64,000 bases of DNA. It comes from Ignavibacteria bacterium. GTDB lineage: Bacteria; Bacteroidota; Ignavibacteria; Ignavibacteriales; SURF-24. The stretch covers positions 1-64,000 of the forward strand of contig JAAXKN010000005.1 in the NCBI GenBank assembly GCA_025612375.1. Reading direction: 5' to 3'. A program made the translations under genes and the position numbers. Of this stretch, positions 1-64,000 are shown piece by piece. Numbering within the stretch: position 1 is the stretch's first letter; every line of letters starts with the position of its first letter. The notes below the pieces were generated by a model. That model worked only from the letters and a program-made list of their open reading frames with translations, had not been told where the DNA came from and did no database searches.

Positions 1-120
1 TTGTCACCCCCGGCTACAAACAAAGCGCACCTCCGGTGCTTAGTGATTGCGTTATTCCGGATGCTCTACTTTCATATGGGAACACAACACCGTAGAGATA
101 AAAGCCCGGGGGTAGTCAAA
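1..120. repeat. REP/BIME-like palindromic element, possibly cut by the window edge
   Basis: The left end carries CACCCCCGGCTAC and the right end carries GCCCGGGGGTAGTCAA, which are roughly inverted copies of each other. Between them is a small hairpin, GCACCTCCGGTGC, at 27-39. The GGGGGTAGTCA tail matches tails at 29193-29205 and, as GGGGCTAGTCAT, at 29007-29018 and 47639-47650. No convincing gene lies here: the open frame from base 1 has no coding character. This is most likely a non-coding dispersed element upstream of the histidine kinase gene. Confidence 0.5.
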
Positions 121-223
121 AGAAGAAATGGATTCTCTGTGCCGCAATTTCTCCACGATTTCATATTTTTATATTTCAGATTCATTATTTATATTTCAGC
201 CAAATAATTCCAGCAAAGGACAT

Positions 224-3200
224 ATGTCTCAGGATTTACATAATTTATCATCCCCGGAAAAGACACTCGGTTTCCTCGAAGAGGCGCCCGCGGGCATTCT
301 GATATTTTCATCCGGCTGGGAAGTGACATATGTAAATAAAACCTTTTTTGAATTCGGCGTCCTGGATCAGGATTCAGCCCGGATACCCGCAGGGAAAAAC
401 CTCCTTGACTCAGCCATACCTCAGCTGCTTGATATAGCCGGTGAAATAACCGGACTGGAAGAGGGAAAGTTTTTTGAAAAGAAAATTAAAAGCATGAGGG
501 CCATTGACGGCAGTGAAATATCAGTATTCGTAAAGGGCTCCTCTATGTACACCGGCGGCGTATTCCAGGGAGGCATGCTTTTGCTCCAGGACCTGAGGCT
601 GGAAGCTAAATCGCCTGACGACATAAATTTTGAAGACACTCTTCTTAACGGGATTATTAAGCAGTCCGGCAACAGCTGTTTTATTACCGGTTACGACCTA
701 AAGATCAAGTACTTCCACTTAAACAGCCTGGTACAAAGAATCCTCCCCGAAGGCGATCTCATAAACCGCGGCGCTGAGGAGGTGCTCTATCCCCTGCTAA
801 AGCAGAAGACAACTCAGATATTAAACCTGCTGATGGCAAACAAAGAAAAGGTAACAGAGAAGGTTTCACTGGAACTGGACGGGCAGAGGGTTTCATTCCA
901 GGCCTCGTTTATTCCTTTTTCAATTACCGGCACCCCGCGCCTGATCTATATTTCCTTAAAAGATATTACATCTGAGGAAAATGAAAACCTGAGGCGCCAG
1001 TACGAGCTTAATGAGCTTAAGCAGTACCAGTTCATTACTTCAAGCGTAACAGATGCCGTTATTACCACAGACAAAAAAGGCAATATAATTTTCTGGAACA
1101 AGTCCGCCGAAGAGCTTTTCGGCTACTGCAAAAGCGAGATATATAAGCTGTTCATAGGAAGGATATTCCATTCCTTTGACGAGGAAAATTTCATCCAAAT
1201 AAAAAATGAACTTTTACCCGGCTCTTCTTATGAAACAGAGCTGAGGGCTGAGGCAAAGGACAAAAAAGAGGAATACGTTTCAGTAAAGGTAAGCGCCACC
1301 GGCGAGGCCAATGATACCGCGTATATATTCCTCTGCTCCTCAATTAAAGAAAGGCTCAGGGTTGAACGGGATCTCAGGATCTCTGAGGAGCGCTTCAGAA
1401 ATATTGTAATTAATGCAAATGAGTTTATCTGCAACCTGGACACGGATGGAAATATAATTTATGTCAACCCCGCATTCTTAAAGATATTCGACTATACCGA
1501 AGGCGAGCTTCTGCAGAAGAATATACGGGATCTTATCTATCCGGGTTCCCTGACGGAAGAAGGGCTTAAACTCTCCAGCCTGCTGGACAGCCAGTCGGGC
1601 CCGTCAGAACTGAGCCTCGTAACGCGCACAGGAGAGAAGATAGTAACGCTTGCCAACTTCTCCCCTATTATGGATCTTAACGATACGGTTAAATACCACA
1701 ACTGCATCTTTACGGATATTACAGAACAGAAGCTGGCGCAAAAAGAGCTCCAGATGGTGCGCTCGGTTTATGAAGCCTCACAGGACGGGATCTCTGTTGA
1801 AGCCGACAGGAAATTCATTCTTGTAAATGAATCGTTTGCAGGGATATTCGGCTACGGGAGTGCTTCTGAGCTGATCGGGAAAGACTCTCTTGACATTGTT
1901 GCAAACGAGGATATACCCAAAGTAGCAAAGTTTATCAAAGCGCGCGAAAATAAAGAGCCTGCACCGGATCGCTATGAATTTCTTGCCCGGCATAAAGACG
2001 GATCAGTTTTCTATGCCGAGGTTTCTGTAACTTCATACGAGGCTGAGAATAAGACACACATCGTTTCCGTCTGCCGCGACGTTACGGAAAGAAAAAGAAC
2101 ACAGCAGGCGCTGAAGGATTCAGAGGAAAGGTACAGAAGCATTACAGACAATATAGACGACTTCCTCTGGACGGCAGAAAGAATAGACAGGAACATGAGG
2201 CCTGTATTTTATACCTCCTCAATTGAAAAAGTTACGGGATACGGCCAGGAGGAATTCCTCTCCGACTCAAAGCTCTGGTTTAAGCTCATATATCCCGACG
2301 ACCTGAAGACCGTAAATAAAAAGCTTAAGAACCTGCTTCAAGACCCCGCCAGGCAGTCAGATGAAATAGAATTCAGGATCATCAATAAATCGGGCAACAT
2401 TACCTGGGTCAGGAATAAAATAAAGGTAAAAAGGGACTCCATGGGGCTCCCGCAGAGGATATTCGGACTTGTAAGCGATATCTCGCTATACAAGAAAGCT
2501 TCCGAGGATCTGGAGAAGGTTACAGAAGCCTTAAGGGAATCCAACGATACAAAGGACAAGTTTTTGTCCATTATTTCACACGACCTCAGGACCCCTTTCA
2601 GCTCAATACTCGGCTTTACGGACCTCCTTCTTTCCGACGAGGGCTTAAGTGAGGTTCAGCGGACGCAGTATATTACCTTCATACAGGAATCATCTAAGAA
2701 TATGCTCGCGCTCGTCAATTCACTTCTTGACTGGACGAGACTTCAGACGGGAAGAATGAAGTTTGAGCCTGAAAGGCTTAACATCAGGGAAGTTATTCAG
2801 AAATCTATCACCATTATGGCCGGCACAGCGCTGCAGAAGGGTATACGCCTGGAGATGCTTTTGGAGCAGGACACCTACGTGCACGCCGATCAGAACCTGC
2901 TTCTGCAGGTGTTTAACAACCTCATTTCAAACTCAATTAAGTTTACAAACTCCGGCGGCTCGATCAGTGTTTCAGGCCGCCCGGGAAAAGGGCTTACAAA
3001 CTATCATTTTATTGTAAAGGATACGGGCGTAGGGATAAAAAAAGAGGATCTGGGGAAACTATTCCATGTGGATTCAAAGTTCACGCTTGAAGGCACAAAG
3101 GGGGAAAAAGGCTCAGGGCTTGGTCTTTCCATAGTACGTGAGATTATAGAAAAGCACGGGGGCGAAATTTACGTTGAAAGCGAGTTCGGCAAGGGTTCCG

Positions 3201-3610
3201 AATTCCATTTTACGCTCCCTGCCGCAGCGGCAAATATTCTTCTTGTTGATGACAATAAGACGGACCGCCTTTTATACCAGAAGATACTTAAGAACATTGT
3301 GCCAAATTACATAATAGATGAAGCCTCGAACGGAGAGGAAGCTCTTGAAATTATAGTCAGGAAAACGCCCGCGCTTGTAATTACGGACCACAGCATGCCT
3401 CTTATGAGCGGGTACGACATGGTCAGGAATCTTAATGGAATGGATATAAAAGGAAAGCCGCCCGTAATAGTACTAAGCGGCGACATAAACAAGCACATCT
3501 TTGAAGAATACCGTGAGCTTCAGGTGGAGTACATCTTCCAGAAGCCGGTAGACCTCACGAACTTCAAGACCGCAATTGAAAGATCGCTAAGGAAAGCCTT
3601 ATTTTACTGA
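224..3610 (+). CDS. Six-PAS hybrid sensor histidine kinase with C-terminal receiver
   Basis: This is a 1128-aa signalling protein. About six PAS-type domains fill residues 20-770, for example NIIFWNKSAEELFGY and NIIYVNPAFLKIFDYT. They are followed by a HisKA domain with FLSIISHDLRTP (phospho-acceptor His786), a HATPase domain with the N box NLISNSIKF and G boxes DTGVGI and GSGLGLSI, and a receiver domain with DD near its start and acceptor Asp1055 in ITDHSMPLMSG. No signal peptide or membrane segment is visible, so it probably senses cytoplasmic ligands or redox state. I chose ATG 224 because AAAGGA lies just upstream; an in-frame ATG at 128 would add a 32-residue tail with no domain and no Shine-Dalgarno. 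No separate output regulator is adjacent. The signal and target are unknown. Confidence 0.9.
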   Translation: MSQDLHNLSSPEKTLGFLEEAPAGILIFSSGWEVTYVNKTFFEFGVLDQDSARIPAGKNLLDSAIPQLLDIAGEITGLEEGKFFEKKIKSMRAIDGSEISVFVKGSSMYTGGVFQGGMLLLQDLRLEAKSPDDINFEDTLLNGIIKQSGNSCFITGYDLKIKYFHLNSLVQRILPEGDLINRGAEEVLYPLLKQKTTQILNLLMANKEKVTEKVSLELDGQRVSFQASFIPFSITGTPRLIYISLKDITSEENENLRRQYELNELKQYQFITSSVTDAVITTDKKGNIIFWNKSAEELFGYCKSEIYKLFIGRIFHSFDEENFIQIKNELLPGSSYETELRAEAKDKKEEYVSVKVSATGEANDTAYIFLCSSIKERLRVERDLRISEERFRNIVINANEFICNLDTDGNIIYVNPAFLKIFDYTEGELLQKNIRDLIYPGSLTEEGLKLSSLLDSQSGPSELSLVTRTGEKIVTLANFSPIMDLNDTVKYHNCIFTDITEQKLAQKELQMVRSVYEASQDGISVEADRKFILVNESFAGIFGYGSASELIGKDSLDIVANEDIPKVAKFIKARENKEPAPDRYEFLARHKDGSVFYAEVSVTSYEAENKTHIVSVCRDVTERKRTQQALKDSEERYRSITDNIDDFLWTAERIDRNMRPVFYTSSIEKVTGYGQEEFLSDSKLWFKLIYPDDLKTVNKKLKNLLQDPARQSDEIEFRIINKSGNITWVRNKIKVKRDSMGLPQRIFGLVSDISLYKKASEDLEKVTEALRESNDTKDKFLSIISHDLRTPFSSILGFTDLLLSDEGLSEVQRTQYITFIQESSKNMLALVNSLLDWTRLQTGRMKFEPERLNIREVIQKSITIMAGTALQKGIRLEMLLEQDTYVHADQNLLLQVFNNLISNSIKFTNSGGSISVSGRPGKGLTNYHFIVKDTGVGIKKEDLGKLFHVDSKFTLEGTKGEKGSGLGLSIVREIIEKHGGEIYVESEFGKGSEFHFTLPAAAANILLVDDNKTDRLLYQKILKNIVPNYIIDEASNGEEALEIIVRKTPALVITDHSMPLMSGYDMVRNLNGMDIKGKPPVIVLSGDINKHIFEEYRELQVEYIFQKPVDLTNFKTAIERSLRKALFY

Positions 3611-3620
3611 AACAAACATA

Positions 3621-3662
3621 CCCAGGGTGTCTGCATCCCCTGCGGGGATTTGAGACCCTGGG
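3621..3662. repeat. Palindromic element after the hybrid kinase gene
   Basis: CCCAGGGT at 3621-3628 pairs with ACCCTGGG at 3655-3662, and an inner ATCCCCTGCGGGGAT forms a second stem. The element is followed by CTACAGA, which resembles the GGCTACAAA of the element at the window start. It lies only 10 bases after the kinase stop codon. It may help end or stabilise the transcript, and it belongs to the set of G/C-rich palindromes scattered through this window. Confidence 0.55.
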
Positions 3663-3672
3663 CTACAGATGG

Positions 3673-3692
3673 AAAGCCACTATCGTGGCTTT
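3673..3692. terminator. Hairpin terminator between convergent genes
   Basis: AAAGCCAC and GTGGCTTT form a perfect 8-bp stem around a TATC loop, followed by TTAT on the plus strand. It sits between the plus-strand kinase gene and the minus-strand dipeptidase gene, so it can serve both. Confidence 0.7.
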
Positions 3693-3715
3693 TTATGTAC
3701 AAAATTCTAAATATT

Positions 3716-4348
3716 CTACCTGATCTCTTCATCCAGGATGGAATAGTTTTTCCAGCCTGAGTAATCAAAGTGCCACCACTCTGTGCTTAGGGGCTCAAAG
3801 CCGTATTTTACCATTATGTCTTCAAGGAGTTTGCGGTTTTTAAGGACATTCTCAGGCAGGTCCCTGTAATCCCGGTGAGCCTTGTCCGTAAAATCATCAT
3901 AGGGAGTTCCCATTTCAAGCTCGCGCCCCGTGGAATCTATGAGCGTCAGGTCCACTGCGGCGCCACGGTTATGCCTGGAGCCGTTTTTGGGATTTGCCAC
4001 GTAGCGGGAATCTGGCATTATCTCCCAGAGCTTCTTCTGCACCGATAAAGGGCGGTAGCCATCAAAAACTTTCAGCCTCAGATTGTACTTTTTCATAAGC
4101 TCCATTTCAGCTTCATGGAGCTTCAAGGCCGCGGCTTTTCTTAAATATACGTTTGCCGTGGGATAAAGAACCTTATGCGTAAAATTATCAGGCGTTGCAT
4201 AGCGGACATCCGTTGCAATTGTTGAATCCACCGATTTCAACAGTACAATGGACGTATCGCTGCGAGCTTTTAACGAATCCGTCTGAGCGGATAAAAAGGA
4301 ACTGAAAACAAAAAGAAAAACAGGCACACAGTAGAATTTGCGGCTCAT
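3716..4348 (-). CDS. ddpX: D-alanyl-D-alanine dipeptidase (M15D, VanX/DdpX type), exported
   Basis: A 210-aa zinc dipeptidase expected to hydrolyse D-Ala-D-Ala. Zinc ligands and catalytic residues of the VanX family are visible: SRHNRGAAVD gives His126 and Asp133, EWWHFDY gives Glu190 and His193, and DGYRP gives the conserved Arg98. The N-terminus has a hydrophobic signal peptide ending near SAQ, so the enzyme works in the periplasm, where it would recycle peptidoglycan peptides. It starts 8 bases after the upstream pullulanase-type gene and is probably co-transcribed with it. No vanH or vanA ligase is nearby, so a vancomycin-resistance role is not supported. Length and motifs are normal for the family. 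Confidence 0.9.
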   Translation of the reverse strand: MSRKFYCVPVFLFVFSSFLSAQTDSLKARSDTSIVLLKSVDSTIATDVRYATPDNFTHKVLYPTANVYLRKAAALKLHEAEMELMKKYNLRLKVFDGYRPLSVQKKLWEIMPDSRYVANPKNGSRHNRGAAVDLTLIDSTGRELEMGTPYDDFTDKAHRDYRDLPENVLKNRKLLEDIMVKYGFEPLSTEWWHFDYSGWKNYSILDEEIR

Positions 4349-4356
4349 ATATTATC

Positions 4357-6462
4357 CTATTTTTGTTTTTTCAGAACTAATCCCGTCTTGGGAACAAGCT
4401 TCACTTCTTTTGAAACTGTAGTGAGCGCCTCAATTCCTGCCTTATCGGCATCAACCAGTACGTCATAGCTGCCTTCAGGCAGACTGAACTTTACGTCCCC
4501 TGAGTTCTCAGCGTTAAAAAGGACCACAAAATCATCGCCTTCAAATGAATTCTTAAAGCCGAAGGCAAAAGCTTTGCCGGGCACTTCAATAAAAGAGACG
4601 TCTTCATATGCTGCACGCCTGAAAGCAGGGTAAGTGCTTCTTAATTTAATAAGGCCTTTGTAAAAGTCAACAAGGTCCTTATTCATATCGGCGTGCTTAA
4701 AATTTATATAGTTTGTTTCGTTGTCTTTATTGTAGCTGTTATGATCGATACGGCCTCTTTCCTCATCCGGTTCTTTTACATTTAGGGGAATAACCTTGCT
4801 GCGGGCAAATTCCTGTCCTTCCGAGATCATAGTCATTCCCTGGGAAGTAAAGAGGAAGAGTGCCGCCAGCTTGTTCAGCTTCAGCTGCATGGGGCTCAGC
4901 TTTGCATTCTGATCTATGTCTTTTATAATCTGGTCTGCTGCAACTTCTTTTGTTCCAATTCTAATAAAGTCACCAAGTGTATAGCCGTCGTGGCTTTCAA
5001 GGTAGTTAACAGAATGTTCTTTTTTCTGGAAAAGTCCCAGGCTGTCGCGCACGAGTGTGCCGTTTACATAAGATTTAATTCTTCCCATGTTATTATTGCC
5101 GTACCATTTGCCGAAAATCCAGCCGTGGCCGTTCAAGGGGTTTTCGCCCTTAACGCCGTTTCTGATCTGGTCATTCCAGCTTCCCCAGCCTCTTAAGGAA
5201 AATCCCTGCGGGTCGTAGCCGCCGCCCCAGGGTTCAGCAACAATTACAACGTTAGGGTTAACCTTCTTAGCTTCCCTTATAATTTCCTCAACAGTTTCCC
5301 AGTCGATCAGTTTGCCCAAGTCGAAGCGGAAGCCATCAACGTGGTATTCCTTCATCCAGAAAAGGATGCTTTCAACGATCATGCGTCTTGCCATTGGGCG
5401 TTCGGTCTTAAAGTCGTTGCCGCAGCCGCTTTCGGCCCTGTAGCGGCCCCTGTCGTCGAACCTGAAATAGTAGGTTGAATCAATCTCCTTCAGGTTGCCG
5501 AACTCATATTCGGAGATATGGTTATAAACGACGTCCATAATAACGGCAATCCCCTCTTTGTGGAAAGCCTTAACCATATCCTTGAACTGATTAACCTGTT
5601 TAACTTCCTGGCCCGTCCAGCTGTTCCACTTAAATTCTGTTTCGGTAAAGTAAGCATCGGGGGCAAAGAAACTGGCAGTCATATATCCCCAGTGGTTGCG
5701 GGCGTAGGGGTTCCAGGTATTAAAGCGTCCTGCCATTGAATCCCTGTATGGGATTTCGACGTTTGCAAATTCCTGTGCCGGGAGGAGCTCCACTGTATTA
5801 ACGCCCAGATCCTTCACATAATTAAGGCCCCCTTTCATCCCCTTTTCAATAAGGCCTCTGTAGGTGCCGGGTTCTTTAGCGCCGGAGGAAGGGTGGGCGG
5901 TCATATCCCTCAGGTGCATCTCATAGATTATAAGGTCGCGCCAGTCGCGTTCAATTACCTCATCGCCTTCCCAGTCGTAATTGTCGTCTTTAACCACGAT
6001 AGCCAGTCGGGGATTCATATAGGTGTTGAAGCTAGTAACAGCCTTTGCGTAAGGGTCGAGGCAGATCACGTCCTGGTGATTCTGTCCCTGCCGCATAGTC
6101 TTAAAGCCGTAGAAAAGTCCGTACTGTTCGCCGTCGAGGATAGTTTCCCAGACGCCCATAGTATCGCTTTTCATTTGGTAGGAGTTGGAGGATTTATCCC
6201 CCGGTTTTTTGAAAGTAACGAGAGTTACCCGGTCTGCCGTAGGGGCAAAGAGCCTGAAATAAGTTTTCCCGTTCTCAACGAAGGACCCCAGCTTTTTATC
6301 TGAGCAGTAGTGGTTCAGGTCCGACTGAATTATTTTTTTCGACTCTTCAAGAGTCAGTATATCATTTTCTTTATTACCGGCAATATACACAGATGCACCA
6401 AAATTAATTGAGTTAGAAAATAGAATTAAAGTTAAGGTCAGGATGTTGAGTATTGTTTTCAT
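4357..6462 (-). CDS. Secreted GH13 pullulanase/isoamylase-type glucan hydrolase with CBM48
   Basis: A roughly 701-aa protein. An N-terminal CBM48-like sandwich (TYFRLFAPTADRVTL) is followed by a GH13 barrel with all four signature regions: region I DVVYNH, the nucleophile in DGFRFDLGKL, the acid/base Glu in VIVAEPWG, and the transition-state Asp in LESHDGYT. RNHWGYMTASFFAPDAYF recalls the isoamylase/pullulanase NxWGY loop, so alpha-1,6 debranching of glycogen- or starch-like glucans is likely, but exact linkage cannot be read off. I chose ATG 6462 because it begins a clear signal peptide (MKTILNILTLTLILFS); the longer frame to 6525 adds 21 residues with no signal. Location is periplasmic or cell surface. 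It probably heads a two-gene unit with ddpX. Confidence 0.87.
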   Translation of the reverse strand: MKTILNILTLTLILFSNSINFGASVYIAGNKENDILTLEESKKIIQSDLNHYCSDKKLGSFVENGKTYFRLFAPTADRVTLVTFKKPGDKSSNSYQMKSDTMGVWETILDGEQYGLFYGFKTMRQGQNHQDVICLDPYAKAVTSFNTYMNPRLAIVVKDDNYDWEGDEVIERDWRDLIIYEMHLRDMTAHPSSGAKEPGTYRGLIEKGMKGGLNYVKDLGVNTVELLPAQEFANVEIPYRDSMAGRFNTWNPYARNHWGYMTASFFAPDAYFTETEFKWNSWTGQEVKQVNQFKDMVKAFHKEGIAVIMDVVYNHISEYEFGNLKEIDSTYYFRFDDRGRYRAESGCGNDFKTERPMARRMIVESILFWMKEYHVDGFRFDLGKLIDWETVEEIIREAKKVNPNVVIVAEPWGGGYDPQGFSLRGWGSWNDQIRNGVKGENPLNGHGWIFGKWYGNNNMGRIKSYVNGTLVRDSLGLFQKKEHSVNYLESHDGYTLGDFIRIGTKEVAADQIIKDIDQNAKLSPMQLKLNKLAALFLFTSQGMTMISEGQEFARSKVIPLNVKEPDEERGRIDHNSYNKDNETNYINFKHADMNKDLVDFYKGLIKLRSTYPAFRRAAYEDVSFIEVPGKAFAFGFKNSFEGDDFVVLFNAENSGDVKFSLPEGSYDVLVDADKAGIEALTTVSKEVKLVPKTGLVLKKQK

Positions 6463-6685
6463 TATTAAACTTTTTGTTTTTATGAGATAAACATAACGAA
6501 TAAATTCAAAATGATAAAGATTCACAAAAATAAAAGGTTTAGTAAAGTATTATCGGATTTTGGGAGGATTTTTTAATACCCCGGGGGGGATAAACCCATC
6601 CCAAAAGTAATGCCCTAACTTTAATTTAAGCAATCAGTATAGAACAAAGTATTTTGGGATTTGGTTCATCGCATGGCGGGAAATG

Positions 6686-6710
6686 CAGGGGCAAGGAGGT
6701 CTTGCCCCTG
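6686..6710 (-). terminator. Hairpin downstream of the 1417-aa T9SS protein gene
   Basis: CAGGGGCAAG and CTTGCCCCTG form a perfect 10-bp stem with a 5-base loop, 13 bases past the stop codon of the minus-strand gene ending at 6723. There is no long U tract on the minus strand, so termination may be partial. The rest of 6463-6722 is A/T-rich and should hold the promoter of the GH13 gene; no clear promoter box was found. Confidence 0.6.
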
Positions 6711-6722
6711 AAATTGTGAATT

Positions 6723-9700
6723 TTACTTGAGGAGCATCATTTTTCCGCTCTTAACGAAATCATTTGCCCTAAGTTCATAGATATATGTCCCGCTCGGGAG
6801 GTTTGAGGCATTAAACTCCACAGAATACCTCCCCTGCTCCTTATACTCATTTACAAGAGTAGTAACTTCCTTTCCCAGCATGTCAAAGATCTTAAGAGTC
6901 ACCCTTGAAGTCTTCGGGATCTCATAGTTTATGACTGTAGAGGGATTGAAGGGATTGGGGTAGTTCTGGCTTAAAGCATACTCCACAGGAGCAGTTTCAC
7001 TTTCCACAAGTTCCTTCTCTGGCTTCTCTGCTTTTCCCTTTCCAGAGTTTAAGAGATATACATCCATATTGTTTACAATTAGGTTTTCTTTCCCAATTCC
7101 ATCAACACTTACTCTTAGGTATGCCTTAAGCTTGCCAAGTCTGTTTGCGACCTTCAGAGTCTTTTCTTCTGACGTGGAGTCCATCTTTCCAAGACTTCCT
7201 TCATAGACTTTCTGGAGTATTTTTTCACTTCCTTCTTCCACCAGTTCAAGCCTGAGCTTAAGGTCACCATTCCATCCTGTTTTCTTAACCCGGAGATTAG
7301 TGGAAAAGGAGGCATCCTTGTCAAATGTGAAGCCTTCAGTCCTCATAAATGAGAAGAGGGGAGTTCCTTTCTTATTTAATGAATCGGGATTATAGAATGA
7401 AAGGCTACTGCCCTTAAAGTTTCCCATCTGGACGACGAGTCTTCCCGGAGTTTTATTTGTGGTGTCAATTATCTCAATTCTCCTGAATGTTTTTACGTTT
7501 TCCATGCCTTGTGAGGCAGTTACGTTCTCAGAAGATGACTTAAGTTCATATGAAAGCCCTGAACGGGTATTATTAACTGTCTGCATGGCTACCTGGTATG
7601 GCATAGCGCTTCCCTTGGAGACAACGTAAGTTACACTTCCGGCAGGAGCTTTCTCAAGAGAGTTTGGATATTTTATCGGAGCCGAAGGTGTAATATATGT
7701 TATCCCATTCCATGAAGTGCCGTTTGTAGAAACCATGTTGTAGAGTCCTACCAGTTCTGCAGGGCTGTAGAAAATGGAGACACCGCCATCAGGATTGGTA
7801 TTGTTTATATTTTCATGGCCTGAGACCGTAGTATAGACAATTGAAGGCTCATAAATGGCCTCATCCCTGAATGTGCTTATGCCTGAAAAAACGCCGTTTT
7901 TGTAGCTTCTGTGAAAAGATGCGGAGTTATTACCGTAGTAGTCATCATAAGCGATCCAGCTTATGTGTGTTCTTCCTGCTCCGTCAACAGCCACCTGCGA
8001 ATAGACGGGGGCTAAGGGGATCTGGCTTGAAGAATACACATTTGCAACCATATCCCACGATGTGCCATAATAATCAAAGCTATAGAGGTTTACCTGAACT
8101 GATCCGGAACTCCTTGTTGCAGAGACCATAAATTTCCAGAGATCAGGGTTCCATGCTATGGAAGGATTGTTATCCATTATTGGTGTGCTAATAGAAACCG
8201 GCCCTCCATAGTAGAAACTGTTTCCGCAGTCTTCCGAGTACTTATAATGCATCTGGTATCTTCCTGAGTACATTTTCTTATAAGCTACAAGTACGCCATA
8301 ATCATCTGAAGAAACGCCAATTGAGGGCTGGAGGTCCACAGTTGAGGCATCTGAATCCAGAAGAAGAGGTTCTCCGGGGTTTTGGAGTGACTTTATATAG
8401 AGGTTCCTTGTACTTCCAGAAGTCTCCTGCCATACACAGAAAACATCATTAAAGGGATAAACTTCTTCTGAAGATGCAATGGATGGAGACGTGGCTGTTC
8501 CCGTTCCCGAGACAAGCTGTTCGGCTGACCAGGTCGCTCCCCCGTCAGTTGAAGTGGTATACCACACTTTTCCCACTGATTCATATACCATATGAAGTTT
8601 CCCTCCCAAGTCTTTTGCAATCTTCCTCTGGCTTCCGCTGCCCCCGGTGGCATTTAGTGTGGTTGAAAGAAGGTGCCCTTTATAATTGGCGGTTACAGAT
8701 GCATCTGTCTGTTGGAAAATAACCGGAGTAGTTAAACTGCTGAAGTTTACAAGGGCGCCTGTAGCACTCCAGTTCGAGAAATAAAATCTGTGTGTCTTTC
8801 CTGTCTGCGGGAGTGTCAAATCATAAAAAGGTTTCGCCGAAATTGAATAATATGGCATTTTAATTTGACTAAGGATGTTTCCACCTTGATTCAGGAAGAC
8901 TCCCTTATATAGCTTTCCATTTTCAGTATTAATATCAGTATCAACTGTAAACGGTACTTTCCTTGGTGCAAATGAAGGATTCAAACTGCTGTTATATGAT
9001 CCCTTTTCATCAGTTTTGTCATAAAGCCAGGGATCTGCAAACTCGACAGAATTATCTTGGGGACTAACAGTAATACCGGGATCTTCAAAGACATTTTGGA
9101 TTGTGGCTTTTTTTGCACTCATAAATGTAGCAATATATTGCTTTTGATAAGTTCCTTTTCCCGTAGGGTTAAGAGCAGCATATGTTGAATAATTATCATA
9201 CTTAACTAAACCACCATCATTCTTAATAGAATAGAATTTTTTTGTATCTGTGATATACCGTGCATCAACTTTAATATAAATATTATCCGCTGGCGATATC
9301 GCAATTGGACGCCACCCCGACCATGTAGATTTCCATTGCCCATTCACCCACAAGCTCCAATAGTTAATATCATTATCATAATTATTATTATTTTCATCAC
9401 GATATGTCACATTAATATGTGCATAACTAGAAAAACTATATGTGACCACTGTAGGTAGACTTTCTTTATAGCCACTCTTAAATGCTGATGCCTTTATAGT
9501 AGCATCGGCGTTCAGAGTAAATGAGCTGGTATATTGAGTTGAGTTTGATGTTGGTGTTGAGCCGTCCATCGTGTACCTGATAGTGACCCCCTGCTCCGGG
9601 CTCTGCATAGTAACCGTAATTGGGTCGGAATACTGATTAGTTCCCGGACTGATAGCTACAGGAAGACATTGGCCTTGACTTGATATTTGAAATGGATCAC

Positions 9701-10976
9701 TAAAGCCGTAATCATTTCCCATGTCATGCATTCTTATTCTGTAAGTACTTGCAGGAATGTCTGAAGGGATGTTCCATGTAAACTCATTAAGCGTCCCCTG
9801 GTTGCTATTTACAGATGTTGTTGATGTAAGGTTTTTAATAACGTTATTGGACATATCCACAAGTTCAATTGATATATAACCGAATTTATTATCTGTCCAT
9901 TTAATTGTTTGAGTAGTCCCGAATTGCCATGCTATGCCTGCTTTTGGCGAAGTTATTGTAAAGAGCCTGTTAACATCCCACCCCATGTCCATTAATGCAG
10001 ATATTACAATTTCACCCGGAGAATGAATTGCTTCGGCATATCCGGTCCCAGGTGTCATTAACGAGTTTGATGAACCTGCCGGATAAGTGTCTTCATCCAA
10101 ATGATAGGTACTCGATCCGGAGGACCATTCCGAAGGGCCGTATAAACGTGGAAGATTACTGCTTCCCGTCATTCTCATTGCATTACTCCCATTAAAAAAA
10201 ACATTCCCGCCCTTTAAGAATGCTCCAAGATCAGTTGAAGGATTTCCATAAACCGAAGGATTATCAACTACTGAATTCTGATAATTATTTGCCACGTAAC
10301 AATCAAATATCCAGGGATATTTTTGAGTACCGATCACTTCTCCCCAGCTCCCAGTTCCATCGCTGGATACCTGGAACGAACCAGTAAATCCAAGCCCGTG
10401 AATTATTTCATGCATCATAACTGTCATAAGATCAGTTTTATCCGTTGGCGTGTTGCCGTCAATTCCATAATACCACGGCTGTGTTTTGTTAAAGGTAATA
10501 GTAATCTCAGGATTAGAACCATTTTGATCGTGCTGGCTTAATTTATTGGCAAGTGTAACAGGATATATTACATTCTGTTTTATTCCCTCTGTAATAAAGT
10601 TAATATATTTTTCAGGATTATTTGTAACAGCATTCACATTGTTATCCTTAAGGTCTTCCCATTTAACCTGTATTGTTATTGCCGGCTGTGATGTATTATT
10701 GGGATATCCAGTATCAATAATGTAGGACCAGATTTTTGCAGCCTCATTTATTGCGGCTTTTGCATTTTCAGGAACAGCTGCATCAAAAACAACTGTAAAT
10801 TGTGAAGTAGGTGATGAATTTATCAGATCCCTGTTTAAGTATATTGATGGTGCCGGAACTTTCGTGTACGTATTAGTATGTTTTGCTATGTTTATACTTT
10901 GAGTTTGATATCTCATCTGGGCAAAAGAATGTGTTGCCAGGTTTAGAAGAATGAGGACTAATAAAATTCTTTTCAT
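6723..10976 (-). CDS. 1417-aa T9SS-exported multidomain protein with HEIIHGLGF metalloprotease motif
   Basis: A signal peptide ending at SFAQ (residue 20) leads into a region with a zinc-protease motif, HEIIHGLGF at 189-197. A Kre9/KNH-like beta domain (about 345-435, TSPKAGIAWQFGTTQTIKW) follows, then a chitobiase-like C-terminal domain (about 440-510, VTIRYTMDGSTPTSNST), and a propeller-like stretch around 760-1100 with a sialidase-type Asp-box, STDGGATW. The last ~85 residues are a T9SS type A sorting domain with QNYPNPFNPSTVINYEI. It should be secreted and anchored at the cell surface. In metzincins HExxHxxG is followed two residues later by a third ligand, His or Asp; here that position is Gly199, so the third ligand is elsewhere or lost. 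Substrate unknown. Confidence 0.8.
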   Translation of the reverse strand: MKRILLVLILLNLATHSFAQMRYQTQSINIAKHTNTYTKVPAPSIYLNRDLINSSPTSQFTVVFDAAVPENAKAAINEAAKIWSYIIDTGYPNNTSQPAITIQVKWEDLKDNNVNAVTNNPEKYINFITEGIKQNVIYPVTLANKLSQHDQNGSNPEITITFNKTQPWYYGIDGNTPTDKTDLMTVMMHEIIHGLGFTGSFQVSSDGTGSWGEVIGTQKYPWIFDCYVANNYQNSVVDNPSVYGNPSTDLGAFLKGGNVFFNGSNAMRMTGSSNLPRLYGPSEWSSGSSTYHLDEDTYPAGSSNSLMTPGTGYAEAIHSPGEIVISALMDMGWDVNRLFTITSPKAGIAWQFGTTQTIKWTDNKFGYISIELVDMSNNVIKNLTSTTSVNSNQGTLNEFTWNIPSDIPASTYRIRMHDMGNDYGFSDPFQISSQGQCLPVAISPGTNQYSDPITVTMQSPEQGVTIRYTMDGSTPTSNSTQYTSSFTLNADATIKASAFKSGYKESLPTVVTYSFSSYAHINVTYRDENNNNYDNDINYWSLWVNGQWKSTWSGWRPIAISPADNIYIKVDARYITDTKKFYSIKNDGGLVKYDNYSTYAALNPTGKGTYQKQYIATFMSAKKATIQNVFEDPGITVSPQDNSVEFADPWLYDKTDEKGSYNSSLNPSFAPRKVPFTVDTDINTENGKLYKGVFLNQGGNILSQIKMPYYSISAKPFYDLTLPQTGKTHRFYFSNWSATGALVNFSSLTTPVIFQQTDASVTANYKGHLLSTTLNATGGSGSQRKIAKDLGGKLHMVYESVGKVWYTTSTDGGATWSAEQLVSGTGTATSPSIASSEEVYPFNDVFCVWQETSGSTRNLYIKSLQNPGEPLLLDSDASTVDLQPSIGVSSDDYGVLVAYKKMYSGRYQMHYKYSEDCGNSFYYGGPVSISTPIMDNNPSIAWNPDLWKFMVSATRSSGSVQVNLYSFDYYGTSWDMVANVYSSSQIPLAPVYSQVAVDGAGRTHISWIAYDDYYGNNSASFHRSYKNGVFSGISTFRDEAIYEPSIVYTTVSGHENINNTNPDGGVSIFYSPAELVGLYNMVSTNGTSWNGITYITPSAPIKYPNSLEKAPAGSVTYVVSKGSAMPYQVAMQTVNNTRSGLSYELKSSSENVTASQGMENVKTFRRIEIIDTTNKTPGRLVVQMGNFKGSSLSFYNPDSLNKKGTPLFSFMRTEGFTFDKDASFSTNLRVKKTGWNGDLKLRLELVEEGSEKILQKVYEGSLGKMDSTSEEKTLKVANRLGKLKAYLRVSVDGIGKENLIVNNMDVYLLNSGKGKAEKPEKELVESETAPVEYALSQNYPNPFNPSTVINYEIPKTSRVTLKIFDMLGKEVTTLVNEYKEQGRYSVEFNASNLPSGTYIYELRANDFVKSGKMMLLK

Positions 10977-11050
10977 ATTACCTCTAAATTAATTGGTTTA
11001 AGATTTTGAAATGTTTTAGTATCTTTAAACCGCAGACAAAAAGGCGCCAG

Positions 11051-11137
11051 AGCAGCCGGCCAGGCTGCTTAAACTCCAAAGTTAGCCTTATTTTGTGTGC
11101 AGTTAATCCGTGCCGGTGCTGCGAACGCCGGCACGGA
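11051..11137. terminator. Two strong hairpins between T9SS gene and lipoprotein gene
   Basis: Two stem-loops lie in the 191-bp gap. AGCAGCC/GGCTGCT occurs at 11051-11069. TCCGTGCCGG (11107-11116) pairs perfectly with CCGGCACGGA (11128-11137). The second is 31 bases past the lipoprotein gene end and is probably its terminator on the minus strand. Neither has a long U tract there. Confidence 0.55.
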
Positions 11138-11167
11138 ATTTTATTGGGGGCCTATCCTCCTCTTTCT

Positions 11168-12451
11168 TTAATTTCTTTTACCCACAGCAACGGCAACTTT
11201 ATTGTTCAGTATGCCTACTGCCGCTATTGTATTTCCTTTTACATCAAGTGAGCTTATTACATCCCAATGGTCTGAAAATTCCGGGTACACCATCCAGTCA
11301 ATACCGTTATAATGAGCCAAAAGGCCCATTGCTCCTGAAACAAAGATGTCATTTAATGCGCTGCCGCGTACCACGTCAATAAATTTATTTGTCACAAGAC
11401 CGGCATCTTTCCATCTTCCCGGAGTGTAATAATAAAGTCCTGTTCCTGCCACATATACCGGATACCCTCTGTGTGTCCAGACCGAAGATGGCTCCATACC
11501 CGCATTAAAACTGATGAAATCAGCCTGATCATTGCCGGATATACAGATCAGCTTTGAGGCTTTAATGTCAGAAGGAAATGTAAGCGGGCAGTACACGGTT
11601 TTTTCCCCTGTTATCTCGTCTTTATAGCCACAGATGTCTGCAGTAAATCCATTTGAGACTTCGGTCAGAAGCTTCCAACTTTTGCCGTCGTACTTTAATA
11701 CAGATCCATTCTCACCGGCAAAGTACATATCGGATGAACTTGTTCCCCAGATCTTTCTTATCCATGTATGCATTTCCGGATAATTCTCTTCTTCACCATA
11801 AAAAAACCAGTTCTTTCCGTCCCCATGCGCTGGTGTATTATTCCCTACCCAAACATCAGATTTTGAAAATGCAAAGATTGAATATAATACACCATAGATA
11901 CTTCCCTTGTAAAGAGCAGCATCATCACTCCACTTCAACCCATCCCATTTTACAAGGTTGTAGTATTTTTCAACACCAGATTCATTCCTGGTAAAGTTTC
12001 CGCTTACCCAGATATTGTTTTCATCGATTATTGCTACATCCCAGGGACTGTCAAACCCAGCCTCCCCGATGTAATGTACCTGCCAGCTTACATGGTGGCT
12101 TGTAGGGCTGAGTGTTGAGGCAATGACCTTTTCACTATGCTTTTGGAAGCCTACCCCCCCGGACTCCGCAACCTGGTAGGTATACTTTGTGTTGGGGCTG
12201 AGCAGAGTGTCACAGATGACAGTATCTCTTGAAGCCCTAAGTTTCATAACAGAAAAGCCGTTCCTTTTGAGCGTTATTTCTTCATTTCTGAACCGGTCGC
12301 CTGTTTTTATCCTGAGGTAAACTTCCTTTGAAGAGGTATCGAGTACACTTAGCTCAAACTTACCGCTTTCAGATACCGGTGGATCTAATAGATTGCAGCT
12401 ATTCAGGCAGAATAGAAAAAAGAATGAAAAAAGGGCTTTAGTGTATCGCAT
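11168..12451 (-). CDS. Hypothetical lipoprotein with beta-propeller-like repeats
   Basis: About 427 aa. I chose ATG 12451 because it begins a lipoprotein signal peptide with lipobox LNSC near residue 18; the frame runs on to 12511 without a signal. After an N-terminal beta-rich domain there are repeated units of the form NNIWVSGNF / LVKWDGLKW and SSDMYFAGENGSVLKYDGKSW, typical of propeller-like blades in Bacteroidota/Ignavibacteria lipoproteins. No catalytic motif is recognised. It should sit in the outer membrane, and binding of another protein or a glycan is a guess. The gene is preceded by a gap with a long homopolymer run. Confidence 0.75.
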   Translation of the reverse strand: MRYTKALFSFFFLFCLNSCNLLDPPVSESGKFELSVLDTSSKEVYLRIKTGDRFRNEEITLKRNGFSVMKLRASRDTVICDTLLSPNTKYTYQVAESGGVGFQKHSEKVIASTLSPTSHHVSWQVHYIGEAGFDSPWDVAIIDENNIWVSGNFTRNESGVEKYYNLVKWDGLKWSDDAALYKGSIYGVLYSIFAFSKSDVWVGNNTPAHGDGKNWFFYGEEENYPEMHTWIRKIWGTSSSDMYFAGENGSVLKYDGKSWKLLTEVSNGFTADICGYKDEITGEKTVYCPLTFPSDIKASKLICISGNDQADFISFNAGMEPSSVWTHRGYPVYVAGTGLYYYTPGRWKDAGLVTNKFIDVVRGSALNDIFVSGAMGLLAHYNGIDWMVYPEFSDHWDVISSLDVKGNTIAAVGILNNKVAVAVGKRN

Positions 12452-12609
12452 TTTGATTCCAAAAGAATTTGTTATCACAGATGAAATTAGAAAGAAACCT
12501 ATTTCAGACATATATCTAATTAAAAGCCGGTCTGAAAAATATTTTCTTTTTACTTATATATATATGGTGACGGAAGGCAAATTCGGAAAAATTTACAAAG
12601 AAAAAAGAG

Positions 12610-12632
12610 AAAAAAAAAAAAAAAAAAAAAAA
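12610..12632. repeat. Homopolymer run of 23 A
   Basis: A 23-base A tract (T tract on the minus strand) lies about 160 bp upstream of the lipoprotein start at 12451. It could be a slippage-prone promoter spacer or a sequencing/assembly artefact. The remainder of the 12452-12889 gap is A/T-rich and I see no gene in it. Confidence 0.8.
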
Positions 12633-12889
12633 TAATCAGATTTTTATTGCCTGAATACCGATCTGATATAATTTTCTTCGGTACTTGGGAATATTTCATG
12701 CTAATTCAGCCTAAATTAAAAGATTCTTGTAAAGCCCGGGAATTTCACTAACTCTCATACCTGAAAGATATTTTTTACTTTTTTATCAGTTTCCGGTCAG
12801 AGCCTATGAAGGGATGAATAAACGGATAGTTCAGGAATTTGTGTTAATTTTCCTGGGGGAATGGAGTTTAGACTAGCAGCTCAATATTG

Positions 12890-12918
12890 GCAGGAACAGA
12901 CTTATTGTCTGCTCCTGC
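12890..12918. terminator. Hairpin after the M1 aminopeptidase gene
   Basis: GCAGGAACAGAC and GTCTGCTCCTGC pair over 12 bases with one mismatch and a TTATT loop. It lies 9 bases past the aminopeptidase stop codon. The T run is on the plus-strand side. Confidence 0.65.
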
Positions 12919-12927
12919 TTTTTTATG

Positions 12928-14919
12928 TCACTTAATGTACATCATCTTTTTTGTTGCCGTGTAGCTTCCGGCTTTAAGCTGGTAGTAGTATGTGCCTGAA
13001 GGAAGGTTGTAGCTTCCGGGCAGGAACTCCACTTCATAGTTGCCCGAGGGCTTTTCTTCGTTTAATACCTGCGCAACTTCTCGCCCCAGGAGGTCAAATA
13101 TCTTAAGGCTTACCTGCTGAAGGGCGCCAGCCGTTTTAGCCGAGCCTACATGATATTTAATCTTTGTCCCGGGATTAAAAGGATTGGGATAATTCTGATC
13201 CAAGCCATAGCTAGCAACCTGTGTAACCTCCGAAACCGCAGTGGGACCGGCAAGGTCTTTTAAGATCCAGTTATTGGGATCAAAGGTAACAGACTGCGGC
13301 TGCCCTTTCACAGTAATAAGAAAATTCTGATCTGCCTGGTTGTTCATTACAGTTAAAAGTGTATCGCCTGCCGTGGTTGAGACTTTAAGCTGTATGGGCA
13401 TTGTAAAGATGGGCAGCCCTTTACTCTGATCCTGCTTTATACTTACCTGCAGCTGATACTGGCTATTCTGCTGCGTGCTGGCCCAGTTGTAGGTGTAGCT
13501 CGGGTATCCCGCGCCGAATATCCATTCCTTGAAGAAATAGTCGAGGCTCTGCCCGTAAACCTTCTCGGCATCTGCCTGGAAGTCAGCCGTTACAGCCGTC
13601 CCGTAGGCTAGTTTTGTATCATCGAGGTAAGTTCTTAGTATACGGTAGAAGGTACTGTCGCCAACTATGCCTCTTAGCATATGGAGCACGGTGCCTCCTT
13701 TGGCATAGGAGCGGCTGTAGTTGAAAATGCTGCCTTCAGAACTGATATCCGTTAAATAGATGGATCCCTGGGCGTCTTTTGCCCTGTTCATAATGCTTTG
13801 AATAAAAGAGTCATAGGCTGCTTTTCCCTGTGAGTTTTCAAAATAAACCCCTTCTGAGAATGTTGCAAAGCCCTCATTAAGCCATATATCGTTCCAGTCT
13901 CTGCACGTCACCTTGTCACCAAACCACTGGTGGGAAAGTTCATGTGAGACCAGGTCCTCACCAAAGCTGACAAGTGAAGTTATTGTCTGGTGCTCCATTC
14001 CTCCGCCCCAGCCGAACTGTGCGTGGCCGTACTTTTCCTTTATAAATGGGTATAGCTCGTATTTATCCGAAAATATCCTTAGCATATCCACAGTCTTATT
14101 CAGCAGAGCTATATTCTGCGGCGTATTCTCTTCGGGATAGATATAATGAGTTACTATCATAGAATCTGTGGGCGAATACTTAAAGTAGTTAGTGTAAAGG
14201 TAATAGTTTGTCATAGCGACCGATATAAGGTACTGCGCAATGGGATAATGGTTTTTCCAGTGAGTTGTTCTTGTGCCGTCCTGGTTATTGACCTGACTTA
14301 CGAGCGATCCGTTTGAAGCTACGGTAAAGAACTGGGATGTAGTTACAATAACGTCGGAAGAATCGGCCTTGTCGCCCGGCGTATCCTTGCACGGCCACCA
14401 GTCGCTTGCCCCGTAGGGTTCCGAAAGGCTCCATATAATAGGATACATATTAGCCGGGTCGTGTGTGGAAAATATAAAGCTCCCGAATCCGCTTGAGCCT
14501 GGCACACCCTGGTAGTAAATAATAACGCTTGCATTCTCCCCCTGGTTGTATGCTCTTGGAAGCGTTATCTGAAGTTTGCTGCCTGAATGGGTAAAAGCCA
14601 GCTTTGCCCCGCTCATTGTAACGGAGTCTACATTCATAACCGGCTGCAGATCCAGGAAGAAGCTGCTTAAAGAAGCGGCGGCGCTCCTGAGGCCAACTGT
14701 TACGGCGCCCTTTAAGTATTGCGGATTGTAGGTCAGGTTGAGATCGAGCCTGTAGTATGTAACGTCTATTGTGGAATCCCCCGGATATGCAAAAGCCTGT
14801 TTTTGAAGTGTTCCTTTAGCCGTCAGCTTTTCAAACTCAGCCTGGGATTTCCAGCTGTTCTGAGCGGAAAGGAGTCCGGATAAAAGAATAAAAAAAATGG
14901 TAATTTTTAAAAACTTCAT
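12928..14919 (-). CDS. T9SS-exported M1 family zinc aminopeptidase
   Basis: A 663-aa metallopeptidase. The M1 exopeptidase motif appears as GGGMEHQT and the zinc site as HELSHQWFGD with the third ligand in NEGFATFSE (His326, His330, Glu349), the exact HExxH-x18-E spacing. The N-terminal beta domain and catalytic domain are followed by a T9SS type A tail with DQNYPNPFNPGTKIKYHV. I chose ATG 14919 because GGAGAAAG lies 5 bases upstream and it begins the signal peptide MKFLKITIFFILLSG; the ATG at 14940 has neither. It removes N-terminal residues from peptides outside the cell, complementing the S8 and M14 proteases encoded near 50-55 kb. Confidence 0.92.
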   Translation of the reverse strand: MKFLKITIFFILLSGLLSAQNSWKSQAEFEKLTAKGTLQKQAFAYPGDSTIDVTYYRLDLNLTYNPQYLKGAVTVGLRSAAASLSSFFLDLQPVMNVDSVTMSGAKLAFTHSGSKLQITLPRAYNQGENASVIIYYQGVPGSSGFGSFIFSTHDPANMYPIIWSLSEPYGASDWWPCKDTPGDKADSSDVIVTTSQFFTVASNGSLVSQVNNQDGTRTTHWKNHYPIAQYLISVAMTNYYLYTNYFKYSPTDSMIVTHYIYPEENTPQNIALLNKTVDMLRIFSDKYELYPFIKEKYGHAQFGWGGGMEHQTITSLVSFGEDLVSHELSHQWFGDKVTCRDWNDIWLNEGFATFSEGVYFENSQGKAAYDSFIQSIMNRAKDAQGSIYLTDISSEGSIFNYSRSYAKGGTVLHMLRGIVGDSTFYRILRTYLDDTKLAYGTAVTADFQADAEKVYGQSLDYFFKEWIFGAGYPSYTYNWASTQQNSQYQLQVSIKQDQSKGLPIFTMPIQLKVSTTAGDTLLTVMNNQADQNFLITVKGQPQSVTFDPNNWILKDLAGPTAVSEVTQVASYGLDQNYPNPFNPGTKIKYHVGSAKTAGALQQVSLKIFDLLGREVAQVLNEEKPSGNYEVEFLPGSYNLPSGTYYYQLKAGSYTATKKMMYIK

Positions 14920-15011
14920 AAGTCTTTCTCCATATTTCAAAACTTTCCATATAAGATTAATTTAATCTTTTTACTTCAGAACGGCAGTGGAATAATAAGT
15001 AATCCCCTTTT

Positions 15012-16022
15012 TCAGGAGGAGGCCGCCTTCATTGACTGTGTGAGGTTTCTTAGAGACTCCTCAATTACAGGGGGAATTTTCTCCAGCGGGGCAACCACAC
15101 CCGCAATCCTGAGGTCAATGACACTCTGCGGCATTGATGGCGCTATGGCGCCCGAGGGGTCCTGTGCAATTACAATGCCCCCGGCAGCTGCAATGTAGCC
15201 CGCGCCGATGCTGCCGTCGCGCCCCATACCGGTTAAAATTACGGCAACGGAGTTTTTCCCGAAGGTTCCTGCAATAGTCCTGAACATCGGGTCGGCCGAG
15301 GGGCGCACATAGTTTTCAGGAGGCCCGTCCCAGAGCTTTATTTCCATGCGTGCGGGGTCGATCATCATGTGTATATCCCCCGGAGCGAGATAAACCTTTC
15401 CCTTTTCAATCGGCATCCTGTCCTCTGCCAGGAGGACATCCATCCCGGTGCGGCTCTGAAGCCTTTCAGAAAACGACTTCAGCATCCATGCCGGGCCGTG
15501 CAGCACAACAAAAACCACGGCTTCCTTCAGCGGCTTAAGTGCAGCAAAAAGCTCCGTCAGCGTAGAAGGCCCGCCCGTGCTGGCTGCAATGCCGAGCGCC
15601 GGGAAACCGGGTTTCTTTAAGCCAGGCTCTTTGGCCGCGGGTGAAGCCTCAAGCTCCGACTTCTGCCTCATGATGCAGTTTTCAAGGCGTTCTTTTATCT
15701 CATGCACATGGAAGGGTTTTGCAATGTAGTCGTCGGCACCCGCATCCAGGGCCTTTTCTTTTGCCTCTTTCGAGTCGAGCGCCGTAATCATCATTACAAC
15801 GGGAACGGGACGGATATTCCTGCGTATATATTGAATAAGTTCTATTCCATCCAGCTTCGGCATCATCCAGTCGGTTAAGACCGCATCAAAGGATTCTTTT
15901 TTAAGAAGTTCCACCGCCTCGGCGCCGTTATTGGAGTAAAGGACCTCGTAGCCTTCCTTTTTCAGGATTTTAATCAAAAGAAGCCTTCCCGATACGTTAT
16001 CCTCAACTACAAGAACCTTCAT
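15012..16022 (-). CDS. cheB: Chemotaxis-type protein-glutamate methylesterase CheB with receiver domain
   Basis: 336 aa. Residues 1-118 are a receiver (VVEDN at the start, acceptor Asp51 in LTDWMMPKLDG, KPF at 102-104). Residues 140-330 are the methylesterase domain with its triad: Ser148 in ASTGGPS, His175 in LHGP, and Asp269 in TGMGRDG. CheB demethylates and deamidates chemoreceptors, and standalone relatives regulate other signalling. No cheA, cheR, cheW or receptor gene is nearby, so it is an orphan here; the partners may lie elsewhere or the protein may serve a non-motility pathway. Confidence 0.93.
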   Translation of the reverse strand: MKVLVVEDNVSGRLLLIKILKKEGYEVLYSNNGAEAVELLKKESFDAVLTDWMMPKLDGIELIQYIRRNIRPVPVVMMITALDSKEAKEKALDAGADDYIAKPFHVHEIKERLENCIMRQKSELEASPAAKEPGLKKPGFPALGIAASTGGPSTLTELFAALKPLKEAVVFVVLHGPAWMLKSFSERLQSRTGMDVLLAEDRMPIEKGKVYLAPGDIHMMIDPARMEIKLWDGPPENYVRPSADPMFRTIAGTFGKNSVAVILTGMGRDGSIGAGYIAAAGGIVIAQDPSGAIAPSMPQSVIDLRIAGVVAPLEKIPPVIEESLRNLTQSMKAASS

Positions 16023-16184
16023 TACGCGCGTTCCCCCGGAATATTGATATATATAGTTAAATATTAAAATAGAAGTTATCTTCTAAAAACAAAACAAAAA
16101 ATGCACTAAAAACAGACAAATTGAGGCAATTCTTCCCGTGTTTGGAATAATATTTCACAATACTTAATGTCCGAAAATCCGGTT

Positions 16185-16215
16185 TTGTTATATATTTTCA
16201 CAACAAGTATATATT
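16185..16215 (+). promoter_or_regulatory. Candidate sigma70-like promoter in the 355-bp gap before the mutase gene
   Basis: TTGTTA at 16185-16190 and TATATA at 16208-16213 are 17 bases apart, a good -35/-10 pair. This would give a leader of about 160 nt before the ATG at 16378. The whole 16023-16377 gap is A/T-rich with no gene visible, and chance matches are common in such sequence. Confidence 0.3.
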
Positions 16216-16377
16216 ATTCTAAAATTTGAGAATGATGTCTTTTTTTCTTTAATTTTGGGTTCGGAATGTCGTTAAATTGCACTTTAATCAGCATTTGAAA
16301 GACAGAAAGAAAAATAAAAATTAAGGCACGCAAGTTGCTTTTATATTGTAGCTACAAATTTTGGAGAGGAAAAGAAC

Positions 16378-18060
16378 ATGACAAATAACGAAGACCTTAG
16401 GGCAAAAGTACAAACTGCCTACAAGGAATGGGAAGAAAAGGTTTACAAGAAAACTACAGATAAATTTCCTGAAAGACTGAAAAACTTCACTACAGCTTCA
16501 TTTAATTCTGTAAAACCCTTATACACCCCGCTGGATAATGAAAGCGACGGATATACTGAAAAAATAGGTTTTCCGGGACAGTATCCATTTACGCGCGGCG
16601 TCCAGCCCACAATGTACAGGGGAAGGTTCTGGACAATGAGGCAGTACGCAGGTTTCGGTACCGCAAAGCAGTCAAATGAACGCTACCGCTATCTGCTGCA
16701 GCAGGGACAGTCGGGCCTCTCGGTTGCCTTTGACCTCCCGACACAGATCGGATACGACAGTGACGACGCGATGGCTTACGGCGAAGTTGGTAAAGTCGGC
16801 GTTGCAATTGATACGCTTGCCGATATGGAAGTTCTCTTTAACCAGATTCCTCTCGACAAGGTATCCACCTCAATGACAATTAACGCTCCGGCATCGGTGC
16901 TTCTGGCAATGTATATTGCAGTAGCCGAAAAGCAGGGCGTAAGCCGCGATAAGATCTCCGGCACAATTCAGAATGACATATTAAAAGAATATATAGCAAG
17001 AGGCACCTACATTTTCCCGCCGAAACCCTCTATGCGCCTTATAACAAACATCTTTGAGTTCTGCTCTAAGGAAGTTCCTAAATGGAATACCATTTCCATC
17101 TCAGGCTACCATATCAGGGAGGCAGGTTCAACTGCAGCACAGGAAGTAGGCTTTACTCTGGCCGACGGTATTGCATACGTTGAGGCCGCAATAAAGGCGG
17201 GGCTTGACGTTGATAACTTTGCAGGACAGCTGTCGTTCTTCTTTAACGCTCATAACGATCTTTTGGAAGAAGTTGCAAAGTACAGAGCAGCAAGAAGACT
17301 CTGGGCCAAGATTATGAAGGAAAGATTCGGGGCAAAGAAACCCAAATCGATGATGCTCCGCTTCCACACACAGACCGCCGGCTCAACACTAACAGCGCAG
17401 CAGGTAAATAATAATATCGTCAGAGTTACAATACAGACACTGGCCGCTGTCTTAGGCGGAACACAGAGCCTGCACACAAATTCACGCGACGAGGCGCTTG
17501 CCCTTCCGACACAGGAATCTGTTATGATCGCACTGCGCACTCAGCAGATTGTGGCTAACGAAAGCGGCGTTGCAAATACAATTGATCCCCTGGCCGGCAG
17601 CTATTATGTTGAAGCCATGACAGACCAGATCGAAAAGGAAGCCGAAGAATATATCAATAAGATAGATTCTATCGGCGGCATGGTTGAGGCAATTGAAACA
17701 GGCTACGTACAGAGCGAGATACAGAGAGCTTCTTACCAGTTCACAAAAGAAATGGAATCAGGCGAAAGGATCGTCGTCGGCGTCAATAAATTCCAGATCA
17801 AGGAAGAAGAGCCGAAAGGACTTCTTAAGATAGACATGAAGGCGCAGGAAGAACAGGTTAAGTTCTTAAACAAGGTTCGTTCTGAAAGAAATAACGCCCT
17901 CGTAGAGGAAAAGCTGAAAGCTCTTAAGAAAGCTTCCGAGGGTGATGAAAACCTGATGCCATATATACTTGAAGCCGTAAAGGCATACGCAGGCATCGGC
18001 GAAATCTGCAACACAATGCGTGCAGTTTTCGGCGAATATAAAGAAAATGTTGTAGTATAA
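16378..18060 (+). CDS. Methylmalonyl-CoA mutase catalytic (large) subunit, separate from the B12 domain
   Basis: A 560-aa protein covering only the TIM-barrel catalytic part of methylmalonyl-CoA mutase, with [31 protein letters not shown] and [15 protein letters not shown]. It interconverts succinyl-CoA and methylmalonyl-CoA. The usual C-terminal cobalamin-binding domain (DxHxxG) is absent, as in archaeal and many bacterial two-subunit enzymes, so a small B12-binding partner must be encoded elsewhere; none is in this window. GGAGAGG precedes the ATG. It leads a plus-strand cluster with epimerase and decarboxylase genes at short spacing, so it most likely works in the succinate-to-propionate direction, though the reverse is chemically possible. 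Confidence 0.93.
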
Positions 18061-18070
18061 GGAGAAATAA

Positions 18071-18478
18071 ATGAATCCAACACATATTGAACACATTGGC
18101 ATTGCAGTTAAAGACCTCGAAAGTGCCATAAAGTATTATGAAAATGTACTGGGACTTAAGTGCTACGCGATTGAAGAAGTCACAGACCAGAAAGTAAAGA
18201 CTGCATTTTTTAAGGTTGGGCAGACAAAGCTTGAGCTTCTTGAGGCAACAAGCCCCGAAAGCTCTATAGCCAAATTTATTGAAAAGAAAGGTGAAGGCAT
18301 CCATCACCTGGCTTTTGCAGTCAGCGGACTTAAGGATGTACTTGGTGAAGTGGAAGGAAAAGGTGTTCAGTTAATCGATAAGGCTCCGCGCAAAGGCGCC
18401 GAAGGCCTTGATATCGCTTTTCTGCATCCGAAGTCCACTTTAGGCGTACTAACAGAACTGTGCGAACACAAAGATTAA
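18071..18478 (+). CDS. mce: Methylmalonyl-CoA epimerase
   Basis: A 135-aa protein of the vicinal-oxygen-chelate superfamily, made of two similar halves. Likely metal ligands are His8 in IEHIGIAV, His in EGIHHLAF and Glu in LTELCE. It interconverts the (R) and (S) forms of methylmalonyl-CoA, joining the mutase to the biotin-dependent decarboxylase. AAGGAG lies before the ATG, and the gene starts 10 bases after the mutase stop codon, so the two are co-transcribed. Length is typical. Confidence 0.94.
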
Positions 18479-18510
18479 AGTAAAATATTTAACTGCTTTA
18501 GGGAGATAAA

Positions 18511-20070
18511 ATGGCAATTGAGGAAAAACTCCAGGAATTAACCGAAATGCGCGACAAAGCCCGCTTAGGCGGCGGCGAGAAGCGCATTGAGTCTCAGCAC
18601 CGCAAGGGCAAGTTTACGGCACGCGAAAGAATAGATATGCTTCTGGATGAAGGCAGCTTTGAGGAGTTCGATATGTTCGTCTCTCACAGGTGCATCGACT
18701 TCGGGCTGGAAGGACAGGATTATCTTTCAGACGGTGTTGTTACAGGCTATGGTACAATTGACGGACGTCTGGTATATGTATTTTCGCAGGACTTTACGGT
18801 CTTCGGCGGAAGCCTGTCGGAAATGTACGCAATGAAGATCTGCAAGGTGATGGATAAGGCAATGAAGGTAGGAGCCCCTGTAATCGGCATTAACGATTCT
18901 GGTGGCGCAAGAATTCAGGAAGGCGTTAAGAGCCTTGGAGGCTATGCCGACATATTCGAGCGCAACATCCTGGCCTCCGGAGTTATTCCTCAAATCTCCG
19001 CCATTTTTGGCCCCTGCGCAGGAGGCGCCGTGTACTCCCCTGCTCTTACAGACTTCACGATCATGACAAAGGATACGAGCTACATGTTTGTTACCGGTCC
19101 CAAGGTTGTGAAGACTGTTACAGGCGAGACCGTTACAGAAGAGGAATTAGGCGGCGCCGCCGTGCACGGAAGCAAGTCGGGCGTTACTCACTTTGTTGCC
19201 GACGATGAGCAGGAAGGAATACTTCTTATAAGGAAGATCTTAAGCTATATGCCGCAGAATAACCTTGAAGATCCCCCTCTGAGTCCGTGCGACGACCCGA
19301 TAGACAGGATTGAAGACCAGCTTAATGAAATAGTGCCTGACAACGCAAACAAACCGTACGACATAAAAGACGTAATACATCTGATTGTGGATTACAATGA
19401 ATTTGTTGAAGTCCAGCGCCATTACGCACCAAACATCATAGTAGGCTTTGCCCGTTTTAACGGAATGCCTGTAGGTATTGTTGCAAACCAGCCCAACTAT
19501 CTGGCCGGTGTGCTCGATATTAACGCATCCAGGAAGGCCGCACGTTTTGTACGCTTCTGCGATGCCTTCAACATCCCGATTGTAACGCTTGTTGACGTGC
19601 CGGGCTTCCTTCCCGGAACGGCGCAGGAGTACGGCGGCATTATTATTCACGGAGCAAAGCTTCTTTACGCATACGGCGAGGCTACAGTGCCAAAGGTTAC
19701 CGTTATACTCAGAAAAGCCTACGGCGGAGCATACGACGTAATGAGCTCAAAGCACTTAAGAGGCGACATCAATTACGCGTGGCCGACGGCTGAAATTGCA
19801 GTCATGGGTCCCAAAGGCGCAATTGAAATCCTTCATAACAGGGAGCTCCAGGAAATTACAGACGAGCAGAAACGCGTTGAATTCCTCAAACAGAAAGAAG
19901 AGGAATACAGGAATAAATTTGCATCCCCATATGTTGCGGCAAAATACGGCTATATTGATGACGTAATTGAACCGCGCAACACGCGCTTCCGCATAATAAG
20001 GGCTCTGCAGTCGCTTGCGACAAAGAAGGACGTTAATCCTCCAAAGAAACATTCCAACTTACCATTGTAG
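18511..20070 (+). CDS. mmdA: Methylmalonyl-CoA decarboxylase alpha subunit (carboxyltransferase; PccB-like)
   Basis: 519 aa with the double crotonase fold of acyl-CoA carboxyltransferases. The N half has [19 protein letters not shown] and [12 protein letters not shown]; the C half has [18 protein letters not shown] and [11 protein letters not shown]. The family includes both propionyl-CoA carboxylase beta and the decarboxylase alpha subunit, which sequence alone separates poorly. The neighbours decide: there is no biotin carboxylase gene, while biotin carrier, OadB-type sodium pump subunits and small membrane subunits follow. The enzyme therefore most likely transfers CO2 from methylmalonyl-CoA to the biotin carrier, giving propionyl-CoA. 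Its start has GGGAGA upstream. Confidence 0.88.
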
Positions 20071-20077
20071 AGGATGT

Positions 20078-20350
20078 ATGTTAAGCATATTTAAGAAAAT
20101 ATTCCCGGGCAATAATGGGTCTTCCACTCTGAAGCAGCACGACGGAATGGAAGAGATGCAGGTTCTTCAGAAGGAAGCCAACAGCCTTGGGGTGGAAGGA
20201 GAAGTCTATGCGGCAATAGGCATGGCACTGCATATGTACCTTCAGGACATTCACGATTATGAAAAGATGGTGCTTACAATGCAGAGGGTTATGAGGCCTT
20301 ATTCCCCATGGAGTTCAAAGATTTACGGGCTGCGCCAGTGGCCCAGATAA
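20078..20350 (+). CDS. Small soluble subunit of the sodium-pumping decarboxylase (OadG C-terminal/epsilon-like)
   Basis: 90 aa starting at ATG 20078, where AGGA lies just upstream (the frame is open from 20015 but the first part overlaps mmdA). It has no membrane segment. The middle is a short helix-forming stretch (VYAAIGMALHMYLQDIHD) and the end is RPYSPWSSKIYGLRQW, a Pro-Trp-rich tail like the cytosolic C-terminal tail of OadG/MmdD subunits and of the epsilon subunit of Veillonella-type enzymes, which bind the carboxyltransferase. Between mmdA and mmdC it is probably the peripheral assembly subunit. Function is inferred from context and motif, not from a close match. Confidence 0.65.
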   Translation: MLSIFKKIFPGNNGSSTLKQHDGMEEMQVLQKEANSLGVEGEVYAAIGMALHMYLQDIHDYEKMVLTMQRVMRPYSPWSSKIYGLRQWPR

Positions 20351-20404
20351 TAAACTGAAATCTGACAAATTACCAAAAACAGCACAAAAATACGGCATAA
20401 TAAA

Positions 20405-20848
20405 ATGAAAAAGTTCAGATTTAAAATTAACGCCAACCAGTATGACGTCGATATTGTAAATGTCGAGGATAACGTTGCTGAAGTTGTCGTCAACGGCACT
20501 ACGTACCACGTGGAAGTTGAACAGAAGATCCAGACTACAAAGACTCCAACACTCGTGCGTTCGAAGGCAGAGCCTTCGACGGATATACACAAGTCTGTAG
20601 CCCGCACAAGCAATCCTTCCACACCGAAAGGCACAGGAACAATTAAGAGTCCCCTGCCCGGAACGGTTCTGAAGATACACGTAAAGGAAGGCGACTTTGT
20701 AAAGATAGGCGACAGGCTCATGACGCTTGAGGCAATGAAAATGGAAAACAACATTAACTCCGATAAGGAAGGCCTTATTAAAGCAATTAAGGTCACCGAA
20801 AGGGATTCCGTACTGGAAGGCGACGTTTTAATGGAAATCGGAAGCTGA
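20405..20848 (+). CDS. mmdC: Biotin carboxyl carrier protein of methylmalonyl-CoA decarboxylase
   Basis: 147 aa. The C-terminal half (about 78-147) is a biotinyl domain with IKSPLPGTVLKI and the biotin-accepting Lys112 in EAMKMEN. The N-terminal part is a small beta domain (KKFRFKINANQYDVDIV) joined by a Pro/Thr/Ser-rich flexible linker, as usual for swinging carriers. It shuttles carboxyl groups from the alpha subunit to the membrane beta subunit. A weak ribosome site precedes the ATG. It lies 54 bases after the small subunit gene. Confidence 0.92.
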   Translation: MKKFRFKINANQYDVDIVNVEDNVAEVVVNGTTYHVEVEQKIQTTKTPTLVRSKAEPSTDIHKSVARTSNPSTPKGTGTIKSPLPGTVLKIHVKEGDFVKIGDRLMTLEAMKMENNINSDKEGLIKAIKVTERDSVLEGDVLMEIGS

Positions 20849-20863
20849 CAGCAGGCAAAAGCT

Positions 20864-20983
20864 ATGAATGCAGTAATAATGCAGACCTTATACATGTACG
20901 GCATAGCAGCGGTAATATCGTTTTTTGTCGCATTTATTATTAAAATGATATTCGTGTCGATAAGGATCTTTAAGAAAAATTAG
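20864..20983 (+). CDS. 39-aa single-pass membrane subunit (OadG/MmdD-like stub)
   Basis: A short gene beginning at ATG 20864, 15 bases after mmdC stops, and ending at TAG 20983. The product is MNAVIMQTLYMYG followed by a hydrophobic segment, IAAVISFFVAFIIKMIFV, and a basic end, SIRIFKKN. It has the one-helix-then-positive-tail design of the N-terminal part of OadG/MmdD gamma/delta subunits but no cytosolic tail. Together with the 90-aa gene at 20078 it may represent a split small subunit. Support is position, size and topology only. Confidence 0.6.
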   Translation: MNAVIMQTLYMYGIAAVISFFVAFIIKMIFVSIRIFKKN

Positions 20984-21042
20984 CATAAACTTAACTGAGG
21001 CCTTTGAACAGGCGGACTCTTCTTAATCAGTGTGACAAAAAA

Positions 21043-22263
21043 ATGGGAATTCAGAATATATTAAATCTCTTTCAGGGTATAGCCACTCTGGCGGCTTCAG
21101 ATCCGAAGATAATAATTGCAAGGATAAGCCTTATTTTCTTAGGGATGCTCCTTGTTTATCTAGGTAAAAGAGAAATTCTTGAACCCTTGCTCATGATACC
21201 AATGGGTCTGGGCATGTCTGCAATTAACGCAGGAGTGCTTTTCTTCAGCAACGGGCAGCAGGGGAACCTTTTTGTCGATCCGCTAATTACAGATCCCAAG
21301 GCTCTGCTTGACATACTGCAGATTGACTTTCTTCAGCCTATTTATACGCTTACATTCAGCAACGGGCTGATTGCATGTTTTGTTTTTATGGGCATAGGTG
21401 TTCTTCTGGACGTTGGGTTTTTACTTGCGCGTCCGTTTTTAAGCATGTTTCTTGCATTGTGCGCAGAACTTGGCACATTTGCAACAATTCCAATCGCTAA
21501 AGCACTGGGCCTCAGTCTGAATGACGCCGCCTCTATTGCCATGGTAGGAGGAGCAGATGGGCCCATGGTGCTTTTTACTTCTCTTAGCCTTTCAAAAGAT
21601 CTTTTTGTACCTATTACTGTAGTAGCTTATCTTTATCTCGGGCTTACGTACGGGGGCTACCCGTATTTAATTAAGCTGATGGTGCCAAAGAAGCTGAGGG
21701 CAATAAAGATGCCCCCGAAGAAAGCCTCACGCGCCGTCACCTCGGGAGAAAAGATGGCCTTTGCAGCGGTTGTAAATACGGTTTTGTGCCTTCTCTTCCC
21801 CGTTGCCGCCCCGCTGTTTGTTTCACTTTTCCTGGGCGTTGCAATAAGGGAGTCGGGTCTTAAGCATTTCATAGATTTTATAGGGGGCCCGCTCCTCTAC
21901 GGATCAACATTCTTCTTAGGGTTCCTGCTTGGAGTGCTTTGTGAAGCTCATTTAATACTTAATCCCAAGGTTTTAATTCTTCTTGTTCTCGGCATAATTG
22001 CCCTTCTTCTCTCCGGAATAGGAGGCATATTAGGGGGCTATATAATGTACTTTATCACCAGAGGCAAGTTTAATCCTGTAATAGGCATTGCAGGAGTCAG
22101 CTGCGTGCCGACAACAGCCAAGGTGGCACAGAAATCCGTCAACGAGGTAAACCCCGAAGCGCTCATCCTGCCAGAGGCAATTGGCGCAAACATTTGCGGG
22201 GTTATAACTACGGCAATTATAGCAGGTATATACATAACGCTGATTCCTGCGTTCCTGAAATAA
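21043..22263 (+). CDS. Divergent OadB/MmdB-type sodium-pump beta subunit
   Basis: 406 aa with about ten membrane segments. The ADGP motif carries the key Asp172 (GGADGPM), the Tyr 26 residues later is present (AYLY), and a late NPVIG-IAGVS motif begins at Asn344, so residues linked to Na+ and biotin handling in OadB are mostly kept. Differences from the second copy at 23594 include DGPM for DGPT, GGYPY where PPI/PPV is usual, and Lys360 where OadB has a conserved Arg. I prefer ATG 21043; a TTG at 21004 is in frame with GAGG nearby and would add 13 polar residues. It follows mmdC and the 39-aa subunit, so it is probably co-transcribed with them. Confidence 0.82.
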   Translation: MGIQNILNLFQGIATLAASDPKIIIARISLIFLGMLLVYLGKREILEPLLMIPMGLGMSAINAGVLFFSNGQQGNLFVDPLITDPKALLDILQIDFLQPIYTLTFSNGLIACFVFMGIGVLLDVGFLLARPFLSMFLALCAELGTFATIPIAKALGLSLNDAASIAMVGGADGPMVLFTSLSLSKDLFVPITVVAYLYLGLTYGGYPYLIKLMVPKKLRAIKMPPKKASRAVTSGEKMAFAAVVNTVLCLLFPVAAPLFVSLFLGVAIRESGLKHFIDFIGGPLLYGSTFFLGFLLGVLCEAHLILNPKVLILLVLGIIALLLSGIGGILGGYIMYFITRGKFNPVIGIAGVSCVPTTAKVAQKSVNEVNPEALILPEAIGANICGVITTAIIAGIYITLIPAFLK

Positions 22264-22275
22264 GTTGCATACATA

Positions 22276-22303
22276 AAGCCCCGGCGTTCTTTCGTCCGGG
22301 CTT
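22276..22303 (+). terminator. Hairpin at the end of the first decarboxylase gene block
   Basis: AAGCCCCGG pairs with CCGGGCTT (one bulge) across an 11-base loop, 13 bases after the divergent beta subunit stop codon. No T run follows. It separates the first block from the leader of the TerC-type gene. Confidence 0.5.
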
Positions 22304-22335
22304 AGAATCAGAGCATTTTAACATAAACGTTCCTT

Positions 22336-22480
22336 CAGGCAGAAATGAGTGGTAATAATGCTTCTTCACTTAATAAATAGTACCGTTTCAAACAGCGCCA
22401 TTTCAGTTTTCAATAAAAACCGGGAACAGTTTGGAATTAGTTCCAGCCCAAAGGGGACTCATTTCTCATCTTTATGCCTG
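22336..22480 (+). promoter_or_regulatory. Candidate structured leader upstream of the TerC-type gene
   Basis: The 333-bp gap 22264-22596 has no gene. AGAAATGAGT (22341-22350) and ACTCATTTCT (22457-22466) are perfect 10-base complements. The stem can continue with CAGGC (22336-22340) and GCCTG (22476-22480) across a one-sided bulge, and an inner hairpin TGGAA-TTAG-TTCCA lies near 22432-22445. This is the shape expected of an RNA with a long closing stem. It does not carry the conserved core of the yybP-ykoY manganese riboswitch that often precedes TerC/Alx genes, so it may be something else or chance. Confidence 0.35.
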
Positions 22481-22596
22481 CATATGTTTATACTGAATGC
22501 TGCCCGTCTGCTCAACAGGGTTCCCTGAGACTGATGTAAGAAAGGAAATGAACTATTTTCATGAAAATTCGATTTTGTAACTAATGGAGAATTATA

Positions 22597-23532
22597 ATGA
22601 CAATTGAAATGATATTCTGGGCGGCATTTGTGCTCGTCTTTATTATAGTCTTTACGGTGGATATGTTTGTCACCGACCACAGAAATGGGTCCATAGGCAT
22701 AAAGCAGGCTCTAAGCTGGACAGCCGTATGGATCTCGGTTGCACTCTTATACGGAGCTGCAATATACTTTTTTTATCCGGGAGGAAACGAGAAAGCCACG
22801 GCATTTGTGGCAGGGTACCTTACCGAGTACTCACTTTCTGTTGACAACCTATTCGTCTTTATTATGATCTTCTCTGCCATGGCAATAAGCCAGAAGAACC
22901 AGCCCAGAATGCTTAAAATTGGTATTCTGCTTTCAATAATCCTGAGGATACTCTTTATTTTATTCGGAGTAGGCCTTCTGCATACATTCCACTGGCTTAT
23001 TTATGTATTCGGCGTTGTGCTCCTTTTTACGGCCTATAAAATGGCCTTTGCCGGCGACGAAGAGATCGATCCGAACAATAATTTCTTCTACAAGAAAGTT
23101 TCAAAATATCTGCCTATTGAGAATAACCCGGATTCACATCATTTCTTTATAAGAAAGAAAGGTATAATCCATGCAACTCCGCTTTTTCTGATCTTTATTC
23201 TTATAGGTACTACAGACATAGTCTTCGCCCTGGATTCCATTCCGGCAATTCTAGGCATTACAACAGATTCATTTTTAGTAATTACCTCTAACGTTTTTGC
23301 AGTACTGGGGCTCATTTCCCTCTTCTTTGCCCTTGAAGGAATAATGCACATATTCAGGTACTTAAAGCAGGGTGTTGCAGTTATACTCTTGTTTGTGGGC
23401 ATTAAGATGATCATCTCGGGATGGATTCAGATTCCGATTAGTTTCTCTCTTCTTTTTATCGTTTTAACCCTGAGCGCTTCAATACTTATGTCGGTTATTA
23501 TTAAACCCAAAGAAGCAAAGGCTGTTGAATAA
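22597..23532 (+). CDS. TerC/Alx-family integral membrane protein
   Basis: 311 aa with about eight or nine membrane segments. The TerC family signature is clear: an early charged pair in TEYSLSVDNLFVF and the second copy in IGTTDIVFALDSIPAILG. Family members export Mn2+ or other metals, or load metal onto exported proteins (Alx, MeeF/MeeY, plant TerC). TGGAGA precedes the ATG. The gene lies in the same direction between the two beta subunits of the decarboxylase cluster, with an unusually long leader, so it may be regulated separately. Substrate is not predictable from sequence alone. Confidence 0.9.
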   Translation: MTIEMIFWAAFVLVFIIVFTVDMFVTDHRNGSIGIKQALSWTAVWISVALLYGAAIYFFYPGGNEKATAFVAGYLTEYSLSVDNLFVFIMIFSAMAISQKNQPRMLKIGILLSIILRILFILFGVGLLHTFHWLIYVFGVVLLFTAYKMAFAGDEEIDPNNNFFYKKVSKYLPIENNPDSHHFFIRKKGIIHATPLFLIFILIGTTDIVFALDSIPAILGITTDSFLVITSNVFAVLGLISLFFALEGIMHIFRYLKQGVAVILLFVGIKMIISGWIQIPISFSLLFIVLTLSASILMSVIIKPKEAKAVE

Positions 23533-23593
23533 GCCCGGTTATGAAATTTTATTTTGGTCTAATTCTTTTTTCAGTATTTAGGAGATCTTTATT

Positions 23594-24712
23594 ATGAGTT
23601 CTTTATTCGTCGGGCTGATGTCCATCACGTGGCAGCAGATTGTCATGATCGGAGTAGGCAGCCTGCTGATATACCTGGCAATTGCAAAAGAATATGAGCC
23701 TTCACTCTTATTGCCAATAGGTTTTGGAGCAATACTTGCAAATATCCCCCTTTCTGCCGCAATTACGCACGGAGGGGAAAAAGGGGTACTTAACATATTT
23801 TTTGATGCGGGTATACTTACAGAAATATTCCCTCTTCTTATCTTTGTTGCCGTAGGCGCAATGATAGACTTTTCGCCGCTTCTAAAGAAGCCTTACCTGC
23901 TCTTATTCGGCGCAGCGGCACAGTTTGGTATTTTCTTTACAATGATGGTTGCAACACTCTTCGGCTTCTCACTGAAGGAAGCAGCCTCAATAGGCATCAT
24001 TGGAGCAGCTGACGGGCCGACGTCGATTTATGTAGCCACAAAGTTCGCCAAGGAGCTCCTGGGGCCGATCTCGGTTGCGGCATATTCATACATGGCGCTG
24101 GTGCCGATAATTCAGCCTCCTGTAATCAGGGCCCTTACAACAAAAAGTGAAAGAAAGATCAGGATGGAAAGCCACGCCAAAAGCGTCTCTAAAACAGTGC
24201 TTATCTGCTTCCCGATTATAATTACAATTTTTGCCGGAATCATTGCTCCTTCATCGGCAGCACTGATCGGATTTCTGATGTTTGGAAACCTTATCCGCGA
24301 ATGCGGAGTCTTAAATAAACTTTCTCTTTCGGCGCAGAATGAGCTGGCAAGCCTGGTTACAATTCTCCTTGGAATTACAATTGCCTGCACGATGACCGCC
24401 GAAAGATTCCTACAGCCCCAGACGCTCATTATTATTGCCCTGGGACTTGTTGCCTTTATTTTCGATACCGCGGGCGGAGTCCTCTTTGCCAAGTTCCTTA
24501 ACCTCTTCTTAAAGAAAAAAATGAACCCCATGATAGGCGCCGCGGGCATTTCGGCCTTCCCTATGTCTGCACGCGTAATACATAATATGGGTCAGGCAGA
24601 GGATCAGTTTAATTTTCTGCTTATGCATGCCGTAAGCGCAAACGTTGCCGGCCAGATAGGCTCTGTAGTTGCAGGCGGCCTTATTCTGGCATTAGTCGGC
24701 TCAATGCTGTAA
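23594..24712 (+). CDS. mmdB: Sodium-pumping decarboxylase beta subunit (MmdB/OadB type, canonical)
   Basis: 372 aa and about nine membrane segments. All residues reported as important in OadB have counterparts: Asp140 in GAADGPTSIY, a Tyr 26 residues later in AYSYMALVPIIQPPV, and Asn311, Gly315, Ser320 and Arg327 in NPMIGAAGISAFPMSAR. It decarboxylates carboxybiotin and exports Na+. AGGAGA stands 8 bases before the ATG. It is separated from mmdA/mmdC by the TerC gene and is paired with a 61-aa OadG-like protein. It could serve the methylmalonyl-CoA enzyme or another biotin-dependent decarboxylase whose alpha subunit is elsewhere. Confidence 0.9.
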   Translation: MSSLFVGLMSITWQQIVMIGVGSLLIYLAIAKEYEPSLLLPIGFGAILANIPLSAAITHGGEKGVLNIFFDAGILTEIFPLLIFVAVGAMIDFSPLLKKPYLLLFGAAAQFGIFFTMMVATLFGFSLKEAASIGIIGAADGPTSIYVATKFAKELLGPISVAAYSYMALVPIIQPPVIRALTTKSERKIRMESHAKSVSKTVLICFPIIITIFAGIIAPSSAALIGFLMFGNLIRECGVLNKLSLSAQNELASLVTILLGITIACTMTAERFLQPQTLIIIALGLVAFIFDTAGGVLFAKFLNLFLKKKMNPMIGAAGISAFPMSARVIHNMGQAEDQFNFLLMHAVSANVAGQIGSVVAGGLILALVGSML

Positions 24713-24725
24713 AAAGGAGTATAAA

Positions 24726-24911
24726 ATGATCAGTCAGCAGGCATTTAACAACTTCTGGAACGCCCTTGTTATTACGGGGCAGGGAATGTCAGGAATATTC
24801 ATATTTATGGGACTCTTTTATATTGCAATCAAACTGCTGGATAAACTGTTCCCGTATGAAGAAGAAAAAATCGGGAAGGGAGCCGAAAAGGAGACTGAAA
24901 AGGTTGCATAG
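24726..24911 (+). CDS. OadG/MmdD-like small membrane subunit, 61 aa
   Basis: One membrane segment (MSGIFIFMGLFYIAIKLLDK) is preceded by a short polar N-terminus and followed by a charged Glu/Lys-rich tail. This is the topology of the gamma (OadG) or delta (MmdD) subunit that holds the alpha and beta subunits together. AAGGAG lies 6 bases before the ATG, and the gene is 13 bases after mmdB, so the two are co-translated. It lacks the longer Pro-rich tail seen in many OadG proteins. Confidence 0.75.
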   Translation: MISQQAFNNFWNALVITGQGMSGIFIFMGLFYIAIKLLDKLFPYEEEKIGKGAEKETEKVA

Positions 24912-24930
24912 GAATAAGTGAGCAATTCCG

Positions 24931-24955
24931 GGCACACACGCATCTAGTGTGTGCC
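24931..24955. terminator. Hairpin between convergent decarboxylase and TerB-like genes
   Basis: GGCACACAC and GTGTGTGCC form a perfect 9-bp stem with a 7-base loop, touching the stop codon of the minus-strand TerB-like gene. A T-rich stretch follows about 10 bases later on the plus strand. Confidence 0.6.
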
Positions 24956-25434
24956 TAAAGCTCCTTCTTTTTTTTCATCTCATCCAGAACACCAAGCTTG
25001 GCGCTGAGGATCTCCCTGGTGTCGAAACCCAGGTTATAGCCTATACTTTTCATCATCTTGTCTTCGTACCTGTCCAGAAGCTCATCAATAAAAACAAGCC
25101 GCCACAGGTTTTCCAGTATATCGAATTTTTCTTTCCTGTTAAAACTATTTTTGACCAGTGAAGTATATTCATAAATGCTGCTGCTTTTTTTAACCGAGTT
25201 CTCGGCCAGCAGCATCAGCTCCTGAACGTATTCAGGTTCAATCTTGAATGTGGACCTCATAACAGAGACAATCTTTGCCCTTTCACCGGCGTCAAAATTA
25301 TTGTCGGCGTTTGCAATCTCGAGGAACAGAGCGCATGTGGCAATCTGGATCCTCTTTATATAATTCAGATCCTCCGGGTTTTCACTCTCTTCAGGTACGT
25401 TCCCAATTGTAAATAATTCTTTAAGAAACATCAT
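24955..25434 (-). CDS. TerB-like (tellurite-resistance B family) protein
   Basis: 159 aa, all-helical and soluble. The repeated acidic pattern typical of TerB-like domains is visible: ALFLEIANADNNFDAGER in the first helix pair and VFIDELLDRYEDKMM in the second. TerB-type domains bind divalent metal and associate with membrane stress complexes that include TerC. Here it is convergent with the TerC-containing cluster rather than in an operon with it, so a functional link is only suggestive. Confidence 0.78.
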   Translation of the reverse strand: MMFLKELFTIGNVPEESENPEDLNYIKRIQIATCALFLEIANADNNFDAGERAKIVSVMRSTFKIEPEYVQELMLLAENSVKKSSSIYEYTSLVKNSFNRKEKFDILENLWRLVFIDELLDRYEDKMMKSIGYNLGFDTREILSAKLGVLDEMKKKKEL

Positions 25435-25503
25435 ATTTCTTATCCCGGGATGTGTTATTCATGTATAAAAATAAATAAATCCTTTATTTATGCAAAGGGC
25501 AAA

Positions 25504-26838
25504 CTAGCTGCCGGAGGCGCCGCTTTGTGAAGCCTCAGCGGCATACCCTTTCTCTGTTGTATCCACCCAGCTGGCAAGCACAATGTCGCCGGTTACATTA
25601 ACCACTGTGCGCGACATGTCAAGCAGGCGGTCCACGCCCAGGATTATGCCTATTCCCTCTGCCGGGACGCCTATTGTCTGAAGAACCATTACAACCATAG
25701 GAAGTGACCCGCCCGGCACTCCTGCCGTACCGACGCCGGCCAGGATGGACAGGAGCACCACCATGAGTTGCTGCCCGAGGCCTAAGTCAATTCCGTAGAA
25801 CTGTGCCAGGAAAAGCACCGTAATCCCCTCATAAAGTGCCGTCCCGTTCTGGTTTGCCGTGGAGCCCACGGTTAAGACAAAGTTTGTAATGTCTTTATCC
25901 AGCTTCAGCTTGCCAATTGCTACACGGATTGAGGTTGGAAGCGTGGCGTTTGAAGAGCTGGTGGAGAAGGCGGTGACCAGGACTTCCGTTATATTCTTAA
26001 AGAAATGCACCGGGCTTTTCTTGGCGGCATATTTAATTATGAAACCATAGGTAAAGAGGAGGTGGATTGTAAGAGCCCCCATTACTACGAGCACATACTT
26101 TAAGAGCATTGATATTATCTGGAAGCCCAGCTGTGAGGCGGTTGAAAATATGAGCGCCGCCACGCCGTAGGGCGCAAGCTTCATTGCAAAATCAATTATT
26201 TTCATTACGACGTCGTAGACGCCCTGCATCGTTTTTGTCAGGTACTCCATGCGTTCCGGACGGCAGCGCGTCATGGCGATGCCGAAGATGAGGGCAAAGA
26301 ACATGATGGATAAAAGTCCCCCGCCCTGGTAATTAGGGTCGAATGCGCTTACAATTTCCACGAACGGGTTCCGGGGTATTATATCCACAAGTATCTGGAG
26401 GAAAGTTTTGGATTCCCGTGCAGAGGTGACAATGCCCGAGACAGCCTGGTTATTGTTCAGTGTCTGCATTAGAAGGTCGCGGCTTGTGCCTGAGATCCCC
26501 GCACCCGGCCGTACAAGGTTTACCAGGGAAATTCCGATAAGGACTGAAAGCGCCGTTATGATGACCGTAAAGAAAAGCGATTTAACGCCGACGCGCCCAA
26601 TTTTATGCACGTCGCTGAAATCTGCCACGCCAAGGACAATTGCAGTAAATATGAGAGGAATAATGATCATAAAGATCAGTCTTAAGAAAACCTGTCCCAA
26701 AGGATATGAGACATTTGAAACGATCCACTGAATTTCGGGGCTGCCGTTGAAGAAAATATTGCACAGGAGTCCAGCCAGGAGGCCAACCGCTAACCCGATA
26801 AAAATTTTAACGTGAAGTGAAAGTTTTCCTCTTTTCAT
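25504..26838 (-). CDS. Dicarboxylate/amino acid:cation symporter (DAACS, GltP/DctA family)
   Basis: 444 aa, eight membrane segments plus two re-entrant hairpins. Hallmarks are the serine-rich loop SSSNATLPTS, the cation/substrate motif NQNGTALYE (usually NMDGT), AGVPGG, and the terminal DRLLDMSRTVVNVTGD. It imports C4-dicarboxylates or acidic amino acids with Na+ or H+. The family places an Asp in the last motif that fits aspartate, glutamate or succinate. It may deliver succinate to the methylmalonyl-CoA module nearby, which is inference from location only. It is divergent from the ROK gene across a 147-bp gap. Confidence 0.92.
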   Translation of the reverse strand: MKRGKLSLHVKIFIGLAVGLLAGLLCNIFFNGSPEIQWIVSNVSYPLGQVFLRLIFMIIIPLIFTAIVLGVADFSDVHKIGRVGVKSLFFTVIITALSVLIGISLVNLVRPGAGISGTSRDLLMQTLNNNQAVSGIVTSARESKTFLQILVDIIPRNPFVEIVSAFDPNYQGGGLLSIMFFALIFGIAMTRCRPERMEYLTKTMQGVYDVVMKIIDFAMKLAPYGVAALIFSTASQLGFQIISMLLKYVLVVMGALTIHLLFTYGFIIKYAAKKSPVHFFKNITEVLVTAFSTSSSNATLPTSIRVAIGKLKLDKDITNFVLTVGSTANQNGTALYEGITVLFLAQFYGIDLGLGQQLMVVLLSILAGVGTAGVPGGSLPMVVMVLQTIGVPAEGIGIILGVDRLLDMSRTVVNVTGDIVLASWVDTTEKGYAAEASQSGASGS

Positions 26839-26985
26839 TCTGCCGCCGGTTTTATTAACAGGTTAAAGAATATACTAATTTTAGACTGAACAAGTTAGTG
26901 AAATAAATGTTAATTTTCCCTTGCCTTTTTTAAGGTTTAAGCGCTTATTTTTGCCATAAATAATTAAAACTAATCAGGAGATAAA

Positions 26986-27939
26986 TTGGCTGTAATTGCA
27001 ATCGATCTGGTGTCTACGGGTCTTACCAGTGCGGCTTTAGGAAACTCCGGCAAAGTCCTGTTCAAAGAATCTCTTAGTATTGAGGGTCTGAAGGGAGCGG
27101 AAGTAAGCCGCCTCATCAAAGGCCAGATAACAAAAATATTAAATCTTTACAAGAACAAGCCGATACAGATAAAATCAGCAGGCATTTCTGTCCCCGGCAT
27201 ATATAATTCAAAAACAGGCTGCGTCTGGGCGCCCAACATAGAAGGGTGGGAGGAATATCCCCTTAAGCAGGAAATGAAGTTCTTTCTTATCGAGCATGGC
27301 GTTAACGTAAAAATTGCAAACAACAGGACGTGTTATATTTTAGGCGAAATGTGGCTGGGGGCCGCACAGAAGTCCAGAAACGCCATTTACCTTTCTATTG
27401 GTAAAGGCATCGGCGCCGGGATACTTGTAGACGGCAACGTGCTCCACGGTTTTAACGACGGCGTGGGCGCCGCGGGCTGGCTTGCTCTTAACGATTCATT
27501 TGTGCCTGACTATAAGCTCCGCGGAAGCTTCGAATTCCACGCCAGCGGCAACGGCATACTGAATTCTGTAAGGACGCAGCTCGAAAAGAAAAAGGATTCC
27601 TCAGGCGTGCTTGCGCAGAAGGACCCGCGCCAGATTACACTGCACGACATATTTGAAGCATACCGCCTCAAGGATTCAATTGCCAGGAAAGTCCTCCATC
27701 AGAGCCAGAAATACTGGGGCATTGCCGCAGCCAACCTGATCAGCCTTTTTAATCCCGAGATGATAATCTTCGGAGGCTCCGTCTTCGGACCGGCGCAGCA
27801 GTTCCTGGAAGAGATAAAGCAGGAGACTGCAAAATGGGCACAGCCCCTTTTTATGAAGCAGGTTAAGATCGTAGGCTCTCAGCTGGGCTCGAATGCAGGC
27901 CTTATAGGGGCCGGGAACCTGGCGATGAAAAAGTTTTAA
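26986..27939 (+). CDS. ROK-family protein with degenerate kinase site
   Basis: 317 aa with the ROK actin-like fold: phosphate-1 region AIDLVSTGLT and the ROK signature region IGKGIGAGILVDGNVLHG. Key kinase features are altered. The catalytic Asp of the usual NDAN motif is Asn113 (ANNRTCYILGE). The substrate-binding GEIGH is GAAGW (161-165). The CxCGxxGCxE zinc motif is absent around 175-185. It has no N-terminal DNA-binding helix, so it is not a NagC-type repressor. I chose TTG 26986 because AGGAGA stands 5 bases before it and the ROK fold begins there. It may bind a sugar without phosphorylating it. The SIS-domain gene follows on the same strand. Confidence 0.8.
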   Translation: MAVIAIDLVSTGLTSAALGNSGKVLFKESLSIEGLKGAEVSRLIKGQITKILNLYKNKPIQIKSAGISVPGIYNSKTGCVWAPNIEGWEEYPLKQEMKFFLIEHGVNVKIANNRTCYILGEMWLGAAQKSRNAIYLSIGKGIGAGILVDGNVLHGFNDGVGAAGWLALNDSFVPDYKLRGSFEFHASGNGILNSVRTQLEKKKDSSGVLAQKDPRQITLHDIFEAYRLKDSIARKVLHQSQKYWGIAAANLISLFNPEMIIFGGSVFGPAQQFLEEIKQETAKWAQPLFMKQVKIVGSQLGSNAGLIGAGNLAMKKF

Positions 27940-28093
27940 TTATTTAAGTAGAAAATGTCAATAAGTTTTTTAAAGAAAATTATTCCTGCCGATTTTTTAT
28001 GCAATCAGATAAATTTCGATTGTAGTTCAGAAAGATTAAGCTGGATTTTTTTCACAACAATATAAATAATCAAAGTATATCAGGAGATAAGAA

Positions 28094-28858
28094 ATGTCGT
28101 TAGCAAAGCAGTGGTTAGATAACGCAAGAGGCGTGATGGATAATATTGAATCGACTCAGATGGAAAACATCAGAAAGGCTGCAGAAGCCATGGCCGACAC
28201 AATAGAAAAGGGTCATTGGGTCCATACATTCGGATGCGGTCACGCTACAATTCCAATTCAGGAAATGTACCCCAGGATCGGCGGGTTCGTAGGATTTCAT
28301 CCTATGGTTGAACTTCCCCTTGGATTCTTCACACATATTGTAGGCGAAATGGGCGTCCATCAGTTCGTATTCTTAGAGAGAGTTGAAGGCTATGGTGTTG
28401 AAATCATGAAAAGCTACAACTTCCATTCTGACGACTGCATGTGGATATTCTCACACTCAGGAATCAACAACGTCAATATCGACATTGCACTTGAAGCTAA
28501 AAAACGCGGCATGAAGGTAATTGTATTCGGTTCAGCTGCAGCTGCAAAGGGCAAGAAGACAAGACACTCATCAGGCAAAACCATATTTGATATCGCTGAC
28601 ATCGTAGTTGATTCATGCGCTCCGATTGAAGATGCTTCAGTTCCATTGAAGAACCATCAGGATAAGATCGGACCTATTTCCACACTGGCATTTGTAACAG
28701 CCGTATGGATGACAATTACAACTGTAGCTGAAATTCTGGCTGACCGCGGTGTTAAGCTCTACATTCATCCTTCACACAACGTTCCAGGCGACACAACTGC
28801 AAAAGACAGGCTCACAGAAGCTCTTGCAGAATACAAGAAAAGAGTGGCCGGAGTATAA
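28094..28858 (+). CDS. SIS-domain sugar-phosphate-binding protein (UPF0309-like)
   Basis: 254 aa with one SIS domain. HTFGCGHATIPIQEMY and WIFSHSGINNVNIDIALEAKKRGMKVIVFG match the phosphosugar-binding loops. The protein is of the stand-alone UPF0309-like type related to sugar isomerases and MurQ-type enzymes. AGGAGATAAGAA precedes the ATG. It follows the ROK gene by 154 bases, and ROK kinase plus SIS protein is a common amino-sugar catabolic pair, but here the ROK kinase site is degenerate. Substrate not known. Confidence 0.85.
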   Translation: MSLAKQWLDNARGVMDNIESTQMENIRKAAEAMADTIEKGHWVHTFGCGHATIPIQEMYPRIGGFVGFHPMVELPLGFFTHIVGEMGVHQFVFLERVEGYGVEIMKSYNFHSDDCMWIFSHSGINNVNIDIALEAKKRGMKVIVFGSAAAAKGKKTRHSSGKTIFDIADIVVDSCAPIEDASVPLKNHQDKIGPISTLAFVTAVWMTITTVAEILADRGVKLYIHPSHNVPGDTTAKDRLTEALAEYKKRVAGV

Positions 28859-28892
28859 TGAAATTCTTTCATTAAAGAAGAATAAGCGAAAA

Positions 28893-28925
28893 AAAAGGCG
28901 GGATCACCAACAGGTTCCGCCTTTT
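28893..28925 (+). terminator. Rho-independent terminator after the SIS gene
   Basis: AAAAGGCGG pairs perfectly with CCGCCTTTT over a 15-base loop, followed by CTATTTTT. It lies 35 bases after the SIS-domain stop codon. Confidence 0.85.
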
Positions 28926-28990
28926 CTATTTTTAGCACTAATTGTTTTATATTTTTCCGGTTAATTGATTTCATTTATGATTATCCGATA

Positions 28991-29205
28991 CCCCTAGCTG
29001 AAGCTAGGGGCTAGTCATAAAGACAAAATCGTGTTTAATTAGCCGGGGAGACAAGTTCCCGAACGGATAATCGGGGGCTGAAGCCCCAAATGGGAGAGAG
29101 GGGAATTTCCGGGTACCCCGACCTAAAAGGTCGGGGTTTAATGACCCCAGACACACCCCCGGGGCTTTAGCCCCAGATTCCGAACGAAGGATCGGGGGTA
29201 GTCAT
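28991..29205. repeat. Cluster of REP/BIME-like palindromes
   Basis: Several related hairpins are packed between two convergent genes. CCCCTAGCT-GA-AGCTAGGGG at 28991-29010 is followed by CTAGTCAT. GGGGGCTGAAGCCCC lies at 29073-29087. CCCCGACCT-AAA-AGGTCGGGG lies at 29116-29136. GGGGCTTTAGCCCC at 29161-29174 is followed by CGGGGGTAGTCAT at 29193-29205. The pair of hairpins at 29073-29136 aligns with the single element at 47585-47642. The gap 28926-29218 contains nothing else. Confidence 0.75.
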
Positions 29206-29218
29206 ATTGTATTTAAAA

Positions 29219-29249
29219 CATCAATGCCCGCCTGGGGCGGGCATTGATG
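29219..29249 (-). terminator. Terminator of the arg operon
   Basis: CATCAATGCCCGCC pairs with GGCGGGCATTGATG, a perfect 14-bp stem with a 3-base loop, followed on the minus strand by TTTTAAAT. It lies 26 bases after the argH stop codon. This is the strongest minus-strand terminator in the window. Confidence 0.9.
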
Positions 29250-29274
29250 GATCTATATTAAAGGTAATTTTTAA

Positions 29275-30648
29275 TTACCCTGCTAATTTTTTCTTCCATA
29301 GATCTATCTGATTGGTAACCATATCAGGATTGGGCGAGCCGTAGGTTTTCTTCCGCTCGAGCGCCGAAGAAATATTCAGGCATTCCACTGCCGAGGAGTC
29401 AAAAACGGGATTTATCCCTTTCATCTCCTCAAGCGTTATACTGCTGAAGTTGACGCCCTTACCTTCTGCATACGCTACAAGATGCCCTACAATTTTATGA
29501 GCCTCACGGAAGGGAATCCCTTTTAATACAAGCCAGTCGGCAAGATCCGTTGCAAGCGAAAAATCGCCCTTTAACTCTTCGGTAAACCTGCCTGTATTTA
29601 CTTCCATCGTCTCAACCATCATTCTTCCCAAAAGAAGGCTGTTCAGATAGGTCTCAAAGGAATCAAAAACAGGCTCCTTGTCTTCCTGCATGTCGCGGTT
29701 ATAGCTTAAAGGCAGCCCTTTCATCGTCGTAAGAAGCGAAGTCTGGTTTCCAAATACCCTGCCTGTCTTGCCCCGGGTGAGTTCAGCCATATCGGGATTT
29801 TTCTTCTGCGGCATTAAAGATGAACCGGTTGAATACTTATCCGAAAGCCTGATGAACTTCCATTCCGCGGTTGACCAGAGCACAATCTCCTCGGAAAGGC
29901 GGCTTAGATGCATCATTCCCGTTGAGCAGGCATTAAGAAAGTCCAGCAGGAAATCCCTGTCCGAGACCGCATCAAGAGCGTTTCTGCAGGGCTCCTCAAA
30001 CTGGAGGAGCCTTGCAGTAAGATTTCTGTCCAAAGGAAGTGTAGAGCCTGCCAGAGCGCCCGATCCGAGCGGCATCTTATTTGCCTCTTCCAAAGCAAAT
30101 TCAAAGCGGCTTTTATCCCGTTCCAGCATTTCCACGTAGGCAAGCAGGTGGAATGCAAAGGATATAGGCTGAGCCCTCTGAAGATGCGTATAGCCCGGAA
30201 TAAGTGTCCTGGTATGGGCGGAAGCAATTTCAACAAGTGAGCGCTGGAAGAGCTTTATGTCACTTAAGACCTCACTGCATGCTTTCTTAACCCAGAGCCT
30301 CATTGCCGTAGCAATCTGATCGTTCCTGCTGCGCCCGGTGTGGAGCTTTCCGGCAGCCGTGCCTATAACTTCTCCAAGCCTGGCTTCAATTGCCGAATGA
30401 ATATCCTCAAAGATATCTTCATCGGGCTTCCAGGTGCCTGCAGTCCATTCTGCCTCAATGAGATCAAGCCCGTTTGTAATCTGATTATATTCAGCTTCAG
30501 TAAGTATACCTATCGCGCAGAGCATCTGAGCGTGGGCTTTGCTTCCCTGAATGTCCTCCAGCGCCAGCGTCTTATCGAAGGAAAGAGAACTGGAGAACTT
30601 CATTGCTGCACTATCCAGCTTGTCTTTAAATCTTCCGCCCCAGAGCAT
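29275..30648 (-). CDS. argH: Argininosuccinate lyase
   Basis: 457 aa. The fumarase/aspartase-superfamily signature GSSLMPQKKNPD is present, along with TGRSRNDQIATAMRLW and the HTHLQ-type segment GYTHLQRAQPISF. It splits argininosuccinate to arginine and fumarate, the last step of arginine synthesis. Its ATG shares one base with the argG stop codon (TGATG), showing translational coupling. It is the last gene of the argC-J-B-D-R-G-H unit. Length is standard. Confidence 0.96.
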   Translation of the reverse strand: MLWGGRFKDKLDSAAMKFSSSLSFDKTLALEDIQGSKAHAQMLCAIGILTEAEYNQITNGLDLIEAEWTAGTWKPDEDIFEDIHSAIEARLGEVIGTAAGKLHTGRSRNDQIATAMRLWVKKACSEVLSDIKLFQRSLVEIASAHTRTLIPGYTHLQRAQPISFAFHLLAYVEMLERDKSRFEFALEEANKMPLGSGALAGSTLPLDRNLTARLLQFEEPCRNALDAVSDRDFLLDFLNACSTGMMHLSRLSEEIVLWSTAEWKFIRLSDKYSTGSSLMPQKKNPDMAELTRGKTGRVFGNQTSLLTTMKGLPLSYNRDMQEDKEPVFDSFETYLNSLLLGRMMVETMEVNTGRFTEELKGDFSLATDLADWLVLKGIPFREAHKIVGHLVAYAEGKGVNFSSITLEEMKGINPVFDSSAVECLNISSALERKKTYGSPNPDMVTNQIDLWKKKLAG

Positions 30649-31868
30649 CAGGCAACTTCCTTCTTTTCGGCTGACTGTTTGACCTGTGTTATGGTCTTGT
30701 ACGGAAGGCCGTAGATCTTCATGAAGCCGCCGCTTGCCTTGTGATCAAACTGATCTTCGTCTGTATATGTTGCCAGTTCAACGCTGTAGAGGCTGTATTT
30801 TGAGCTTCTTGAAAGGACCTTTGTACCGCCCTTGTAGAGTTCAACCGTTACATCGCCTGAGAGGTTTTCCTGTGTTGAATCAACAAATGCCATGAGGGCG
30901 TCAAAAAGCGGGCTGAACCAGAGGCCGTCATAGATCAGGTTAGCAACCTTGTTTGAAACGTCCTGCTTGTACCTGAATGTTTCCTTGTCAAGTATAAGCT
31001 TTTCGAGCTCAGCGTGAGCCTTGTGGAGTATTATTGCTGCAGGGGCTTCATAGATCTCGCGCGACTTGATGCCGACGACGCGGTTTTCAATCTGGTCCAT
31101 TCTGCCTACGCCGTGTTTTCCGCCTAAGACGTTGAGCTTTTCAACAAGTTCAATTGCGCCAAGCTTTACGCCGTTTATTGCTACCGGAACACCTTTTTCA
31201 AAAGTAATTGTTACAGCCTCAGCCTCCGAAGGAGCATTCTTGGGGCTTGTTGTCAGCTGGTATGCATCTTCAGGCGGTGCAACCGTAGGATCTTCAAGAA
31301 CGCCGCATTCAATTGCTATACCGAAGAGGTTTTCATCAATTGAGTAAGGTGATGATTTTGTAACCTTAACCGGTATATTGTGCTTTACTGCATAGTCAAT
31401 TTCCTCTTCGCGGCTTTTGAATTCCCATTCGCGAAGCGGGGCAATAATTTCAATTCCCGGCAGGAGTGTCTGAACTCCCACTTCCATTCTCACCTGGTCG
31501 TTTCCTTTTCCTGTGCAGCCGTGGGAGACTGCATCGGCGCCTTCCTGCTGAGCAATTTCAACGAGCATCTTTGCCAGAAGCGGGCGGCCTATTGCGCATG
31601 CCATAGGGTAAACACCTTCGTAAAGAGCGCCTGCTTTCAGAGCCTTCCATACGTATTCTGTAAGAAATTCTTCTCTTAAGTCCTTTATAACAGCCTTTAC
31701 CGCACCGGTCTTCAAGGCTTTTTCTTCCAGGCCTTCCAGTTCCGAACGCTGGCCCAGGTTTCCAGTTGCTGTAATTATCTCGGCATCATATTTATCATTC
31801 AGCCATTTAACCATTACGGAAGTATCTAATCCTCCTGAATACGCTACTACAATTTTCTTCTTAGCCAA
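30648..31868 (-). CDS. argG: Argininosuccinate synthase
   Basis: 406 aa. The N-terminal ATP-pyrophosphatase loop [15 protein letters not shown] and the citrulline/aspartate region [13 protein letters not shown] are intact. It joins citrulline and aspartate using ATP. The C-terminal part ([16 protein letters not shown]) is complete. It starts 14 bases after argR and overlaps argH by one base. Confidence 0.96.
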
Positions 31869-31882
31869 TTGATCTATTCTCC

Positions 31883-32350
31883 CTATTTAAGTTTAAAGTC
31901 CGGCTGCTGCATCATCATATTCTTTATCAGTGCAACAACTTTATCTACATTTTTGTGTGAATTTGGAATTACAATTACCGTATCGTCACCTCCGACAGTA
32001 CCCAGTATCTCAACACGGTTCAGACGGTCTATATAATGCGCCACACCCTGTGCCCTTCCGGCAAGCGTGCGGATAACGATCATGGATTCGTTATTCTCAA
32101 CATTCAGTATCTCAAATCCTATCAGGCGCGCAATCTGCTTGCCCGATTCATAAAGGTTAAGGACGTAACGGGTGCCGGTATCTGTAAAGGTACGTATAAC
32201 ACCGAGCTCCGCAAAGTCACGGCTTAAGGTGGCCTGTGTTATGTGCACCTCCTCCTTTTCAAGGATCTTCAGCATGTCCTCGTGATTGGAGATGAATTTG
32301 TTGTTTAATATTTCTTTTATTCTGTTCTGTCTTTTAAGTTTTGCAGACAT
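31883..32350 (-). CDS. argR: Arginine repressor ArgR
   Basis: 155 aa. The N-terminal winged helix contains the SR motif in [17 protein letters not shown], and the C-terminal hexamerisation and arginine-binding domain has [13 protein letters not shown]. It should repress the arg operon when arginine is plentiful. Being inside the operon, it would control its own level. ARG-box-like sites upstream of argC (36779-36818) support this. It lies between argD and argG. Confidence 0.93.
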
Positions 32351-32375
32351 ATATTCTACCAGTTAAGATATTTAT

Positions 32376-33623
32376 TTAATTTTCGTTCAGCACTTCATTA
32401 AGCGCCTGCGTAAATGCCACAATCTCCTCCATTGAAATAACAAAAGGAGGAAGCACTCTTATTACCGTGTCGCCTGAGGTGCCGACGATGACTCCTTTTT
32501 CGAGGAGCTTCTTAGCGGCCTGCTTTGCCGAGCATCCTTCGGTGAGCTCAAGCCCTATTAAAAGGCCTTTGCCGCGTATGGTTTTTATGGACTCCAGGTT
32601 CAGCGATTCAATGGCATTCATGAGCATATTGCCCAGGCGTTCATTCTTTAAGAGCGTTTCACTGTCCAGCATGTCAACAACAGCGTTTGCTGCCGCAACT
32701 GCCAGCGGGTTGCCTCCGAACGTTGAGCCGTGGCATCCCGGGGTGATCTCTTTTGCAACTTTCTCAGAGCAGATTGCGGCTCCAAGCGGAATGCCGTTGG
32801 CGATGCCTTTTGCAACCGTAATGATGTCGGGCTTTAACTCTTCCCACTGGTGTGCAAAGAATTTGCCGGTTCTTCCCATGCCAGTCTGCACCTCATCGAA
32901 TATGAGCAGAAGGTCGTGCCTGTCACAGAATTCCCTGAGGGCTTTTAGGTAGCCTTTCGGGGGAACTATAATGCCGCTTTCACCCTGAATCGGTTCAACC
33001 ATTACAGCCACGAGGTTCCTGTCGTATGCGTCTTCAAGCACACTGCTGTCGCCGAAGGGGAGGTAGCTGAAGCCCGGTGTAAGGGGCTGAAATCCATCCC
33101 ACACCTTGTACTGTCCTGTAGCCGACATGCTTCCCATTGTTCTTCCGTGGAATCCTCCGACGGCGGTTATGATGTGGCTTCTTCCTTTACCCCACTTTCT
33201 TGCAAATTTTATTGCGGCCTCGTTTGCCTCGGTTCCTGAGTTGCAGAAAAACACGCTTGAAAGGCCCGACTTTTCCGCCAGTTTTGAAGCAAGTGATTCC
33301 TGTCCTGAAGCCTCAAATAAGTTTGATACATGCCACAGATTGTTAAGCTGGTTTTCAACTGCTCTTTTAATTACAGGGTGGTTGTGGCCGAAGCCTGTAA
33401 CTGCAATTCCGCTTAAGAAATCGAGGTACTTTTTTCCATTGGTATCCCAGAGGTAAGCGCCGCTGCCTTTTGCAAATTCCACGCTATAGCGTGAATAGTT
33501 CTGCATTAAGGCTTTTGTGCCTGCCGGTTTATTTTCTTTATTCTGTATTTCCTGTGCAATATTTTCAGGCTGAATGCTGGACGACCCAGGTTCCGCTACC
33601 GCCCTTAGTGCTGTTGTTCTCAT
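32376..33623 (-). CDS. argD: Acetylornithine aminotransferase
   Basis: 415 aa, fold-type I PLP enzyme. GSGAYLWDTNGKKYLDFLSG, the cofactor-binding FCNSGTEANEAAIKFAR, IFDEVQTGMGRTG and the Lys-containing ITVAKGIANG are all present. It converts N-acetylglutamate semialdehyde to N-acetylornithine. I chose the start at 33623 because GAGGAG stands 7 bases upstream. This makes the gene begin 59 bases inside argB and adds about 39 residues before the usual start (a second candidate is ATG 33506, MQNYSRY). The overlap suggests translational coupling. Confidence 0.93.
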   Translation of the reverse strand: MRTTALRAVAEPGSSSIQPENIAQEIQNKENKPAGTKALMQNYSRYSVEFAKGSGAYLWDTNGKKYLDFLSGIAVTGFGHNHPVIKRAVENQLNNLWHVSNLFEASGQESLASKLAEKSGLSSVFFCNSGTEANEAAIKFARKWGKGRSHIITAVGGFHGRTMGSMSATGQYKVWDGFQPLTPGFSYLPFGDSSVLEDAYDRNLVAVMVEPIQGESGIIVPPKGYLKALREFCDRHDLLLIFDEVQTGMGRTGKFFAHQWEELKPDIITVAKGIANGIPLGAAICSEKVAKEITPGCHGSTFGGNPLAVAAANAVVDMLDSETLLKNERLGNMLMNAIESLNLESIKTIRGKGLLIGLELTEGCSAKQAAKKLLEKGVIVGTSGDTVIRVLPPFVISMEEIVAFTQALNEVLNEN

Positions 33624-34350
33624 TTGTCATCTCCTCGGGATTCTTTGATCCAATCCAGATTTTATTAATTCCTTTGTTTAATAATTCCACGCAGCTGTTG
33701 AGCTTTGGGATCATACCATCTGTTATTTCGCCGCTATTAATTCCTTCGGCAATTTTACCTTCATCTATCAAATGCTGAAAAGAGCCGCCGAGCTTTACGC
33801 CCTGCACATCCGAAACAAAGAATACTGAATCGGCCTTAAGCGACTCGGCAAGAATTTCTGTAAAGAAGTCTGCGTTAACGTTCATCAGGTTGCCTTCAAA
33901 GTCGCGGCACACGCTGGAGAAAACCGGGACAATGTTCTTGTTCAGGAGCTCTTCAATCCAGCCAGTTGAATTTACCTGGCGGGGTACGCCAACAAATCCC
34001 AGGTCCTTGTTCACGTTTTCTGCAACAAAAGTGTTTCTGTCAATTCCTGTAAGTCCCACGGCATTAATGTCAGCAGTAATAAGTCGGCTTACGATCTTGG
34101 CATTCAGAACGCCTGCCTGAACGGCAGCAACCACTTCCATAATGCCGGCGGAGGTAACCCTCTGCCCGTTATGGAATTTAACCTCGAGGCCCAGTGCGCT
34201 TGACCATTCTGAAATTGTTCTTCCTGCACCGTGCACTATTACCACGCCGCCGTAGCTTTTCTGCAGCGACTTAATTGAGTTGACCCAGGCATCATCGGTA
34301 AGCACTTCATTTAATGCCTTTCCGCTTATCTTCAATACAGCTATCTTCAT
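33565..34350 (-). CDS. argB: Acetylglutamate kinase
   Basis: 261 aa, amino-acid-kinase fold. Visible motifs are the N-terminal LKISGKALN, the substrate loop VHGAGRTISEW (HGGGPQI in classical enzymes), and the nucleotide-side lysine region SGEITDGMIPKLNSC. It phosphorylates N-acetylglutamate, the second step. It resembles the short Bacteroidota-type enzyme. The last 59 bases overlap the argD start; the C-terminal GGSGTWV fits the usual family ending, so both reading frames appear to be used there. Confidence 0.93.
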   Translation of the reverse strand: MKIAVLKISGKALNEVLTDDAWVNSIKSLQKSYGGVVIVHGAGRTISEWSSALGLEVKFHNGQRVTSAGIMEVVAAVQAGVLNAKIVSRLITADINAVGLTGIDRNTFVAENVNKDLGFVGVPRQVNSTGWIEELLNKNIVPVFSSVCRDFEGNLMNVNADFFTEILAESLKADSVFFVSDVQGVKLGGSFQHLIDEGKIAEGINSGEITDGMIPKLNSCVELLNKGINKIWIGSKNPEEMTNENNSTKGGSGTWVVQHSA

Positions 34351-34362
34351 TTTCTCCTCTCC

Positions 34363-35568
34363 TTATGTCCTGTAATCAGCATTTATTTTAATGTATTCTT
34401 CTGTAAAGTCGCATGTCCACCAAGTGGCTGCCTTCTTTCCGGAGTCAAGACTGATGTTTATTTCAAATTCATCTTTTGAGAGAACTTCCAGGGCTTTCTC
34501 CTCATCGAGTACGATCTTGTAGCCCGGAAGAAGTACCGGCACCTTATCGAAGCTGATGCTCACCTTTGAGGGGTCGAGCTTTGCGCCGCTCATTCCGGCA
34601 GCCGACATAATGCGTCCCCAGTTGGCGTCGCGGCCGTAAATTGCTGTTTTAACGAGCGATGAATTTGCAACCGACTTACCTATAAGGTCCGCGTCCTTTT
34701 CTGTTTTTGCGCCTGTTACGTTAATTGTAACGAGCTTTGTTGCGCCTTCGCCGTCGGAGACAATTGCCTTTGCCATTTTTTTTGTGAGAGCATCGAGAGC
34801 TTCCTGAAAGAGGGCTTCATTCTTTGAGCCTGCCTTAATGCTAAGTTCCGAGTGACCGTTGGCAAGTATGACTACCATATCGTTTGTGGAGGTCTCGCCG
34901 TCAACAGAGATCTTATTGAAAGAATTCTGAACTGATTTCTTAAGCATCTTCTGCAGTAGTGCCTGGCTTACCTTTGCATCGGTTGTAATAAATCCGAGCA
35001 TTGTTGCCATATTCGGCATGATCATTCCGCTGCCCTTGCAAATGGCGCCGATCTTAACCGATCCTCCTTCAAGCTTGACCCTGAGGGCATAGGATTTCAT
35101 TTTCTTGTCGGTTGTCATAATTGCCTGAGCCGCATCGAGCCCGCCTTCTTCAGAAAGATGGGGTACAATCTTGTCAATTCCTGCAAGGTATGTATCCATA
35201 GGAAGTCTTTTTCCTATGACGCCGGTTGAGCTTATAAGGACTTCTGAAGGTTTGATGCCCAGGAGTTCAGCGCAGTGCTTCTGTGTAATCTTTGCATCCT
35301 CATGGCCTTCATCGCCGGTGCATGCGTTTGCATTTCCGGAGTTGACCAGAACGGCCTTTACCGGTTTTTTGCCGCCGATGGCTTTTTTAGAAATAAGAAG
35401 CGGCGCGGCTTTAACCTTGTTGATTGTAAATGTTCCGGCTGCCGAGCATGGAAGTTCCGAATATATTAGAGCAAGATCCTTCTTTCTTTTTTTGATTCCG
35501 CAGTGGATGCCTGCTGCCTTAAAGCCCTTAACGGTTGTTACAGTTCCGTTTTCAATAAATTGATACAT
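34363..35568 (-). CDS. argJ: Bifunctional ornithine acetyltransferase / N-acetylglutamate synthase
   Basis: 401 aa. The self-cleavage and nucleophile site is visible in NMATMLGFITTDA, where the protein is cut before the Thr to give alpha and beta chains. It moves the acetyl group from acetylornithine to glutamate, so the pathway is cyclic and argE is not needed. I chose ATG 35568 (MYQFIENG) because GGGAG lies upstream; a longer frame to 35607 adds 13 residues inside argC. It overlaps argC by 17 bases and ends 12 bases before argB. Confidence 0.94.
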   Translation of the reverse strand: MYQFIENGTVTTVKGFKAAGIHCGIKKRKKDLALIYSELPCSAAGTFTINKVKAAPLLISKKAIGGKKPVKAVLVNSGNANACTGDEGHEDAKITQKHCAELLGIKPSEVLISSTGVIGKRLPMDTYLAGIDKIVPHLSEEGGLDAAQAIMTTDKKMKSYALRVKLEGGSVKIGAICKGSGMIMPNMATMLGFITTDAKVSQALLQKMLKKSVQNSFNKISVDGETSTNDMVVILANGHSELSIKAGSKNEALFQEALDALTKKMAKAIVSDGEGATKLVTINVTGAKTEKDADLIGKSVANSSLVKTAIYGRDANWGRIMSAAGMSGAKLDPSKVSISFDKVPVLLPGYKIVLDEEKALEVLSKDEFEINISLDSGKKAATWWTCDFTEEYIKINADYRT

Positions 35569-36586
35569 TTTTTTCTCCCGTGTGTAATATCCCCAGTCTT
35601 TCGTCAAAATTGAATAATTTGTTCATGTTCTGTACTGCCTGTCCGGCAGCGCCTTTTACGAGGTTGTCGATAGTTGAAGTAACGACAACAACCCTGTTTG
35701 AAACCGACACATTGATATCGCAGAAATTTGTTCCCACCACCCAGCTGAGGTTCGGCGGAACGTTGCGAAGTCTTACAAAATTTGAATTGCCGTATATATT
35801 TTTGTATTCACTTAACACGTCTTTTTCAGAAATATCCTTTTTCAGATGAACTGAGGAAGTGGCATAAATTCCTGTTGCCGCTGGAAGAAGATGCGTTGTA
35901 AATGAATACGGTGAATTAAAACCGTTTTTGTTCAGCATCTGCAGCACTTCCGGCTGGTGGCGGTGGCCGTTGACGTTATATGCCCTGACGTTGCCGTCCA
36001 TCTCAGACATTAGCATTTCTGTTTTTGCCGACTTGCCTGCCCCGCTTGTGCCTGAGTATGCAATTGTGCTGGCAGAGAGAATATCCCCGCCGAACTTTGA
36101 AGCAAGGGGAAGCAGCGAAAGCAGTGTTGCAGTGGGATAGCATCCCGGGTTTGCAACTAAACTTACGCCTTTATATTCATCGCCGATGAAATCTGCAAGT
36201 CCGTAAAGTTTTTCCTTCAGGAGGTTGGGTGAAGTGTGTTTAAGCTTATACCACTTCTCATAAAGTTCAGCTGTATCGAGCCTGTAGTCGCCGCCTATGT
36301 CAATTATCTTTTTATTCTTTGCAATCAGCTCAGGCACATACTTCAGTGCTTCCCCGTGCGGGAGGGCCAGGAAATAAAGGTCGTGGTCATAAGAGACGTT
36401 TTCCGCCGGGAGGATAACGCTGTCGGGCGTCTTGCCGTAAAGGTCGGGGAAAACGGAATAAAGGCTCTGGCCTGCCGTAGAATTTCCGTATATGGTGAAG
36501 TTGTCCACAAAAGGGTGCAGAGATAAAATCTCAACTAATTTTTTTCCTGCATAGCCGCTGCCGCCAATAATTCCAATAGAAATCAT
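35552..36586 (-). CDS. argC: N-acetyl-gamma-glutamyl-phosphate reductase
   Basis: 344 aa. The Rossmann start GIIGGSGYAGKKLVEIL and the catalytic cysteine in VANPGCYPTATLLSL are clear. It reduces N-acetylglutamyl phosphate to the semialdehyde. AGGAGA stands about 10 bases before the ATG. It is the first gene of the arginine operon, behind a 560-bp gap holding the leader, promoter and operators. Confidence 0.95.
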   Translation of the reverse strand: MISIGIIGGSGYAGKKLVEILSLHPFVDNFTIYGNSTAGQSLYSVFPDLYGKTPDSVILPAENVSYDHDLYFLALPHGEALKYVPELIAKNKKIIDIGGDYRLDTAELYEKWYKLKHTSPNLLKEKLYGLADFIGDEYKGVSLVANPGCYPTATLLSLLPLASKFGGDILSASTIAYSGTSGAGKSAKTEMLMSEMDGNVRAYNVNGHRHQPEVLQMLNKNGFNSPYSFTTHLLPAATGIYATSSVHLKKDISEKDVLSEYKNIYGNSNFVRLRNVPPNLSWVVGTNFCDINVSVSNRVVVVTSTIDNLVKGAAGQAVQNMNKLFNFDERLGILHTGEKNVSIY

Positions 36587-36647
36587 TAAGGATCTGTTCT
36601 CCTGAAAATAAAAAGTAAATATGTAAATAGATTAAACGTTAGAATGA

Positions 36648-36734
36648 ACCGGTGAAGCCTGTGTGCTAGGCCCTGATAGGTCGTCGTAGAAGACGGATGC
36701 AGGAGTGTTTGCTGCAAGAGTACTCTGATCCGGT
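36648..36734 (-). ncRNA. Candidate multi-hairpin leader RNA of the arg operon
   Basis: ACCGG (36648-36652) and CCGGT (36730-36734) can form a closing stem around an ordered series of hairpins: GCCT/AGGC (36657-36671), CGTC/GACG (36682-36695), TGCAG/CTGCA (36698-36716) and a short AGAGTACTCT palindrome (36717-36726). On the minus strand it lies between the candidate promoter and argC, so it would be in the 5' leader. I do not recognise it as a known riboswitch, T box or tRNA. The stems are short, so this is a moderate-to-weak call. Confidence 0.35.
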
Positions 36735-36765
36735 AATATGTAAGTGTCTGATTTTCATATACATA

Positions 36766-36818
36766 AAAATATGGCCTTTATGCAGAATTGTCAAATTAAT
36801 TATGCATTATTATACATA
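36766..36818 (-). promoter_or_regulatory. arg promoter with overlapping ARG-box operators
   Basis: On the minus strand a perfect -35 TTGACA (36789-36794) is 17 bases from TATTTT (36766-36771). A box at 36801-36818 reads TATGCATTATTATACATA, matching the TGnATwwwwATnCA pattern of ArgR sites exactly. A weaker one at 36779-36796 overlaps the -35 and begins 22 bases away, close to the usual ARG-box spacing. A further palindrome, TGCAATTATTTGCA, lies within 36884-36901. ArgR, encoded in this operon, is the expected ligand. The promoter is about 170 bases upstream of argC. Confidence 0.6.
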
Positions 36819-37063
36819 ATTATACCTATTAGGCGCACATTTATGCATAAAAAGAGAATAAATTTTGTGAGCGCGATTTCAGGTATGCAATTATTTGCAA
36901 AAATATGAAAATCAGGGGAATTAATCCCGGTAAAGAGTATTAATTTTTAATTATAAGCACAATATTCATAACAGGATTGAAATTATCTCCGCCGTGGAAT
37001 TTGATATTTATACCCTTATGCGCTATCTTTTATCTGAAGCGGGCTGATGCAGCGGGCACGATT

Positions 37064-37118
37064 TTTAATCAAATTTTAAGATTCTCCTTAGAGATATTTA
37101 AGAAATCATTTCTACCTT
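37064..37118 (+). promoter_or_regulatory. Four 11-bp-phased direct repeats: likely response-regulator operator and promoter
   Basis: TTTAAT at 37064, TTTAAG at 37075, CCTTAG at 37086 and TTTAAG at 37097 begin exactly 11 bases apart. Repeats at one helical turn are typical of OmpR/PhoB/PhoP-family binding sites. A weak -10-like TACCTT (37113-37118) follows 16 bases after the start of the last repeat. The array sits just upstream of the DUF2231-response regulator-kinase operon. The same design occurs at 39719-39757 before the rubrerythrin gene. Confidence 0.6.
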
Positions 37119-37146
37119 AAATTAAAACACATTAAAGGAGGATAAA

Positions 37147-37626
37147 ATGTTTGATACGTCACACCTGCACCCGATGATAGTGCACTTCCCTATTGCACTT
37201 CTGATAGTCGGATTTTTATTTGATGCAGTCAGCCTGTTTGTAAAGAAAGAATTCTTCAGCACCGCGGGCTTCTACTTGCTGATACTTGGTACGCTTGGCG
37301 TCGTTGCGGCCTTTTTTACCGGCTCTTATGCCGGGGGCGGAATAAGCGAGGCGGGATCGCTTAAGCAGGCTCTTGAAACGCATGAAGGGGCGGCAGAACT
37401 GGCCCTCTGGCTCATGATAATAACTGCTGTTGTAAGGATTGCCCTCGTAATTGCAAAGAAATATGAAGGCGGATTTAAGTATGCCGTTGTATTTCTCTTT
37501 TTACTTGGCGTGCTGGCAATAGCAAGAACCGGCTACTACGGGGGGGACCTGGTGTTCCGCCATGCAGCAGGAGTCCAGTTTAATCTTGGCCTTGATTCCG
37601 GTGCGGGGGATTCCGAAAAAGAATAA
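37147..37626 (+). CDS. DUF2231 integral membrane protein
   Basis: 159 aa with four membrane segments. Conserved histidines sit near the membrane in HLHPMIVHFPIAL, in ALETHEGAAELALW and in RHAAGV, the pattern of the DUF2231 family, in which they may bind haem or another metal. AAAGGAGG precedes the ATG. It is 31 bases before the response regulator gene and shares its promoter, so it may be the sensed or regulated membrane component. The biochemical function is unknown; a redox role is suggested only by the histidines and by the rubrerythrin under an apparently shared operator. Confidence 0.82.
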   Translation: MFDTSHLHPMIVHFPIALLIVGFLFDAVSLFVKKEFFSTAGFYLLILGTLGVVAAFFTGSYAGGGISEAGSLKQALETHEGAAELALWLMIITAVVRIALVIAKKYEGGFKYAVVFLFLLGVLAIARTGYYGGDLVFRHAAGVQFNLGLDSGAGDSEKE

Positions 37627-37657
37627 CACTATTGAACTATTCCGGAGCGGGAAATAT

Positions 37658-38326
37658 ATGAGGGTTCTGGTTGTTGAGGATGAAAAAGGAATTGCCGAAT
37701 TCTTAAAGGATGGACTTGAAGAAGAAGCCTTCGCGGTGGACCTGGCTCCCGAAGGGCGCTCGGGCCTGCAGATGGCTGAAGTAAACGATTACGATTTAAT
37801 ACTCCTGGACTGGATGCTCCCGGGGATCAGCGGAATTGAACTCTGCCGGCAGCTCCGCAAAGAGAAAAATGATACTCCCATAATTTTTCTTACTGCAAAA
37901 GATACCGCACAGGACGCGGTCTTCGGGCTCGAAAGCGGTGCTAATGATTATATAAGGAAACCCTTTGCCTTCGAGGAGCTGCTGGCCAGAATAAGAGTGC
38001 AGTTAAGATCAGGCTCTGAGGAGCATTCAATCCTGAGGCTCGGAGGAGTGGAACTTAACCTTGATACGCACCAGGTTTTCCAGGGCTCCAGGGAAGTAAT
38101 TTTAACGCAGAAGGAATTTGCACTTCTTGAATTCCTGCTCAGAAACAAAGGGAAGGTGTGCACCAGGACCCGGATAATTGAGCACGTATGGGATATTCAC
38201 TTTGAAGCCGATACTTCAGTTATAGACGTGTATATTAACTTCCTGAGAAAAAAGCTGGATAATGGAAGCGGCAAAAGTTTTATTCACACCGTAAGGGGCT
38301 CGGGCTATATTGCACGTGAAGAATAA
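37658..38326 (+). CDS. OmpR-family response regulator
   Basis: 222 aa. Receiver domain 1-115 with VVEDE, acceptor Asp51 in LLDWMLPG, Thr in FLTAKD and Lys in IRKPF; then a C-terminal winged helix (about 128-220) with LTQKEFALLEFLLRN and VDVYINFLRKKL. I chose ATG 37658 because the earlier in-frame ATG at 37562 lies inside the DUF2231 gene and adds a non-domain tail. It overlaps the kinase gene by 11 bases. Predicted targets are the 11-bp repeats upstream of its own operon and of the rubrerythrin gene. It resembles CusR/CopR-type regulators in layout. Confidence 0.95.
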   Translation: MRVLVVEDEKGIAEFLKDGLEEEAFAVDLAPEGRSGLQMAEVNDYDLILLDWMLPGISGIELCRQLRKEKNDTPIIFLTAKDTAQDAVFGLESGANDYIRKPFAFEELLARIRVQLRSGSEEHSILRLGGVELNLDTHQVFQGSREVILTQKEFALLEFLLRNKGKVCTRTRIIEHVWDIHFEADTSVIDVYINFLRKKLDNGSGKSFIHTVRGSGYIAREE

Positions 38327-39704
38327 TTTAAGCATAAAAAACAGGATAGCCCTCTTCTTCATGATCGCTACGGCTGTCCTGATTACACTGCTTTTTGCAA
38401 CCATTTACGTTGTGGTGTATAATACTGTCTTTAACCACCTGGATTCAGATCTCGAGGCAGAATCAATTGAAGTCCACAGGAATCTTGTAATCTTAAACGA
38501 CCGCTTTGTAATTACGAATTCAGAAGAGTGGATGGAAAAAGAGCACCGCCAGATAGAGGTAAACCCCACCTTTGTTGAGATCGTTGACAGGAATGGGAAC
38601 CTCACAAAGAAAACCGGCAACCTGCTCTACGGAAGCCTTAAATTCGATCCCTCAATTAAAACAAAAAAGTTTTTTGACGCCAGGCTTTCAGGAGCCCCCA
38701 TAAGGCAGCTTCAGATGCCGATTGAGAACCCTTCGGGCCTGACGCTTGGATACCTTATTATTGCAATCCCACTTGAAGAGTCGGCTCTTGTACTAAGAAA
38801 CCTTCGCAACGTTTTAGCCGTGGCAATTCCGCTTGTACTTATACTTTTATATTTCATAACAAAGTTTATTGCAGGCAAGAGCATGGCTCCAATAGACACA
38901 GTAATTTCAACGGCAGAGAAGATTACAAAGGAAAACATTGATAAGAGAATTGAACTCCCGGTGCACAAGGATGAGCTTTACACACTGACATATACAATAA
39001 ATGATCTTCTGGACCGCCTGCAGGATGCGGTCCTGCGGGAAAAGCAGTTTACCTCAGACGCCTCACATGAGCTAAGGACGCCTCTGGCAGTATTAAAAGG
39101 AACGCTGGAGGTTTTGGTGAGGAAACCCCGCAGCACTGAGCAGTACGAGACAAAAATTAAATACTGCATTGATGAGGTTAACCGCATGTCGAACCTTGTA
39201 GACCAGCTCCTTATGCTGGCGCGATATGAAAGCGGCAAAACAGAGCCTAAGATGCAGAAGATAGATATTGCAGGAATTATTGAGCACACAATTTTAAGAA
39301 TGCAGCACGGTATAAACGCCAAAAGGATCTCACTCAGTTTTGACAGCGAAGCCCCTGTTTATGCCAGCGCTGACGAGGCGATGCTGGAGATAATACTGGA
39401 CAACATAATTTCAAACTCGGTAAAATATTCGGGAATGGATACGTCAATAAACATAACGCTGAAGACCGATAACGGAAAGGCCGTCTGCACAATTCAGGAT
39501 TGCGGTATCGGCATGGAAGAAGAGGAAATTGAAAAGATCTTCGACCGGTTCTACCGTATAGATGAATCGCGCAGCTCCAGGATCAGCGGAAGCGGGCTTG
39601 GCCTTGCAATAGTTAAAAAACTGGCCGACCTGCAGAAGCTCCGCCTCAGAGTAGAAAGTAAACCCGGCAATGGCACCACTTTTTCCATCTATTTTAATGA
39701 TTAG
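38316..39704 (+). CDS. Sensor histidine kinase of the DUF2231/rubrerythrin locus
   Basis: About 462 aa. Two membrane segments flank an extracytoplasmic domain of some 130 residues with no recognised ligand motif, followed by HAMP, HisKA (SDASHELRTPLAVLKG, His251) and a complete HATPase domain (NIISNSVKYS, DCGIGM, GSGLGLAIVKK). I prefer GTG 38316 (MKNNLSIKN) over TTG 38310; both are in frame and overlap the regulator gene by a few bases. It should phosphorylate the adjacent regulator in response to an envelope signal. Confidence 0.93.
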   Translation: MKNNLSIKNRIALFFMIATAVLITLLFATIYVVVYNTVFNHLDSDLEAESIEVHRNLVILNDRFVITNSEEWMEKEHRQIEVNPTFVEIVDRNGNLTKKTGNLLYGSLKFDPSIKTKKFFDARLSGAPIRQLQMPIENPSGLTLGYLIIAIPLEESALVLRNLRNVLAVAIPLVLILLYFITKFIAGKSMAPIDTVISTAEKITKENIDKRIELPVHKDELYTLTYTINDLLDRLQDAVLREKQFTSDASHELRTPLAVLKGTLEVLVRKPRSTEQYETKIKYCIDEVNRMSNLVDQLLMLARYESGKTEPKMQKIDIAGIIEHTILRMQHGINAKRISLSFDSEAPVYASADEAMLEIILDNIISNSVKYSGMDTSINITLKTDNGKAVCTIQDCGIGMEEEEIEKIFDRFYRIDESRSSRISGSGLGLAIVKKLADLQKLRLRVESKPGNGTTFSIYFND

Positions 39705-39718
39705 ACACGCCTGAAGAT

Positions 39719-39772
39719 TTTAAGCAATTTTTAAGAATCCATTAACCTCCTTTTTAGGAAAACTGGTATAAT
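39719..39772 (+). promoter_or_regulatory. Four 11-bp-phased direct repeats and -10 box of the rubrerythrin promoter
   Basis: TTTAAG at 39719, TTTAAG at 39730, ATTAAC at 39741 and TTTTAG at 39752 begin exactly 11 bases apart. A perfect TATAAT follows at 39767-39772, so the last repeat covers the -35 region, as in promoters activated by OmpR-family regulators. The third repeat is the weakest, as at 37064-37118. The array lies directly after the kinase gene, so the regulator encoded here is the obvious candidate. Confidence 0.65.
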
Positions 39773-39808
39773 TATTAAGTAATCACTAATAACAAAAGGA
39801 GAAAAACT

Positions 39809-40429
39809 ATGTTCAGAAGATCTTTCATTATCTTAATTGCCATGATGTTCGCCGCTTCCATTACTTACGCCGCAAAGCCAAATAATGCCCTGGCATTAAA
39901 AATTGAAAACCTGAAGGCTGCTTTTGAAGGGGAATCCACAGCTAGCGCCAAGTACGCAGCCTATGCAAAGAAAGCCAGAGAAGAAGGTCATCCTCAGATC
40001 GCGCTGTTATTTGAAGCCGCCTCTTTCTCGGAGGCAACCCATGCAAACAATCATAAATCGGCTCTTTCAGAATTAGGGCAGTCGGTAGGAAAAATAACCC
40101 CGAAGTTTGAAGTTAAATCCACAAAGGAAAACCTGCAGGATGCAATCAACGGCGAGACATACGAAGTAACAACAATGTATCCTGATTTTATAAAAGCCGC
40201 CAATGAGAATATTGAAAAGATATCGCTTAACTATGCGTACCTTACAGAAAAGAAGCACAAGGAGATGTATAAAAACGCTCTTGAACAGCTTGAGGCAGGC
40301 AAGGAAAGCTCGCTTTCAGGCACTTATGCCGTATGCACAACCTGCGGCAACACTTACGACGGCCCCGCCCCGAACAGGTGCGGAATTTCAATGACGCCTA
40401 AGGACAGATTCAAAATATTTAAGTTATAA
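39809..40429 (+). CDS. Exported rubrerythrin with incomplete rubredoxin site
   Basis: 206 aa. A signal peptide (MFRRSFIILIAMMFAASITYA) is followed by a ferritin-like di-iron domain with two ExxH motifs, EATH and EKKH, and the partner Glu residues in FEGEST and NGETYE. Rubrerythrins reduce hydrogen peroxide. The C-terminal rubredoxin-like domain has the first pair CTTC, but the second pair, normally CxxC, reads CGIS, so one of four iron ligands is Ser. Most rubrerythrins are cytoplasmic, so export is notable. AAAGGAG precedes the ATG and the promoter carries the 11-bp repeats. Confidence 0.92.
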   Translation: MFRRSFIILIAMMFAASITYAAKPNNALALKIENLKAAFEGESTASAKYAAYAKKAREEGHPQIALLFEAASFSEATHANNHKSALSELGQSVGKITPKFEVKSTKENLQDAINGETYEVTTMYPDFIKAANENIEKISLNYAYLTEKKHKEMYKNALEQLEAGKESSLSGTYAVCTTCGNTYDGPAPNRCGISMTPKDRFKIFKL

Positions 40430-40448
40430 CCCATCCTTTAAAAAACAA

Positions 40449-40487
40449 AAAGGCATGGCTGATTGTAATTCATTCAGCCATGCCTTT
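40449..40487. terminator. Strong bidirectional terminator
   Basis: AAAGGCATGGCTGA and TCAGCCATGCCTTT form a perfect 14-bp stem with an 11-base loop, between the plus-strand rubrerythrin gene and the minus-strand brnA gene. The A and T ends suit both directions. Confidence 0.9.
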
Positions 40488-40507
40488 GTATATTAAATTC
40501 CCTAATC

Positions 40508-40849
40508 TTATTCTGCTATTCTGCCTCTGGATGATTTACGGGTTTTATTAAATCTATGCTTCACAGACTCATCCAGCATTACTTTTATTAAGGACTGATA
40601 TGGAACGTCCAGCTGATGGGCCATGGATCTTAAATCATCCAAAAGAGAAACAGGCAGTCTTATAGAAATAGTTTGTGTTGAAGGTTTCAGGTTGGGAAAT
40701 ACAGCTTCCTCTGCCTGATCCCAATCGATATAATCGGTGCTGTCATTTTCCGCCCAGAATTCTCTTTCCTCATCTTCATTCCTGAAGGCTGGAATTTCCT
40801 TAAGTTTGCGTTCTTTTCTTTTCATGCTCTTCATAACGTTGTCTTTCAT
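40508..40849 (-). CDS. brnA: BrnA/CopG-family antitoxin
   Basis: Up to 113 aa. The N-terminal half is charged (KLKEIPAFRNEDEEREFW), and the C-terminal half is a ribbon-helix-helix domain (TISIRLPVSLLDDLRSMA) ending in DVPYQSLIKVML, the typical CopG antitoxin pattern. It neutralises BrnT and usually represses its own promoter. It overlaps the toxin gene. Alternative starts at 40834 and 40825 (MKRKERK) are possible and none has a clear Shine-Dalgarno; I kept the longest. Confidence 0.88.
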   Translation of the reverse strand: MKDNVMKSMKRKERKLKEIPAFRNEDEEREFWAENDSTDYIDWDQAEEAVFPNLKPSTQTISIRLPVSLLDDLRSMAHQLDVPYQSLIKVMLDESVKHRFNKTRKSSRGRIAE

Positions 40850-41117
40850 TGGGAGTCATATCTCTGACAGATATGATTCTCACCATGTTTTCTCTTTCAG
40901 TAAATGAAATAAATAATTTCCTTTCCCTATTAGTTTTACCAAGCGCCAGGTATCGTCTCTCGGTTGTAGTAGAATGTTTTTTGTCAGTACTAAGCAAAAT
41001 TGGACGATTAAAAAACACTTCCTCCGCCTCTGTTCTAGTAACATTATGTTTGTAGTAGTTTTTATCCCAGTTCCCGATATCCCAGTCAAATTCGGTCGAT
41101 TTCGTAATCTTTAACAT
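40800..41117 (-). CDS. brnT: BrnT-family toxin (ribonuclease, DUF497)
   Basis: 105 aa from ATG 41117. The family motif appears as TEFDWDIGNWDKNYYKHNVTR, close to FDWD-x(n)-N-x-KHgV of BrnT, and the C-terminal part has ERRYLALGKT and IISVRDMTPNERQRYEEH. BrnT is a RelE-like ribonuclease. I rejected the 41174 start because it adds a hydrophobic stretch absent from the family. It is first in the operon and overlaps brnA by up to 50 bases, the usual order. Confidence 0.9.
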   Translation of the reverse strand: MLKITKSTEFDWDIGNWDKNYYKHNVTRTEAEEVFFNRPILLSTDKKHSTTTERRYLALGKTNRERKLFISFTERENMVRIISVRDMTPNERQRYEEHEKKRTQT

Positions 41118-41135
41118 GTCGCAAATGCTCAGGAT

Positions 41136-41154
41136 GTATATAATGAATATATAC
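41136..41154 (-). promoter_or_regulatory. Inverted repeat upstream of brnT, candidate BrnA operator
   Basis: GTATATA-ATGAA-TATATAC is a perfect 7-bp inverted repeat 19 bases upstream of the brnT start, where the autoregulating antitoxin normally binds. The A/T-rich composition means part of it could also be the -10 region. Confidence 0.45.
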
Positions 41155-41224
41155 GCTTTTAATAATAAATACAAGAATTAATTAAAGCAAAATATCCGGA
41201 ATAAAAACGTATTAATGGCTTTTC

Positions 41225-43309
41225 CTAGTTAAAATCTACCCTGAATACCGAGCCCACACCCTTTTTGCTGTCCACTTCAATTGAAAGGTTATTCATTTCG
41301 CAGTACTTTTTGACCAGTGCCAGGCCGAGGCCGTTGCCCTCGTATTTTCTAGTGTAGCCCTGCTCCTCCTGTGAAAAAGGCTTGAAAAGATTCGGCAGGT
41401 ACTCTTCCGAAATCCCAATTCCTGTATCGCGGATGCTGACTACCAGGTCATCCTTTTCATTCTTTTCAACGATAACGCTTATTTTACCCTGCTCGGTATA
41501 CTTAACGGCGTTGTTGACCAGGTTGTTGAAGACCTGTCCTACCGTGTACTCATCAGCAAAAACCCTTACATCGGCTTTGCCGGTTTTATTCTCAAGCGTA
41601 AGCTCAATTCCTTTCTCCTTTGCCTGATGGCAGAATTCCATGTGCAGCTTTTCAAGTATATCTTTCATAAGATCAAACTTCTTCGGCAGCAGCTCATAGG
41701 TCCCCGTCTGAATTTCAGACATGTTAAGAATGAGATCGACCGTTCTGATAATCCTTTTCCCCGCATTTCTAATGATGGAGAAGCTGGTTTCAAGGTCCTC
41801 GGGCATTTTACCGTCCAGCTCCTCTTCCAGGAGGCTTGAGAAGCTTAGTATGGAATTTATTGGGCTGCGGATCTCGTGCGACATCTGGGCAAGGAATTCC
41901 GATTTCAGCTTATCTGACTTTTCAGCTTTTTCCTTGGCAAGAAGGAGTTCCTCTTCGGCCTGCTTGCGGCCTGTAATGTCGCGTGCGACCGTTGTAAAAG
42001 AGATTGGCCTTCCGCTTGAATCGTAGACAAGCCCAAGGCTGAATTCAACGGGAAACTCCTGCCCGTCCGTGCGCTGAAATCTCGATTCAACATTTCTGAG
42101 GCTTCCTTCTCTTAAAAGCTGCTTCATCTTTCTTTCTACTTCAGGCCTGTCACCGGGGACCACCATGTCGAGTGAATTCTTTCCAATAAGCTCATATGCC
42201 GCATTATAACCCAGCATACGTGCTGCCTGCTGGTTACAGGCCAGTATTTTTGAATCCATATCCAGGAGCGTAATGGCATCAGGAGAAAGTTCAACAAGTG
42301 TTCTGAACTTTTTCTCGGAGTCCTTCAGTGCCTTCTCGGCAATTCTGCGCCTTTTTTCTTCCTTTATGATTGCCTTTGCTTTAATGGCATAATTCACATA
42401 AACCAGAATGCCGCTAAAGAGAAGAATTACAACGATGAGCCATTTTATAATGAAGCCGCTCATAGTTGCGAGCACTTCCTTTTCGGGTGTTGAAACTATT
42501 ATCGACCAGAACTGGTCGGCTATATGAACCGGCAGGTAATAAGAGCGCATAAGCACCTCCTTGTTACCGCCTTTGCCGGGGCTGTAGTAATAATCATCCG
42601 CCCCCTCTTTTCCGCTTAAGATCTTTCCTATCATCGAAAGCGCGGAAGGGGATTCCTTGAAAACTTCAGAAACCGGCTTGAAGTTATTTTCCGCAGCAGA
42701 ACCGTAGAGAATCGTTCCCTCGTGGCTTACGATCCAAGCCGTACCGCTCTGGCGAACTTTTATATCCTTCAGATAATTTCTGCTTAAATTATCAAAGGGC
42801 ACCAGGGCAGCAATTCCGCCTTTGAATTTTCCGTTTTCGAATATGGGTTCATAATATGCCACGCACTTATAGCCCTGAACGGCATCAAAAACGTCGCTCA
42901 GTACATTTTTACGCTTGTCCAGAAATCTTCTTACATGTTCCTGGTATGATATATTGCGCCCGATAAGATTTTTATTGTATGGGACTGTAAAAAGTACTTT
43001 GCCGGATGAATCGATGCGGGTTACGGCTTTTATTTCATGGGAGTGGCTCAGATAAAAATGCGTAAGCAGCTCTTTGCCGCTTTGGTTCATGTTGACGATT
43101 TCATCCTGAGCGGAGAAATAATCGAGCATATCTTTATAATGGCTAAAGAAAGTCCGGATTCCTGTAGCAGCCTGCCTGGCATGGATAGTCTGCTCATAAT
43201 CAAACTGATCTATTGTTGCCCGCTTTACGTCGCTGTATGTAGAATAAAAAAGAATTCCGCATACAACAATGAGCAGAAATAAAAGCAGAAATTGTTTCTT
43301 GTAACCCAT
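41225..43309 (-). CDS. Cache-PAS sensor histidine kinase
   Basis: 694 aa. A first membrane segment (about 7-25) and a second (about 288-310) enclose an extracytoplasmic double-Cache-like ligand domain of some 260 residues (DSSGKVLFTVPYNKNLIGRN, YYEPIFENGKFKGGIAAL). A PAS domain (about 335-455, PDAITLLDMDSKILACNQ), HisKA (QMSHEIRSPINSIL, His478) and a complete HATPase (NNLVNNAVKYTE, DTGIGI, GNGLGLALVKKY) follow. It probably senses a small molecule such as an organic acid or amino acid. There is no adjacent response regulator, so it is an orphan in this window. Confidence 0.92.
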   Translation of the reverse strand: MGYKKQFLLLFLLIVVCGILFYSTYSDVKRATIDQFDYEQTIHARQAATGIRTFFSHYKDMLDYFSAQDEIVNMNQSGKELLTHFYLSHSHEIKAVTRIDSSGKVLFTVPYNKNLIGRNISYQEHVRRFLDKRKNVLSDVFDAVQGYKCVAYYEPIFENGKFKGGIAALVPFDNLSRNYLKDIKVRQSGTAWIVSHEGTILYGSAAENNFKPVSEVFKESPSALSMIGKILSGKEGADDYYYSPGKGGNKEVLMRSYYLPVHIADQFWSIIVSTPEKEVLATMSGFIIKWLIVVILLFSGILVYVNYAIKAKAIIKEEKRRRIAEKALKDSEKKFRTLVELSPDAITLLDMDSKILACNQQAARMLGYNAAYELIGKNSLDMVVPGDRPEVERKMKQLLREGSLRNVESRFQRTDGQEFPVEFSLGLVYDSSGRPISFTTVARDITGRKQAEEELLLAKEKAEKSDKLKSEFLAQMSHEIRSPINSILSFSSLLEEELDGKMPEDLETSFSIIRNAGKRIIRTVDLILNMSEIQTGTYELLPKKFDLMKDILEKLHMEFCHQAKEKGIELTLENKTGKADVRVFADEYTVGQVFNNLVNNAVKYTEQGKISVIVEKNEKDDLVVSIRDTGIGISEEYLPNLFKPFSQEEQGYTRKYEGNGLGLALVKKYCEMNNLSIEVDSKKGVGSVFRVDFN

Positions 43310-43538
43310 ATTGTCCGGTTTATTTTTTTACTTTTGTCAAATTTAACAAAAATACGATAAAAAATAAGGAATTATTTCGATAATCCAAACCCGAATATTT
43401 TCCCGATAGTTCCTCTTTTTCCGGGACCCGGGACTTCGGACATCGGACCCGTCTTTACGCCTTTCGTTTTATCAAATTCTTTTTTTCTTTACTGTAACAG
43501 GTGCGTATGACAGCTTTTGTAACAGCAATAAATTAGGT

Positions 43539-44018
43539 ATGAAAAATCTCAACAGTAGTTTTATAAGGTTCCTCGTAATCTGGTACGCAGTATTTCAGAT
43601 GGCACATTTAACATTCCTGCTAAGGGCGGCACAATTGCTTATCCAGTATAAGATTTTTGTCTTCCCCGCCTCCCCTCCTGCAGACGGGTGGCACTGGCAG
43701 GCGGGCAACTTCCTTATTGCAATGGGAATAATGGACGCACTTAATATTGTTCTCACACTGGTCTTCGTCTGGGGGTATTTTGCAAATTCCAGGTGGCGCC
43801 TTATTGTGGGGCTTCTGAACCTGAGCGTTATGATGTATTCGGCTATAGTTTATGCAATCGGGACAATTACAGACGGGGCATGGGGGCCGAATATACTTGA
43901 GTACATGGCAATGGCCCTCACATTCATCCCTGTAATAGTTCTATTCTTTGAGTTTCTTATCATGGGCTTAAAGGGCAGGTTTTACGAGTCGTATGGAGAT
44001 GGGCTGGATTTCGACTAG
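43539..44018 (+). CDS. Hypothetical four-helix membrane protein
   Basis: 159 aa with about four membrane segments (VIWYAVFQMAHLTFLLRA, FLIAMGIMDALNIVLTLVFV, LSVMMYSAIVYAIG, LTFIPVIVLFFEFLIMGL). No family is recognised. Its start has little ribosome-site support. It is convergent with the polysaccharide synthase fusion gene. The upstream gap 43310-43538 is A/T-rich with a short CCGGGACCCGGGAC palindrome and no gene. Confidence 0.65.
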   Translation: MKNLNSSFIRFLVIWYAVFQMAHLTFLLRAAQLLIQYKIFVFPASPPADGWHWQAGNFLIAMGIMDALNIVLTLVFVWGYFANSRWRLIVGLLNLSVMMYSAIVYAIGTITDGAWGPNILEYMAMALTFIPVIVLFFEFLIMGLKGRFYESYGDGLDFD

Positions 44019-44050
44019 CCTCACCAGCCCCATCACGTCCTGAACTTCTT

Positions 44051-47000
44051 TTACGCTCTTCCGCCCGTTGGTGAAGGATCCACCTGTACCTTGCCCGTTC
44101 TTTTTAATATTCCCCAGCCGACGAGGGTACCTTTAATTGCGGCAACAAAGGATTTAATTAAGACCCAGTACATCAGCTGCCGGTATAAAAACCTCTGCGG
44201 GAAAATGAGCCAGAGGCGGTTCATCTTTTCTTTTTCAAACATAAAAGCCACCGCGGCCGAAACAAAATCCAGTATCAGGAACAATGCATAATATCCCAGT
44301 ATCTGCTGCCAGTAGCCGCCTATTATTCCAAGCACCATCATCAGTTCTGCCAGGGGAGAAAAAAGAGGCAGAAGGAAATGGAACAGAAGAATGTTAGGAA
44401 GGGCAACAAGCCCCAGGCTCTTATAATTATGGTTGAATATTGCATCCCTGTGCTTCCAGAGGCTCTGCATAATTCCAAACGACCAGCGGAAGCGCTGACG
44501 CAAAAACATCCTTATCGTCTCGGGAGCCTCAGTATAGGCCAGAGCGTGCTCATTGTAGCGCACAACGTGCCCCTGCCTTAAAAGCCTGATCGTAATATCG
44601 CAGTCCTCTGCCAGCGTGTCTGAAGTAAAGCCTTCAGCCTCAAGAATATACTTTTTTCTGAAAGCCCCTATTGCACCCGGCACGACGGTAATTGCATTAA
44701 GCAGATCAAAAGCCCTGCGGTCGAAGTTCTGGCTTGTAATATATTCAATCGACTGCCACTTAGTGATGAAGTTCCTCTCATTGCCAACCTTAACGTTGCC
44801 TGCAACGGCTGCAATGTTTTCATCTTCCAGGATAGTTTCAACGAGCCTTGAAACTGCATCGGGCAAAAGCTGCGTATCGGCATCTATGCATACCACAATT
44901 TCACCCCTGGCCTGAGCAATTCCGTAGTTTAGGGCCGTTGCCTTGCCGCCGTTTGGCTTTGTAAAAACCCTTACTTTGGGGTTATCCTTATAAGCCTCAC
45001 TTACCACATTATATGTCTCATCTTTCGAGCCGTCGTCTACAAAAACAATTTCGTAGCACGGATAGCTGCACCTTAATAGGTTCCTGACGTTTTTAACCGC
45101 ATGCACCGCCTCGTTAAATGCCGGCACAATAAGGCTCACCCCGGGCTGATTCTTTGCTGATGCCGTCTCTTCACTTTCTCTTTTCTTTTTCTGCATTGCG
45201 GCAAATATTCCAACCAGAATAAGCCTGCCTAATGCAAGAATGATCCCGAGGAAGAAAAGGGCAAATATGAAACGGTTCATCCAGTATATGACTTCTGCAA
45301 TGGACCAGTTAACCTTGGACAAGAATACGTCTTTTCTGTTCGTTAGAGGCGGCATCACGTCGTTGCGTGTTTTGCCGAGCAGGCTGGCAACTGAAGAAAA
45401 TGTGTATCCCCTGTCCTTAAAATATTTGATTATTGCGGGCAGCTCTTTTACGGTCTGCGAGCGGTCGCCCCCGGCGTCGTGCAGAAGCACAATGGAGCCG
45501 AAGGATTCCTCGCGTTTAATTCTTGCCATTATAGAATCTGCCCGAACGCCTTCCTGCCAGTCCAGGGGGTCAATAGAAGCCCCCACGGTATAATAGTTCT
45601 GGTTCCTGGCTTCAATAATAGGAAGTATTTCCTGTATGTGCTCGGGCTCCGTATCGGCGTCGTACGGGGGGCGGAAGAGTACAGTGGAGTGCCCCGTAAT
45701 GCTTTCAATCAGGCGCCTGGTGGAATTAAGCTCAAAGCGTGTTCTTTCAAGGCTTGTAATTGCAAGGTTCGGATGCATGAATGAGTGGTTGCCAATTTCA
45801 TGGCCCTCGTCGTACATCCTTTTAATAAGGCCCAGGTTGTTCTCGGCGTTAACGCCCAGGACAAAAAACGCAGCCGGGACGTGCTCGCGCTTTAAGATAT
45901 CCAGTATGGCCGGAGTGTAGCGCCTGTCGGGACCATCGTCAAAGGTAAGCACAATAACTTTCTTTGCGGCGTTGCCGAACTTACGGATCAGGTATGAAGA
46001 CGGCAGCTGTCTGTAGTTTTCCTCCGAGATCACCTGGTCGTTTTTGTCATATTCAATGTTTATTAAGCCCTTCTGCGGCGTTGAGACTATGTCCAGGATC
46101 TCCCCTTCTCCTTCAAAGTCCAGGCTAGTCGTATGGTCAATCGTCTCAAGCTTCGATAAGTCCAGGGGCCTGCGGCTTACTGAATCCAGGCTCAGGCTCT
46201 TGTTGTAGAACGTCCAGAGCCTCGGGTCCTCCCCGCCAAGGCGCCAGAGTGCAACGCCGGCGGTTCCGAAGTCCTCAGCCGTTCTGATGAGGTTATAGCA
46301 AGTTGCGGCGTCTGTAAACCAGACTGTATGGGGCTTATCGTTGTCGTCGTAATAAGTATAGTCGAGGTTATAATTATTGTTGTCAAAATCTATTTTTCCC
46401 TCCGACTCCTTGGCTCTTACGAGTGCTTCCTGGTATGTAATGTCCTCCCCCTCGTCATTCTGCGGCCAGTCGTAGCCGTAGGCAGGAATGCCGAGTATTA
46501 TTTTCCCGGGTGAGGTTTTCTTAATGATGTTTAAGAGGTTGTATTCAACCCATTTAATGTCTGCAACAGGGCCCGGATTGCTGGCGGCGTAATGCAGGTC
46601 GTATGCCATGGGAATGAGATAATTGTTATAGTTCTGGAGCTCGCCATAGTCATAGGCATTATCGCCAACGGGAACGTCCTGCGTTACAATGTAATTCTGC
46701 CGGCTGAGCTTTTCATAAAGCTCCTTCTGGAATTCCTGCATGTTGGATTTATCTTTCACATCCAGGCTTTCAAAATCTATATTCACCCCTGCAAACTTAT
46801 ACCTGCCCAGCATTCTAAGCAGGCTTTCAATAAACTTTGTGCGGCGTTCACGCGATGAAATAATCCGTTCCACGTTGCCCGGGTTCCATTTCTCATTAAA
46901 GTAGTTAGAGACCATGGGAAGGATTTTTATTTTATGGTTTTCCATGAGGGCAAGGGCGCGGAAGTCAATATCTGCGGCAACCGTATCGGCATAATCGGAA

Positions 47001-47425
47001 ACGAAGAGCCATTCGGGCATAACCATATTCATTTTATCTATATTGTCCCTCAGCGAGTAGAATGACTGCGCATCCCAGTTGACATAGAACCCGGCACGGA
47101 TCTGGTTAGTTTTCATCTGGCTCGGCTTATGGTTCAGCCTGTGGTTCTGTGAAACGAGCTTCATCAGCTCCCTGCGGCTCTTATGGTAGAGTTTATTTTC
47201 CTTTGTGGAGATCGTTGTAATATGCTCAGGGTTGAGCACTTTTCTGTAGAGCTCGTTCTGCTCGCGCAGCCTTGGAAGCGAGGTGCCGCTTTCGCTTATT
47301 ACATCTACAGCAAGCGCAAAGCCTGCAAGGAGAATTAAGACGAGGACAAAGCGTACTGTTCCCTTAAAAGCTCTCCATCTTTTATCGGATTCGCTTGAAA
47401 AAACGGGTTTATTCTGGTTGGTCAT
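44051..47425 (-). CDS. GH18-like / CE4 deacetylase / GT2 synthase fusion protein (exopolysaccharide)
   Basis: 1124 aa. After an N-terminal membrane anchor (about 24-42) comes a GH18-like hydrolase domain (about 105-410) with FAGVNIDFES (Glu219) and IPMAYD. A NodB/CE4 deacetylase domain (about 488-680) follows with TFDDGPD (Asp496, Asp497), GNHSFMHP (His547, His551), RPPYD and VLLHDAGGD. Then comes a membrane segment near 715-740, and a GT2 family synthase (about 760-1000) with IVPAFNE, DDGS, DAD at 848-850, TLAEDCD and QRFRW at 977-981, followed by several membrane segments. This resembles PgaB and PgaC roles joined in one chain. It probably makes, deacetylates and trims a beta-linked N-acetylhexosamine polymer. 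No other exopolysaccharide gene is adjacent. Confidence 0.88.
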   Translation of the reverse strand: MTNQNKPVFSSESDKRWRAFKGTVRFVLVLILLAGFALAVDVISESGTSLPRLREQNELYRKVLNPEHITTISTKENKLYHKSRRELMKLVSQNHRLNHKPSQMKTNQIRAGFYVNWDAQSFYSLRDNIDKMNMVMPEWLFVSDYADTVAADIDFRALALMENHKIKILPMVSNYFNEKWNPGNVERIISSRERRTKFIESLLRMLGRYKFAGVNIDFESLDVKDKSNMQEFQKELYEKLSRQNYIVTQDVPVGDNAYDYGELQNYNNYLIPMAYDLHYAASNPGPVADIKWVEYNLLNIIKKTSPGKIILGIPAYGYDWPQNDEGEDITYQEALVRAKESEGKIDFDNNNYNLDYTYYDDNDKPHTVWFTDAATCYNLIRTAEDFGTAGVALWRLGGEDPRLWTFYNKSLSLDSVSRRPLDLSKLETIDHTTSLDFEGEGEILDIVSTPQKGLINIEYDKNDQVISEENYRQLPSSYLIRKFGNAAKKVIVLTFDDGPDRRYTPAILDILKREHVPAAFFVLGVNAENNLGLIKRMYDEGHEIGNHSFMHPNLAITSLERTRFELNSTRRLIESITGHSTVLFRPPYDADTEPEHIQEILPIIEARNQNYYTVGASIDPLDWQEGVRADSIMARIKREESFGSIVLLHDAGGDRSQTVKELPAIIKYFKDRGYTFSSVASLLGKTRNDVMPPLTNRKDVFLSKVNWSIAEVIYWMNRFIFALFFLGIILALGRLILVGIFAAMQKKKRESEETASAKNQPGVSLIVPAFNEAVHAVKNVRNLLRCSYPCYEIVFVDDGSKDETYNVVSEAYKDNPKVRVFTKPNGGKATALNYGIAQARGEIVVCIDADTQLLPDAVSRLVETILEDENIAAVAGNVKVGNERNFITKWQSIEYITSQNFDRRAFDLLNAITVVPGAIGAFRKKYILEAEGFTSDTLAEDCDITIRLLRQGHVVRYNEHALAYTEAPETIRMFLRQRFRWSFGIMQSLWKHRDAIFNHNYKSLGLVALPNILLFHFLLPLFSPLAELMMVLGIIGGYWQQILGYYALFLILDFVSAAVAFMFEKEKMNRLWLIFPQRFLYRQLMYWVLIKSFVAAIKGTLVGWGILKRTGKVQVDPSPTGGRA

Positions 47426-47578
47426 ATCTTAAATTAAATAAATTGAAAGACAACATGCTATAAATTTGAACAATTCTACAAAGAAAAAGTTCAACTTACA
47501 AGCGGCAAAGAAACGGAAAAAATGGCTGGTAATCCATGGCAAAATACAGGGCTGATTTTTGGGTGAGATACCGGAGGA

Positions 47579-47650
47579 AAATCGGGGGCTGAAGCCCCGC
47601 TGGATAGGGGCATTTCCTAAACCCCGAGCTAAAAGCTCGGGGCTAGTCAT
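47579..47650. repeat. REP/BIME-like palindromic element before the GH13 gene end
   Basis: GGGGGCTGAAGCCCC is followed after about 25 bases by CCCCGAGCT-AAA-AGCTCGGGG (47622-47642) and the tail CTAGTCAT (47643-47650). It aligns with the pair of hairpins at 29073-29136. It lies 14 bases from the stop codon of the minus-strand GH13 gene, so it may double as its terminator. The rest of the 47426-47663 gap has no gene. Confidence 0.7.
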
Positions 47651-47663
47651 AGGAAGAACAATT

Positions 47664-49502
47664 TTATTTTACCTCGAATATGTCCCCGGTAAGGGCTTGC
47701 ATTTCGAGCTTGAGATCGGGAGTAAATTTAATCTCTTTTCCAGTCATAAGGCTTTTTAAGACTTTTGCATTCTTAAAATGATCCCCGAGGGATGCTATGC
47801 TGAGTTTCTGAGGCTCCTTATTGCCGTTTAAGACAACGAGCACGGTCTCATTATCCGAAACCCTGAGGTAAGGGTAGACTTCATCAAAGGGCGGGAAATG
47901 AATGAGCTTTCCCGTTTGAATGGCTTCGCTGTTTTTTCTAATCTCAAGGAGCTTATGCACAAAGTCGTACGTTTCATTTTCTTTTTCTGTACGCCCCTGT
48001 TTTGTAAAAGCGTCGTGGCTGCTGTTAGGGAATCCACCCGGGAAATCGGCACGCTTTCGCCCGTCATCGGGTCCGCCTACAATACCTATCTCTGTTCCGT
48101 AGTAGATCTGCGGAATTCCGCGCGTTGTAAGTAAAAGCTCCATGGCCAGTTTGAACTGGTTCATGTCGCTATGCAGAAGGTACATTATTCTTTCCACGTC
48201 GTGGTTATCCAGGAAAGTAACCAGGTTCGACGGGTTCGGGAAAAGGTAGTCCTTGGCAATGTCGTCATACATTCTTCTTAGACCCCGTCCGTTTGCAAAA
48301 GCGTCAGCCGCGGCATCGCGGAAAGAAAAGTCGGTAAGGCTGGGCAGGTTAGTATTAAACTTCTGAGGGATAAAGCTTCCTGCCTGGAAGGGTGCCAGGA
48401 ACGCAGGATCTCCCATCCAGACCTCGCCCACTATATTAAAATTGGGATATTCGGTAAGGATGGTCTTATTCCACCCGGACAGAAACTCCTGATCGGGATA
48501 AGGATACGTGTCTTCCCTTATTCCATCCAGCCCTGCAAACTCAACCCACCACAGTGTATTTTCTGTCAGGTACTTTGCAAGATACGGGTTTTTCTGGTTT
48601 AAGTCGGGCATTTCATTGACGAACCAGCCGTGGTTGTTAAAATCCCTTACGGCAGGATCGCTATGGACGTCGTAGACCGAGGAGTTGATGTGGCGCGTAA
48701 TATTGTGACTTTCTTTAGAGCCGTTAAGCCAGTCTTTGGCCGGCAGGTTCTTCATCCACGGGTGATAACTGCTGATATGGTTGTTCACGTGGTCTAAAAT
48801 AACCTTAAGGCCGCGCTTGTGGGCTTCTTCAACAAACGTTTTATACAACTCATTTGTACCGAAGCGTGCGTCAATTTTATAATGGTCCGTTACAGCGTAG
48901 CCGTGATAGCTTAGGCGCGTGTTGTTTTCAACAAGAGGGTTAACCCAGACAGCTGTTACACCAAGGTCCTTAATATAATCAAGGTGGTCAATTATCCCCT
49001 GAATGTCGCCCCCGTGGCGCCCGTAGGCAGAGTCGGGCAGGTAGTGGTCATTCATTCCGGAGACTTCATCGTTCGTCCTGTCGCCGTTAGCAAAGCGGTC
49101 GGGTGTAATCATATAAATTACGTCCTTAGGGCTGAAACCCTGGCAGCGCCCGGAAGGGTTTTCTCTTTTGAGGACCGGGAAATCAACTGAAGCTTTCTCA
49201 TTTCCTTTTCTTAGCGTAAGAGTGTAAGTGCCGGGAGTTGTATTATCCGGAATAACAATATCTATAAAAGCATATGACGGGTTATCCGTATTATTAACCT
49301 TTACCACTTTGAGCTTTGGAGAGTTGAAGCTTGCCTTAACGCCTTTAAGACCTTCCCCATAAACCATAAGCTGCACATGGTTATATTTCATGCCGCTCCA
49401 CCAGTTAGGGGGTTCCACCTTTGAGATCTTAACTGTCTGTGCAAAAGTTGCCTGGAGCGAAAAGACAATCAGAAATATTACACTTTTAAGTTTAAGAGAC
49501 AT
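47664..49502 (-). CDS. Secreted GH13 enzyme, neopullulanase/cyclomaltodextrinase-like
   Basis: 612 aa. A signal peptide ends at ATFAQ. A beta-sandwich N-terminal domain (about 22-125) precedes the GH13 barrel: region I ILDHVNNH, the nucleophile Asp in GIREDTYPYPD, the acid/base Glu in IVGEVWMGDP, and the third Asp in FLDNHDVER. I chose ATG 49502 (AGAGGA upstream, signal peptide start) over 49547. Related SusA-type periplasmic enzymes cut maltodextrins and pullulan. It complements the debranching-type GH13 gene at 4357 but is far from it, and no susC/susD pair is in the window. Confidence 0.88.
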   Translation of the reverse strand: MSLKLKSVIFLIVFSLQATFAQTVKISKVEPPNWWSGMKYNHVQLMVYGEGLKGVKASFNSPKLKVVKVNNTDNPSYAFIDIVIPDNTTPGTYTLTLRKGNEKASVDFPVLKRENPSGRCQGFSPKDVIYMITPDRFANGDRTNDEVSGMNDHYLPDSAYGRHGGDIQGIIDHLDYIKDLGVTAVWVNPLVENNTRLSYHGYAVTDHYKIDARFGTNELYKTFVEEAHKRGLKVILDHVNNHISSYHPWMKNLPAKDWLNGSKESHNITRHINSSVYDVHSDPAVRDFNNHGWFVNEMPDLNQKNPYLAKYLTENTLWWVEFAGLDGIREDTYPYPDQEFLSGWNKTILTEYPNFNIVGEVWMGDPAFLAPFQAGSFIPQKFNTNLPSLTDFSFRDAAADAFANGRGLRRMYDDIAKDYLFPNPSNLVTFLDNHDVERIMYLLHSDMNQFKLAMELLLTTRGIPQIYYGTEIGIVGGPDDGRKRADFPGGFPNSSHDAFTKQGRTEKENETYDFVHKLLEIRKNSEAIQTGKLIHFPPFDEVYPYLRVSDNETVLVVLNGNKEPQKLSIASLGDHFKNAKVLKSLMTGKEIKFTPDLKLEMQALTGDIFEVK

Positions 49503-49584
49503 TTTAATATTCCTCTGCAATGGATAATTATAAGTTTCAGTTTTCAAATATAGGATTATTTCCTTTAATTTATGCGGCAGGGAT

Positions 49585-51426
49585 TTATTTCAAGAACAGC
49601 ATCTTTTTAGACAGCGACATGCTGCCGGCATTAAGTTGATAAATATAAATGCCGCTTGAAAGGTCCCCGGCGCTGAAATGAACTTCATGCATGCCTTTTG
49701 ACCTGTAGCCCTCTTCAACTATTTTAACTTCCTTTCCCAGAATGTCATAAACCGTAAGTCTGACATTTGCGCCCTGGGTGAGGTTATATCTGATAGTAGT
49801 AGAAGGGTTAAAGGGATTGGGATAATTCTGGTAAAGGGCAAAATCCGTTGGTATCAGCTTTTCCTCAACGCGGCTCAACTGCCCTTTATAGATTACCCTG
49901 AATGCGTCTGAAGCCACGGCAGCAGTTTCATTATTTTCCACCCTGATTGTAATTGAGGCAGGAGTAGAAAGCGTAAGGCTGTCGGTCAGAAGGTTCCACT
50001 GCCCGCCGTCTTTCTGCTGGCTTCTGTAGGCAGTTACACTATTGCCGTTTGCTTCCATTACAATTTTTGTATTTGTGGATACTCCTGCAGTTGAAGGCCA
50101 CCATCCGGAGATGCTGTAAATTCCGGCAGGAAGGCTCTCCGTATGATAAGATACTGAAGCCTTTGTGGTACTCTTATTCATAAAAAGATAATTATTACCA
50201 AAGAATAAAAGTCCCGATGAATCAGCCTTTGCCGCGCCTTCAACTACGGCCTGCGAGTTATCCAACTGCAGGTGTTTTGGATGTGAGAGCCCCAGGTATT
50301 CCGCAGCCGCATAAAGCGTGCGCTGCCCTATCTGGAAAAGGCTTTCGTTAGTAACCCAGAAGCCCGTTGAATACTGGTCATAAGGGGTTTCATAAGTAAG
50401 CGCCATAACGGACTGCCCGTAATTCTGGTACAGCCATCCTTCGGGGAAGTAATATCCGATATTCGAATAGCTGTAGTCCGTCTTTGTAAAGTACGGATTG
50501 TCTGAAGTATTAAGGTTTGCAAACTGGTTCTGCTTTAAGTAAAAGTTTTGCGTTGTCGAGGCGGCAGTATGGATCCAGAAAGTTGCAAACTTTGAGGCCT
50601 GGGAATGAATATTAAGAAAAACCGCCAGCTGTCCCTTAGAGTTAATTTCTTTCATCTTATTTCTTAAAGCCACGACTTCAAGTGTAGTCCCGTCGTCAGG
50701 AAGCCCCCAGTTGGATTCAACATCGACGCCGTCAGGGTTAGTCCTTGACTTGCCGTAGAAAACGCCGTCGGGATTTGTAAAAGGCACAATGTAGAATATC
50801 AGTTTCTTTTTGTAATAGTTCACCACGTCATTATTGCTTAAGAGTTCCTGCACAATTCCGTCGAGGTGCCAGGAGCCCGGGGTCTCGCTCGGGTGTGTGC
50901 GGGCGTGTATCCAGACTGCGCGTTTTTCGCTCAGTGGGACCGAGTTATCTGTTATGGTGAGCATCTGGAGCGGCAGATTGTGCTTTGTAAAACCTATTGT
51001 ATCCACCTTTACGTCGCTATGTTTTTCCCACTCCTTAATTCTCTGCTGGAGGTAGCTGTAGTTATAAGGTATGTAATAGGAGACATAGACCGTATCCTGC
51101 TCGAATGTTTTTTCGAAGTAGTTCTGCCTTGGGCTTTCGAACATTGTAAAGCGGTAGAACTCCTTGTTGTCGTAAGAATAGAATGGTCTGTTCACGTCAG
51201 TTGTCGGGATATAAACAGAAATATGCCTGTTTTTCACCCCGGAAATGCGGAAGTAAAACCATCTGCCGCCGATATCATCAGTACTGTTTGTTGTAACGGT
51301 ATAGTTTACAGAGTCCATAGTTGCCACAGAATTTATATTTCCGCTTTCGAAATTTGCGTCGAACTTAATCTGTGCCGAAATAGCTGCCTGAAGAGCCAGG
51401 AGTAAGATAAAAGTAAAAATTTTCAT
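49585..51426 (-). CDS. T9SS-exported M14 family zinc carboxypeptidase
   Basis: 613 aa. A signal peptide (ALQAAISAQ) is followed by an N-terminal beta domain, then an M14 domain with the zinc ligands in HARTHPSETPGSWH (HxxE), the third ligand His in LNIHSQ and the catalytic Glu in ALTYETPY. NPDGVDVESNWGLPDDG resembles the substrate loop of the cytosolic-carboxypeptidase-like (M14B/AGBL) branch. Asn/Ser-rich sheets lead to a T9SS tail with LYQNYPNPFNPSTTIRYNL. It removes C-terminal residues from peptides at the cell surface. Confidence 0.9.
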   Translation of the reverse strand: MKIFTFILLLALQAAISAQIKFDANFESGNINSVATMDSVNYTVTTNSTDDIGGRWFYFRISGVKNRHISVYIPTTDVNRPFYSYDNKEFYRFTMFESPRQNYFEKTFEQDTVYVSYYIPYNYSYLQQRIKEWEKHSDVKVDTIGFTKHNLPLQMLTITDNSVPLSEKRAVWIHARTHPSETPGSWHLDGIVQELLSNNDVVNYYKKKLIFYIVPFTNPDGVFYGKSRTNPDGVDVESNWGLPDDGTTLEVVALRNKMKEINSKGQLAVFLNIHSQASKFATFWIHTAASTTQNFYLKQNQFANLNTSDNPYFTKTDYSYSNIGYYFPEGWLYQNYGQSVMALTYETPYDQYSTGFWVTNESLFQIGQRTLYAAAEYLGLSHPKHLQLDNSQAVVEGAAKADSSGLLFFGNNYLFMNKSTTKASVSYHTESLPAGIYSISGWWPSTAGVSTNTKIVMEANGNSVTAYRSQQKDGGQWNLLTDSLTLSTPASITIRVENNETAAVASDAFRVIYKGQLSRVEEKLIPTDFALYQNYPNPFNPSTTIRYNLTQGANVRLTVYDILGKEVKIVEEGYRSKGMHEVHFSAGDLSSGIYIYQLNAGSMSLSKKMLFLK

Positions 51427-51576
51427 TCCCGGGTGCCTTTAGATAATTGAATAAAGATATTTCCTGCCAAAACTAAGCTTTAGGCGGTGGAAATTCAACA
51501 TTTCCCCTAAGGGATAGAAAAGAATTATTCACATTAAATAGTAATTTAACTATTTTGCACCTGTAGAATCTTTGAA

Positions 51577-51593
51577 AAGGATTAGTAATCCTT
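51577..51593 (+). promoter_or_regulatory. Hairpin in the leader of the S8 protease gene
   Basis: AAGGATT-AGT-AATCCTT is a perfect 7-bp hairpin 52 bases before the ATG at 51645, which has AAGGAG upstream. The 51427-51644 gap holds the divergent promoters and no gene. Confidence 0.35.
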
Positions 51594-51644
51594 GAAAACA
51601 GAACTTACCCCGGGCTTTAATCTTATTTTAATAAGGAGCTAATA

Positions 51645-54600
51645 ATGCGTTTTGTTTTCCTTCTTTTTATCACCAGCGTTTTATTTATTACCGGAATTTC
51701 ACAGGCACAGGAGGCAATTCCTTATTCCGGAAATTCCGCGTCTCAGAGCTTTATACAGGAAAAACCAGGCCATATCACAGGCGCTCTTATTATCAATGAC
51801 AGCGTTAAGGTAATTGATACCGATATGACCGAAATGGTTAATATAATTGTTGAGTACAAGGATACCCCATTGTTCATGCTGCAGATAGACAGCAAAATCA
51901 AAAAGCCTGTAACTGCTTCATACATGTCGAGGCAGACGCAGTTTTCTTCAGACCTCCCGGGGCTTTATGAAAAAGCAAACAAAGCCTATAACGTGCAGCT
52001 CGGGCTTCCGCAGAAGAAAAGAGAATATTTCAAGCTCTTCAGCGGCGCAAGCCTCAGTGTTCCAAGGGCAATGATCTCAATGATCTCTTCGCTCCCCTAT
52101 GTCAGAAAAGTATACATGGATAAAATTCTCAAAGTTAATCTCCGTGAAAGCGTAAGGCTTATAGGCGCAGATTCTGTCTGGAGTAAATTTAACGATGAGG
52201 GCGACAGCATAGTTATTGGTATAATTGATACGGGGGTCGACTATCTGCACCCGGCACTGGGAGGCGGATTTGGAAAGGGCTTTAAGGTTATGGGAGGATA
52301 TGATTTTGTAAACAGGGATAATAACCCTATGGATGACCACGGGCACGGGACACATGTTGCAGGCATCGCCGCCGCTGATGGCACAGAAATTAAGGGCGTT
52401 GCTCCAAAGGCTCTTCTTATGGCTTATAAGGTCTTAAACAAAGATGGCGAAGGCTTTGAATCTGACTGCATTGCAGCCGTGGAAAGAACCGTTGACCCGA
52501 ATGAGGACAATAACACTGAGGACATGCTGGACGTTGTGAATATGAGTCTGGGGGCTGAAGAGGGCAACCCTTTTGACCCCATGAGCCAGGCTGTAAATAA
52601 CGCCGTAAGGCTCGGTGTTACATTCTGCATCTCAGCCGGCAACAGCGGCCGGGATTACCGCATCTCAAGCCCCGGATCCTCTGAGCTCGCAATTACCGTT
52701 GGAGCAACCGACAAATCGACCAGGCTGGCCTACTTCAGCTCAAAAGGGCCTTCAAAAAGACTTTTTGCCATTAAGCCCGAAATCCTTGCCCCTGGAGTAG
52801 GCATCCGCTCCTGCTTTCTTAACGGGGACTATAAGACCTTAGATGGCACTTCCATGGCAAGCCCCATGGTAGCAGGCGTCTGCGCCCTTCTTAAACACAT
52901 GCACAGGAACTGGACCCCAAAAATGATAAAGTCGGCCATAATGGCTACGGCCAAGGACTATAACCTGTGCCCCATGAGCTACGGGGCGGGATTCTTAAAT
53001 GCACCTAAGGCAATGGATGTGAAGTCATTTGCATTTCCTTCAGGATTAAGCTTCGGCATAGACAGCATGAACAGCAGAGCGTGGATAAGAAAAGATACCA
53101 TTTCAATACTCAATGAGTCCACTTCAACACAGAGCTACAATATCACCGTAGATGGACTTGCTTCAGGTATCACGCTCGACGTGGACCGTAACGTGCTCCT
53201 GCTTCAGCCCGGGGAATCTGGCAAAGTAGTCTTTACACTCAGTGTGGACAACAAGACTATTGAACATATGTACATGGAGTCTTACTCATACGGCGGGAAA
53301 GTTAACATCCGGGGTAGTGCAGACACACTTGCCATACCCTGGGCGTTTGTAAGGGGTCCTTTCGTTCAGGTGAATTTTGCAAAACCTCCCGTTTTCTCAT
53401 TCATCTATGGAACCCACGACTGGCGTACACTTGAAAATGAGTGGACGTCAAATGATCTCAACCAGGCTGAAATTCTTCTTTCTAAAGGAAGCTATTCACT
53501 GATCTCTATATTTTCAGACACTGAGAACGGAATACCCGCGTTGTACTTTGTTGACAAGCCCTTCAGCTTAGGGGGATTCAGTAGCATTTATGCGGGGCCA
53601 TCTGATGCCGGCAATTCCATAAGAGTCAACGGGGTGGATGAATCGGGCAGAAAATTCAGCAGCCTTCCCAACTCGCGGAATAACTTCTTTTTTTCGTTTC
53701 CAAATTACGGAGTTTTCTCAAACGCAAGGCAGGGGCTCTATTATTCATTTTCTTCCGATTATATACTGAAAGTTTCCAATACAACTATTTTTACCGCAAT
53801 TAATGCGGGGCAGTTTCAGTTCGACCCGGCAATGGATAACGCCGTAAGAATTCTTCGTTTCCCGCTCATGTCCAACGTGACTGACAGCGTTAACCTTACG
53901 AACTCCCCTTCCGGTTTTCTGAAGCGAACTATTACAATTAACCAGCCGGAAGGATCGGAAGCCTCAATCAGCAACTGCTTCAACGCCCCCTTGAATAAAA
54001 TTATTATTGATGATCCATCAAGCAGAATTAAAAGCCCTAAATGGAAAGGGGTTCTGTATATGACTCCTGAAACGGATAACAGTTTTGCACACTCGGCAAT
54101 TATTCAGTCCTTAAAAGAAAACGGAGTCCCTAACTGGACGAGCGGGAGCCTCCTGGCCCGGTACGGTGCCGTGGGGGTTACGCCAATGGGCTACTACACG
54201 CCAGCTCCATTCATAACCGATCCTGATGAGGCAATCAGTTTCGGTGAAGGCCCGGTTTATGCCGATCTTTACTATGGAATGGCGCTCATGGGATCCAGCA
54301 TCCAATTATGCCCCCATGTTTCCATTTACGGCAGGATGAATGAGCTCAGGACAGGTGACGAAAGTTATACAACTTATACATCTTACGACGAAAACGGGAA
54401 TATAATTTCATATGGACCTCTATCGGCAATGGAATTTCCGCAAGGCAGGTTCAAGCTGGAATTCACAACAAGTAATTTTATGGTTGCAGGAGTAAAAGGG
54501 AAAGGCCGCTACTATACCGAAATGAGTTCCGCAGAGAATAAGGCTGAACTGCCCCATATTGTATCACTGCAGATTCTGAACTCTAATGGCACACCCTCCG

Positions 54601-55220
54601 GAATTCTGACTGCAGGAAGAAGGGGAAAAATTTCCTTTAGTGTTTCATCACTTGATGAGAATTTTAAGAATAAGATAGATACCAGCTGGACAAGACTTTA
54701 CCTGAAGAAAAACGGCTCGCAGGAATGGGAGCAGGTTAAGATAGGAAAAAGGACATTCAGTGAGGACACGACGCTTACCAGCACAGCAGACATCGGGAAA
54801 TTTTTAGAAACCGATTCCACCTTAATCGACCTTAAGATAGTGACACAGTCTTTATCCAAACAGAAAGTTGAGTGGATTCTGGTGCCTGCATTTGCTGTTG
54901 GCGACTACCGCTATAAGATTTCTGATGAGGAGGATTATACACTCCGCATCCCGACTGCGGACTACATCCTTTACAATAACTTCCCCAACCCGTTTAACGC
55001 GTCAACCGTGATAAGCTACGGGCTCCCCAAGCGCTCTCACGTTGAAGTCAGGATCTACGACATTCTGGGACGCGAGGTAACGACACTTGTAGACAGAGTG
55101 CAGGAAGCCGGGCAGTATAAAGTTGCCTTCGACGGCCGGGATTTAACCTCGGGAATGTATATCTGCCGGATGAGCTCAGGCAGCTTTGCAAAGGTTCAGA
55201 AAATCCTTCTCGTTAAATAA
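51645..55220 (+). CDS. T9SS-exported S8 (subtilisin-like) serine protease
   Basis: 1191 aa. A signal peptide ends near SQAQ, followed by a short inhibitor-like propeptide, then the S8 domain with Asp195 in IIDTGVDYLHP, His234 in DDHGHGTHVAG and Ser403 in LDGTSMASPMVAG. A long C-terminal beta-rich part (about 460-1100) has no recognised catalytic motif. The final segment is a T9SS type A domain with NNFPNPFNASTVISYGL, a slight variant (FPNPFNAS for YPNPFNPS). It is expected to act on extracellular proteins. The gene is divergent from the M14 carboxypeptidase gene, so the two may share regulation. Confidence 0.93.
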   Translation: MRFVFLLFITSVLFITGISQAQEAIPYSGNSASQSFIQEKPGHITGALIINDSVKVIDTDMTEMVNIIVEYKDTPLFMLQIDSKIKKPVTASYMSRQTQFSSDLPGLYEKANKAYNVQLGLPQKKREYFKLFSGASLSVPRAMISMISSLPYVRKVYMDKILKVNLRESVRLIGADSVWSKFNDEGDSIVIGIIDTGVDYLHPALGGGFGKGFKVMGGYDFVNRDNNPMDDHGHGTHVAGIAAADGTEIKGVAPKALLMAYKVLNKDGEGFESDCIAAVERTVDPNEDNNTEDMLDVVNMSLGAEEGNPFDPMSQAVNNAVRLGVTFCISAGNSGRDYRISSPGSSELAITVGATDKSTRLAYFSSKGPSKRLFAIKPEILAPGVGIRSCFLNGDYKTLDGTSMASPMVAGVCALLKHMHRNWTPKMIKSAIMATAKDYNLCPMSYGAGFLNAPKAMDVKSFAFPSGLSFGIDSMNSRAWIRKDTISILNESTSTQSYNITVDGLASGITLDVDRNVLLLQPGESGKVVFTLSVDNKTIEHMYMESYSYGGKVNIRGSADTLAIPWAFVRGPFVQVNFAKPPVFSFIYGTHDWRTLENEWTSNDLNQAEILLSKGSYSLISIFSDTENGIPALYFVDKPFSLGGFSSIYAGPSDAGNSIRVNGVDESGRKFSSLPNSRNNFFFSFPNYGVFSNARQGLYYSFSSDYILKVSNTTIFTAINAGQFQFDPAMDNAVRILRFPLMSNVTDSVNLTNSPSGFLKRTITINQPEGSEASISNCFNAPLNKIIIDDPSSRIKSPKWKGVLYMTPETDNSFAHSAIIQSLKENGVPNWTSGSLLARYGAVGVTPMGYYTPAPFITDPDEAISFGEGPVYADLYYGMALMGSSIQLCPHVSIYGRMNELRTGDESYTTYTSYDENGNIISYGPLSAMEFPQGRFKLEFTTSNFMVAGVKGKGRYYTEMSSAENKAELPHIVSLQILNSNGTPSGILTAGRRGKISFSVSSLDENFKNKIDTSWTRLYLKKNGSQEWEQVKIGKRTFSEDTTLTSTADIGKFLETDSTLIDLKIVTQSLSKQKVEWILVPAFAVGDYRYKISDEEDYTLRIPTADYILYNNFPNPFNASTVISYGLPKRSHVEVRIYDILGREVTTLVDRVQEAGQYKVAFDGRDLTSGMYICRMSSGSFAKVQKILLVK

Positions 55221-55238
55221 TAATGTCACCAAAAACAT

Positions 55239-55261
55239 AGAGCGCCTTTTTCAGGCGCTCT
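55239..55261. terminator. Terminator between S8 protease and zinc-ribbon genes
   Basis: AGAGCGCCT and AGGCGCTCT form a perfect 9-bp stem with a TTTTC loop, 18 bases past the S8 stop codon. A T-rich sequence (TTGTAAAT) follows. The core sequence is shared with the terminator at 59228-59263. Confidence 0.8.
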
Positions 55262-55309
55262 TGTAAATAACTCAAATTACTTTACTTTTGGAAGAGGAAC
55301 AATAAATTC

Positions 55310-55585
55310 CTAATCAAATAAGTTTTCCAGGAACCCGCCCGTCCTTTTCCTGTGGCGGCCCTTTTCATAATAGTCGTCGTCATCATCATGATGATGCCTT
55401 TCATGGTGGTCATCATCATAGTAGCGGGACGTGTTATTTTCCTCAAACTGCCTGTTCCTGGCAATTATCTTGTCAAGCTCCCCCTTGTCCAGCCAGATCC
55501 CCTCGCATTTGGGACAAATATCTATCAGAACATCTGTCTTTATTACCTCATTCATGAATACGTCACATGAAGGACACTTCTTCAT
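55310..55585 (-). CDS. Small zinc-ribbon protein with Asp/His-rich tail
   Basis: 91 aa. Two CxxC pairs (KKCPSCDVFM and DICPKCEGIWLDKGEL) form a TFIIB-type zinc ribbon of the kind annotated zf-TFIIB in bacteria. It is followed by a low-complexity stretch of Asp and His (DDDHHERHHHDDDDDYY) and a basic end. The low-complexity part is encoded by short GAT/CAT-like repeats, so its length may vary between strains. Function is unknown; the tail looks able to bind metal. Confidence 0.75.
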   Translation of the reverse strand: MKKCPSCDVFMNEVIKTDVLIDICPKCEGIWLDKGELDKIIARNRQFEENNTSRYYDDDHHERHHHDDDDDYYEKGRHRKRTGGFLENLFD

Positions 55586-55684
55586 TTTGGTTCTCCTCTG
55601 ATTTGTAATTAATAATTAAGTGCTGCCGTGCACCGCAAACTGATGGAAATTGACTGGTGCACGTTATTTATTCCGGTAAGGGTT

Positions 55685-55972
55685 TTACGGGTTGTTTTTG
55701 GGAGGATTCCAGATTTCAAGATCAAGAATTGTTGTCTTAAATGCCTTATCACAAAACGCTGCTGCTCCGGGAATTAAAAATATTTTTCTATAGGAGCTCT
55801 CAGTACATGAGTAATCGTCCTCCTGGATATCGTGCCCCTCGTCATCATAGGCTATACCGGAATTTTCAGCAGACTCGTGAAACTGACCTTCAGAAAGAAG
55901 GCTGCGCCCGGGGTCCGATACTGCCAGCAGGAGTAATGCAAAAAGAAAAAATATGTTTAAATTAAGTCGCAT
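55685..55972 (-). CDS. Small secreted hypothetical protein
   Basis: 95 aa from ATG 55972. An N-terminal hydrophobic segment (LNIFFLFALLLLAVS) suggests export. The rest is acidic with two Cys residues (DYSCTESSYRKIFL, AAFCDKAFK). No family is recognised. The start at 56002 would add ten residues and lacks support. It may be a real small gene or a chance frame; the signal-like N-terminus is the main argument. Confidence 0.4.
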   Translation of the reverse strand: MRLNLNIFFLFALLLLAVSDPGRSLLSEGQFHESAENSGIAYDDEGHDIQEDDYSCTESSYRKIFLIPGAAAFCDKAFKTTILDLEIWNPPKNNP

Positions 55973-56137
55973 TTTACTTATTATAATACCAGAGAAAAGC
56001 AATTAATTGAGCAAATTAACGATAGATTAAAATATAGCCAAATAGTTCAATATTCAAGATTTTTGAAGACATGTATAGTGAATAAACTTTCTTTTGCATC
56101 AACAAACGGACTATGAGTTCACCCCGGGGTAAAAAAA

Positions 56138-56416
56138 ATGGAAAAACTGCTGTTTGCCTCTGTAATTTTAATTACTATTATTTCATGCGGAAAGCCGGAT
56201 GCCCGGGCGGGCAATTACTTGTGTCCAGATCAATATTCAATTCTTTCTGAAATGCCAGGTGCCATGGAAAAGGAAGCAGCACACCCGGATTATGAAGAAG
56301 GAATGATTTATTCTTATTTGTTCAATACCTCGTTTTCCTGTAATCTGAAAATTGCAAATGCTCAGGGGCAGGCTTTTTATGATGAAATCTGCAACATATT
56401 TCAACCCCCGCGGTAA
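56138..56416 (+). CDS. Small putative lipoprotein
   Basis: 92 aa. A short signal peptide ends in the lipobox-like IISC-G at about residue 17. The mature part has Cys residues in YLCPDQYS, SFSCNLKIA and DEICNIF, which may form a disulfide. No family is recognised. It is divergent from the small secreted gene at 55685. The ATG lacks a strong ribosome site. Confidence 0.45.
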   Translation: MEKLLFASVILITIISCGKPDARAGNYLCPDQYSILSEMPGAMEKEAAHPDYEEGMIYSYLFNTSFSCNLKIANAQGQAFYDEICNIFQPPR

Positions 56417-56661
56417 TATCCGGTATTTCCTGCTAAAAACAATTCTGCTTATTACAGATTAAGTAATACTTCCCGGTACTAAGACGTCCCTTTCATTCGG
56501 GGCTGAATTTTACCGGTAAACTGAACCAGCGACTTACAGTAAAGAAGGTTCAGATTACAGAAGATGGAATCAATCATTTAAGGACTTATTCAGACCTGGC
56601 TGCCGTAAGATAATAATTTGGCGGCGCCAGAAAAGAGATAAAGTTTCCCGGAGGAATATTT
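56417..56661. other. Non-coding gap upstream of the P-type ATPase gene
   Basis: No supported gene. An open stretch around 56510-56610 would encode a protein-like sequence but has no start codon, so I left it out as a possible gene remnant. A ribosome site GGAGGA stands before the ATPase ATG. Confidence 0.35.
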
Positions 56662-59229
56662 ATGAAAAATTTTGATCTCTCAGCTTTTCCAGGCCTTTCT
56701 ACAGACGAAGCAGCCGAACGGCTGCAGAAAAACGGGTACAATGAACTGCCCGCAGCAAAGAAAAGGGGCATTTTTACGGTCGCTCTGGAAGTGATTAAAG
56801 AACCGATGTTCATTTTACTTGTTGCCTGCGGCGTCCTTTACCTCGTACTGGGCGATATGCAGGAAGCTCTTCTGCTCCTTGGCTTTGTATTCGTAATAAT
56901 GGCAATTACGTTCTTCCAGGAAAGAAAAACTGAAAATGCGCTTGAAGCTTTAAGGGACCTCTCGAGCCCGCGGGCACTGGTAATAAGAAACGGAATGGAA
57001 AAAAGAATAGCAGGAAGAGAAGTTGTACCAGATGACATCATTGTAATCAGCGAGGGCGACAGGGTGCCGGCAGATGCCGTTGTGCTGCAGTCCATTAATT
57101 TAAGTGCCGATGAGTCTCTTCTAACGGGAGAATCCGTCCCGGTCAGAAAAGCCGATCTTGGGTGTAATGCCCTCCTTTTTGCTAATGTACCCCCGGGCGG
57201 GGACGACCAGCCATATATATATTCCGGATCGATGATCGTTCAGGGTCAGGCAATTGCACGCGTAATTGCAACGGGGCAATACACTGAACTGGGTAAAATC
57301 GGCAAGGCGCTTAAAAGTATTGAAATTCAGGATACGCCGTTAAAGAAAGAGACAGGGAGACTGGTAGTAAATATAGCAGTAATAGGCGCCTCGCTCTGCA
57401 TTGCCGTAATCCTCATTATGGGCCTCGTCAGAAATGAGTGGCTTCAGGGTTTTCTTGCAGGCCTGACGCTGGCAATGGCTATGCTTCCGGAGGAGTTTCC
57501 TGTAGTGCTTACAATCTTCCTGGCACTTGGGGCATGGAGGATTTCCAAAAGGAACGTCTTAACCAGAAGGATACCGGCTGTTGAAACACTTGGCGCAACC
57601 ACTGTTTTATGCGTCGATAAAACCGGCACGCTTACATTAAATAAAATGGGGATAGGGATGTTTTATTCCTGCGGAGAATACCTGGATGCAAAGTCCATTG
57701 AAAAATGCCCCATCCCTGAAGGATTCCACTCGCTGGTTGAATACGGCATTCTTGCCAGCCGTCCCGACCCGTTTGATCCGATGGAAAAGGCATTAAAAGT
57801 CTTAGGCGAACTTAAGCTCTCCGGAACGGAGCATCTGCATAACGGCTGGCAGCTGGTGGAGGAGTATCCTCTTTCGGGAGAGCTCCTGGCAATGTCAAAT
57901 GTCTGGAAGTCGGAAAGCAGAAAGGAGTTTACCATATCCTCAAAAGGGGCTCCGGAGGCGATACTGGACCTCTGCCACCTGAGCGGGGAGGAAAAAAAGG
58001 AACTCTTATCTGTTATCGATAAAATGAGCAGCGAGGGGCTGAGGGTACTGGGAGTGGCAAACGCCACATTTGGCATATCCGGCCTTCCGGATAATCAGCA
58101 CGATTTTGACTTCAGGTTTATAGGCTTTATAGGCTTTGCAGATCCCCCAAGGCCTGCCGTACCCGGGGCAATTAAAGAATGTTATAAGGCCGGCATAAGA
58201 GTAATTATGATTACGGGCGACCACCCGGGAACGGCCAGGAACATTGCAAAGCAGATCGGCCTGAGAAATTTCGACAGGGTTATAACCGGCCAGGAACTTT
58301 CGGAAATGAACGAAGTGGAACTCTCCTCAAGAATTAAGGATACGAACATTTTCTGCCGCGTGGTGCCGGAACAGAAGTTAAAGATTGTAAATACACTTAA
58401 ATCCATGGGCGAAATTGTTTCAATGACAGGCGACGGCGTAAACGACGCCCCGGCGTTAAAATCCGCACACATAGGTATTGCCATGGGCGGAAGAGGAACT
58501 GACGTGGCGCGCGAGTCGGCATCGCTTGTGCTGCTGGATGACGATTTCTCGTCAATAGTAGGCGCGGTTAAGATGGGAAGAAGAATTTTCGACAACCTGA
58601 AGAAGGCCATGTCATACATTATTTCCATACATGTTCCTATTGCAGGCTTGTCACTCCTGCCTTTGGTAATTAACAGGGATCTTATCCTTCTTCCTGTTCA
58701 CATAGTTTTCCTGGAACTTATAATAGACCCTGCCTGCTCAATTGTCTTCGAAGTCCAGAAGGAAGAAAAAGATTTGCTTTTAAGGCCGCCGAGGAAGGTA
58801 ACGGAACCTCTTTTCGGGAAGAAAAATGTGCTTTTCAGCCTGCTGCAGGGAATAACGGCACTGACGGTTTCAATTGCAGTATATTTTATCGCGGATTCCG
58901 GCAATAAAGGGCAGGATGAGGCAAGAGCAATGGTTTTTGTAACCTTAATACTGGCAAACCTGGGACTGATATTATCCAACCGGTCCTGGAGCGTGGATGC
59001 GTTTACACTCCTGAGAGAAAACAACACGGCATTTAACTGGATTGCCATTGGGGCGGTTACTTTTCTGTTTGCCGCCTTATTTGTGCCGCAGCTTAACTCT
59101 TTGTTCCGCTTCAGCTACCTCCATATGAACGACCTGCTTACATGCCTTTTGGCAGCACTCGTAAGCATAGCTTTTACGGAAGTGATGAAACTTATAAACA
59201 AAAAAATGTACGGTGGAAAGATGAAGTAA
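56662..59229 (+). CDS. P2-like cation-transporting P-type ATPase (PEEFP group)
   Basis: 855 aa with about ten membrane segments. Motifs in order are the actuator TGES (LLTGESVPV), the membrane-4 motif PEEFPVVLT (PEGLP in SERCA-type pumps), the phosphorylated Asp319 in DKTGTLT, ITGDHPGTA and TGDGVNDAPALK. The late membrane motif ELIIDPACSIVFE is typical of a bacterial group often annotated as PMCA-like calcium pumps. The ion is not certain; Ca2+, Mn2+ or Na+ are possible. GGAGGA lies before the ATG. It is convergent with the cytochrome c maturation genes. Confidence 0.9.
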   Translation: MKNFDLSAFPGLSTDEAAERLQKNGYNELPAAKKRGIFTVALEVIKEPMFILLVACGVLYLVLGDMQEALLLLGFVFVIMAITFFQERKTENALEALRDLSSPRALVIRNGMEKRIAGREVVPDDIIVISEGDRVPADAVVLQSINLSADESLLTGESVPVRKADLGCNALLFANVPPGGDDQPYIYSGSMIVQGQAIARVIATGQYTELGKIGKALKSIEIQDTPLKKETGRLVVNIAVIGASLCIAVILIMGLVRNEWLQGFLAGLTLAMAMLPEEFPVVLTIFLALGAWRISKRNVLTRRIPAVETLGATTVLCVDKTGTLTLNKMGIGMFYSCGEYLDAKSIEKCPIPEGFHSLVEYGILASRPDPFDPMEKALKVLGELKLSGTEHLHNGWQLVEEYPLSGELLAMSNVWKSESRKEFTISSKGAPEAILDLCHLSGEEKKELLSVIDKMSSEGLRVLGVANATFGISGLPDNQHDFDFRFIGFIGFADPPRPAVPGAIKECYKAGIRVIMITGDHPGTARNIAKQIGLRNFDRVITGQELSEMNEVELSSRIKDTNIFCRVVPEQKLKIVNTLKSMGEIVSMTGDGVNDAPALKSAHIGIAMGGRGTDVARESASLVLLDDDFSSIVGAVKMGRRIFDNLKKAMSYIISIHVPIAGLSLLPLVINRDLILLPVHIVFLELIIDPACSIVFEVQKEEKDLLLRPPRKVTEPLFGKKNVLFSLLQGITALTVSIAVYFIADSGNKGQDEARAMVFVTLILANLGLILSNRSWSVDAFTLLRENNTAFNWIAIGAVTFLFAALFVPQLNSLFRFSYLHMNDLLTCLLAALVSIAFTEVMKLINKKMYGGKMK

Positions 59230-59263
59230 AAAAAGAGCGCCTCTGCATAGGCGCTCTTTTTTT
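59228..59263. terminator. Very strong bidirectional terminator
   Basis: A run of A plus GAGCGCCT pairs perfectly with AGGCGCTC plus a run of T, a 15-bp stem with a CTGCAT loop. It overlaps the ATPase stop codon and ends 22 bases before the ccmF stop codon on the opposite strand, so it serves both. Confidence 0.93.
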
Positions 59264-59284
59264 AGAATTTATTTATGAATGGCT

Positions 59285-61687
59285 TTATGCGAGGGATTCT
59301 CTGGAGCGTCTTACAACGGAAACTATAAAACCGAGCACCATTACAAGAACACCCGTCCAGACAAGATTTATGAAAGGCTTTACACTGGCTTCAATTGAAA
59401 GGATTTCTTTTGGAGCACTGCTCATAACCGCCTGGCCGTCCAGCTTTGTTACTATCAGGTTGACTTTGCCTGATGCATCCATGCCTTCCATCTGAATTTT
59501 CAGGTTTGCATCTTTTACTTCAACAGGAATAAATTCCTTCTGCCCGCCTGCGGCTTTCATTAAAGGTTCGGTCTGAAAGGATTTGCCGTTGTATTCAACT
59601 GCAACTTTGGCACCGATCTGGAAGTCGCCTCCCGACATCATTGTGTTCATTGCGTCTTTCGGGAAGTTGAAGCCCGAGAAGGTGATCTTTGCTCCTTCAA
59701 ACTGCGCAGCCTCACCTTTGTTTAAGGTCAGCTGGCTTCCCTTCTGCTGCTGTGAACCGTCATCAAAACCAACAGGAGATACGTAGAAGTCCTTTGAAAG
59801 CTCTGAAATTATGTCGGGCTCTTTCATAAGCCCGTTGTTGAACTGGCTGAAGAACATTACGGGTGAAACAACTTTTTTATTGTTTCCCTTTGCAACTTCA
59901 ATGTCAAAGCCGAACTTCTGCCCGTTCTCTATCGGATGGTATCCCTTAAATGTCAGCGTGTAGCCGAATGCCTGCCTGGGCTCATTCTTCGGAAGCTCCA
60001 GGGCTTTCTGATCGCTTGCAACTGAAGAGCCCACAACACCCAGCAAAAATACCGCAATTCCTATGTGAGCTACGTATGCACCAAGCATCAGCTTGTTGCC
60101 GCGTATGATCTTATAAGCCACTTCAATATTTACAAAAAGCGCAAATGCCGAGGCAAACGTCAGAATGTTCATCATAAGGCCGTGCACGCCGCCTAAAGTG
60201 GCCATAAGAATGGTAAGAACAACCGAGGCCCCAACGGAGAAGGCCGACTTCTTAAAAACTTCCTTCCCTTCCGTAAATCTCCACTTTACAAGAAGACTCA
60301 GTCCGTTTAAGAGCCCTATTATAATTGCAATAGGCAGGTTCATATCGTTGTAGAACTTTGTCTCAACCGAGGTCTTGAACAAGGGAGCCGACGTTCCTAC
60401 AATTACTATTACGGCTGAGGCCATAAGGGCGATTGAACCGGTAAAAAGCGCAAGCTCGCGGTTAAGGAGGTTCTTGTAAGGCTCAACCTGCTTGGTTAAA
60501 AACTTCCAGCGGTAGAGCATCATTCCAAGTCCCAGGACCGTAAAGCTGAGTATTAAAATTACGAGGAAGATATAAACCGATTTGCCGGGGTCTGTAAAGG
60601 CATGCACCGAGGCATCGCCTAAAATTCCGCTTCTGGTTAAGAATGTGCTGTAAAGAACGAGCACAAAGGTCAGAATGCATAAGAGCAGGTTTGTCCTGGC
60701 AAATTCACCTATTCCGTCGCTGTCGTGCCTTTGGAGGCTCTTTCTCTGAACGAGCATCGTGTGGATCGAGGCCACGCCGACTAACCACGGGACAAGGCTT
60801 GAATTTTCAACCGGGTCCCAGCCCCAGTATCCGCCCCATCCTAAAACGCCGTAGGCCCAGTAGCCGCCGAGCATGATTGCAAGCCCTAAGACCATCGATC
60901 CTGCAAGCACCCACGGGAAAGCCTGCTTAATCCATTCCTTATATTCATTTTTCATCAGGGCCGAGATTGCAAATGCAAAAGGAACAGTTGAAAGAGCAAA
61001 GCCCATGAAAAGTATTGGCGGATGGATCTGCATCCAGAAGTTCTGCAGAAGCGGGTTTAAGCCCTTACCCTGAATTATAAAATCGTTTATTGCTATGCCG
61101 CTCTGAACAAGCATTGCATGCAGCTCAGAACTCATCTTGACGTAACTCTGTCCCGACTGCCCGTCCTGGAAGAAGAAGTTCTGCATAAAAGGCATATTAA
61201 GGATTGCGGGATTGATGTTTGCGGCCTGAATGAAATTAGGCTCGCTCCAGATGTAGGCAAACGGGTTTTTCAGCATGGGCGAGATCATCATAAGAAGGAA
61301 CGAGGCTGCAAGAGTGTAAACGCTCATTACGCGCGGCTCCAGGTCGCCTCTTTTTGAAGCGTACTGCTGGAGTATAAGGCCGAAGACAACGGTAAAGAAC
61401 GTCCAGAGGAAAAAGCTTCCTTCCTGTCCGGCATAGAAAGTGGAAATTAAAAGACCCAAAGAAAGCCCGCTTCCGCTGTACTCATAAACATATTTATACT
61501 GGTACTGGTGAGTAAGAATTGCCTGGAGAAGCAGGGTTGCAGCCACAATCACGAAAATAGCCATGGCATGGTAGCTCACCCTGGCAATTTTCAGTGTATT
61601 CTCCTGCCCGCGGAATGTAAGATAATACATTATCGTCGAGGCCAGTCCGGCTACTAAAGCCAGGGTAAGAAAAATACTGCCTATCAT
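59285..61687 (-). CDS. ccmF: Cytochrome c haem lyase component CcmF
   Basis: 800 aa with about 14-15 membrane segments. The tryptophan-rich WWD motif is clear in GYWGWDPVENSSLVPWLVG, as are the preceding MQIHPPILFMGF and the final single-pass anchor. It takes haem from CcmE and joins it to apocytochrome c. The N-terminal third is complete and the C-terminal soluble part (residues about 560-760) is long, as in normal CcmF. Its start follows ccmE by 93 bases with a hairpin between, so it may be differentially expressed. Confidence 0.93.
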   Translation of the reverse strand: MIGSIFLTLALVAGLASTIMYYLTFRGQENTLKIARVSYHAMAIFVIVAATLLLQAILTHQYQYKYVYEYSGSGLSLGLLISTFYAGQEGSFFLWTFFTVVFGLILQQYASKRGDLEPRVMSVYTLAASFLLMMISPMLKNPFAYIWSEPNFIQAANINPAILNMPFMQNFFFQDGQSGQSYVKMSSELHAMLVQSGIAINDFIIQGKGLNPLLQNFWMQIHPPILFMGFALSTVPFAFAISALMKNEYKEWIKQAFPWVLAGSMVLGLAIMLGGYWAYGVLGWGGYWGWDPVENSSLVPWLVGVASIHTMLVQRKSLQRHDSDGIGEFARTNLLLCILTFVLVLYSTFLTRSGILGDASVHAFTDPGKSVYIFLVILILSFTVLGLGMMLYRWKFLTKQVEPYKNLLNRELALFTGSIALMASAVIVIVGTSAPLFKTSVETKFYNDMNLPIAIIIGLLNGLSLLVKWRFTEGKEVFKKSAFSVGASVVLTILMATLGGVHGLMMNILTFASAFALFVNIEVAYKIIRGNKLMLGAYVAHIGIAVFLLGVVGSSVASDQKALELPKNEPRQAFGYTLTFKGYHPIENGQKFGFDIEVAKGNNKKVVSPVMFFSQFNNGLMKEPDIISELSKDFYVSPVGFDDGSQQQKGSQLTLNKGEAAQFEGAKITFSGFNFPKDAMNTMMSGGDFQIGAKVAVEYNGKSFQTEPLMKAAGGQKEFIPVEVKDANLKIQMEGMDASGKVNLIVTKLDGQAVMSSAPKEILSIEASVKPFINLVWTGVLVMVLGFIVSVVRRSRESLA

Positions 61688-61729
61688 TTATTCACATCCT
61701 TATTGTCATATTGATATTGTTGAAAAGGT

Positions 61730-61760
61730 CCGGGAGAATCTGTGCCCTATCTTCTCCCGG
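61730..61760 (-). terminator. Intra-operon hairpin between ccmE and ccmF
   Basis: CCGGGAGAA and TTCTCCCGG form a perfect 9-bp stem with a 13-base loop between ccmE and ccmF. A short ACCTTTTC follows on the minus strand, so it may partly terminate or process the ccmA-E message. Confidence 0.5.
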
Positions 61761-61780
61761 AATGAGACTTTATATAAAAC

Positions 61781-62170
61781 TTACATACCGGAGCTTATTT
61801 GCGGCTTACCCTCGTATTTGGACGGGCATTTTGTCAGTACGTCGGAAGCATAGAAGCAGCCGTCCTTGTATTTGCCAGTAACTACAACGCTCTGCGCGCT
61901 TTCGAAGTTATTAGGCATATTGCCTGCCAGAACCACCTTCATTTCGCGGCCTGTATAGTCTTTCATATAGAAGGAAAAAGTCCTGTCGTCTTTGTTAACT
62001 TCGTAGTTTTTCTCCCTTACCCAGGTGCCTGTAGCCTTGAAGGTTTTTGACTTTGCCTGAATCTTGGCAAAATCGGCTTCATACTGCACGTTTGTCTGTG
62101 TAAAGAGGTATATCATTACGCCCAGGAAAACTACAATAATAGCACCGCCGAACATATATTTATTTTTCAT
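61781..62170 (-). CDS. ccmE: Haem chaperone CcmE, Cys-type (CxxxY)
   Basis: 129 aa. An N-terminal anchor (about 7-23) leads into the beta-barrel haem-binding domain. In E. coli CcmE the haem-binding His lies in VLAK-H-DENY; here the aligned sequence is VLTK-C-PSKY, with Cys115 replacing His and Tyr119 kept. Such CxxxY CcmE proteins occur in the System I* variant, known from archaea and some bacteria, which usually lacks CcmH. It starts 2 bases after ccmD ends. Confidence 0.92.
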   Translation of the reverse strand: MKNKYMFGGAIIVVFLGVMIYLFTQTNVQYEADFAKIQAKSKTFKATGTWVREKNYEVNKDDRTFSFYMKDYTGREMKVVLAGNMPNNFESAQSVVVTGKYKDGCFYASDVLTKCPSKYEGKPQISSGM

Positions 62171-62172
62171 AT

Positions 62173-62325
62173 TTAAGCCTTACTCCCTTTAATTTCCTTT
62201 TCAATCTGCTTAATTCGCTTATCCATGCTGGACAAAAATAAAAAGATTCCGACCCAAATGACAAGGACAATAAACAGTACTATGTAGATGGAGTTTGTTT
62301 CCAGGAATTTATATAGACTTTCCAA
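62173..62325 (-). CDS. ccmD: Small haem-export membrane subunit CcmD
   Basis: 50 aa, starting at TTG 62325 and ending TAA at 62173-62175. The product has a short N-terminal part (MESLYKFLETNS), one membrane helix (IYIVLFIVLVIWVGIFLFL) and a basic C-terminal coil (DKRIKQIEKEIKGSKA), the CcmD pattern. GAGG stands 7 bases before the TTG. It fits exactly in the gap between ccmC (8 bases away) and ccmE (2 bases away), the place ccmD occupies in other operons. It stabilises the CcmC-haem-CcmE complex. Confidence 0.85.
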   Translation of the reverse strand: MESLYKFLETNSIYIVLFIVLVIWVGIFLFLSSMDKRIKQIEKEIKGSKA

Positions 62326-62333
62326 AATTTACC

Positions 62334-63032
62334 TCAAAGTATGTTTTTAGTTAGTTTATCTTTATAGATAATTGATTTGTAGTTAAGCGTCCACATCCAG
62401 AAGAACAGTATCGTAAAGGCAACAAGCGAAGTAAAGAAAACTATCATCATATTGCCGTTCATTTTGAAATTGACTACCGGACCGGCATTAGTGTCGTTGG
62501 CGCTGCCCGGATGAAGGCCGGTCATGATCCTGGGCATTATAAAGATAAAAAACGGAACCGTAACAAAAGCAATAATTGAATACACGGCTGAAAGCGCTGC
62601 TCTTTTCTCCTCCACCTCAATTGCACTTCTGAGGGCAAAGAAGGCACCATAAATTAAAAGCAGCATAAATATGCTCGTTTCTCTCGGATCCCAGTTCCAG
62701 TAGCTGCCCCAGTTGAACTTGGCCCATATGGAGCCTGTAACTGTAGCCAGAATGCAGAACATAATTCCTATCTGCGCTGCGGCAATGGCTTTTGCATCGT
62801 CATCGAGGTCCTTGTTTTTCAGGTATTTTATGGAGTAAACTGTAGAGACCAGGAATGCGACCACCGTAAGCCAGGCCGTTGGGACGTGAAAGAATATAAT
62901 TTTGGCCTTTTCTTCCAGACCCGGAATAATCGGGAACTGGTACCAGGCAGCAGGATTCTCAACAATTGGAAAGGAAATTCCCGCGATTATAACAAAAAGC
63001 ATCAACAGAAAAAGGACGGTTTTCCAAATCAT
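62334..63032 (-). CDS. ccmC: Haem exporter protein CcmC
   Basis: 232 aa with six membrane segments. The WWD-type motif appears as WGSYWNWDPRETSIF, with conserved His residues in FFHVPTAW and LHPGSAND. It delivers haem to CcmE. The neighbours ccmD and ccmE follow directly. Length is normal. Confidence 0.95.
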   Translation of the reverse strand: MIWKTVLFLLMLFVIIAGISFPIVENPAAWYQFPIIPGLEEKAKIIFFHVPTAWLTVVAFLVSTVYSIKYLKNKDLDDDAKAIAAAQIGIMFCILATVTGSIWAKFNWGSYWNWDPRETSIFMLLLIYGAFFALRSAIEVEEKRAALSAVYSIIAFVTVPFFIFIMPRIMTGLHPGSANDTNAGPVVNFKMNGNMMIVFFTSLVAFTILFFWMWTLNYKSIIYKDKLTKNIL

Positions 63033-63063
63033 ATTTAATTCCGATATTTTGTCTTTAAATATA

Positions 63064-63723
63064 CTAATCTTTCCAAATAAAATCGAACAGCAGGTAAGAG
63101 GCTGTCAGTATTACCACATCATAACAGACAAGAACGGTTAACTCTACCATTGATTCCCCAATTACCGTGCCATCAATTGCAAACTTGGTCAGCTCCAGCA
63201 AAATTAAAATAAGGGGTAATAATATAGGAAATGAAAGAACCGGGTATAAAGTTCCTTTGGAGCCGGTCTTTGCAATAATTGCCGCAATAATTGTTGAGGC
63301 GGCTGCAATGCCGATGTTCCCAAGGACAAATGCCAGCAAGAACAGGGCAAAGTTCCTTATAATAAAGGAATCAAAAAGCGCGGAATATAACAAGGCTATT
63401 ACTAAATTCATTGCAAAGACAAGAATTAAATTGAAAAGCAGCTTGCCTGAGAATATGGTGTTAGGAGAGGCTATGAGGTGAAGGGTCAGGACTGTGCCCC
63501 TTTCCTCTTCTGAAACAAAGGCGCGCGACAGGCCCGACATGGCCGAAAAGAAGATTACGACCCAGAAAAGCCCCCCTGTTAAGGTCTCCGAGATCTTTTC
63601 ACTCCCGATTGAGAACAGTATTACGCTAATTGTAACCAGTATGAACATGACGAGGGCATTTATGGCATAACGGGTCCTGAGTTCAGAATGCAGGTCTTTC
63701 TTAAAAAGAGCAAATGATTTCAT
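63064..63723 (-). CDS. ccmB: Haem exporter membrane subunit CcmB
   Basis: 219 aa from ATG 63723. Six membrane segments are present, with the family's SEEERGTV loop (AFVSEEERGTVLTLHLIAS) and FPILLPLILILLE. The open frame extends to 63903 but the first 60 residues would overlap ccmA and have no CcmB character, so I placed the start at MKSFALFKKDL. It pairs with CcmA to form an ABC-type complex that releases holo-CcmE from CcmC. Confidence 0.93.
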   Translation of the reverse strand: MKSFALFKKDLHSELRTRYAINALVMFILVTISVILFSIGSEKISETLTGGLFWVVIFFSAMSGLSRAFVSEEERGTVLTLHLIASPNTIFSGKLLFNLILVFAMNLVIALLYSALFDSFIIRNFALFLLAFVLGNIGIAAASTIIAAIIAKTGSKGTLYPVLSFPILLPLILILLELTKFAIDGTVIGESMVELTVLVCYDVVILTASYLLFDFIWKD

Positions 63724-63736
63724 TTGTATGTAAATT

Positions 63737-64000
63737 TTATTTTGAATTGTTTTTATAGTTTTCAAGCTGAAGAACGCTTTTGCAGAGCGCAAGGTCGCTT
63801 TCCTCATTTGATGCAATAAGCACCACGGCAGACGCGCTTTCAGCCTCAATAAGCTTATAAACCGTATCCTTGCCCGCAGAATCCAGGTTTGAGGTCGGTT
63901 CATCGAGCACCAGGAGCTTCGGGCTGTGCATGAGGGCGAAGATATATTTAAGGCGCTGCTTCATGCCGGAGGAATAAGCCTTAACCTCGTCGAGCCTACG
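63737..64000 (-). CDS. ccmA: Haem exporter ATP-binding subunit CcmA (5' end outside the window)
   Basis: Only the C-terminal part is present and the reading frame is open to base 64000. Before the ATG at 63964 the frame reads RRLDEVKAYSSG, joining MKQRLKYIF to give the ABC signature YSSGMKQR. KLLVLDEPTSNLD is the Walker B motif and D-loop. The Walker A part lies outside. It powers the CcmAB complex. It ends 13 bases before ccmB. Confidence 0.93.
   Translation of the reverse strand, partial: RRLDEVKAYSSGMKQRLKYIFALMHSPKLLVLDEPTSNLDSAGKDTVYKLIEAESASAVVLIASNEESDLALCKSVLQLENYKNNSK

Follow-up and report, generated by a model that had tools for sequence, protein, structure and literature searches.

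A probable ROK-family pseudokinase retained alongside a paralogue with intact kinase motifs in Ignavibacteriales-like bacteria

The window, a stretch of 64,000 nucleotides of DNA from an Ignavibacteria bacterium, carries a gene for a ROK protein, here termed ROK-B. In agreement with the original prediction, ROK-B is very probably a pseudokinase, because three ATP or catalytic sites were lost together in one clade that is under purifying selection; by the same sequence evidence its paralogue in the same genome, ROK-A, is catalytically intact. As the best overall explanation, to which we give about an even chance, a duplicated amino-sugar kinase has turned into a non-catalytic regulator. The features of the locus are as follows (window coordinates).

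26976 to 26980, plus strand: ribosome-binding site AGGAG, read directly from the sequence, preceding the TTG start of ROK-B.
26986 to 27939, plus strand: ROK-B, predicted HTH-less ROK pseudokinase of 317 residues (PF00480, 1e-38; 15 orthologues).
27004 to 27021, plus strand: degenerate phosphate-1 (ATP) motif, residues 7 to 12, DLVSTG instead of DLGGTK (all 15 ROK-B lack GG and Lys, which all 21 ROK-A retain).
27322 to 27324, plus strand: Asn113 codon (AAC) at the catalytic-base position, by alignment to E. coli NagK D105.
27403 to 27405, plus strand: Lys140 codon replacing the phosphate-2 Thr, by alignment to NagK T132.
27466 to 27480, plus strand: GAAGW, residues 161 to 165, replacing GExGH (GAIGW in ROK-A).
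28094 to 28858, plus strand: SIS_2 protein of PRK02947/UPF0309 type, distantly homologous to NagS of Streptomyces (PF13580, 1.7e-42; NF002805, 235 bits against a cut-off of 135).
28893 to 28925, plus strand: possible terminator 3' of the SIS gene; such sites are no more numerous in the region than in shuffles.

The orthologues begin at the residue that corresponds to the TTG start of ROK-B. In the profile search, PF00480 matched with E=1e-38 and 134 bits (gathering cut-off, 22.9) over profile positions 2 to 293 of 294. Residues 4 to 315 constitute the ROK domain, and no further domain is present. Specifically, the domain search over all 317 residues detected no N-terminal HTH, so that the predicted absence of a DNA-binding helix held and ROK-B does not qualify as a ROK transcriptional repressor. 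The best sequence match in the PDB was the ROK glucokinase 2qm1 (7e-29). An AlphaFold model computed from four sequences was weak (pLDDT 65.8) and as such unsuited to active-site modelling; its fold matches ROK glucokinases, best 3vgk. No Rfam matches were obtained around the locus, and no common operator was found upstream of the ROK-B genes. The palindrome AAGCGCTT upstream of ROK-B was rejected as a conserved operator, since it is missing from all other upstream regions examined.

A search of 59 related genomes yielded two paralogous groups with 45 to 87% identity to the ROK-B of the window, clearly apart from all other ROK proteins (33% or less). ROK-A of the window genome (G000:C5:131193-132137) is located approximately 103 kb further along the same contig, is 49% identical to ROK-B, and has kept DLGGTK, Asp113, GTG, and GGG. 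Both groups were aligned with E. coli NagK as residue ruler. ROK-A retains DxGGTK, Asp113, and Thr140 in 21/21 sequences and is apparently a working kinase. In the 15 ROK-B proteins, position 113 is Lys (10 proteins) or Asn (five), and position 140 is K, S, N, or R in 14, with Thr only in genome G107. The ATP-phosphate motif DxGGTK has become DxxSxx in all 15. The loss of the Asp in 15/15 orthologues, against its retention in 21/21 paralogues, is far beyond chance. The ROK-B of the window still possesses Asp7 (NagK D6) and Thr11 (T10), whereas Val-Ser stands instead of the phosphate-1 Gly-Gly and Gly12 takes the place of NagK Lys11; none of the 15 sequences has Lys12. The metal-binding Asp7 is present in 14/15, and ROK-B has invariant residues of its own, Ser10 (15/15) and Thr14. 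Judged against ROK sugar kinases, the catalytic Asp, DxGGTK, and the phosphate-2 Thr are thus missing from the ROK-B sequence. In NagK of P. shigelloides, the exchange D105N lowered activity below detection, a loss of at least 1000-fold; D6N and D6A were likewise below detection, and T10V or T132V also led to loss of activity (PMC10031466).

The original prediction had named three departures from ROK kinases, of which only Asn113, aligned with NagK D105, separates ROK-B from ROK-A when orthologues are compared. The other two were correctly described but misread as marks of kinase loss. GAAGW does replace GEIGH, and the cysteine zinc motif, consensus GHx9-11CxCGx2G(C/H)xE (PMC2742894) and including C-x-C-G-x-x-G-C, is absent in ROK-B. 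However, G-A/S-x-G-W occurs in both groups and the zinc motif is incomplete in ROK-A as well, so that in view of the catalytically intact ROK-A both are clade traits and no evidence of lost catalysis; as pseudokinase marks they were discarded. The changes in the ATP-phosphate motifs (DLVSTG and K140) had been missed.

Among the five sugar-binding residues of the GNE kinase, N516, D517, E566, H569, and E588 (PMC2742894), ROK-A by alignment keeps only the equivalents Asp113 and Glu183, and in ROK-B Glu183 alone is left, joined in five proteins by Asn112. With so few of these residues, the sugar pocket is predicted to be unusual throughout the ROK-A/B clade. Residues invariant in both groups (G66, P70, G71, W81 to N84, W88, R114, G164, W165, and E183) should lie on the sugar side of the cleft, which ROK-B would then largely retain. 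Position 179 is Lys or Arg in 13/15 ROK-B proteins and mostly Cys in ROK-A; together with the frequent Lys at 113, this at most hints at a phosphorylated ligand. Because ROK-A is itself only a presumed kinase and makes its sugar contacts through an atypical set of residues (S112, A162, and W165), even GlcNAc is uncertain as the ligand.

In the tree, calculated with two outgroup loci left out, ROK-B forms a single clade with support of 100/100, also after removal of the motif columns, and this clade falls within the A-type sequences. A constraint uniting the ROK-A rows of the order in one clade was not rejected (p-AU 0.41), and the exact branch point of ROK-B is thus not fixed. For four genome pairs, dN/dS was 0.066, 0.050, 0.019, and 0.137 for ROK-B and 0.051, 0.109, 0.101, and 0.129, respectively, for ROK-A; the ratios are rough, as synonymous distances ranged from 0.8 to 2.9, and two further pairs were saturated. 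Purifying selection on ROK-B is as strong as on ROK-A, and ROK-B is a selected protein rather than a relic.

The ROK-A/B clade was found in 17/164 genomes of the order. The SIS protein occurs in 17/17 genomes of the clade and in 0/147 others, and ROK-B, present in 15 of the 17, never occurs without the ROK-A/SIS set; the two operon genomes lacking it are G018 and G102. Most carriers possess a ROK-A-MFS-SIS operon (e.g., L033, L091, and L092), which, with no ROK-B seen nearby, recurs within the phylum in another family and in one genome of the Chitinophagaceae. In the genus of the window the set is split: ROK-B and SIS are in the window, while ROK-A and MFS lie approximately 103 kb on, beside nagA and a NagZ-like GH3 gene. 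At least two copies of NagA (TIGR00221) were detected in 14/17 carriers versus 3/147 non-carriers (Fisher 7e-15, with genomes that are not independent). Genes for GH18, GH9, exo-glucosaminidase-type GH2, and DUF5009/HGSNAT proteins are located near the loci of carriers in several genomes. Overall, the neighbors NagA, NagZ, GH18, GH2, and GH9 are indicative of amino sugars derived from chitin or chitosan. The window genome has two nagA genes (G000:C52:15032 and G000:C5:133492); a second copy goes along with possession of the ROK operon.

The history that we favor would begin with one duplication of the amino-sugar kinase ROK-A, encoded in the ROK-MFS-SIS operon, in the ancestry of the Ignavibacteriales-like carriers. 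In ROK-B the catalytic base and the residues contacting the ATP phosphates are gone, but its fold persists, as does the greater part of the sugar side of the cleft. Most likely it would now regulate how amino sugars are taken up and catabolised, by binding a ligand and without catalysis; the ligand would be the sugar or perhaps its 6-phosphate. A role as ligand-binding regulator of amino-sugar use is evenly balanced in our estimate, with a putative mechanism of protein contact, the simplest form of which would be a mixed dimer of ROK-B and ROK-A. ROK proteins dimerise via the large lobe (PMC2742894, PMC10031466). ROK-B is often encoded apart from ROK-A, and fixed-ratio heteromers are therefore not obvious; the mixed dimer is a tentative proposal, distinctly less probable than the regulatory role itself.

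ROK proteins are the standard example of how a single fold can act either as a sugar kinase or as a repressor. With the sugar kinases NagK, NanK, and ROK glucokinase (TIGR00744; PDB 2qm1, 3vgk, and 7p9l), ROK-B shares the full-length ROK fold without HTH, the metal-binding Asp7, and a large part of the sugar side, but it lacks the catalytic Asp, GGTK, and the phosphate-2 Thr, and like ROK-A also ExGH and the zinc motif. With the transcription factors NagC, Mlc, and XylR it has in common the ROK fold, a broken ATP-phosphate motif, and, presumably, a sugar-binding module made regulatory; these proteins have an N-terminal HTH, which ROK-B does not, and NagC and Mlc of E. coli retain the Asp (HDI) and the zinc cysteines, whereas ROK-B lost the Asp. 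Yeast Gal3 and inactive hexokinases are duplicated sugar kinases that lost catalysis and kept sensing; the parallel lies in the way of working, as these eukaryotic proteins have unrelated or distant folds. ROK-B would represent an intermediate state on its own, with the kinase residues lost and no DNA-binding domain, long kept alongside its kinase twin. The two paralogues, which share the GAxGW-type motif, the missing zinc motif, and the pathway, offer a matched pair for studying the change from bacterial sugar kinase to sensor. Searches of the open-access literature turned up no account of a ROK pseudokinase lacking an HTH.

An alternative with an appreciable though minor chance is that ROK-B serves a TonB-receptor locus rather than ROK-A, as a cytoplasmic sugar sensor that controls an outer-membrane uptake system, in its expression or its activity, via a putative DNA-binding or membrane partner. 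Strong receptor homologues (E of 1e-180 or lower) were present in 14/15 ROK-B genomes and in 0/149 others, the latter including G018 and G102; the fifteenth ROK-B genome contains a receptor fragment. ROK-B is divergent from the TonB-dependent receptor gene in 10 genomes, and in an eleventh from the fragment just mentioned. The receptor gene is followed by one for a protein of approximately 700 residues without Pfam match (T9SS-like tail), and often by a PorV-like gene. Examples of the receptor loci, among others, are L038:5097-8243, L050:7539-10697, and L107:8814-12017. Across the order it is this locus, rather than SIS, that accompanies ROK-B in the genomes. The receptor gene lies elsewhere in four of the ROK-B genomes, and the match is therefore not mere linkage, though shared descent contributes. 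However, G018 and G102 cluster in the tree, so that their joint absence of ROK-B and receptor may be one event, and shared descent accounts for part of the pattern. Furthermore, such control would have to operate with neither an HTH in ROK-B nor a common upstream operator. A further reading, in which a distinct class of HTH-less ROK pseudokinases, with the ATP site dismantled and basic residues gained, would act as sugar-6-phosphate sensors governing ROK-A and the TonB-dependent uptake locus purely via protein contact, appears somewhat less probable still.

The original prediction had proposed that ROK-B is perhaps a regulator of the SIS protein. The animal glucokinase regulatory protein is a SIS protein binding a hexokinase-fold enzyme, which this arrangement would mirror. 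The two genes of the window are adjacent on the same strand with a 154-bp gap and no predicted terminator between them, and the SIS gene co-occurs perfectly with the ROK clade. The adjacency proved to be local, being present in only 2/15 ROK-B genomes (the window and G001), both of the genus of the window, whereas SIS lies beside MFS and ROK-A in the majority of carriers, as it does in further families of the phylum without ROK-B seen. A genuine connection between ROK-B and SIS exists, but it is indirect: throughout the phylum, SIS forms part of the operon of ROK-A and MFS, and regulation of SIS by ROK-B or a direct partnership of the two is improbable. With about 72 to 93% identity, conservation of the SIS protein greatly exceeds that of the ROK proteins. 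It matches NagS (SCO4393, the Streptomyces GlcNAc-6P dehydratase; PDB 9eol) distantly, with 1.8e-25 and 93 bits over 239 residues. Within the shared SIS fold, the essential His53, Arg64, Glu94, and Asp179 of NagS (PMC12680351) are kept, as is Asn228, whereas Ser54 and Ser91 are replaced by Ala and Val, respectively. NagS orthologues among Streptomycetaceae are at least 58.7% identical (PMC12680351), and the SIS protein falls below this value. Homologues outside Streptomycetaceae with 26 to 36% identity had no or negligible GlcNAc-6P dehydratase activity (PMC12680351); as distant homologues are inactive or nearly so in these assays, an assignment of the SIS gene as NagS is not supported. The survey also brings to light an amino-sugar operon, ROK-MFS-SIS, that spans the phylum and contains an uncharacterised SIS enzyme.

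That ROK-B is still a kinase or other enzyme, using a different base or phosphate donor, is highly unlikely. Asp7 is kept in 14/15 proteins, and seven ROK-B proteins have an Asp four residues past the lost catalytic one (IASKRTCDILGE). However, the protein of the window has Tyr there, the P-loop Gly-Gly and Lys are gone as well, and D105N inactivates a ROK kinase (PMC10031466). Decay to a functionless gene, suggested by the lost catalytic residues, has next to no probability and was ruled out together with a sequencing artefact, given 15 intact, stop-free genes, dN/dS of 0.02 to 0.14, and the clade's own invariant Ser10 and Thr14.

Elsewhere in the window, two homologous membrane proteins (21004 to 22263 and 23594 to 24712) are encoded on either side of a third, multi-pass membrane protein (22597 to 23532). 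Intergenic palindromes of the form GGGGCT-N2-AGCCCC, located at 29074 to 29087, 29161 to 29174, and 47585 to 47598, are commoner than in shuffles and possibly represent a repeat element.

Follow-up and report, generated by a model that had tools for sequence, protein, structure and literature searches.

Introduction

The PmrA box reads YTTAAK-N5-YTTAAK. The PmrA (BasR) and PhoP boxes of enterobacteria, both belonging to OmpR/PhoB-type regulators, are hexamer direct repeats with a 5-bp spacer and may overlap the -35 element (for PhoP, PMC3335776; papers are cited here for the excerpts consulted). Two-component systems of the CusRS, CzcRS and CopRS type supply the best NCBIfam models for the response regulator (RR, 243 bits) and histidine kinase (HK, 233.4 bits) described below.

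Rubrerythrins (Rbr) are familiar as peroxidases of the cytoplasm that draw on NAD(P)H; they and the nigerythrins join a diiron four-helix domain to a C-terminal rubredoxin-like domain. The rbr genes of P. gingivalis, P. intermedia and B. thetaiotaomicron are iron-dependent (PMC10434189). CosR of Campylobacter jejuni is likewise an OmpR-type regulator affecting a rubrerythrin-like protein, Rrc; it differs from the system described here in its 32 regulated proteins, its negative effect on Rrc and its 21-bp AT-rich site (PMC3139631). MbfA, an iron exporter of the Er-VIT1 type, is tied to iron and H2O2 sensitivity (PMC4902296). On DUF2231, an unstudied membrane protein family, the literature searched offers one paper, with a computed label. 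Among the matches listed in searches on DUF2231, rubrerythrin export and regulation, and rubredoxin Cys-to-Ser replacement, the excerpts consulted contain no description of a module of the make-up reported here.

The window, the whole stretch of 64,000 nucleotides analysed, carries what appears to be a four-gene module for an exported iron enzyme, switched on from two matching sites via its own sensor-regulator pair. Its features are as follows.

37064..37107, + strand: putative operator array 1, four 11-bp units, 5' of DUF2231 (sequence, relatives, held-out model)
37113..37120, + strand: putative -7 element of the DUF2231 promoter, TACCTTAA, in the conserved register (offset 51; register over 131 sites), 4/6 letters
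37147..37626, + strand: DUF2231, four-helix membrane protein (PF09990, E 1.3e-20; conservation; AF2 pLDDT 84)
37658..38326, + strand: OmpR/PhoB-type RR (PF00072, PF00486; alignment of 8 orthologues)
38316..39704, + strand: sensor HK, likely start GTG 38316 (TTG 38310 possible), sensor domain ~38415-38795 (HAMP, HisKA, HATPase_c; sensor-domain model)
39719..39762, + strand: putative operator array 2, four 11-bp units, 5' of the rubrerythrin gene (sequence, relatives, held-out model)
39767..39776, + strand: TATAAT (39767-39772) and the conserved -7 register, TAATTATT (39769-39776), 4/6 letters (sequence; 131 sites)
39809..40429, + strand: predicted exported rubrerythrin with the diiron ligands kept and a rubredoxin-like tail CTTCG...RCGIS, Ser at the fourth Cys (PF02915; alignments)

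The RR has receiver and winged-helix Trans_reg_C domains above cut-off, placing it in the OmpR/PhoB family, and its D51 is invariant in the 8 orthologues. Tandem direct repeats at a spacing of one helical turn, the kind of site bound in this family, are present at both promoters. Unlike the PhoP and PmrA systems, the module has arrays of four units where theirs have two, usually two sites in a genome rather than a large regulon, and a Bacteroidota-type -7 element; the RR reaches 165.1 of 330 bits, half the NCBIfam equivalog cut-off for PmrA. It also stays below the cut-off for heavy-metal CusR/CopR regulators (TIGR01387, 279.2 bits), as does the HK for heavy-metal sensor kinases (TIGR01386, 292.55 bits), and in contrast to CusRS, CzcRS and CopRS the operon holds DUF2231 and no efflux gene, with the exported Rbr adjoining.

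Two four-unit arrays in the window

Both four-unit, 11-bp arrays reported in the initial annotation are present where it placed them, together with the TATAAT 3' of array 2. Array 1 consists of TTTAAT (37064), TTTAAG (37075), CCTTAG (37086) and TTTAAG (37097), and array 2 of TTTAAG (39719), TTTAAG (39730), ATTAAC (39741) and TTTTAG (39752). The remark that the third unit is the weakest fits array 1 and fails for array 2, where unit 4 is about as weak as unit 3. Across 131 sites, YTTAAG stands at unit 2 in 122 and at unit 1 in 86; both of the later units, 3 and 4, are degenerate.

A held-out model, built from 10 training sites in five genomes of other families, recovered array 1 at 37061-37108 (E 5e-8) and array 2 at 39717-39762 (E 7.2e-11) when seven sources were searched. 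In the whole-genome scan, where 150 of 7531 first-look candidates were scored, the two arrays had E values of 3.0e-6 and 4.4e-9, respectively, and the third match 0.0047. For the four-unit array the signal is far beyond what chance would give, and both arrays look real and functional.

The genome-wide search for further TTTAAG-N5 arrays suggested in the initial annotation yielded no convincing extra members among the 150 candidates scored. The two-unit box TTTAAGN5TTTAAG, allowing at most one mismatch, gave 65+53 matches versus 74+53 for the reversed-pattern control, so that, with no enrichment, it is useless alone as a regulon search.

Genes and sites are mostly kept together

DUF2231, RR, HK and the exported Rbr were found together in 8/39 relatives, and both arrays are present in all 8 of these genomes. 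All four genes are present in 64 of the best-kept 80 Rbr loci. Within their own locus, the promoter sites take first or second rank on the plus strand in 62/64 cases for DUF2231 and in 66/67 for Rbr. With the held-out model, the two module sites were the top two in 12/12 other genomes, with module-site spacing (150 candidates scored per genome). A 16-site model ranked them first in the 8 module genomes at 30.6-45.4 bits, scores obtained on the same sites that trained it; in 8 genomes lacking the module, its highest-scoring match reached 19.4 bits. No convincing extra regulon members emerged in the scanned genomes, where 150 candidates were scored each and weak sites may be missed; third-best matches were at most 22.7 bits. 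The arrays of many Flavobacteriia and Chitinophagales have diverged (matrix scores 2-20). From these comparisons, genes and sites appear to be mostly kept together in distant bacteria. Prolixibacter denitrificans and an environmental Flavobacterium are examples of carriers that are in culture.

We then considered loci where the module is broken up. In eight loci, Rbr has no RR and HK linked to it and there is enough upstream DNA for co-retention of array and RR to be tested. In four of them (L119, L129, L135, L140) the array is kept and an RR of 59-74% is encoded elsewhere in the genome; in the other four (L154, L155, L169, L188) there is no array, and the genome's RRs are at most 46% or none is found at 1e-55. 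Array and RR orthologue are thus both kept in 4/8 and both missing in 4/8. In genome G418, the RR operon with DUF2231 and HK kept its array, and Rbr has moved away carrying an array of its own, onto a contig where a transposase gene lies upstream. Genome G419 has a third array, 5' of the extra Rbr of L140. In G039 and G040, the RR-HK locus is displaced and has no array, which indicates that autoregulation is not universal.

The interpretation given in the initial annotation is borne out in part. This conservation, the two-site regulon seen in the sequence and the patterns of loss lend strong support to its core proposal, in which the encoded OmpR/PhoB-type regulator governs both its own operon and the rubrerythrin gene. 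We consider it probable that the locus is a self-contained two-component module whose RR acts at two promoters, those of DUF2231-RR-HK and of the exported Rbr. Judging from the protein families, an envelope signal would activate the HK, which would phosphorylate the RR. Two RR dimers would then bind head to tail on the four half-sites, YTTAAG-N5-YTTAAG plus the two weaker units, as a rule at both promoters, with positive autoregulation at the first. In distant bacteria, a rubrerythrin predicted to be exported is thus in most cases coupled to the unstudied DUF2231 family and to a probable regulator of its own that has two operators. Three points thereby become testable: the electron supply of an envelope rubrerythrin, the role of DUF2231, and whether rubredoxin centres with Cys3-Ser ligation function naturally.

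The exported rubrerythrin and its signal

The Rbr belongs to the rubrerythrin superfamily (PF02915, two E-x-x-H motifs). Over 71 sequences, E75, H78, E116, E147 and H150 are invariant, and E42 and E119 are conserved in at least 90%. Ser stands in place of the fourth rubredoxin Cys in 67/80 Rbr, the window protein among them, and Cys is present in 13/80; the classical Cys4 site is absent from the window protein. Further differences from rubrerythrin and nigerythrin are scores below both NCBIfam equivalog cut-offs (93.3 of 200 and 111.2 of 340 bits) and predicted export or lipid anchoring. By simple rules, a lipobox is found in 30/80 Rbr and another hydrophobic N-terminus in 49/80, which supports the envelope location given in the initial annotation.

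The protein probably has a role against peroxide, and would reduce peroxide or handle iron outside the cytoplasm. The redox or peroxide response put forward in the initial annotation draws on what rubrerythrins do; VIT1-family transporter genes adjoin 13/64 modules, which makes an iron signal about as likely. Some Chitinophagales have, as in MbfA-type exporters, a rubrerythrin-like/VIT1 fusion next to the module; unlike in MbfA, the VIT1-type gene is only a neighbour (plain VIT1 is included in the 13/64) and is absent from the window's module. A chief role of the exported Rbr as an iron oxidase or in iron handling, with a kinase sensing iron instead of peroxide, is a credible reading, if not the one we would choose. 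Besides the VIT1 neighbours, it is favoured by the HK sensor domain, in which four Glu and one His (E38, E41, E43, H44, E48, domain numbering) are invariant in 64/64, and likewise in 39 aligned of 66, and whose model weakly resembles PDC-type sensors (best E 2.9e-3), with PhoQ and CzcS among the matches. However, the displaced G039 and G040 kinases lack three of the four Glu, and the Rbr keeps peroxidase-type ligands.

The DUF2231 membrane protein

DUF2231 scores 74.3 bits against PF09990 (gathering score 26.4), and His6, 8, 13, 79 and 139 are conserved. Of the two roles offered in the initial annotation, sensor partner or effector, our comparisons make the effector the more likely. An accessory sensor for the kinase seems unlikely: DUF2231 does head the RR-HK operon and in G418 stays with RR and HK, the Rbr being elsewhere, but it adjoins Rbr in six loci where RR and HK are absent (L129, L135, L154, L155, L169, L188), and Flavobacteriia and Chitinophagales have a second DUF2231 directly after Rbr.

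As a co-effector of the rubrerythrin, DUF2231 might most simply be a quinol-side electron donor. We tentatively suggest a redox membrane protein whose five conserved His, periplasmic by topology, would serve to pass quinol electrons to an exported Rbr with a natural Cys3-Ser rubredoxin site; the module would be passed on, by descent and by transfer, as one unit together with its two operators. If so, it would amount to an inducible, membrane-linked peroxidase serving the envelope. A heme fold for DUF2231 is kept as speculation: the top Foldseek matches (cytochrome bd, CcmF, CcmC) are all weak (E at least 0.057), and the VIA-align Z of 10-14 is common to designed, unrelated helical bundles.

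Promoter architecture

The Bacteroidota promoter consensus consists of -7 TAnnTTTG and -33 TTTG (PMC2483708). A TAnnTTTG -7 element (5/6 letters) lies at a fixed offset of 51-52 in 102/131 sites, compared with 3.0 expected by shuffling; both elements in the window match only 4/6 letters. In none of these 102 sites is there a -33 TTTG, and TTG occurs in 10, so that they do not have the housekeeping promoter of the phylum. The last units of the array cover the place of the -33 element. With a -7 element at fixed distance and no -33 TTTG, it is probable that the RR acts as an activator of both promoters from the position of the -33 element.

Alternatively, the RR could repress both until a signal arrives, the array covering the promoter and blocking polymerase. 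Overlap with the -33 region is what a repressor's site could show as well, but promoters lacking the -33 TTTG are expected to need an activator and the fixed spacing suits contact with polymerase, which makes repression quite improbable.

Related regulators and their arrays

It is very improbable that a different OmpR-family regulator of the cell reads the arrays. Speaking for it are the related RRs encoded in the window genome (53 and 45% identical), a paralogue lineage whose own genes have a TTAAG array of similar kind beside them, and a partial array at a contig end (L117) in a genome in which no RR above 45% and no DUF2231 was found. Against it, array and orthologous RR go together in 8/8 testable loci, and the 8 genomes without the module show no comparable array though they have paralogues. 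In the paralogue lineage, the related but different array stands beside the lineage's own genes in L190, L191 and L193, not L192. The 22.7-bit third-best match of the 16-site model adjoins a paralogous RR in G004, where cross-talk of the module's RR with the paralogue's array is possible.

Paired arrays in the window and its relatives

Two arrays of four 11-bp units, both reported in the initial annotation, were confirmed in the sequence at the following positions:

37064..37107, plus strand: array 1, before DUF2231; units start at 37064, 37075, 37086 and 37097
39719..39762, plus strand: array 2, before the exported rubrerythrin gene rbr; units start at 39719, 39730, 39741 and 39752

Since a two-unit box, though frequent in the window genome, was not above its control there, we tested the claim with the full array and through its conservation. 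Searches of 39 genomes with each module protein gave one clear orthologue set. The response regulator (RR, 67-100% identity), rubrerythrin (Rbr, 59-100%) and DUF2231 (62-100%) occur together in the same eight genomes (G000, G001, G004, G023, G028, G029, G033 and G038), and all eight keep a four-unit array upstream of both DUF2231 and rbr. The 16-site alignment has 13 invariant columns out of 52, a figure that leans towards the motif because its windows were picked by best upstream match to TTTAAG units; the genome-wide, wider-locus, promoter and loss tests have a wider basis.

Using a sequence-only model for these 16 sites, we scanned the eight module genomes and eight genomes without the module. 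The module sites, which had themselves trained the model, were the top two in each module genome (30.6-45.4 bits). Further matches in these genomes reached at most 22.7 bits, and those in the control genomes at most 19.4 bits. A second model, built from the 10 sites of G023, G028, G029, G033 and G038, was applied to 12 further genomes, scoring 150 of a thousand or more first-look candidates in each, a depth at which additional weak sites could escape. All 12 genomes had their two best matches on a single contig, 2.6-4.1 kb apart, which is the spacing of the module sites in nine named loci. The window sites were the top two in their genome (E 4.4e-9 and 3.0e-6), the third match among the 150 scored candidates having an E of only 0.0047. 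The usual regulon, as predicted from these matches, is two promoters. One known exception is G419: L241, where the contig stops ahead of any Rbr, holds both module sites (42.5 and 20.1), and an extra Rbr (L140) has a third array in front of it.

A paralogous lineage of RR and histidine kinase (HK), at about 52% identity in the RR, carries TTAAG-type arrays of its own next to the genes in three of four loci examined (not L192):

L190:2278-2321 (G000, contig C7): paralogue array
L191:2587-2630 and 3722-3765 (G004, contig C9): paralogue arrays
L193:3694-3737: paralogue array

The one nearest to the module's is that of G004, and cross-talk between this lineage and the module is possible.

Promoter architecture

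Across 131 sites, a TAnnTTTG-like element (5 of 6 fixed letters) stands at offset 51 or 52 from the array in 102, against 3.0 expected from single-base shuffling, related sites not being independent. The -7/-33 consensus is TAnnTTTG/TTTG (PMC2483708). Among the 102 sites with the fixed -7 element, none has TTTG at the -33 place and 10 have TTG. YTTAAG is found in unit 2 of 122 of the 131 sites and in unit 1 of 86; units 3 and 4, which overlie the -33 place, are degenerate. This layout appears to be that of an activator replacing the upstream promoter element, and PhoP boxes overlapping -35 (PMC3335776) are a known parallel. The -7 register elements of the window are:

37113: TACCTTAA, DUF2231 promoter, 4 of 6 letters
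39769: TAATTATT, rbr promoter, 4 of 6 letters, with TATAAT at 39767

With just 4 of 6 letters matched, the window's own promoters illustrate the rule only weakly.

Wider distribution

Among 145 encoded Rbr relatives from a scan of named genomes, the best 80 were retained (L110-L189), and in 64 of these 80 loci DUF2231, RR, HK and Rbr are all present. The gene order is tight in 63; L114 has another ORF inside the HK-Rbr gap. The module is carried by, among others, Flavobacterium, Chryseobacterium, Labilibaculum, Prolixibacter, Bacteroides ihuae, Ignavibacteria, a Calditrichaeota MAG and a Pontiellaceae bacterium without a MAG tag in its record title; in the MAGs binning errors are possible. Applying the position matrix of the 16 sites to the plus strand of each locus, we found the DUF2231 promoter site ranked first or second in 62 of 64 loci (third in L175 and L177) and the Rbr promoter site in 66 of 67 (third in L189), the 67 including three without detected DUF2231. 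Four or five of the 64 belong to training genomes (L110-L113, matched to G004, G033, G028 and G001; L121 has the site letters of G038). The ranks leave out 13 loci without both RR and HK, five of them cut by contig ends (L116, L117, L145, L162 and L173) and eight representing module loss.

Rbr was found at E 1e-50 in 7 of 395 sampled genomes of the phylum, the window's own included, and the module is therefore patchy. When the joined proteins of 62 loci and the window were placed in one tree, the Pontiellaceae module grouped with Melioribacteraceae, a position that may reflect transfer of the module as a unit.

Arrays and the response regulator in broken-up modules

DUF2231 directly precedes Rbr, without RR and HK, in L129, L135, L154, L155, L169 and L188. 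By the position matrix, the first two retain an array in front of DUF2231 (scores 19.7 and 22.6) and have none in front of Rbr; each of their genomes encodes an RR orthologue elsewhere (61% and 59%, respectively). In the other four the arrays are absent (scores -1.9 to -27.6); RRs reach at most 46% in the genomes of L154, L155 and L169, and none was found at 1e-55 in that of L188. L119 and L140 have Rbr without DUF2231, RR or intact HK but with an array (37.4 and 26.3), and each genome holds a 74% RR adjoining DUF2231 elsewhere. Array and RR orthologue agree in all eight testable loci. Where RR and HK are displaced, in G039 and G040, their loci have no array of their own. The cut locus L117 has a partial array at the contig end (18.2 bits) in a genome where the searches gave neither an RR above 45% nor a DUF2231; missing contigs may be the reason.

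The G418 module (L240) keeps its front array (45.3), but HK is followed by neither an Rbr nor a second array; the Rbr of this genome is that of L119, where a transposase gene lies upstream. After splitting, DUF2231 stands with Rbr in six loci and with RR-HK in G418.

The proposal that the encoded RR controls its own operon and rbr stands. The sequences show the arrays and their conservation, a two-site regulon as predicted from matches, the promoter register and the linkage with RR; we infer RR binding and activation, as well as the signal and the chemistry.

DUF2231, kinase and rubrerythrin

Conserved histidines in 70 DUF2231 proteins are His79 (70), His8 and His13 (69 each), His139 (68) and His6 (64). 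Mean Lys+Arg counts are 2.5 in the TM1-2 loop and 3.0 in the TM3-4 loop, against 0.0 at the N-terminus, 1.1 in the TM2-3 loop and 0.8 after TM4. By the positive-inside rule, used to orient the loops, these counts would place the conserved histidines on the periplasmic side. Structure prediction gives a bundle of four helices (pLDDT 84) with only weak structure matches, led by cytochrome bd, CcmF and CcmC. In the HK sensor domain, whose model is PDC-like, four Glu and one His are shared by all 64 of 64 kinases and by the 39 of 66 kinases aligned there in a second comparison. Of the two roles initially offered for DUF2231, sensor partner is less likely than effector.

Rbr keeps its diiron ligands. 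Simple rules allowing any in-frame start, applied with no control and distinct from a signal-peptide predictor, classed the 80 N-termini as lipobox (30), other hydrophobic (49) and cut by a contig end (1). At the position of the fourth rubredoxin Cys, 67 of the 80 proteins have Ser and 13 have Cys, a natural Cys-to-Ser change at this ligand, both forms occurring in otherwise alike modules.

VIT1-family genes adjoin 13 of 64 modules, L127 being a weaker fourteenth. Flavobacteriia and Chitinophagales modules have a second DUF2231 after Rbr (L176:5553-6849, L139:5603-7295 and similar) and often add VIT1 or a rubrerythrin-like/VIT1 iron transporter; several Flavobacteriia modules have a small lipoprotein gene before Rbr. 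In a Kiritimatiellales genome (L140:106-1819), the extra Rbr with its own array is preceded by a gene of the cytochrome b561 family (PF01292) and by a short piece resembling the end of the module's HK. As a single case, the b561-family neighbour hints that this Rbr can have a membrane cytochrome as its partner.

Flanking sequence

Several TATGCATA/ATACATAA-like palindromes occur at 36740-36870, between the module and a divergent gene at 35552-36586 that we take to be argC, and are possibly arginine-regulator sites. Downstream of rbr, two small overlapping genes on the minus strand (40508-41174) look like a BrnT/BrnA-type toxin-antitoxin pair.
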